Made by a program: the position numbers and the translations under genes. This document shows, piece by piece, positions 1-26,610 of a stretch of DNA of 26,610 nucleotides. The notes beneath the pieces were generated by a model. That model saw only the letters and a program-made list of their open reading frames with translations, did not search any database and was not told where the DNA came from. Numbering within the stretch: position 1 is the stretch's first letter; the number at the start of each line of letters is the position of its first letter. Origin of the DNA: a virus; the IMG/VR virus record IMGVR_UViG_3300027749_000435, positions 1-26,610 of that record; one strand, 5' to 3'.

Positions 1-308
1 TAAGACTAGGTTGGAAGACTAAGTATGATGATTATAGATTTGAATGGAGTCCTATGATAAGTTTTGTATTCTTTAAATGGCAAATAGCCGTAACATTCGT
101 TGCGCCTCATGCGGACCAATATTGGGAATCTTGGCTATATTATACAAGAGAAACTACAGGGTCTATAGAAGATAGAATAGCTCAGTGTAGAAAAAAAGCT
201 CCTCAAATTTGGACTACATATCATCCAAATAGTACAAAAGAAAGAATAGATTATTATAATTTAATATTAAAAGAAAAATGGCTAAAGAAAAATATTTCAA
301 ACCTATAA
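1..308 (+). CDS. conserved phage protein of unknown function, 5' end outside window
   Basis: The frame is open from the left edge (first full codon at base 3) to a TAA at 306-308, so the ATG at 54 is probably internal and the gene starts upstream. The visible 101 residues begin RLGWKTKYDDYRFEWSPM and continue with an aromatic, hydrophobic stretch (FVFFKWQIAVTFVA), then a charged helical C-terminus rich in Lys and Tyr. The tight run of Trp, Tyr and Phe suggests a compact folded domain rather than a membrane span. I do not recognise a function. The following small gene starts inside its 3' end, so both belong to the same rightward operon. A fortuitous ORF is unlikely because the frame is fully open and protein-like. 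Confidence 0.75.
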   Translation, partial: RLGWKTKYDDYRFEWSPMISFVFFKWQIAVTFVAPHADQYWESWLYYTRETTGSIEDRIAQCRKKAPQIWTTYHPNSTKERIDYYNLILKEKWLKKNISNL

Positions 309-406
309 CTAGGATAAAAAAAGTTTTGAAATTTTACCTTCAGCGAGGGGTAAATAAGGAGAGTGTGAATAAGGTATTAAGAAACATTCTAAAACAAATT
401 AAATGA
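278..406 (+). CDS. small basic protein, 42 aa
   Basis: ATG at 278 opens a frame to TGA at 404-406. It overlaps the previous gene by 31 bases and the next gene by the four bases ATGA (403-406), the stop-start coupling seen elsewhere in this operon. The product begins MAKEKYFKPITRIKK and is lysine/arginine rich, with a predicted amphipathic helical C-terminal half (sequence QRGVNKESVNKVLRNILKQI). Without this gene, 309-402 would be the only sizeable gap in the left operon. A 6-bp inverted repeat (TTTACC 333-338, GGTAAA 349-354) lies within it, so an untranslated structured leader is the alternative. The function is unknown; a small nucleic-acid-binding or host-modulating protein is only a guess from the charge. 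Confidence 0.55.
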   Translation: MAKEKYFKPITRIKKVLKFYLQRGVNKESVNKVLRNILKQIK

Positions 407-588
407 TGAGTGATATATCAATGTGTTCAGGGACCGGATGTGAATTAAAAAAATCATGCTACAGATTTACAGCAGAGAAAGGAATGAGACAATCTTATTT
501 TTCAAAACCTCCTATTCTTCCAACTAATGAATGTTTTTATTATTGGAATAATGGAATTATTGAAGTAAATTTAAAAAAAATTGAATAA
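403..588 (+). CDS. small Cys-containing phage protein, 61 aa
   Basis: The product has an N-terminal cysteine cluster, C8-X4-C13-X5-C19, with a fourth cysteine at 44 in the segment NECFYYW. The motif CSGTGCELKKSCYRF matches my recollection of a recurrent small protein in phages and mobile DNA of Bacteroidota, with no assigned function. Four cysteines are consistent with a zinc site or, less likely for a cytosolic phage protein, disulfides. The start overlaps the stop of the 42-aa gene (ATGA), and the second codon is also ATG, so the exact first residue is ambiguous by one. The stop lies two bases before the next ATG, which makes translational coupling likely. Confidence 0.75.
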   Translation: MMSDISMCSGTGCELKKSCYRFTAEKGMRQSYFSKPPILPTNECFYYWNNGIIEVNLKKIE

Positions 589-590
589 TT

Positions 591-836
591 ATGAAATTAG
601 AAATAACTCACTACGATATAAAGTATACAATAGAAACTAAGAATGATGACATTCCTACAGAAGTAATAGTAGAGCACATTTACAATCTATTGGTTCAGGT
701 TGGATACCAACCGTTAGACATTGCTCAAGAACTTTCAGAGAAATCAGAAGAAATACTTAGAGTTAAAAGATATAGAGAAGAGCTTGTTGAAGAATTAAAT
801 TTTGAGAAAAGAGCAAACAATGTAAATCCATGGTAG
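591..836 (+). CDS. small acidic hypothetical protein, 81 aa
   Basis: The protein begins MKLEITHYDIKYTIET, a beta-rich N-terminus, followed by helices (IPTEVIVEHIYNLLVQVGY, then a Glu/Lys-rich C-terminal helix). It looks like a small alpha/beta fold with no catalytic signature. I associate this N-terminal pattern with uncharacterised proteins of Bacteroidota phages, but cannot name a family. It sits between two other small genes: two bases after the previous stop, and with its own TAG stop (834-836) overlapping the next ATG (830) by seven bases. This is an operonic gene probably expressed early, with unknown function. Confidence 0.75.
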   Translation: MKLEITHYDIKYTIETKNDDIPTEVIVEHIYNLLVQVGYQPLDIAQELSEKSEEILRVKRYREELVEELNFEKRANNVNPW

Positions 837-1057
837 ATAAATATATAGAAATGCGCAATTCAGGTCAATATAATATTGTATGGTTCTATGACTATTATAA
901 TCTTAATGGAGGTAAGGCTATTGATTTAAATCAATTTCATTCAGCATTTCAAATGTATGGATTAAATGATATAGTGGCAGGATTAGATAAGAAATTAAAT
1001 CTAAATTCAATTCTTGATAAAAATGGAAACACAATTAAAATATTAAAAAATGAATAA
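830..1057 (+). CDS. small hypothetical protein, 75 aa
   Basis: ATG at 830 lies within the end of the upstream gene, and the TAA at 1055-1057 overlaps the following ATG at 1050. The protein has an aromatic N-terminal half (sequence YNIVWFYDYYNLNGG), then FHSAFQMYGLNDIVAGLDKK and a Lys/Asn-rich tail. The first part reads like a helix-loop-helix (a turn at LNGGKAIDLNQF and a following helix). I recognise no motif or family. Gene status rests on the chain of coupled overlaps and on protein-like composition. Confidence 0.7.
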   Translation: MVDKYIEMRNSGQYNIVWFYDYYNLNGGKAIDLNQFHSAFQMYGLNDIVAGLDKKLNLNSILDKNGNTIKILKNE

Positions 1058-1385
1058 CTTACAGAAGACTCATATAGGAATGATTAATTCATTCAATATT
1101 TTATTAGGCCACGCTACAGTAGAAGAAGTTGTTAGTTCGGGAATAGGGTTCTTTACCCATTCTCCTGACACAGATGGTTCATTAGAGAGTATAGAGTTTA
1201 TGATATTCTATTTCAAAAACCTTGAGATGTATGAAAGATGCTCTAAACTAAAGGAGTATATTGATAAAACATTCAATGAAGATGGAACATTCAAAGAAGA
1301 ATCTTGTAAGTGTGAGTATCCTGAGATAGATGAATATGTTCGTAAAATAAAATGTTGTACATGTAACCTAAGAATTAAAATGTAA
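1050..1385 (+). CDS. hypothetical protein with C-terminal cysteine cluster, 111 aa
   Basis: The N-terminal two thirds look helical and contain a stretch typical of a small alpha-helical domain (LESIEFMIFYFKNLEMYERC). The last 30 residues carry CKCEYPEIDEYVRKIKCCTC, a CxC plus CCxC arrangement that could bind zinc. I do not recognise the family. The start overlaps the upstream stop by eight bases, and the stop is one base before the next small ORF. A regulatory or host-modifying role would be speculation. Confidence 0.7.
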   Translation: MNNLQKTHIGMINSFNILLGHATVEEVVSSGIGFFTHSPDTDGSLESIEFMIFYFKNLEMYERCSKLKEYIDKTFNEDGTFKEESCKCEYPEIDEYVRKIKCCTCNLRIKM

Positions 1386-1386
1386 C

Positions 1387-1464
1387 ATGAAAGAAGATAC
1401 TAAATTAAATATTAAAGTTTATGTATTAATAACAATATTCATATTAATATTAATATTTGAATAA
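1387..1464 (+). CDS. tiny predicted single-span membrane peptide, 25 aa
   Basis: ATG at 1387 starts one base after the previous stop and the frame runs 25 codons to TAA at 1462-1464. The peptide has a charged N-terminus, MKEDTKLNIK, followed by an uninterrupted hydrophobic stretch, VYVLITIFILILIF, just long enough to cross a membrane, then a final Glu. The helicase gene starts nine bases later, so the ORF exactly fills an operon gap. Small one-span peptides are common in phage early regions and may modify the host envelope. Because the DNA is AT-rich, Ile/Leu codons can arise by chance, so confidence is moderate. Confidence 0.5.
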   Translation: MKEDTKLNIKVYVLITIFILILIFE

Positions 1465-1473
1465 AAATTATAT

Positions 1474-2940
1474 ATGCAATCTAATATATTAGAGAGAAGT
1501 TCGGGTTTTAATAATGAAGAAATGTTTAAAAGATGTGATATACTTAAGAGTATTGCATTTGATACAGTTGAAACAAAATCAGGAAGAGGTAAGCATGCAA
1601 AGATTATTAAAAATTTTAAACATAATATACCCTCTGAAGCTAGACAACGCATAGCTAATAGTTATGAGCATTACAAAAAACTTTACGAGAAAGATATGGA
1701 AAGAAATAATCAAATCAAATTTAGAGATTATCAGTTTGCTATTATAAGAAAAGGTACAGAGATAGTAACCAATAATGGCTTCTTATACTTAGCTATGGAA
1801 GTTCGCACAGGAAAGACTCTTACAAGTCTTGGAATTGCAGAAAGAATTAACAGTAGCAACGTATTGTTTTTAACAAAAAAGAAAGCGATAAGCAGCATTC
1901 AGAAGGACTACGAGATGCTTAACCCTCCTTATCATTTAACAGTTACCAACTACGAGAGTTTACATAAGATACCTGATACCAAGTGGGATTTGATTATTTG
2001 TGATGAGGCTCATAGTATGGGAGCTTTTCCTAAGCCAAGTAAGAGAGCTGTTCAAGTAAAAGACTTAATAATATTGACAAAAGCTAATGTTATTTTATTA
2101 TCAGGTACTCCTACTCCTGAGTCATACTCACAGATGTATCATCAAGTTTATGGAATACCAAAAAATCCTTTCAAAGAATATAATAGTTTCTACAGATTTT
2201 GTGATAACTTTGTAAAAGTAACCTCTAAGATTATTAATGGACTATCCATGAATGATTATTCAAAAGGTTTGGATACTATAGTTAAAGCAATGGAGCCTTT
2301 TACAATAAACTATACTCAAGCAGAAGCAGGATTTGTAGCTACAACTACAGAAGAAGTATTTGAAGTAGAGTTAAAAGAATCAACCTACAAGTTGATTAAT
2401 AAGTTAAAGAGAGATTTAATTATAGAAGGTAAAGAAGAAGTTGTATTAGGTGACACTCCTGTAAAGTTAATGAGTAAGATACATCAATTGTATTCAGGAA
2501 CAGTTAAGTTTGAGAGTGGAAAGTCAATGGTAATTGATACCACTAAAGCAGAGTTCATTCAACAACAATGGATGGGTTGTCAGATTGGTATCTTCTATAA
2601 GTTTAAAGAAGAATTAGTAGCTTTGCAGCAAGTATTCGGAGATGAACTTACTACTGACCTAGATGAATTTAATTCGTCCTTTAAATCCATAGCTTTACAA
2701 ATAGTTTCAGGTCGTGAAGGTATAAGTTTAAAAAAAGCAGAGTATCTTGTATATTATAATATTGATTTCAGTGCTACAAGTTATTGGCAGTCTAAGGACC
2801 GAATGACTACTAAGGAAAGATTAGAAAACCAAGTGTTTTGGATATTCGCTAAAGGCGGTATTGAACATGAGATTTACAAAGCAGTAACCAAGAAGAAGGA
2901 CTACACGTTGGCCCACTTCAAAAAAGATTTTGACTTATGA
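1474..2940 (+). CDS. SNF2/DEAH-box superfamily 2 helicase (DNA translocase)
   Basis: This 488-aa protein carries the superfamily 2 motifs in order: Q-like FRDYQ at about residues 83-87, motif I MEVRTGKT (108-115), motif II DEAH (177-180), motif III SGTPTP (210-215), motif V SGREGISL (412-419) and motif VI QSKDRM with its arginine (439-444). The short second RecA lobe and the compact size fit phage SNF2-like helicases, which remodel replication or recombination intermediates using ATP. The first 80 residues are a charged helical extension. Neighbouring nucleases and a DnaA-like protein support a DNA-processing role. The last four bases overlap the next small gene (ATGA). The superfamily is certain; the precise substrate is unknown. 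Confidence 0.92.
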   Translation: MQSNILERSSGFNNEEMFKRCDILKSIAFDTVETKSGRGKHAKIIKNFKHNIPSEARQRIANSYEHYKKLYEKDMERNNQIKFRDYQFAIIRKGTEIVTNNGFLYLAMEVRTGKTLTSLGIAERINSSNVLFLTKKKAISSIQKDYEMLNPPYHLTVTNYESLHKIPDTKWDLIICDEAHSMGAFPKPSKRAVQVKDLIILTKANVILLSGTPTPESYSQMYHQVYGIPKNPFKEYNSFYRFCDNFVKVTSKIINGLSMNDYSKGLDTIVKAMEPFTINYTQAEAGFVATTTEEVFEVELKESTYKLINKLKRDLIIEGKEEVVLGDTPVKLMSKIHQLYSGTVKFESGKSMVIDTTKAEFIQQQWMGCQIGIFYKFKEELVALQQVFGDELTTDLDEFNSSFKSIALQIVSGREGISLKKAEYLVYYNIDFSATSYWQSKDRMTTKERLENQVFWIFAKGGIEHEIYKAVTKKKDYTLAHFKKDFDL

Positions 2941-3071
2941 TAAATTCAACAGAATGGTGGGAAGGTTATCCTCCTGAGGAAAAACAATGCATTTGCAAAT
3001 ATTGCTCAGAGGATTCCGATGGAGAATTTTGCAACAGAGAATGTGCTAAGGCATATAAACAAGACAACTAA
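2937..3071 (+). CDS. small zinc-finger-like protein, 44 aa
   Basis: ATG at 2937 overlaps the helicase stop (ATGA, 2937-2940) and the frame closes with TAA at 3069-3071. The product begins MINSTEWWEGYPP and then contains C18-X-C20-X2-C23-X8-C32-X3-C36, ending in a Lys-rich helix (ECAKAYKQ). The spacing CxxC then CxxxC with CN/RE around the second pair resembles short treble-clef or zinc-ribbon proteins. It fills the only gap between the helicase and the next gene. It could be a nucleic-acid or protein adaptor for the helicase, but that is inferred from position only. Confidence 0.7.
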   Translation: MINSTEWWEGYPPEEKQCICKYCSEDSDGEFCNRECAKAYKQDN

Positions 3072-3081
3072 ATAAATAATA

Positions 3082-3369
3082 ATGGCAAGTAAAAGAAATA
3101 GGATGGCAGGAGACCATCCTTCCTATGACAAACTAAATATGTCAGAAGAAAGGAGAAAGAAGAAATTAGAGTATGACTCCAATTATGAAAAAAGTAATAA
3201 GAGAGTTAAGTATCGTGAGGAATTAAATAAAGCCAATCATCATGCCGGAACTTACGGTAATGGAGATGGAATGGATATGAGTCATACTAAGATTGGTGGC
3301 ATGGTAAAAGAGAACATGATGTCCAATAGAGGAAGAAATGGTCATAACGGTAAATCTACAAAGAAATGA
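3082..3369 (+). CDS. basic phage protein with possible HNH-like remnant, 95 aa
   Basis: The protein is strongly basic and probably partly disordered. Its central half reads RVKYREELNKANHHAGTYGN, then GDGMDMSHTKIGGM, then SNRGRNGHNG. This layout (GTYGNGDG, Asp/Ser-His, Gly, then an SN-Arg tail) recalls short phage proteins of the HNH-nuclease lineage, in which D-H plus NR motifs form the metal site. The canonical second histidine is not obvious here, so nuclease activity is doubtful and a nucleic-acid-binding or virion-associated role is equally possible. The gene begins ten bases after the zinc-finger gene, and its TGA overlaps the next ATG. Family assignment is tentative. Confidence 0.75.
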   Translation: MASKRNRMAGDHPSYDKLNMSEERRKKKLEYDSNYEKSNKRVKYREELNKANHHAGTYGNGDGMDMSHTKIGGMVKENMMSNRGRNGHNGKSTKK

Positions 3370-3698
3370 TAAAATGTTTATGTATAGACGCAGACAACAA
3401 GCCTAGTAAGATACCTCAACACAAATGGCTAGAGAAAGATAAAGAGTATACATTGGCTTTCAGCATGACTGTGCTACCTCAAAAGCAATTGGCTTTCCAA
3501 GTTCAAGAGATTGACCTTGATGATAGTTGTTCTCCATTTACGTGGTTTTTGGCTAGTCGATTTTCTTTTAGAAAAGAAGATTTAGATAAGCTAGTTGAGT
3601 TCATAAAAGAATGTAATAAAATTACGTTCTCAGTGAATGAGTTAATGAAGACAACTAAGATAGATGAAAGAAAGTCAGATACAATCGAAAAAGATTAA
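3366..3698 (+). CDS. conserved hypothetical protein, 110 aa
   Basis: The N-terminus MIKCLCIDADNKPSKIPQHK is followed by WLEKDKEYTLAFSM, then VQEIDLDDS and an ending with FRKEDLDKLVEFIKEC. This is a small beta-rich domain: a strand, a WI/WL-x-K-G/D-x-x-Y turn and further strands. I associate it with uncharacterised proteins of Bacteroidota phages and prophages that begin with a similar 'IDD.NKP..IP...W' pattern. No catalytic motif is visible. ATGA coupling joins it to the upstream gene, and its last 35 bases overlap the nuclease gene. The function is unknown; co-location suggests a link to DNA processing only by association. Confidence 0.72.
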   Translation: MIKCLCIDADNKPSKIPQHKWLEKDKEYTLAFSMTVLPQKQLAFQVQEIDLDDSCSPFTWFLASRFSFRKEDLDKLVEFIKECNKITFSVNELMKTTKIDERKSDTIEKD

Positions 3699-3906
3699 GG
3701 AACTTGAAGCTCAGGGATATTACGTTCTAAAGTTGATTAAAACCAATAAGAATGGAATCCCTGATTTACTTGTTATCCCTCCTAATTCTGATGTATTATT
3801 CATAGAAGTGAAAGGACCAACAGGTAAGTTATCAAAATTACAAGAGTATAGAATAAAAGAACTGACCGCTCATGGAGTAAAGGCAGAAATATTTAAACCA
3901 ATTTAA
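3664..3906 (+). CDS. VRR-NUC domain nuclease, 80 aa
   Basis: This is a stand-alone VRR-NUC protein of the PD-(D/E)XK superfamily. Visible motifs are an early Glu (E3), GIPDLLVIPP with the catalytic Asp at 34, FIEVKGPTGKLSKLQ with Glu48 and Lys50, and the conserved Gln60 helix. The length matches minimal phage VRR-NUC proteins, which cut branched or structured DNA. The chosen ATG lies inside the end of the previous gene in another frame; it keeps the N-terminal helix carrying E3, which the fold needs. The SNF2 helicase upstream and the DnaA-like protein downstream suggest a recombination or replication-fork processing set. Family confidence is high; the biological substrate is inferred. Confidence 0.88.
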   Translation: MKESQIQSKKIKELEAQGYYVLKLIKTNKNGIPDLLVIPPNSDVLFIEVKGPTGKLSKLQEYRIKELTAHGVKAEIFKPI

Positions 3907-3910
3907 TCAA

Positions 3911-4423
3911 ATGCAATCATACAAAGAACAACAGGATTTAGAGATAATAAAATTAAAAGAAATAATAAACGAGACTTTTAGTGTAGATGTTTGTAATATT
4001 AGTAGAAAAAGAGAAATCATAGATGCTAAAAAAATATACTCAAAAATATTAAGAGATAGAGGATATAGTTACGAAACTATAGGCCAATCTATAAATAAAA
4101 ATCATGCCACAATATTGCACTACATGAGTAGTATAGATTTTACTCTTACTTATGATAAAGTAATGACTAATAAATATATATTCTGTAAAAAAATATTTCT
4201 TAACGACTTAGATGAGTTGCCTATAAAGAAAAAAAGAATGAAAGACAAGGATATATTTATGACTGTAGCAAGACTTAACGTAGAATTACAGGAAGCTATA
4301 TCCGATAAGAAACAAATATTGACTAAATTTGTAGACTGCATTGAGAAATATGAAAAAGAAAAAGGATATTATTTTAATAGCGAGGTATTAAAAAAAGTAA
4401 TATTACCATTGTTTAATGAATAA
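3911..4423 (+). CDS. DNA-binding protein with DnaA domain IV-like helix-turn-helix, 170 aa
   Basis: Residues about 30-72 match the C-terminal DNA-binding domain of the replication initiator DnaA: SRKREIIDAKKIYSKILRDR, then the helix-turn-helix SYETIGQSINKNHATILHYM, equivalent to the DnaA signature IG..F..DH.TV.HA. There is no AAA+ ATPase domain, so it is not an initiator by itself. The rest of the protein is helical and charged, with a coiled-coil-like stretch near residues 110-150. It may bind DnaA-box-like sites in phage or host DNA, to recruit or to block DnaA. It starts four bases after the VRR-NUC stop. The domain call is strong; the role is inferred. Confidence 0.85.
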   Translation: MQSYKEQQDLEIIKLKEIINETFSVDVCNISRKREIIDAKKIYSKILRDRGYSYETIGQSINKNHATILHYMSSIDFTLTYDKVMTNKYIFCKKIFLNDLDELPIKKKRMKDKDIFMTVARLNVELQEAISDKKQILTKFVDCIEKYEKEKGYYFNSEVLKKVILPLFNE

Positions 4424-4433
4424 AATATAAATT

Positions 4434-4628
4434 ATGAAACCCATTTTAAATAGCGAATTCGAAAGAGCATCTAGGATTGCTAAGAGATTAAACGACTACC
4501 ACTTATTATTAGCTAATATCTACGAGAATTTAGTTGACCGTGATTTTAATATGGTTAGAAAAGAAACTCAAATTTTAATTATTGAATTAAGATATATACT
4601 AAAATCAACAGAAGAAGATGACTTTTGA
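4434..4628 (+). CDS. small helical hypothetical protein, 64 aa
   Basis: The ORF starts ten bases after the DnaA-like gene with the leader AAATATAAATT before ATG, typical of Bacteroidota starts. The product is predicted almost wholly helical (FERASRIAKRLNDYHLLLAN, then ETQILIIELRYIL) with an acidic tail EEDDF. It could be a small helical hairpin that dimerises or binds a partner. No family is recognised. Its TGA (4626-4628) lies inside the start of the next nuclease gene, an 11-base overlap that suggests coupled translation. Confidence 0.7.
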   Translation: MKPILNSEFERASRIAKRLNDYHLLLANIYENLVDRDFNMVRKETQILIIELRYILKSTEEDDF

Positions 4629-5031
4629 AACAGAGCAAGACTTAAAGAGAGAACAAAAAGCTATAACTACATTTGTAGATACATTCGGTGGCTCGTTTAA
4701 AAAACTTGACCCACATGATATTGACTACAAAGTATTTGATAAAAGCGGAAATCTAATAGCATATGCTGAAGTGAAAGGAAGAATTAGAACCATGCACAAT
4801 GCGTATCCACTTCCTGTAGCGGCAAGAAAGGCAGTAAAGCTTATAGATAAAAGATTGTCTCCTGTAATGATATGGTCTTGTGAAGATGGTATAATCTACG
4901 GAAAACTTAATAAATTAAAAGGAATAGCCAAGTGGGGTGGTCGTCCCCCACGTGTAGGCTCCTTTAATGATTTAGAGTTAATGATTTTCTATGATAAGCA
5001 AAAAGAATTAAAGTATGTTAGATTTGTCTAA
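4618..5031 (+). CDS. PD-(D/E)XK-like nuclease, 137 aa
   Basis: The core reads an N-terminal helix with Glu12 and a basic stretch, then HDIDYKVF (Asp34/Asp36), a turn DKSGNLI, and AEVKGR with Glu51 and Lys53. This is the Glu/Asp...(D/E)xK layout of the restriction-endonuclease-like fold; later helices and strands (LPVAARKAVKLIDK, SPVMIWSCEDGIIYGKL) complete a small alpha/beta domain. Such proteins in phages act as structure-specific or general nucleases. It is the last gene of the rightward operon and its stop overlaps the end of the leftward 1928-aa gene by four bases. It is distinct from the VRR-NUC protein upstream. The fold is probable; the substrate is unknown. Confidence 0.78.
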   Translation: MTFETEQDLKREQKAITTFVDTFGGSFKKLDPHDIDYKVFDKSGNLIAYAEVKGRIRTMHNAYPLPVAARKAVKLIDKRLSPVMIWSCEDGIIYGKLNKLKGIAKWGGRPPRVGSFNDLELMIFYDKQKELKYVRFV

Positions 5032-5032
5032 C
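5017..5032. other. small palindrome at the convergent gene junction
   Basis: GTTAGA (5017-5022), loop TTTG (5023-5026) and TCTAAC (5027-5032) form a 6-bp perfect hairpin exactly where the rightward nuclease gene ends (5031) and the leftward 1928-aa gene ends (5028). A hairpin at a convergent junction could help end both transcripts. There is no T-tract on either strand right after it, so it is a weak intrinsic terminator at best. The last codons of both genes lie within it. Confidence 0.3.
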
Positions 5033-8000
5033 TTCCTCCAAACATTATTTTATACATTTTAGGATTTGTTTTCTTAAGTTCTTCTTTGCTTATTTTTCCT
5101 TTTTCTTTTATCGGTTCTTTTTTATCAGTACCAAGTCCACCCGCTAGAATTGCATGTCCTAAAGACTCTAAAAATATTTTAGCAGTTTCATTATTTTTAT
5201 TTTTATCATATTTTTCTTTAAAATAATGAGTTATCGCTTCCCCAACCGGTATAGGAGTTTGATTTCTCAATATATATTCCATAAAACCAATCCCTCTTTT
5301 CTTTTTATCTTTTCCTCCAATAAATGCTAATGGATTATTCATTACATCTTTTTTTAATGCAATATCAGTAACAGTTCCTGCAATAGGACTTAACATATAT
5401 CTTCCTTGAGTTGACAAAGAATTCAATACACTAGATTTATGTTTTTCTCCAATCACTTGTTTATAGGATATTTCTCCAAGAGAAGCTAATAATTTATATG
5501 ATTGGTCATTTGATTTAGTTAATGGAATATAACTACCATCTTCTAATTTTGTACATAAAAAATCAGGCTTAGTAGGGTCAGTAACATTTACTTTTTCTTT
5601 TGAACCTAATGTTGCCAATACAAATTGATTTAAAGCCAATGCCGCTGCATGAACTGCTAATCCTTCCATCTGCCTTCTTAATGTAATTTTAGCTACATAT
5701 TTTTCTCCAACACTTGATTTACTATTTAATAAAGTACCCAATGCTCTAGTAGGATTCAATATTGTAGATTGGTATTTTGCAACAGTTAAATTCTTAGCAA
5801 ACAATACTGTATTAGCTACTTCTTCTAAACCACCGAGATGACCTCTTGTGGTTACTCTCCCTGCTTCAGTTTTATATTTAGAAGAGCCACTTGAATAATT
5901 ATATTCAGCAACTAAATTTTTTAAAAAATTAGGGTCTGATTTTATTATCTCAGGCGCTTTATTATATTGTTCGCTCATTTGAGATAGTCTAATTGCTTTT
6001 AAAGCAAAAAAAGCTCTTTCTCCTGCTGAATTAGATTTTCCTACTTCATATCCTGTATTATGAACCTCAGGATTAATATCTGCTCCTTCTTTTAAAAATA
6101 AATAATAATTAGGGTCAGCTAAGTGCACAATTTTAGCTTGCTCATAATATTTTTTACTAAACATATATTTATATTGATTTGTAAACATTTTCATAGAGTG
6201 ACTATACTCAGATGGTCTTTTTAAACCACCAATTAAATGCGTCATAAATCCAACTCCACCGTGTCCATAAACTTTAATTTTACGAAACATATCAGGAATT
6301 GATTTTAATGCTAATACAAATTTAGGAGTATTTGCTTCTTTAATAAACTCCCTAGCTAAATTCTGAGCCTGATTGATTTTATTTCTTTTTTCATACATAT
6401 CAACAGTAGTAACTCTTGATGATTTAGGTAATACAATAGCCTCCATAGTTTGTCTAACATTGTTTAATCCTAAATCTTCTGTTACCATTCTAACCATATC
6501 TGCAAATTCAACTCCTTTATCTAAGTATGTTTCTTTGGCATAATCCCAAATAGCTTTAGCTTGAGATGGATTAAATTTATTATCTGTCTTTCCTTTTAAA
6601 TTTTCTCTTAATTTAATAAGTCTATCTTGATATTTAACATCTTTAAGAGTAGCTGTCAAATCAGATATCTCTTTAGCCCATACAGAACTTTCTTTAGTAG
6701 GTTTTACTTTTCCTGATTGAACATCGTCAATTTGTTTTTGTAGCTGTTTTATTCTTTGTTTTATTTTTTTATCTATATCATCAGTTTCTTTAGTAGATAA
6801 ATCTATTTCCTTTTCTTTTTTACCATTTTTTTTCTCGTACTGTTCTGCTAATTCATCTTTAGCCTTAGATATTTTATCATAAGTATCTTGCAATTCTGTT
6901 TTAGCTTTAGCTATATCATCAGCAAGTTTCTGCACTAAATCAGATTGTTCCTTAGTAAGTTCATCTACATTTAATTCTTTCTTAAATTCATTTTCTAATT
7001 TATAAAAAGAACCGTCGTAAATATCTGTCTCACCCCTAAAGGCAGCACCTGTTTTACTCCAAGCAAGTTTAGTAGGAGCTATAACATCTTTATTAAATTT
7101 GTCAGCTTTTGCTTTGGCCTCGATATACTCAGGACTATCTATTCCTTTTTTATATGCTTCATTTACATCCTTTATTAATGTATCTTCAAAGTGAGCTCTT
7201 GCTACAGCCAATTCTTCAGCAGTAAGTACTTCTCCACTTTTTACTTTTTCTACAATAGCATCAATGTCCGCTCCTGCTTTTAATAGTTCACGACCTACTT
7301 GTACAGCATCCTCGCTATTCCAACCTTCACCGGGTACAGGGGCCTCTAATCCTAACTCGTTAGCAACCCTTTTCATTGATTCATTTCTAATACCAACCCT
7401 TAGAGATTCAGGTTCTTCAGTTGGCTTCTCTACAGGCTTAGGTTCTTCTATTGTAGTAATATCAGGAGTTTTTACTTCTAAAACTTTAGCAGGTTCAGCA
7501 GTAGGTATAGCATTTTTTTTATCGTAAAGTTTTTTTAACTTATTTGATGTTTTTTTTAGGTCTATTTTAGCCTCACTTAAGTCATCTTTATATGAATCAA
7601 TGATATCCTGTTGGTCTTCTTTAAAGTTTTCAATTTGATATTTTATTTCTTCTATCTTATCTAACTTTTCATCTCGACTTAAAGATTTATCTTTTTTAAC
7701 TTCTTCAAGTTCTTTTTTAATTTTTTCTTTTAATTCAACAATTCCCTCTTTAGTATTACTTTGTTCTGTTTTTATTTCATCTTGAATATCTTCAATTTTA
7801 CTTTCGTAATAGTTTACATCATCTTCAAGTTGAGATATTTCTTTATTTAATTTATATAATTCTTTAGATTCTACAGTAGCAACCTCAGTAGGCTCCTCTA
7901 CAGTAGCAACCTCAGTAGGCTTAGTTTCATTCCAATTTTCTATAACTTTAACTTTTCCAAAATCACGGACAAGTGCTTTTCTTGATTTAAATCTATCTAA

Positions 8001-10814
8001 GCTTTTATCTCCTACATTTTTTTCTATTGAACCATATTTTTTTGCTGATTCATTATCATATGTTCCAATATGCATAAGTTCTACTTCTGCATTAAAAAAG
8101 TTACGTTTACTAGGGTCTACTCTTGGATTTTCAAGAAGCTTATATACATATCTTTGACCATTCTCATCTCTAATATAAATATCTCCTACCTTTAATTCAT
8201 TTGCATTTATTTCTTTTGTTTTATAATCTCTAGGATTTATTTTAGTTGGCTTATTTTCATTGGTAATTTTTTTATTTAAAATATCTATAGCCTGTTCCTT
8301 AGTCAGATTATTTTTTCTTGCAATACCATCATTAGCTCTTTTATCAGGGAATGATATATTATAAGTATCTCCTACCTTAGAAATATAAGTTTTTTCAGCA
8401 ATTTCAATAGGAGCTCCCACACCACTTAAATCTGATTTAGCTTTTTCATCTATTGCAGTTATAAATTCTTCAGCAGTTTTTGGTCCTTCAGGAGTAACCT
8501 CAGTAGGCTTTACTTCTTCAGTAACTACTTCTTGCGGTTGAGATTCAATTCTTTTTACTTCATCTAATTTAGCCTGTGCTTCTTCTTTGGTTTTAAAAGT
8601 CAAAGGATTGCCATCTAAATCAGTTATTGTTTTCATAGATGGATTATTACCTTCTGATGCAGGGGTATAGTTTCCAATTAAAAACTCTCCATTATTTTCC
8701 TGAACAGTCATATTAGGAACGTCTTGGTCAAAATAAGTTTTATAATCCTTTACTTCTTGCGGTTGCGCATTAGTGATAGTTTGTTCGGTAGGGATTTCAG
8801 GTTTGGCGTTTCCTTCGCCCACTTTTTGCAGTCCCAATTCGGGTTGTTCTGTGCGTAGCACGCTTTCATTTGTTCTTTGCTTTTGAATGGCATCTTGTTC
8901 TTTTTTAAGGGTTTCTAAATTATTTATTTCAGTATCTATTTCGGCAATTCTAGGATTATTATCATCTTTAATTGTCTCTAATTCAGATTCTAGTTTAGCT
9001 ATTTTTACTTCAGGAGTTTCTATAACTGCATTATTTGTCAAGTCAGTTAACTCTGTATTTAAACCTTCTAATATTTGTCTTTTTTCATCTATATTAGTCT
9101 TAGCAGTATCTCTATCTGCTTGGGATTCTAAGTCTGTAAATCCTAATGATGCTTCGTCTAAACTAGCTTGAGCTTCAGATATTTTAGTGTTTAATTCTTT
9201 TTTCTTTAAACCAAGTTCAGAATTATCGAAATAATCAGCAATAGCAGCTGCTTTTTTAGTATAAAAACTTTTTTGGTCATCATTAAGGTCTTCATTATTA
9301 TTGATATCTTCAATAACAGCATCTTTATTTTCTACTATATTATTTATAGTAGTATGAGCATCCAATTGATTTTGAATTTTTAATGCTTGGTCTCCTAATT
9401 TTTTCTTTAACTCTAAATCAGGTTCTTTAAGAATAGCATCTCTCAATTGGTTTCTTGATTCTGTCAAATCTTTTACATCAGTTTCTGTTAGATTTTCATT
9501 ATGTGCTATTTCTAAATTATCTTTAGTTTCATTTAATACTCTAACATAAGAACCTAATGGGTCAGTCTTTAAAACATTATCATAATAATGATTAAGTTCA
9601 TTATGATTCTTATATAAACTTCCTGCATGAAGTAAACTAAATCCAATACCCATTGCTGCTTCTTGAGTCACTTCTCCTTTTGACAATAATCTTTGTTCAG
9701 TAATACCTGTTCTTAAAGCTCTAGCAGTAGTAAATACACCTGCTGTAGCTAAGGGATTAACTATAGCTGTAGCAACTGCACTATTGACTCCTGCCTTAGC
9801 TACTTGTTTGGCTATTACGGGAGTTACTTTTCCTGTAATTTCACCTAAACCATGTAGATATAAGCCTTCTGCGAATCCTTCTATACCTCCTTTTAATCCT
9901 TGTATAAAAGTATTATCATTCTCTTTTGCATTAGCCATAGCCTCTGTAGCGCCTTTTGCAGCCATTATCTTTGTCATTGCTGACTTTGCTCCTTCTTCTA
10001 AAAATTTAACTGCTTTAGGGGCATATTTTTTAATTAAAGGTTTTGCTTCAGTTACAGCCTTTTCAGTCCATAAAGTAGCTTTTCCTATTGCAGGCTCAGG
10101 ATTTTCTAAAAGTGCTGCTCCTAATATTTCAGGTACAAATCCAACTACTCCTTTTGCAACTTCTGTAGGTAAATTTCCTTCAGGTAAAGATTCTTTTTGA
10201 TACTTATCAATTCTTTTTATAGCATTTTGAATATGCGCAGAACCAAGACCTAGACCTGCTGTAAGAAGATTCTTTTGGTCTTGTGGTAAAGCAGAATTTA
10301 TTATTTTGGAAATAAGACCTTGTTGCTCAGCAGGTTTATAAGTCTCTGTTGCACCTTTACTTGCCATATTTTGCTTAACAGCATCAGTAATAGGAGTAGC
10401 AGTATCAGGTACTTTATCATCAAAAAATCCTGTTTCTTTCAACATATTTTTTGAAGAGTTTATAATATTATCGGCCCAAGTAAGGGCAGTCTTTGCTCCT
10501 TCAGATTCAAGAGCACCTAAATAATTTGCTGTCTTTTTAAAAACACCGTCTTCATTTTGTGACTGCGTAGCCAATGAACCAACTGCCGAAGGTGATTCCG
10601 TAGTATTTTGTTGAGGAATTTGAGTGTTTGATTCCCCAATACCTTTTTTTTTTACGTCTGTATCAAAATTAACTTGATTTGAATATTGAGGATATTTTTC
10701 AACCATTTTTTTAGCCAATGTAAGGTCATCAACATTTGCATATTGAGGATATTTAGCTTTTACTTTTTGAGCAAATTCTTGTGGAGTAATTGGATTTTGA
10801 GTATCTTCTTCCAT
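5028..10814 (-). CDS. giant modular putative internal/ejected virion protein, 1928 aa
   Basis: It is the last gene of the leftward virion operon. In order it shows: residues 10-50, a duplicated KYPQY motif domain (KYPQYANVDD, KYPQYSNQVN); about 180-395, Gly/Ala-rich amphipathic and hydrophobic helices that could associate with membrane; about 430-660, coiled coil; 690-960, three or more small beta-containing modules separated by Pro/Thr/Glu/Val linkers; 985-1100 and 1290-1370, Lys/Glu coiled coils; and about 1500-1928, a C-terminal domain with YGHGGVGFMTHLIGGLKRPS, of the type found at the ends of very large phage polyvalent proteins. Size, position after tail genes and membrane-seeking segments suggest a cargo protein carried in the particle and injected with DNA. 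No catalytic motif was recognised. It starts four bases after the upstream stop. Confidence 0.85.
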   Translation of the reverse strand: MEEDTQNPITPQEFAQKVKAKYPQYANVDDLTLAKKMVEKYPQYSNQVNFDTDVKKKGIGESNTQIPQQNTTESPSAVGSLATQSQNEDGVFKKTANYLGALESEGAKTALTWADNIINSSKNMLKETGFFDDKVPDTATPITDAVKQNMASKGATETYKPAEQQGLISKIINSALPQDQKNLLTAGLGLGSAHIQNAIKRIDKYQKESLPEGNLPTEVAKGVVGFVPEILGAALLENPEPAIGKATLWTEKAVTEAKPLIKKYAPKAVKFLEEGAKSAMTKIMAAKGATEAMANAKENDNTFIQGLKGGIEGFAEGLYLHGLGEITGKVTPVIAKQVAKAGVNSAVATAIVNPLATAGVFTTARALRTGITEQRLLSKGEVTQEAAMGIGFSLLHAGSLYKNHNELNHYYDNVLKTDPLGSYVRVLNETKDNLEIAHNENLTETDVKDLTESRNQLRDAILKEPDLELKKKLGDQALKIQNQLDAHTTINNIVENKDAVIEDINNNEDLNDDQKSFYTKKAAAIADYFDNSELGLKKKELNTKISEAQASLDEASLGFTDLESQADRDTAKTNIDEKRQILEGLNTELTDLTNNAVIETPEVKIAKLESELETIKDDNNPRIAEIDTEINNLETLKKEQDAIQKQRTNESVLRTEQPELGLQKVGEGNAKPEIPTEQTITNAQPQEVKDYKTYFDQDVPNMTVQENNGEFLIGNYTPASEGNNPSMKTITDLDGNPLTFKTKEEAQAKLDEVKRIESQPQEVVTEEVKPTEVTPEGPKTAEEFITAIDEKAKSDLSGVGAPIEIAEKTYISKVGDTYNISFPDKRANDGIARKNNLTKEQAIDILNKKITNENKPTKINPRDYKTKEINANELKVGDIYIRDENGQRYVYKLLENPRVDPSKRNFFNAEVELMHIGTYDNESAKKYGSIEKNVGDKSLDRFKSRKALVRDFGKVKVIENWNETKPTEVATVEEPTEVATVESKELYKLNKEISQLEDDVNYYESKIEDIQDEIKTEQSNTKEGIVELKEKIKKELEEVKKDKSLSRDEKLDKIEEIKYQIENFKEDQQDIIDSYKDDLSEAKIDLKKTSNKLKKLYDKKNAIPTAEPAKVLEVKTPDITTIEEPKPVEKPTEEPESLRVGIRNESMKRVANELGLEAPVPGEGWNSEDAVQVGRELLKAGADIDAIVEKVKSGEVLTAEELAVARAHFEDTLIKDVNEAYKKGIDSPEYIEAKAKADKFNKDVIAPTKLAWSKTGAAFRGETDIYDGSFYKLENEFKKELNVDELTKEQSDLVQKLADDIAKAKTELQDTYDKISKAKDELAEQYEKKNGKKEKEIDLSTKETDDIDKKIKQRIKQLQKQIDDVQSGKVKPTKESSVWAKEISDLTATLKDVKYQDRLIKLRENLKGKTDNKFNPSQAKAIWDYAKETYLDKGVEFADMVRMVTEDLGLNNVRQTMEAIVLPKSSRVTTVDMYEKRNKINQAQNLAREFIKEANTPKFVLALKSIPDMFRKIKVYGHGGVGFMTHLIGGLKRPSEYSHSMKMFTNQYKYMFSKKYYEQAKIVHLADPNYYLFLKEGADINPEVHNTGYEVGKSNSAGERAFFALKAIRLSQMSEQYNKAPEIIKSDPNFLKNLVAEYNYSSGSSKYKTEAGRVTTRGHLGGLEEVANTVLFAKNLTVAKYQSTILNPTRALGTLLNSKSSVGEKYVAKITLRRQMEGLAVHAAALALNQFVLATLGSKEKVNVTDPTKPDFLCTKLEDGSYIPLTKSNDQSYKLLASLGEISYKQVIGEKHKSSVLNSLSTQGRYMLSPIAGTVTDIALKKDVMNNPLAFIGGKDKKKRGIGFMEYILRNQTPIPVGEAITHYFKEKYDKNKNNETAKIFLESLGHAILAGGLGTDKKEPIKEKGKISKEELKKTNPKMYKIMFGGS
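7870..7921. repeat. 25-bp direct repeat in the linker of the 1928-aa gene
   Basis: A 25-base unit (7870-7894) recurs exactly at 7897-7921, giving a 27-base period. In the - strand protein it encodes two copies of (E)PTEVATVE at about residues 965-983, a Pro/Thr/Glu/Val linker between a beta module and a coiled coil. A related PTEVT motif occurs near residue 770. The in-frame period keeps the linker open and suggests expansion by slippage or duplication. Confidence 0.85.
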
Positions 10815-10818
10815 AATA

Positions 10819-12456
10819 TTATAATCCCAATCCTAATGGGTCGTTATTTGAGTTTGTATTATTTGTAGCAGGAGTAACAGGAGGAGTTGGAGTTCCTAGT
10901 GTAGCTTGATATTGTCTTTTATAGTAATCTTTTGCTTCTTTAATGTCATAGAAATTATATCCCGGATTCTCAGGATTAGGTATCTTCCTTACCATTGTCG
11001 ACAAAAGAGGAGCGCTATCAATATCGTTTTTTAAAAATTTATTTTTCTTAATAATAGTTGAACTTTCTGTGCCTGTAGTTCCTTCTGCTTCTGTCTTATT
11101 TCCTGAAGATTCCCTACCTAATATTTGGTATCCTTTAAGCTCAAGAGCTCCATTGCTATTATTATATCCTATATTAGTTATTACGTTTTGTATTCCTTTA
11201 CCTTCATTACTAACTAAGTGCTCAATTCTTTGAGATACTCCGTCAATTGGTTTACCTTGAGGACTAACTCCTTTTGTTCTAAGAATTTCTCCAACTACTA
11301 TTGGCTCAACTGCTTTACTTGCGGCAGTAGGAGCTCTGAATTCTGCTTCTGCCGCTGCTCTTGTTCTTGCTGATTCTTGTAATTGACTTTGAGATGTCAT
11401 GGACATTTTTACTTCACTATCCATCTTACTCAATATGTTTGTTCTAACCCAATCAGAAGCTTCTTTTTTCTGAGCCTGATAATTAGGACCACTAGCATCT
11501 AAAGCAGTCATTGAAGTAGTAGGGTCAACTTTTACAAGTATTTTATTTTTATCAGTAGCGGCTTCTGATTTGCTAAACGTAAAAGATTTATCATTATATT
11601 TTCCTAAGTTCTCAGTTAATACTGAACTTAAATTATATTCATTAGAAAAATAAGAACCAATTTGTTGGTCTATAGCATCATTCATACTCTTAACTGTTCT
11701 TGCAAATTCAGGATGATTTTTCATAGCCCCTATTCCTAAAAATTCAGTAATACTACCTGCTCTAGCAGTATTTGCCGCTCTATACAACACATCTTTTCTA
11801 TCCCCAAAAGCTTTAACAGAGTCATTAGTTGCTTTCTCAACATCGAATGTAGGTATATCGTGAGCTATTTTACCCGCAATAACTCCTACGGGAGCTATGT
11901 CTTTAGAAAGAACACGCACTGTTTTACCATCAATTACTTTGTCCTCCATTAAACCAATGCCTACAGTTCCGTCAAAAGGATTTATAATAGCTTTTGAGTT
12001 ATTAAAATTAGCATATCCTTCAACCATAGACATATTGAATATATTCATAGATTGTAATACACCTGAAGTGACACCATCCATTTTATCCTTAAATTTTTCT
12101 TGATATGCTTTCGAAAGGTCAAATAATGCTTTTGTGCCATCCATTTGGTTTTGCATCCTTAAAGTCTTATCTCTTTCGCTCATCTGACCTCTCTTGAACA
12201 AGTTGTCATCAATTCTAATTTGTTCAATTACATCGTGAGAATAATTATTTATAAATGTATTTGCACTTTCATTTTCTCCTTGAGGAGCTATTGATGCATC
12301 ATTTATTGATTTACGAGTAGCTTGGTCATACGCATCTTTCTTTTCTTCACGAAGACGATTTGTCTCTAATAACATTCCGCTAACGCTTTTTCCTACTGCA
12401 TACCAATCTGTTTGATTACTTGCGTCTCTTTCTGCGTACTTATATCCTAAAGGCAT
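10819..12456 (-). CDS. putative internal/ejected virion protein, 545 aa
   Basis: The protein starts MPLGYKYAERDASNQTDWYA and is largely helical, Gln/Asn/Ser/Ala/Lys rich, without Cys-based or enzymatic motifs. A long helical first half (about 25-130) is followed by a mixed region with FDGTVGIGLMED and VLSKDIAPVGVIAG (about 160-200), more helices, and a disordered C-terminus with TPTPPVTPATNNTNSNNDPL. It lies between the 265-aa and 1928-aa genes, 18 bases and 4 bases from them. In short-tailed phages this place after tail genes is held by internal core proteins that are ejected into the cell, so the same role is inferred here. A tail-fibre role is less likely because of the helical composition. 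Confidence 0.7.
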   Translation of the reverse strand: MPLGYKYAERDASNQTDWYAVGKSVSGMLLETNRLREEKKDAYDQATRKSINDASIAPQGENESANTFINNYSHDVIEQIRIDDNLFKRGQMSERDKTLRMQNQMDGTKALFDLSKAYQEKFKDKMDGVTSGVLQSMNIFNMSMVEGYANFNNSKAIINPFDGTVGIGLMEDKVIDGKTVRVLSKDIAPVGVIAGKIAHDIPTFDVEKATNDSVKAFGDRKDVLYRAANTARAGSITEFLGIGAMKNHPEFARTVKSMNDAIDQQIGSYFSNEYNLSSVLTENLGKYNDKSFTFSKSEAATDKNKILVKVDPTTSMTALDASGPNYQAQKKEASDWVRTNILSKMDSEVKMSMTSQSQLQESARTRAAAEAEFRAPTAASKAVEPIVVGEILRTKGVSPQGKPIDGVSQRIEHLVSNEGKGIQNVITNIGYNNSNGALELKGYQILGRESSGNKTEAEGTTGTESSTIIKKNKFLKNDIDSAPLLSTMVRKIPNPENPGYNFYDIKEAKDYYKRQYQATLGTPTPPVTPATNNTNSNNDPLGLGL

Positions 12457-12474
12457 AGTTTATTTTTTTAAATA

Positions 12475-13272
12475 TTAAAATCCAACCCCACTTGAGTTTT
12501 GACCAAATGGATTATAGTAATTTTGATTAAATGGATTATAGTAATTAGGGTTTAATTGTTGAGCATTTGGAACTTGCGCTGTAGGTGTAGAATAATTTGT
12601 AGTCATAGGCATAAAAGGATTATAAGTTAAATTACCTATCCCATTTGAGGTAGTTCTTCCCGCTTGAGTAAGACCTCCTTCAGGCATCACTGACTGTACT
12701 TCTTTTCTTCCCTGATTAAGATACAAAGGCATCATATTTACTCCTTGTTGAAGCATATCGCCAACTCCTGCCAATGCCTGAGCTTTTGCTTGGGCCGCAT
12801 CTGTTTCTGCTTGTTTAGCTATTTCTTGTTGACCTGCAACTTCTCCTAAATCTAATTGAACGTTTAAATCTCTAAGACGACTTTGCTCTGCAATTTGTCT
12901 TTGAGTAATAGCTGATGACTCAGCGCTTTGACGTGTTGTAATACCCGCTTGCTGTAAATTCTGACCCATCGCAACTAATCCCGCAGTAGGTACGCCACCT
13001 CTTTCACTTTCAGCTCCCGCTTCAATTTGTTTAGAACCTAAAGAAAGCATAGCATCTCTCTCTAATTCATAAGGTGTTTTATTAATCGCTTCTTGAAGAG
13101 CAAAGTTTTGTTGTAGTTTTGCTCTAGCTGATGCCATTGCTTTAGCTGCATCTGCTTCTGCCTGTTTCTGCTTTGTTTTTTGTGCTCCTGCTTGCGCAAA
13201 AGACATTCCTGTCGAAGCTCCTGCTATTGCTAAACTGCCTAGTGCTATTGCTGTTGTTGTTGCTATTGCCAT
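12475..13272 (-). CDS. putative internal virion protein with N-terminal hydrophobic segment, 265 aa
   Basis: It begins MAIATTTAIALGSLAIAGAS, a hydrophobic Ala/Gly segment that could insert in a membrane, then a long Ala/Gln/Glu-rich helix (about 25-185: many QAEAD, AAKAM, QQEIAKQAE-like steps). A proline/asparagine/tyrosine-rich tail follows, with the repeat NPNYYNPFNQNYYNPFGQN. This plan (membrane-seeking start, helical body) is that of the smaller internal ejection proteins of T7-like phages such as gp14, and the position after tail genes agrees. It is separated by one base from the GNAT gene upstream. The assignment is by architecture and context, not by sequence homology I can verify. Confidence 0.65.
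   Translation of the reverse strand: MAIATTTAIALGSLAIAGASTGMSFAQAGAQKTKQKQAEADAAKAMASARAKLQQNFALQEAINKTPYELERDAMLSLGSKQIEAGAESERGGVPTAGLVAMGQNLQQAGITTRQSAESSAITQRQIAEQSRLRDLNVQLDLGEVAGQQEIAKQAETDAAQAKAQALAGVGDMLQQGVNMMPLYLNQGRKEVQSVMPEGGLTQAGRTTSNGIGNLTYNPFMPMTTNYSTPTAQVPNAQQLNPNYYNPFNQNYYNPFGQNSSGVGF
12505..12546. repeat. 18-bp direct repeat in the C-terminal NYYNPF coding region
   Basis: AAATGGATTATAGTAATT occurs at 12505-12522 and again at 12529-12546, a 24-base period. On the - strand it encodes two copies of NYYNPF near the end of the 265-aa protein. The period is a multiple of three, so the repeat preserves the frame; it probably arose by local duplication of a flexible tail. Confidence 0.85.
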
Positions 13273-13273
13273 T

Positions 13274-13684
13274 TTATAATATTTTTATCATTTCACTTGT
13301 GTAACTATCTCCTTTTGACCATCCTAAATCCTGATAGGTTTTTATTAAACTTTGATTCTTAATTAAAGCGTATCCGTATTTACTTCCTGTATTTTTACTT
13401 ATATTAGTAAGAGACTCTATTAATAACTTAATAGCTTCCCTTCTCTTGTCTTTTATTTTATATTCTTTATTTGAAACAATCCAATCTACCCAAGCCACAC
13501 TTGAGTTAGTCATGTATATGAAACCTGCGCAAATTGGTATATCTCCATCATAAACTATAATACCTCCTTTGCCATCATCAGGCAAAAAATCTTTAGCAGG
13601 TGCTGTCCAATTCCATTGTGCCCACCATCCTATAAGAATTTCTTGATAATCATTTTCATTTAGACCTCTAATAGTTAGTTCCAT
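13274..13684 (-). CDS. GNAT-like acyltransferase embedded in the virion operon, 136 aa
   Basis: The product begins MELTIRGLNENDY and contains GWWAQWNWTAPAKDFLPDDG, GGIIVYDGDIPICAGFIYM (the beta2-beta3 hairpin), VAWVDWIVSN (beta4), a helix KRREAIKLLIESL in the acetyl-CoA region, and LIKTYQDLGWSKG with a final strand, which together are the GNAT fold order. The usual Q/RxxGxG/A pyrophosphate loop is degenerate here, so activity is likely but unproven. A TTG at 13693 could extend it by three residues, but the ATG at 13684 gives the better N-terminus. I recall similar proteins embedded in virion gene clusters of other environmental phages. The target of acylation is unknown. Its stop is one base before the next gene. 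Confidence 0.8.
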   Translation of the reverse strand: MELTIRGLNENDYQEILIGWWAQWNWTAPAKDFLPDDGKGGIIVYDGDIPICAGFIYMTNSSVAWVDWIVSNKEYKIKDKRREAIKLLIESLTNISKNTGSKYGYALIKNQSLIKTYQDLGWSKGDSYTSEMIKIL

Positions 13685-13704
13685 ATAGCACAAAGATATT
13701 AAAT

Positions 13705-14520
13705 TTAAGGATAACTTTTCATTATATTAGCCTGAACTGCGAGAAGTTCAACTTTGCTAGTTGAATTATTTGTAGCTGTAAATGTACAATAATGTCCTAA
13801 CACTCCATGCGATTCTGCCACAGAATTTTTAATATATAAAAAATAAGCATTTTGAACAGGTATTGGAACTGTCGTATATCCCGGAACTGTTGTGGTAATA
13901 ACTATTCTATTTATACCATTAGGGTAGTCAGAATTTACAGCGGTTACTTTTCCTGCAAGCAAAGGAGTATTAGAAGGCGATTGAAAGAAATATAACAAAT
14001 CACCAATACTAATTATATTTCCTACTGCTACAAGTGGATTAATTGAAAAATTAATTGTAGTTCCTGATGTAACAGAAGAACTACTACCTATCCCATTTAA
14101 ACTTCTTAAGGCCAATTCTCCTATTGAGTTATTTCTAATAAATGCAAAATAAGACGCTTCTTTCTTTTGAAACCAAGTGTAGTCAATATATCCCGAATAT
14201 TGCAAGTCAGTTTGTAAAGTAATACCCCAAAGTGAATCTCCTTGAAGAGTTATTGTTTTGAACAATTTATTCTCAAGAACGGAATTATTAAATACGCTAG
14301 TAATACTACTAGGAGTATATGCTCCTGATGAATTACCCATCCTAGTCCACCAATCTTGGTAAAATGTATTACGAGATTCGTTTACATTGTGTCTATAAAT
14401 ATTACCTCCTTTAAATGTATAGAAATAATTGTTCATTCCAATCATCCAATCAGGTTGATAAGAGTAGTATGATACCCATCCTGTAACTCCTTCACTATAT
14501 GATAATGTATAATTTGGCAT
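13705..14520 (-). CDS. conserved tail-region structural protein, 271 aa
   Basis: The N-terminus reads MPNYTLSYSEGVTGWVSYYS then PDWMIGMNNYFYTFKGGN and IYRHNVNESRNTFY, followed by SITSVFNNSVLENKLFKTI, a Trp/Gly beta segment and KKEASYFAFIRNNS. I recognise this as a widespread phage structural family of marine and freshwater phages that sits beside tail genes, with no firmly assigned role. A beta-rich insertion (about residues 150-230) contains IGDLLYFF and GKVTAVNSD, similar in style to small modules in the capsid and ring proteins. It follows the 1611-aa gene by 22 bases and precedes the GNAT gene, so a tail or receptor-associated part is likely. Confidence 0.8.
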   Translation of the reverse strand: MPNYTLSYSEGVTGWVSYYSYQPDWMIGMNNYFYTFKGGNIYRHNVNESRNTFYQDWWTRMGNSSGAYTPSSITSVFNNSVLENKLFKTITLQGDSLWGITLQTDLQYSGYIDYTWFQKKEASYFAFIRNNSIGELALRSLNGIGSSSSVTSGTTINFSINPLVAVGNIISIGDLLYFFQSPSNTPLLAGKVTAVNSDYPNGINRIVITTTVPGYTTVPIPVQNAYFLYIKNSVAESHGVLGHYCTFTATNNSTSKVELLAVQANIMKSYP

Positions 14521-14542
14521 AGTTATTTTTAAATTTATATTT

Positions 14543-17500
14543 TTAGCATGGACTACCTATACTTGATATCATATCAATTGCTCCACTAGTTATTGAATAC
14601 ACACTAACTCCTTTTCTAAATCCACTTATGGTAGTCAATGTAGTTAAAGCAGCATCTGTATATAAATCAACATCAACAGCTAATACGCTTACACTTGCAT
14701 AAAGAGTTATAGAACCTGAACTTGTAAATCCTGTTGTTCCTCCTGAGCAAGTAACGGTTCCTTGTTGACCTACAAACGAGTAAGTAGTACAATTACAAGT
14801 TTGCTGAGGTAATAATACTCCATCAACTAATTGTCTTACTATACCTGCTTGAGAATAAAATCCATTAGCCGCAAAAGTAGTTAAACTAGAATTAGTAAAA
14901 ATAGAAGTTGCAGTAGAAAAAGATGAACTTGTATAATATGTTGAAGTGGTACAATGACAACAACCATCAAATATACTAGTAGAAGCGTAGCATAAAGATT
15001 GCGCTATAGAGCTTCTCAAATCCCAAATCAAATAAAGATATTGTCCGCTTGAACTTGCAGGAACTGTAAAATTAGCGCTGTATAGTGGAGATACTCCTGT
15101 AATAGGAGTCGCTACCGTAGATGCCGATAATAAACTATTTATTTGCGAAGTGGTATTAGTATATAGTGTTGAACTTCTTAAATATCTAAATTTATTTTGT
15201 GATGGATTAAATACGTAATTATCAGGAGGTATTTGATTAGAAGATAATATCATCGTACTACCTTGAGGAGGGAATCCACCTGTTCCTACATTACCTAACG
15301 TTACATTATATCTTGATACCAACGGATTATTTGTTCCGCTTTCAAATAAAACTAAATTAGATAATAGAGGGCCTATAAAAGTTCCACTAGTATATCTATA
15401 TTGACTATGTATAGTTTGCCCTGATTGTTCATCATTAGTTACTACTACCTCAATTATTGTCATTGATTCAGGAACACAACAATTAGCAAGAACAGCTACA
15501 ACCATATCTAAATTATACTCGAGTGTTATCTGTGCGGTTTGTATAGATACATTGTTTTTATTAAATGAAATACTTCCATTAACTTTAGTAACGGTTGAAG
15601 TAGTTATAACTCCATTATAATTTACAGATACTTTTAATCCTCCTGTTCCTGCCTCTATATTAGAAAATACCCAATTGATTTGAGTTTGACCAACAACAGA
15701 ACCTAAATCAACACAATATACTTCTTGTTTTGTTTCGTGAGCAACACTAGTAGATAATGTAAATGTTTGTGATATACCACAACCTACGCATTTAGCATTG
15801 ATAGGTAATAATATATCATTACTTGATAATATATATTCATTCATATATGGGTCAAAACCACCGAGCTTTTGAGTGTTGAAAGAAGTGTTAAACATATCTC
15901 TAAACCAAGTTCTCATATTGTTATTTGATACCACAGATAACTCTTCATTTTGAGTTTCTCCTCCTCTTAATTGAATAACCGTACCACGTTTTGCATCAGT
16001 AAAATATCTATCGTAACCCCATTGAATATAACTCTCAGGATTAAAACTAATACCGTACTTTTCAGTACGTGCTATTTGAGTTCCTAATACCTCAGGAGTG
16101 GCTGAAATTATTCCTCCTACAGCAGCATCAGATAATAAATTTTTACCCGCTAAAACGTAAGATATTTTATCTTCTTGTAAAGTAAGAACATCTGTATTTC
16201 TTCCGTCCAATAATTGTATCTCTCCAAAAGAAGTTTCACAATGTTTGAAATTAGATAGTCCTGAGTTAAATTCGTTTAATTTATTTATGTTGGTTTCTCC
16301 ATTATAAATTCCACTATATGTAATATCTGAAAATCTATCTGCTTCTTTATAATCTTGAATTGTTACTGTAGTAACTCTTTGGCCAAAATTAAAGGAATTA
16401 CCAATAATAGAATCACGTATTTTATAACTCTCAGCGCCATTCCCGAAAGCAAAACAATTAAAGAAATTAGTATCAATAATAGCCGGTATGTTAGAATCTA
16501 TAGCTTGATTTTGAATATTACCCTCATGGTTTCCATTTTCATCAATAGCGAATGATAGTTCATTTTCATAAAATAAATTAGGCAAAGCATTAGTAGGTTC
16601 CGTTTCAAATATTATTGTATTTTCCGCACGAAATACTTCTATGTTAGCTGTAATATAAATTCTACGAGAATATAGGTAATTATAACCCGTACAACTATTT
16701 GTACTACTAAACATAATACTAAGTTCATTTGTAACAGCATTTCTATAAAATTGCCAATAATTAATATTAACATTTGTATTAGTCAATGGAGTAGATGTAC
16801 CGGGAATAAATTGATTAATCTCGTTATCTCCTTTGTTAACACCTGAATTTATAGTAAGTTTAATATTGTCTCCAATAAACCAATCGTACATATTATCATA
16901 GTCAGTAGACGCAGTATATACTTTATCTAATGTATATCCTCTTTGCTCGCAAGCTCCTCCTACACCTGCTCTATTCCAATCAACATACCATTCAATTCTA
17001 CTACCCGCAGGTATGTTATAATCAACATGGGTCCATGTAGGATGAGCGGGGTCAGTACCTGCTACATTCATAGGATAGCTTAATATTGCAGAGTTTCCTT
17101 GTGCTGCCCATATAGAAAATTTTCCCGGTGCTACAAAAGCATTTTCTGTTTGCGCTAAATTAAAAGTATTAGGATTAACTTTCATGTATAATCCTGCGGG
17201 TACATTTATATTTTTAGTAGGGTCTAAAGTGCTTTTTATCTCAATAAATTGTTTTGCTTGCGCTGTTTTCTCAAGAACAGTAGTATAGGCACAACTTGAA
17301 ACAGGTCCCGATGTATCAGCCTTGATAATTAACCTATCTCCTACTTCTATTTTTTTAGTATTTTCGCCTTCTAGTAAAAGCCATGCTTCATTAGTCTCAG
17401 GATTTACAAAAAATAAATTACTATAAATAGTCTCATATTTATCAGCATCAGGTTTAATTACAAATTTATATCTCTTAGCCCAACTTGGAGCTCTTTGAGT

Positions 17501-19378
17501 TATAGGTATAGTAACTTGAATACTATTTTTATTTAAAGAATATCCACAAGGAATATGCTGTGCATTATTTGTGCTTACTAAAGCTGATGTAGCTCTATTA
17601 AATTCATCCATGTATACAATACCGACCTCATATCCTCTATTACTATGTAAACTAGAAGGGTTTGCTATTTCTTGAAATACAACTTTTGCATAAGTTACTT
17701 TATAATATTCATAAGCCATTTTTGTTGGAGTTGTAATATTATCAACATATTCCATTGAAGGAAATTGAAGTCCAATAATAGTACTAGCGGGAGTTGTTAC
17801 TATTTTTATAGGTTCTAAAATAGCATTGATACCACTACCATATTTTGTCCATACAGTACCTGTTCCTAAATTTAAAGGTAGAGCACAATTAAAAGTATCT
17901 GTAAATGTAACACCATTACAAGATGTTGCTACAGGAAGTATATTTAAAACAGTTCCTATTGCATTTTGAAATTCGGGACTTGAAGCTAATTGATAAACAG
18001 ATGTATATGAAGTAGTTAGTAAATAACTAAAAGATAAAGTAATTAAATCTGTATTTTGATTAGGAGCAGGAGTATAACCTGTCCATTGAGAATGAGATAT
18101 AGAAACGTCCAATGATATAAAAGAACCTTCAACTAAATCAATTCCTGCTAAGTCAAATAACAAAGTAGAATCAGACACAGACAGTCCTGCTCTTGAAGGG
18201 TCTATATTGTACACTCCTGCACTTAAAGAATCTGTAAGAGTAGTATTACCAATTGGCACACTAATTAATTGCGTAAAATATTCAAGTTTTGTTGGAATTC
18301 CATTTTTATCAATTAAGTCATATCCTTCTACGTAATTACCATACATTAATCTATTACCCATTAAAGTTTGAGCCTTAGCAAAACGAGGAACGTTATCATA
18401 AAGTCTTAATATTTCATCCTCATTTAATATGGTATATATTTTACTATTGTTAAATGAATAAGTATAAACTTGATTATTAGCAAGACCTGCATCAGTCTTA
18501 TTTATTTTTTGAATAACTTTTAATATATTGCTCTCTGCTTGTTTAAATAACAAATCAATACCAACTACAAGAGGGCCCCCTGAATTATAACTTACAATTA
18601 CTGTATTATAATAATTAGTCATACCTTCATTTAGCATACTATTGATATCAAATTTAAACTGACTAGGAATAAATGCAATATCGGACCACTGAGACGTAGC
18701 CGAATACTCTCCATCTATATATTTATATCTATAAGCAAAAGAAATAAATCTAGTTTTTAGAAAGTTCTCTTGACCACTAGTTAATATAGGTTGAATTGAA
18801 GGAGATTGCGTAGGTGGTTTTTTTATTACAAGAATAGATTCTGCGCTAAATTGGTCAACATTACTAATTGGATTAGCATAATTTCTATTTATATTTATAA
18901 ATCTTGGAGCATTATAATCATCTGTCCAAAATAATAGGTCATTAATTATATTTACTCCCGTTATAAGATACGCTGAATTGAAATTTAGTATGGTATTTAA
19001 ACCATTTCCGTCATTTATGCTTATAATATGATACACTAGTATATCTGTCAACATATTATAAGATACAAGCAAATCAAGTTTTCCTGTTGGACTAGCAATA
19101 AATGAAGAATCGTGAACAAACCAATATATAGTTTCATTAGCACTATCTTCAACAGCGCCTATACATTTTGCATCAGTACTTAATAAAGTTCCATTTATAT
19201 AGGATAACGATGTCAGTGAAAGATTTCCTTTTGAATTCTCAATAACTCCTACTTCAGAATTTTCAGTAGAACCCATTCTAATATTCATAGCGTCAACGTA
19301 TTCTCCATCAGGAAGAAGTCGTTGGTCAACTATTTTATTCATTCTACCTGATAAAAAATTTCTTGTAAAATCTGTCAT
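14543..19378 (-). CDS. giant tail muzzle/stabilization-like protein with adhesin-like C-terminus, 1611 aa
   Basis: The N-terminus, FTRNFLSGRMNKIVDQRLLP, then DGEYVDAMNIRMGSTENSEV and GVIENSKGNLSL, is the signature of the large tail stabilization proteins of crAss-like and related short-tailed phages (the 'muzzle' at the tail end). Strand-rich repeats follow, for example FININ near residues 165-175 and SILVIKKPPTQSPSIQP, then long beta domains with no catalytic motif. The last 150 residues carry CCHC (1473-1476), CNC (1528-1530), C1544 and C1611, and two divergent copies of a TNSSLTT/TDAALTT unit, likely a variable receptor-binding or surface part. It starts one base after the ring-protein stop. 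The tail role is well supported; the exact position in the particle is inferred. Confidence 0.85.
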   Translation of the reverse strand: MTDFTRNFLSGRMNKIVDQRLLPDGEYVDAMNIRMGSTENSEVGVIENSKGNLSLTSLSYINGTLLSTDAKCIGAVEDSANETIYWFVHDSSFIASPTGKLDLLVSYNMLTDILVYHIISINDGNGLNTILNFNSAYLITGVNIINDLLFWTDDYNAPRFININRNYANPISNVDQFSAESILVIKKPPTQSPSIQPILTSGQENFLKTRFISFAYRYKYIDGEYSATSQWSDIAFIPSQFKFDINSMLNEGMTNYYNTVIVSYNSGGPLVVGIDLLFKQAESNILKVIQKINKTDAGLANNQVYTYSFNNSKIYTILNEDEILRLYDNVPRFAKAQTLMGNRLMYGNYVEGYDLIDKNGIPTKLEYFTQLISVPIGNTTLTDSLSAGVYNIDPSRAGLSVSDSTLLFDLAGIDLVEGSFISLDVSISHSQWTGYTPAPNQNTDLITLSFSYLLTTSYTSVYQLASSPEFQNAIGTVLNILPVATSCNGVTFTDTFNCALPLNLGTGTVWTKYGSGINAILEPIKIVTTPASTIIGLQFPSMEYVDNITTPTKMAYEYYKVTYAKVVFQEIANPSSLHSNRGYEVGIVYMDEFNRATSALVSTNNAQHIPCGYSLNKNSIQVTIPITQRAPSWAKRYKFVIKPDADKYETIYSNLFFVNPETNEAWLLLEGENTKKIEVGDRLIIKADTSGPVSSCAYTTVLEKTAQAKQFIEIKSTLDPTKNINVPAGLYMKVNPNTFNLAQTENAFVAPGKFSIWAAQGNSAILSYPMNVAGTDPAHPTWTHVDYNIPAGSRIEWYVDWNRAGVGGACEQRGYTLDKVYTASTDYDNMYDWFIGDNIKLTINSGVNKGDNEINQFIPGTSTPLTNTNVNINYWQFYRNAVTNELSIMFSSTNSCTGYNYLYSRRIYITANIEVFRAENTIIFETEPTNALPNLFYENELSFAIDENGNHEGNIQNQAIDSNIPAIIDTNFFNCFAFGNGAESYKIRDSIIGNSFNFGQRVTTVTIQDYKEADRFSDITYSGIYNGETNINKLNEFNSGLSNFKHCETSFGEIQLLDGRNTDVLTLQEDKISYVLAGKNLLSDAAVGGIISATPEVLGTQIARTEKYGISFNPESYIQWGYDRYFTDAKRGTVIQLRGGETQNEELSVVSNNNMRTWFRDMFNTSFNTQKLGGFDPYMNEYILSSNDILLPINAKCVGCGISQTFTLSTSVAHETKQEVYCVDLGSVVGQTQINWVFSNIEAGTGGLKVSVNYNGVITTSTVTKVNGSISFNKNNVSIQTAQITLEYNLDMVVAVLANCCVPESMTIIEVVVTNDEQSGQTIHSQYRYTSGTFIGPLLSNLVLFESGTNNPLVSRYNVTLGNVGTGGFPPQGSTMILSSNQIPPDNYVFNPSQNKFRYLRSSTLYTNTTSQINSLLSASTVATPITGVSPLYSANFTVPASSSGQYLYLIWDLRSSIAQSLCYASTSIFDGCCHCTTSTYYTSSSFSTATSIFTNSSLTTFAANGFYSQAGIVRQLVDGVLLPQQTCNCTTYSFVGQQGTVTCSGGTTGFTSSGSITLYASVSVLAVDVDLYTDAALTTLTTISGFRKGVSVYSITSGAIDMISSIGSPC

Positions 19379-19379
19379 A

Positions 19380-20303
19380 TTATTTAATTATCTTATCCAT
19401 ACCTCTTAAATTCATTAAAAGTCTTCCCGGATGAATATTACTAATTCTTATTTTTGCGTTCATTAGAAGAGCTCTCCTGTCTTTTTTAGCACGCTGTATT
19501 ACATATTCTTGGACTCCAAATTTAGAATTTAATATTTCATATTTTATAGCGGCATAAATATATTGTTCAAATAACTTATTAACTGTAATTAATGAATTAT
19601 CTCCTCCCTCCATACCATCGGAAACATACTCAAGAATACATACTTCTCCTGCCATGCTTGAGTCAAAATTAATAACACCTGCTTTCTTGTCTATTTTAAA
19701 AGTAGGGTTAAAGTTAGCTGTCTCTGTATTTAAGCCAAACGCAGTATTTATACCATAGTCAAAATACCACATCCCTTCAAAATACCAACCTTCAGCACCG
19801 TTGAATTGATTATCCTGATTTACATAAATACTTTTTTTAGTTTTAGTAAGTCTATCAAAATCAATAGTAGAATATTGAGGCTTAAGTATATTACCATTTT
19901 GGTCAAATAATATATTCCCTTGTTGGTCTTGCAAATAAGCATTGGAGGATATTGCTTGAATATTCTCAGTAAGAGGTCTTAACCATCCATCTTTATATAA
20001 TGATATTCTAACCCAATTCACGTAGTCAGATGGAAGTACATATCTTAATGAGTCAGCTACACTTAGTTCTAATACTTTTACTTCTTTAAAAGCATCATAA
20101 TTAAGTTCTTGTATTGCTCGTTTTGCATGAAATATAATTTTATATCGTTCTTCATTATTCACTAATGAGTGATTTCCTGAGTACATTAATAGAAAATTAT
20201 TTACTATATCATCTAAGCTAACATATTGATAAGAACCCCAATTTGCATCTTGAGGTTCATTACCATTATTATCATAATATTGATATTCAGATATATACGC
20301 CAT
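19380..20303 (-). CDS. tail ring/adaptor protein (P22 gp4 / T7 gp11-like), 307 aa
   Basis: The order of elements is an N-terminal loop (MAYISEYQYYDNNGNEPQDA), a helix pair at about 30-70 (LDDIVNNFLLMYSGN, RYKIIFHAKRAIQELNYDAF), a strand-turn YVLPSDYVNWVRISL (88-102), a beta-rich middle, and long C-terminal helices (YIYAAIKYEILNSKFGVQEY, KKDRRALLMNAKIRISNI). This matches the portal-to-tail adaptor family of short-tailed phages, called ring or tail tubular protein in crAss-like phages. Such proteins form a dodecameric ring under the portal. The gene is 18 bases after the other ring protein and one base before the muzzle-like gene. Family by pattern; the fit to the neighbours is strong. Confidence 0.8.
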   Translation of the reverse strand: MAYISEYQYYDNNGNEPQDANWGSYQYVSLDDIVNNFLLMYSGNHSLVNNEERYKIIFHAKRAIQELNYDAFKEVKVLELSVADSLRYVLPSDYVNWVRISLYKDGWLRPLTENIQAISSNAYLQDQQGNILFDQNGNILKPQYSTIDFDRLTKTKKSIYVNQDNQFNGAEGWYFEGMWYFDYGINTAFGLNTETANFNPTFKIDKKAGVINFDSSMAGEVCILEYVSDGMEGGDNSLITVNKLFEQYIYAAIKYEILNSKFGVQEYVIQRAKKDRRALLMNAKIRISNIHPGRLLMNLRGMDKIIK

Positions 20304-20321
20304 TTTTTATTTTTATTATTA

Positions 20322-21272
20322 TTATTGTTGCATACTGAAACTTGGTTGCTCGTGCTGTTGTTGAGCAGTTCCAAATTGAGACACTTCTATTTCACGAAGT
20401 GATATACCAAAGTACTCAAGCATTTTTGTTACTAACTTATAACCATCTTCGTTTGGCAATTCAAAATCTTGATAATCAGGTTGTGATTGGTCAAATACAG
20501 GTTCCCCACTATTCAACGATATATAAGTCCATTTAGGAACTTTTGGATATCTAAAATACACTGCCTGAACTTTTCCTTTTGCATCTATAGTATCAGGATA
20601 TAACTTAATTGTAGTTCCTTCTAAAGTATATGATGGATAAAACTCAGAAGGACTTGTTAAAGATGAGTTATTAAGCATTGTTATTTTACTAAGGCTAACT
20701 TTATCAGCTTCTTTTAAATTTTTTGAATAAATATTATATGTTTGTCCTGATGCTGTAAAAATATTTGAGCTTAATGCTAATGAGGCATTTGAACTAATAA
20801 CTGAAATTGTAGCAATAGCACCTGTATTTTGATTAACAACAGTATCTCCTACAGATAATCCATCAGATAAAAATGATGCAGTAGAGTCTATAAGTAACCC
20901 TGATACTGAAGCTGTAGTTGTACCTGATGCAAGCTTATTAGTATGACATAGTATTTTTAAAATATAATAAGCATCATTACCTACAGTAGTAACAGTAGGC
21001 GTAGAGAATGAACTTCCTCCTAAATTTACTAAATAATCTGTAACTAAGAATGACTCTAATGTTTCAGCTATAGGTTGTGCCACATCGGCATAATCAGTCC
21101 CTGATACACGAGTATTTTCGGCATTTATAGTTTTATTAAAACTACTATAATATTCTTCATATATTTCCATTTGTGCGTTAGCCGCAATCAAATTAAAATC
21201 TGAAGGAGAAACATATCCGTAATTATTTTTATTTAGTATTGTTAATACTGAATTTCTAACTTCGTTTATCAT
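20322..21272 (-). CDS. tail ring/connector protein with inserted small beta module, 316 aa
   Basis: The N-terminal part (MINEVRNSVLTILNKNNYGY, then VSPSDFNLIAANAQMEIYEE) matches a conserved structural family in crAss-like and related phages, a head-tail connector ring. Residues about 113-182 form a compact beta insertion (LSVGDTVVNQNTGAIATISV then SQLS-like strands ending FTASGQTYNIY), after which the conserved fold resumes (KNLKEADKVSLSKITMLNNS, LEGTTIKLYPDTID, VQAVYFRYPKVPKW). The C-terminus ends in a flexible Gln/His tail. It is the first gene after the intrinsic terminator at 21298-21328. Ring function is inferred from family and position; the insertion may decorate the connector. Confidence 0.78.
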   Translation of the reverse strand: MINEVRNSVLTILNKNNYGYVSPSDFNLIAANAQMEIYEEYYSSFNKTINAENTRVSGTDYADVAQPIAETLESFLVTDYLVNLGGSSFSTPTVTTVGNDAYYILKILCHTNKLASGTTTASVSGLLIDSTASFLSDGLSVGDTVVNQNTGAIATISVISSNASLALSSNIFTASGQTYNIYSKNLKEADKVSLSKITMLNNSSLTSPSEFYPSYTLEGTTIKLYPDTIDAKGKVQAVYFRYPKVPKWTYISLNSGEPVFDQSQPDYQDFELPNEDGYKLVTKMLEYFGISLREIEVSQFGTAQQQHEQPSFSMQQ

Positions 21273-21286
21273 TTTAAATCTTTTTA

Positions 21287-21294
21287 CAAATATA
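21287..21294 (-). promoter_or_regulatory. candidate -7 box of the tail-module promoter
   Basis: The - strand reads TATATTTG, a perfect match to the Bacteroidota -7 element TAnnTTTG, just downstream of the terminator and about 14 bases before the ATG of the connector gene, so the leader would be very short. No TTG is present at the expected -33 spacing, so this is a weak call. A restart after the terminator would make sense here. Confidence 0.3.
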
Positions 21295-21297
21295 CAT

Positions 21298-21328
21298 AAA
21301 AAAAAAGCACAGAATTATCTCCTGTGCT
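21298..21328 (-). terminator. rho-independent terminator after the 247-aa gene
   Basis: On the - strand a stem AGCACAG (21322-21328, read in reverse) with a nine-base loop pairs with CTGTGCT (21306-21312), followed by a T8 tract (A-run 21298-21305 on the + strand). The stem has seven pairs. It is placed about 39 bases after the stop of the 247-aa gene and before the first tail gene, so it separates head from tail genes, probably as a partial stop. No matching T-tract exists for the + strand. Confidence 0.8.
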
Positions 21329-21366
21329 AATTTCCGACCATGGACACCATAATCCCGTAATCTTTT

Positions 21367-22110
21367 TTATTTTACTAAGTTTGCTTCTAACATTTTTAGT
21401 GAATCAATACCTTCATCACTTGATAAGAAGAAAGCGGCCATATCATAAGGGTCTTCCCCAAATGGTACTGATAACATTTTCTTTTTGTTAGTAGGGCTAT
21501 TAAACCATACTTCTCTATCGTTATTTCGTAATGCTAATAATTTTTCTTCGAACAATAAACGAATTTTAGCCTGAAATTGTAACTCAGGGTCATTTAATGT
21601 AGCTAAGAAACCACGAGGGTCATTTTTAGCAAATACCAATATGTCTCTTTTTAATTCTGCTGTAGAGATAGTTGATGGGTCCTTACCGAACATAACTCTA
21701 GTAAGGGTTTCAAGTTGGTCAAGAGATAATTTTCTTGCTTCAACTAATGCATCAATTTCAACATCTAAATCTTCTACTTCTGAAGCTGCATTCTTTTCAT
21801 CATCTACTTCAACAAAAACTCTACCGTTTAAAGGATGGTAATGTAAAAAAGCTTGTAATGCAGGGTTTGTTCTAGGAACACTTAAAAATCCATCTTCAAA
21901 CATAATCGGTTCAATGATTGCATTTCCATCTTGTTCATCCTCAAAAGGAGATTTTTGATTTACTGCATATCTAAGAGCACGATTTTGATTATTCTTTTCA
22001 TCATACCACATTAAAGGAAAACGAGGATGATTTCTTGCCGCTAAACTATAGGAAAGCGGAGTTCCTTGTACTAATTTATAGACCTTGTCTACTGAAACAA
22101 CTGTTGCCAT
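21367..22110 (-). CDS. probable head-associated protein of unknown function, 247 aa
   Basis: The protein begins MATVVSVDKVYKLVQGTPLS and has LAARNHPRFPLMWYDEKNNQ, a mid-region with FLHYHPLNGRVFVEVDDEKN, an acidic helix EVEDLDVEIDALVEARKLSL, and a C-terminal half with KKKMLSVPFGEDPYDMAAFF. I do not recognise the family with certainty. It lies directly after the capsid gene and is bracketed by two terminators, so its amount may be set apart from both neighbours. A head-decoration or head-completion role is a guess from place. The start is ATG at 22110, preceded by an A/T-rich leader. Confidence 0.7.
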   Translation of the reverse strand: MATVVSVDKVYKLVQGTPLSYSLAARNHPRFPLMWYDEKNNQNRALRYAVNQKSPFEDEQDGNAIIEPIMFEDGFLSVPRTNPALQAFLHYHPLNGRVFVEVDDEKNAASEVEDLDVEIDALVEARKLSLDQLETLTRVMFGKDPSTISTAELKRDILVFAKNDPRGFLATLNDPELQFQAKIRLLFEEKLLALRNNDREVWFNSPTNKKKMLSVPFGEDPYDMAAFFLSSDEGIDSLKMLEANLVK

Positions 22111-22140
22111 TTTTTATAAGATTTAATATAATTTAATTTA

Positions 22141-22177
22141 AAAAATAAAAAGGAGAGCGCCAATAAAGACACTCTCC
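22141..22177 (-). terminator. rho-independent terminator after the major capsid gene
   Basis: The - strand RNA folds as GGAGAGUGUC (22168-22177) with a six-base loop UUUAUU and GGCGCUCUCC (22152-22161): ten pairs including two G-U wobbles. It is followed by UUUUU, one A, then UUUUU. The stop of the capsid gene is 13 bases before the stem. On the + strand the two wobble pairs would be C-A mismatches, so the hairpin is best formed by the - strand transcript. It should reduce downstream transcription after capsid. Confidence 0.85.
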
Positions 22178-22190
22178 AATTTGGTATTAT

Positions 22191-23615
22191 TTAACCGTAA
22201 CGGAATAATACGAAGTTATTTGCACCAAGAGTACATACACATCTTTCAGACAAGAAGTTTACCTCCATTGCATCTAAGTCAGATGTTTGAGCACCACCGG
22301 CAGAACCTGTAATCCACGTTTTGTATCTACGGTCTTCAGCTTCTGAAGCACGGTATCTTACGTGTAAGAAAGGTCGTTTCGCATTTTTACCCATGATTTG
22401 GTCATACACTGAAGTAGAACCTGCGGGAACTAAAAGACCTGTGATTGTACCTGTTGCTGTAGCAGCAGTAGTATTCAATCCACCTCTCATAGTTGGGTCG
22501 TTTAAGTATTTCCAATCAGATTTGTAGAAATCATAACCTCTACGGAATCCTGTAAATCCTAAGTTCAAAGCCATATCAACATCATTATCGAATAAACCGA
22601 AAGATGCAGATTGAGCAACACCACCTGAAGTGTAACCGTTTAATGTAGCTAACATGTTGTCAATATCAAAAGATAATCCACGGTTAACAAACACAACGTT
22701 TTCTTCGATAGCACCTTGCTTATCTAAACGAGAAACGATAGAATCCCAATCAGACAATGCAGTTGGTGTACCACCACCCCAAACATTTCCTCTATTGTTT
22801 ACAACATAGAAGATACCTTCAGTACCACCTGAAGTACCCAAAACAGCCAAAGCTCCTGAACCTGTCTGAGCAGGAACTGCTTCAATCATTGCAGTTTCAA
22901 GATAATCTTCAAAACGTAAACGAGTCTCATGCTCTGATTTCAAATACCATAAGTAACCTGTAGCACCGTTCTCAGTAGTAACTTCAACCCATCCGATTTG
23001 AGCCATATCAGAACCATTAACAGCATATTTATCTTTTATGATAATAGGCTTGTTAGAGTAGATATCATCTTCTGCTTCCAAAGAACCTACCATACCGTTA
23101 GTTCCTTTTTTAAACTCAGAACCGTAAATGAATACAGTACAGTTAGTACTTACAGCAAATGCTTGTCCTGTTGACTCATAATAAGCTACAGTAAAAGTAG
23201 TTGCAGAAGGAACTGCAGTAACGATTGCTTTGTTGAAAACACCTGAAGTGTTGTTTTGAATCATTACAGTTTGATTTACTCTAATTGCAATAAAAGTAAC
23301 ACCTGTATCGGCTACAGTAAAAGTTGCTGTGTTAGAGTTAATTGCTGCCGCTGATTGACAAAGAGTGTACTTAATGTGAAGACGACCTTGTTCTGCCCAT
23401 TTGATTTGGTCAGAATTAGAAGGCATCTCAGCGCCTACCATTCTCAAGAATGATGCGATGGTTCTATTACCATAACGCTCGAACTCTTTTTCGTAAGTAT
23501 CAGGAAGATACTGATTCAAAAAGTTAAAGTTGGTAATATAGTTTGTTGATAACGCTACTTGCTCCGCTGCCGGTTGTAATGCAAAAGTAGGCGTTCCTAA
23601 TAATCCACTTGCCAT
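22191..23615 (-). CDS. major capsid protein, crAss-like HK97-fold type, 474 aa
   Basis: The sequence starts with a flexible N-arm (MASGLLGTPTFALQPAAEQV) and continues with FLNQYLPDTYEKEFERYGNR, SDQIKWAEQGRLHIKY, a beta insertion at about 86-168, the anchor YGSEFKKGTNGMVGSLEAED, then SKPIIIKDKY-like and WVEVTTENGATGYLWYLKSE, and a C-terminal part with HVRYRASEAEDRRYKTWITG, AMEVNFLSERCVCTLGANNF and VLFRYG. This agrees with my recollection of crAss-like major capsid proteins, which build the icosahedral shell from an HK97 fold. It sits between the scaffold-like gene (22-base gap) and a strong terminator, as expected for the most expressed virion gene. Codons look more regular than in the large tail genes. 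Confidence 0.88.
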   Translation of the reverse strand: MASGLLGTPTFALQPAAEQVALSTNYITNFNFLNQYLPDTYEKEFERYGNRTIASFLRMVGAEMPSNSDQIKWAEQGRLHIKYTLCQSAAAINSNTATFTVADTGVTFIAIRVNQTVMIQNNTSGVFNKAIVTAVPSATTFTVAYYESTGQAFAVSTNCTVFIYGSEFKKGTNGMVGSLEAEDDIYSNKPIIIKDKYAVNGSDMAQIGWVEVTTENGATGYLWYLKSEHETRLRFEDYLETAMIEAVPAQTGSGALAVLGTSGGTEGIFYVVNNRGNVWGGGTPTALSDWDSIVSRLDKQGAIEENVVFVNRGLSFDIDNMLATLNGYTSGGVAQSASFGLFDNDVDMALNLGFTGFRRGYDFYKSDWKYLNDPTMRGGLNTTAATATGTITGLLVPAGSTSVYDQIMGKNAKRPFLHVRYRASEAEDRRYKTWITGSAGGAQTSDLDAMEVNFLSERCVCTLGANNFVLFRYG

Positions 23616-23637
23616 TTTTTTTAATTTTTAATTGTTT

Positions 23638-24729
23638 TTAAATTCTTTTTATACTGCGAATCTTTAGACTTCTACCGGAATCAGGGTTCATCGCTTTTAC
23701 CTGCATTCCATCTGATGATTTACTTATTGTAGGTGCTTTTTGTTCAGACATTTGAATGTTTTTAATACTCTTCATTGTACCGTCCGTTCCGTCTGCTTGC
23801 CCTTGTTCGTAAAAAAACTTTGCGAACTTTTCAGGATTCATCGCAATTGCTAATGACCTATGATAACCTTCTGCGTCTTTAATTAAACCTTGCTCATCCA
23901 AATACTTGTTTATAAAGTTTGCAGGAGTTGATTGGCTCTTTCTAAGTTCAGAAGCGTCTCCGGGACTGAAAGTGATTTGTTTGTCATTAACATTGAACTC
24001 AAAACCTTTGAACTCTTTGTTAAATACTTCATCAGACTTTTGGTTAAACCAATTTCTTTTTCTTTCATTCTCTTCGTCAATAGTCTTCGCTTGCTTGGTA
24101 TATTGCTTATAGCTTTCATAAACTTCTTTCTCCTCATCAGAAATAAATGCAGTACTTGACTCAAGTGGCACTTTATACTTTTCTTTTTGAGTATTAAAAA
24201 ATCTTTTTGCTTCAGCAACAGCCTTTTTCTTTTCTAATTTAATTCTTCTAATACTTGATTCATCATCATTGTATTCGTCATATCTATAACTTTCCATTAA
24301 TGTATCAATATCTTCAGAATCTAGCCCCTCTTGAGTAGCTAATAGATAACTTGTAAGTAAACTATCCGCAGGCATTGAGTCATAATCTTTCTTAAGATTT
24401 AAAAAGTCCTCAAAACCTCTTCCTGTTTCTTTTTTATATTTCATATAAGCAGATACATCTTCAGGTAAAGCTTCCGCTTCTTCTCTTTGAGATGTTAACT
24501 CATCTAATGAATTAATCTGTTTATTATATCTTTTTCCAATATATGAAAGAACTTGTTCTTCGTTTAACTCAGGAGCTTCTTCTATAATTGGCTGTATAAT
24601 AGGCTCAATAATTTGTTGTATCTCCTGCTCTTGTTCTTGTTGTTGTTCGTGTTGTTCAAGTAATTCTTGTTCTACTTGAGCAGTACCTTTTTCTTCTATA
24701 CCATCTAACAACCTTACTTTGTATTCCAT
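23638..24729 (-). CDS. putative capsid scaffolding protein, 363 aa
   Basis: This acidic, Glu/Gln/Lys-rich helical protein begins MEYKVRLLDGIEEKGTAQVE with a Gln/Glu run (about 20-50). It continues with charged helices and a basic C-terminal tail (NPDSGRSLKIRSIKRI), the layout of capsid scaffolds whose C-terminus docks on the major capsid protein. A middle segment, FNVNDKQITFSPGDASELRK, and DAEGYHRSLAIAMNPEKFAK are the best-ordered parts. It lies directly between portal and capsid genes, the usual site of a scaffold in tailed phages. No protease motif is visible, so it is not obviously self-cleaving. Role inferred from place and composition. Confidence 0.72.
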   Translation of the reverse strand: MEYKVRLLDGIEEKGTAQVEQELLEQHEQQQEQEQEIQQIIEPIIQPIIEEAPELNEEQVLSYIGKRYNKQINSLDELTSQREEAEALPEDVSAYMKYKKETGRGFEDFLNLKKDYDSMPADSLLTSYLLATQEGLDSEDIDTLMESYRYDEYNDDESSIRRIKLEKKKAVAEAKRFFNTQKEKYKVPLESSTAFISDEEKEVYESYKQYTKQAKTIDEENERKRNWFNQKSDEVFNKEFKGFEFNVNDKQITFSPGDASELRKSQSTPANFINKYLDEQGLIKDAEGYHRSLAIAMNPEKFAKFFYEQGQADGTDGTMKSIKNIQMSEQKAPTISKSSDGMQVKAMNPDSGRSLKIRSIKRI

Positions 24730-24761
24730 TTGATTTGATTTTAATTTGATTTAATATTCTA

Positions 24762-24769
24762 CAAATTTA
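24762..24769 (-). promoter_or_regulatory. candidate -7 box upstream of the scaffold gene
   Basis: TAAATTTG on the - strand matches TAnnTTTG and lies in the 58-base gap between portal and scaffold genes, about 33 bases before the scaffold ATG. No TTG is found at -33 spacing, and AT-rich DNA yields such octamers by chance, so this is only a candidate for extra capsid-module transcription. Confidence 0.2.
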
Positions 24770-24787
24770 TGTAAAATTTTTGATATA

Positions 24788-26610
24788 TTATCGAGGGTTA
24801 AATTCTGACAAATCAAACCCATCTAAACTGTCTTCATTTGATTCAAAATTCAACGGAGGTAAATTATTTTTACGTTGGTCTATCAATTTAGATTGCTCTG
24901 TATTCTGTTGGCTAATACGTTTAGCCTTAGCATCTTCACGGTCTTGTTCACGCTTACCTAAAGTACCCATTTCCATATTATGAAGTTGTTGATTATAAGC
25001 AAATTCTTCAGCCATTAAGTGAGATTTTAGTTCAGCTTCTACTTGCATCTTCTTAATATCATATTCAATCTCCATTTGCTTTAACTGCATTTTAGCTTGC
25101 AATTCTCCTTGCATTTTTTGCATAGAAGTTTGTGCGGCCATTTGTTGAGACTGTAATTGTTGTTGAGCAGTCATAGCTTGTTTTTGCATAGCCATCTGTT
25201 CTTCTCTATCTTGTTTCTTAATTCGCTTCATCTTTAATAATTGATTAGCAAGTTTAAGATTTTTTATCTCACGTATATCAATTGCATCTTCAAGGTTAAT
25301 ATCTCCTTTAGATAATGCCATCTGAATATTTGCTTCCAATTGAGCTTTTTGTTCTTCATCAGGAGCAATTTCTATAAATATTCCAAAATCATATATATAT
25401 AAATCTGATATATCATTTAAAATAGAAACATTATATCTTCCAATTTTATTTATGAATTCATCTTTAAAATCAGAATATTCTAAAATATCTCCAATTCTAT
25501 ATGTTAATGCTTCTGCTATTGAACGATAAATATATAAACCCCCATCTAATATATGACGAGTAGCTGTATTTGAATTTAATGCGGCTAACTTTTGTAATCC
25601 AACTAATGAATTAGGGTCAGGAGTAGAAGCATCTCTAGCTTCGTTTAGACCTGTTACCGTTCTAATCATATCCATATAGTGGTTATAATTACCAATAAGC
25701 ATCTGCGTTTTTGCCGCACCTGAATTCGAGGTCAATTGTGTAATAGGGACTTTACCATTATTAAATTCTCCATCTTGAGTATAACTTCTACCGATTACAG
25801 AACCTGTTTGGAAATAAAGTCTTAAAGCATCCTCAGGATTATAAGCTGCTCCATTACCTAGGTCAACTTCATTAAGTCCATCAGCATCAATAAACACACC
25901 ATCAGGTACAACTCTATTTATTACTTGTTGTATTTTTAAGTGAGTAATTTGAATAAGGTCAGCAAATGGTATCATTCTTCTAACTGTAGATTCAATAGCT
26001 CCTTTGTACATACGTGGTGCAGATGCAATATAATTTGGTAATGCATGTTGTGTTGCAGATTTAGGTCTTACCATATTCTCAGACATTTTCCACTGTAAAA
26101 GAATATTAGTTCCCATTACCATGATACCTTCATACCAAACATCAATGGTCTTCTCTATTTTCTCAAAATTACCTTCTTCCATCATTTCGGCAGGAGGATT
26201 GAACGTATCATCTTTTGCTATAACACGAGAACCACCGTTATCAAGAATTTTCTTTTTATATACTATTTTCTTAGTAGTCTTATAATTAAAGTACATCAAT
26301 GTACAAGTGTCACGTGAGAACACGCTATTCTCATAAAATTGAGCAACATTATAATAATCATACCATCCTTGACTATATTGAGTAATTTCTTGTAAGTCTT
26401 CCTTTGTTAAACTTTGGTCAATCTTCATTAACTCAGTAATAGCTACAGTTTTTATCTCTCCCCAATAGAAACAATCTTTGAAATAAGGGTCCTCTGTATA
26501 ACTATATACCACATTGGCAGGGTCAACATAAGAAATCTTAACTCCTGTTCCTTGTAAAAATTCATGTTTTGCTATAGATATACCAAGTACTGTTGCATCA
26601 TAATCTAATC
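24788..26610 (-). CDS. portal protein, N-terminus outside window
   Basis: The frame is open to the right edge: upstream of the GTG at 26512 it continues as DYDATVLGISIAKHEFLQGT then GVKISYVDPANVVYSYTEDP, so the true start lies beyond 26610 and at least 600 residues are coded here. DPYFKDCFYWGEIKTVAITE, the repeated RSIAEALTYRIGDILEYSDF-type helices and the SGAAKTQMLIGNYNHYMDM region fit the portal family of crAss-like phages, the dodecamer at the head vertex through which DNA passes. The last about 140 residues form a Met/Gln-rich coiled coil (QQQLQSQQMAAQTSMQKM and following), followed by an acidic tail. Gene order portal-scaffold-capsid supports the call. Confidence 0.85.
   Translation of the reverse strand, partial: LDYDATVLGISIAKHEFLQGTGVKISYVDPANVVYSYTEDPYFKDCFYWGEIKTVAITELMKIDQSLTKEDLQEITQYSQGWYDYYNVAQFYENSVFSRDTCTLMYFNYKTTKKIVYKKKILDNGGSRVIAKDDTFNPPAEMMEEGNFEKIEKTIDVWYEGIMVMGTNILLQWKMSENMVRPKSATQHALPNYIASAPRMYKGAIESTVRRMIPFADLIQITHLKIQQVINRVVPDGVFIDADGLNEVDLGNGAAYNPEDALRLYFQTGSVIGRSYTQDGEFNNGKVPITQLTSNSGAAKTQMLIGNYNHYMDMIRTVTGLNEARDASTPDPNSLVGLQKLAALNSNTATRHILDGGLYIYRSIAEALTYRIGDILEYSDFKDEFINKIGRYNVSILNDISDLYIYDFGIFIEIAPDEEQKAQLEANIQMALSKGDINLEDAIDIREIKNLKLANQLLKMKRIKKQDREEQMAMQKQAMTAQQQLQSQQMAAQTSMQKMQGELQAKMQLKQMEIEYDIKKMQVEAELKSHLMAEEFAYNQQLHNMEMGTLGKREQDREDAKAKRISQQNTEQSKLIDQRKNNLPPLNFESNEDSLDGFDLSEFNPR

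Follow-up and report, generated by a model that had tools for sequence, protein, structure and literature searches.

The question raised by this locus was which function unites an SF2/SNF2-like helicase, a VRR-Nuc, a DnaA-domain-IV protein and a PD-(D/E)XK protein, which are encoded together with four small genes at positions 1474–5031 of the 26,610-nt stretch of DNA analyzed (the window). The phage family has genomes of about 60 kb, and the relatives infect marine and freshwater Flavobacteria. A sequence-only reading had proposed that the set processes replication or recombination intermediates at DnaA-box-like sites, or redirects host initiation. The positions of the open reading frames agreed with that reading, and the features were as follows:

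1050..1385, + strand: conserved 111-aa gene just 5' of the helicase; profile match in 59 loci, homologue at the same place in MW202828
1474..2940, + strand: SF2/SNF2-like DNA helicase or translocase, 488 aa; profiles and motifs
2937..3071, + strand: 44-aa gene, phrog_35839, its start overlapping the helicase stop; in 22 loci
3082..3369, + strand: 95-aa gene, phrog_6437; in 48 loci
3366..3698, + strand: 110-aa gene; in 59 loci
3664..3906, + strand: stand-alone VRR-Nuc, 80 aa; GIPD...EVK...Q motif intact
3911..4423, + strand: DnaA domain IV-like DNA-binding protein, 170 aa, no AAA+; profiles and fold
4434..4628, + strand: 64-aa gene, phrog_32863, with an 11-nt overlap with the next gene, which it nearly always adjoins
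4618..5031, + strand: PD-(D/E)XK protein (PDDEXK_14), Hjc-like fold, 137 aa; profile and fold
5028..10814, − strand: convergent late gene of 1928 aa, at which the early operon ends; context only, outside the set

The overlaps of the small genes that join the operon were seen directly in the reading frames (2937/2940, 3366/3369, 3664/3698 and 4618/4628). The helicase matched SNF2-rel_dom (2.6e-10) and phrog_62 (2.5e-52), and its motifs RTGKT, DEAH, SGTP, SGREG and QSxDR were kept almost throughout a set of 58 diverse relatives. With motifs I, II, III, V and VI present and a profile match above the cut-off, it was assigned to the SNF2-like SF2 group (phrog_62), in agreement with the sequence-only reading. 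A VRR-Nuc would be expected to act as a dimer on four-way junctions. The window protein matched PF08774 above its cut-off (5.5e-13), and E3, Q7, D34, E48, K50 and Q60 were identical in 61/61 relatives. It thus carried the class features: the catalytic D, the ExK and the conserved Q, whose role has been described (PMC4103454). Stand-alone VRR-Nucs of phages and bacteria cleave four-way junctions, and those of phages are known Holliday-junction enzymes (PMC4103454).

The PD-(D/E)XK protein matched PF24579 above its cut-off (1e-6) and had a D/ExK active site, as expected of PDDEXK_14; the active site was likely E12, D36, E51 and K53. Its predicted model (pLDDT 92) was nearest in fold to the archaeal Hjc resolvases (Z 10.8 over 105 residues; Foldseek E 0.03), with a similar active-site layout but only 12% identity. 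The sequence profile gave no meaningful match to solved structures, and only the fold comparison was informative. Structure prediction upheld the folds of the nucleases, the failure of which would have spoken against the earlier proposal. The catalytic lysine K53 was lost in 8 of 60 relatives, which counts against the explanation preferred below, whereas a WxCxDGI motif was invariant. The decay of the active site in some lineages, with other invariant residues staying, argues for a second role of the protein, which would be non-catalytic.

The neighbourhood survey showed that the gene order was kept in 88 distinct full-length relative loci; a lack of conservation would have spoken against the earlier proposal. 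The PD-(D/E)XK gene was present in 85 of these loci and the DnaA-like gene in 76. Because 430 helicase and 86 PD-(D/E)XK relatives were found in viral contigs and the same order recurred in 88 loci, the gene set was not due to chance. In the relatives, annealase, exonuclease and primase-helicase genes preceded the operon. No near-identical DNA to the window was found in phage records, and the host search of genome contigs gave three matches, all in metagenome bins and thus uninformative as to the host.

One of the closest known systems was MW202828.1 (uncultured podovirus ctfjg026, Manatee Spring), which shared the gene set and order, two DnaA_C proteins and two iteron elements, with identities of 61% for the helicase, 76% for the VRR-Nuc and 54% for the PD-(D/E)XK protein. 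It differed in having a metallophosphatase and ThyX between the helicase and VRR-Nuc, where the window had the 44-, 95- and 110-aa genes. Its annotation treats the set only as individual genes, either hypothetical or misnamed. In addition, pairs of SNF2 and VRR-Nuc genes occurred in unrelated phages, namely Candidatus Heliusviridae, Vibrio VPMS1, Pseudoalteromonas PH1 and Staphylococcus 2638A, with both in one genome and less than 2 kb apart where measured. No relative of the DnaA-domain-IV gene was found in these phages at the search sensitivity used, and Heliusviridae encode DNA polymerase I (PMC9226167). Since such pairs recur elsewhere and phage VRR-Nucs are already known as junction enzymes, the nuclease/helicase part of the operon is ordinary, and the DnaA part is more unusual.

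As a single sequence, the operon DnaA-IV protein matched PF08299 (3.1e-6) with 27.5 bits, just below the cut-off of 31.5. The family profile matched solved structures of DnaA domain IV at 2e-10 to 8e-9, and the AlphaFold model (mean pLDDT 90) superposed on the Mycobacterium tuberculosis DnaA-DBD (Z 14.7, rmsd 1.4 Å, 92 residues) and on Escherichia coli domain IV (Z 13.9). Profile and model thus both placed the helix-turn-helix fold of domain IV in the protein. Compared with bacterial DnaA, whose fold and several DNA-contact residues it shared, the phage protein lacked domains I–II and the AAA+ domain III, as the sequence-only reading had noted for the ATPase; the domain was N-terminal (residues about 1–101) and followed by long helices (106–151 and 157–169). 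The equivalents of R399, H434, T436 and H439 were retained. However, D433 was changed to N, T435 to A, and P423 was lost, all DnaA-box contact positions, which makes recognition of the standard box doubtful.

Bac_DnaA_C-domain proteins were encoded by 29/29 near-complete relatives, none of which had the DnaA AAA+ domain (PF00308). A second DnaA-IV paralogue of about 100 aa was encoded upstream and was universal in the relatives. The operon copy was the least conserved of the four main genes, with 12 of 88 loci lacking it or carrying a replacement, and is therefore not the core of the operon. A peptide-pattern search of viral contigs confirmed no close relatives of it because the protein diverges fast; its relatives were recovered through neighbour genes and profiles. 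The proposed DnaA-box-like sites were not borne out: in the window and 13 relatives, TTATNCACA and near variants, TTWTNCACA and TTATCCACA with one mismatch were at or below chance and formed no clusters. Dispersed palindromes were also rejected as a DnaA-IV partner; two genomes (G001 and G005) had DnaA-IV and no palindrome. Of the earlier interpretation, the processing of replication or recombination intermediates was supported by the neighbouring genes, and the part concerning DnaA-box-like sites was not supported. The findings spoke neither for nor against a redirection of host initiation.

The relatives instead contained a composite element made up of an AT-rich tract, ATCGACAT iterons, a core resembling the IHF consensus, and further iterons. 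The element is known from relatives with longer sequence, as the window ends before both of its copies. In MW202828 it is about 110 bp long, with copies at 42681–42800 and 53611–53721. One copy lay directly 5' of the primase-helicase gene in 26/26 genomes, where it included the AT-rich tract and a mean of 3.0 iterons per 140 bp, compared with 0.11 upstream of other ORFs. The exact IHF consensus WATCAANNNNTTR occurred at this copy in 13 of 26 genomes, against about 0.3 expected from genome-wide counts. A profile built solely from the sites upstream of the primase-helicase detected a second copy, in the same orientation and 9–16 kb away, in 25 of 26 relatives. In 22 of 23 genomes, the distance from this second copy to the minimum of the cumulative GC skew was 0.2–2.1 kb, although the skew there is confounded by divergent transcription. 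Beyond the copy, the next 1 kb or so contained mostly short ORFs. The clustered iterons were DnaA-box-sized but differed from the box in sequence. The two elements would act as replication origins, giving a named candidate origin to a group of aquatic phages that is widespread and lacks DNA polymerases of families A, B and C.

Four genomes (G008, G009, G012 and G014) had no operon DnaA-IV copy and kept both elements; the operon copy is therefore not required for them. The universal upstream paralogue is the better candidate for iteron binding. In 26 genomes, the residue of the upstream copy that corresponds to D433 seemed to covary with an iteron base (G/A), but this did not stand out with 46 loci.

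Among 29 near-complete relatives, no PolA, PolB or PolIII-alpha and no integrase (PF00589), which would indicate a prophage lifestyle, were found. A BT4734_N primase-helicase, whose N-terminus matched a PrimPol model, occurred in 29/29 and the Sak annealase in 28/29. Phage-encoded IHF/HU was absent by PF00216 in 29/29, although a divergent crAss IHF could escape this profile. An IHF-like gene within the structural block is a signature of Crassvirales (PMC7886860); the muzzle C-terminal domain was present. Elemovirus (Flavobacterium phage elemo) was similar in its portal (47%), primase/helicase N-terminus (42%), annealase, exonuclease and metallophosphatase, and had its own annotated replication initiation protein. 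The helicase, DnaA-IV and PD-(D/E)XK queries had no match in it, and the iteron element was not found in the stretch read.

The two origins of Bacillus phage SPP1 lie about 12–13 kb from each other and combine direct repeats with an AT-rich unwinding element; restart in SPP1 involves a junction resolvase, a 5'-3' exonuclease and an annealing recombinase (PMC6316719, PMC3485210). Two similar elements of direct repeats and an AT-rich tract, about 10 kb apart, were likewise present in 25/26 relatives. The likeness to SPP1 (gp38, oriL/oriR, gp44, gp34.1, gp35) extended from the spacing of the origin-like elements (about 10–13 kb) to the resolvase, exonuclease and recombinase and to the use of the host replisome. 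SPP1 has an origin-binding gp38, a loader, a DnaB-type helicase and a RusA-like resolvase, whereas a PrimPol-type primase-helicase, DnaA-domain-IV proteins, VRR-Nuc and an Hjc-like protein are found here.

The explanation preferred, which we consider about evenly balanced between right and wrong, is that the operon serves replication restart and junction resolution within an SPP1-like two-origin phage system that depends on the host polymerase. The phage primase-helicase would start replication at the iteron element, and at a later stage forks would stall or run into branched intermediates. Branches would be remodelled or regressed by the SNF2-like helicase, and four-way junctions would be cut by VRR-Nuc, with or without the Hjc-like protein; the upstream-encoded Sak annealase and exonuclease would then drive recombination-dependent concatemer synthesis. 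Both DnaA-IV proteins (about 100 aa upstream, 170 aa in the operon) would be motor-less, sequence-specific DNA binders. In the leading idea, at least one of them would mark both iteron elements, and unwinding would come from the primase-helicase. The catalytic activities of the operon enzymes, the role of the elements as origins and the identity of the iteron-binding protein are what we infer here.

A bolder reading, advanced tentatively, is that DnaA-IV proteins without a motor took the place of the AAA+ initiator. They would mark a mini-oriC present in duplicate, in which an AT-rich unwinding tract is followed by DnaA-box-sized iterons on both sides of an IHF site, and the PrimPol-type primase-helicase would then take over. 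The operon copy would couple this binding to junction processing and restart at the second element. If so, the DNA-binding domain of DnaA would be separable from its ATPase and still serve phage replication.

It is somewhat unlikely that the primase-helicase itself binds the iterons, as the alpha protein of satellite phage P4 does its ori and crr sites, the DnaA-IV proteins being ordinary transcription regulators with a DnaA-type helix-turn-helix and the operon a plain recombination kit plus regulator. DnaA-type domains would then have been turned into ordinary phage regulators, and TnpA_REP-like proteins do employ DnaA_C domains on other targets (PMC6006769). In every genome, the upstream element borders directly on the primase-helicase gene, and this gene is universal while the operon DnaA copy is not; however, the paralogue of about 100 aa is equally universal, and the iteron sequence TCGACA weakly resembles the TnCACA half of the DnaA box, which is read by the recognition helix.

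The elements might also be promoters or operators of two early transcription units, with DnaA-IV proteins regulating early genes, which we regard as unlikely. Each element heads an early gene block and is preceded by a terminator-like stem or AT-rich tract, and the iterons extend almost to the ATG of the primase, stopping a few bases short of it, an abutment that counts against the origin reading. However, the succession of AT-rich tract, iterons, IHF consensus and iterons is a typical origin layout, and the second copy precedes mostly short ORFs near the skew minimum. Host take-over, in which the nucleases degrade or nick host DNA or DnaA-IV blocks or redirect initiation at host DnaA boxes, is very unlikely: the retained contact residues and the occurrence of standard boxes at or below chance in the phage genomes would suit it, but the three altered contact positions do not, and the genes are located in a replication/recombination cluster.

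The four proteins proposed by the sequence-only reading (helicase, VRR-NUC, DnaA domain IV-like protein and second nuclease) were all located where it had placed them in the window:

1474-5031, plus strand: operon, including the SNF2-like helicase and small genes
3664-3906, plus strand: VRR-Nuc nuclease
3911-4423, plus strand: DnaA domain IV-like protein (DnaA-IV), 170 aa
4434-4628, plus strand: 64-aa gene
4618-5031, plus strand: PD-(D/E)XK protein

ORF reading of the window gave four small genes interspersed among the four named proteins, with overlapping starts and stops. Profile searches upheld the identities of the helicase, VRR-Nuc and PD-(D/E)XK protein, and the DnaA domain IV match was weak but real. 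The DnaA-IV family profile matched solved DnaA domain IV structures with E-values of 2e-10 to 8e-9. Furthermore, about 90 residues of the AlphaFold model of the operon copy superposed on such structures at 1.4 Å; the remainder formed two long helices, and the AAA+ part was absent. The nearest structures to the PD-(D/E)XK model were archaeal Hjc resolvases (Z 10.8), other nucleases being more remote and scoring lower.

A scan of viral contigs yielded 430 relatives of the helicase and 86 of the PD-(D/E)XK protein. The neighbourhood was kept: in 88 distinct loci, a count limited to those with sufficient flank, the helicase was followed in turn by VRR-Nuc, DnaA-IV, the 64-aa gene and PD-(D/E)XK. 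The PD-(D/E)XK gene was present in 85/88 and the operon DnaA-IV copy in 76/88; elsewhere the DnaA-IV position was empty or filled by unrelated small genes, in one locus by an apparent helix-turn-helix protein of another kind. The VRR-Nuc active site showed no variation across 61 relatives, and the helicase motifs were kept in nearly all of 58. In the PD-(D/E)XK protein, K29, L30, D34, P64, L65, W86, C88, D90, G91 and I92 were present in all 60 relatives, and the catalytic K53 was gone in eight (L010, L016, L023, L027, L037, L048, L049 and L078), in which WxCxDGI and the other residues were still invariant. The tree placed the loss at two or more separate points, and E12 had frequently gone as well. 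Because K53 was lost while the other residues stayed, catalysis is unlikely, judging from these residues, to be the sole role of this protein.

The pairing of SNF2 with VRR-Nuc is already widespread. Among the phage matches found, the two lay 0.3-1.9 kb apart in seven phages, and both are core genes in Candidatus Heliusviridae (PMC9226167). In addition, crAss-like phages also carry SNF2, PD-(D/E)XK, ThyX and metallophosphatase genes (PMC7886860), and TnpA_REP-like proteins have DnaA_C domains outside DnaA with other targets (PMC6006769). A literature search that covered only a minority of the subscription papers found none on a DnaA-domain-IV-only phage protein tied to an origin-like element, which does not prove novelty.

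The replication genes were compared across 29 near-complete relatives. All 29 encoded a BT4734-like primase-helicase and a protein with a DnaA_C domain, and 28 had the Sak annealase; DnaA AAA+, PolA, PolIII-alpha, PolB and tyrosine integrase were found in none. The exonuclease (DUF3799) occurred in 13/13 genomes of the first comparison, as did phage-encoded GroES and GroEL (40671-42561 in MW202828.1, the uncultured podovirus ctfjg026). Since the N-terminus of the primase-helicase matched a PrimPol model, it may provide a phage polymerase activity of the PrimPol kind. A DnaA-IV paralogue of about 100 aa adjoined the annealase in all genomes compared, the operon copy being the second DnaA-IV.

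The suggested DnaA-box-like clusters were not borne out, standard DnaA boxes being neither enriched nor clustered. Comparison of 26 genomes revealed a composite element upstream of the primase-helicase, in which a terminator-like stem was usually followed by an AT-rich tract, a pair of iterons, a core that fits the IHF consensus and two to three further iterons, the last of which reached the primase-helicase start codon. The iterons were of the type ATCGACAT, resembled the DnaA box in their 3' half only, and numbered 3.0 per 140 bp upstream of the primase-helicase vs 0.11 upstream of other ORFs; the element was degenerate only in G026. With a search profile built solely from the sites upstream of the primase-helicase, one second copy in the same orientation was found 9-16 kb off in 25/26 genomes, at the head of the early region. 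It lay 0.2-2.1 kb from the cumulative GC-skew minimum in 22/23 genomes, counted with minimum and maximum exchanged for those read on the minus strand, and the skew is confounded by divergent transcription. The copies in MW202828.1, outside the window and of the type seen in the 26 genomes, were:

42681-42796: element copy
53611-53721: element copy

The elements are putative origins, at which DnaA-IV would bind. Because G008, G009, G012 and G014 kept both elements and lacked the operon copy, the universal upstream paralogue is the better candidate for the iteron binder, with a possibly accessory role for the copy in the operon. Binding of the iterons by the primase-helicase itself is a strong rival explanation. 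The known kit of phage SPP1 comprises two similar elements about 10-13 kb apart, each with direct repeats and an AT-rich tract, together with an exonuclease, an annealing recombinase and a resolvase for junctions; in the scheme proposed for SPP1, forks that stall at the second origin are reversed and resolved, and concatemers are then made by recombination-dependent replication with the host replisome (PMC6316719, PMC3485210). The window's phage family has functional counterparts of the SPP1 parts, but they are different proteins. Because of these counterparts, the operon, with the putative activities of its proteins, would be placed at the restart and resolution step.

The window is a viral contig of 26.6 kb. 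Its early genes read rightward, with the operon as the last of them; the late genes adjoin it at 5028-5031, a point at which the GC skew also flips. The right part is a minus-strand late block coding for virion proteins, the portal among them, that had matches in PHROG. One of these proteins matched the crAss phage muzzle C-terminal domain, which suggests a tail in common with crAss-like phages:

13705-14520: muzzle C-terminal domain match (PF25729, 3.3e-13)

The 1928-aa late protein at 5028-10814 contained long low-complexity E/K-rich stretches and gave no match in the family search; the protein at its place in MW202828.1 had 3859 aa. MW202828.1, a circular podovirus contig of 60,850 bp from a spring, was the nearest annotated genome. 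The host is likely one of the Flavobacteriia, because phages of Flavobacterium and Maribacter have portals about 47% identical to this one, and phages of Cellulophaga and Tenacibaculum gave additional matches.

A 16-bp lineage-specific palindrome occurred in 6-15 copies per genome in 20/26 near-complete relatives, chiefly in the early region with some copies in the late half, and was absent from the window. Its versions were GTGTCTT-NN-AAGACAC, GTCTCTT-NN-AAGAGAC, GTCCGT-N4-ACGGAC, GTGTCCT-NN-AGGACAC and GTGTCGTTAACGACAC. A protein of about 200 aa without a Pfam family, which may be a regulator that binds the palindrome or a DNA organiser, was encoded in 20/20 palindrome genomes and in 2/6 palindrome-free ones (both divergent), and a palindrome often lay immediately 3' of its stop codon. 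Examples were:

L166-L168 (G002), L169-L172 (G003) and MW202828.1 43745-55154: palindromes
L169:11437-12072 (G003), MW202828.1 43867-44475 and homologues: protein of about 200 aa

In G028, a genome without the palindrome, an 8-bp repeat ran through nine tandem steps (L191, 117-181).
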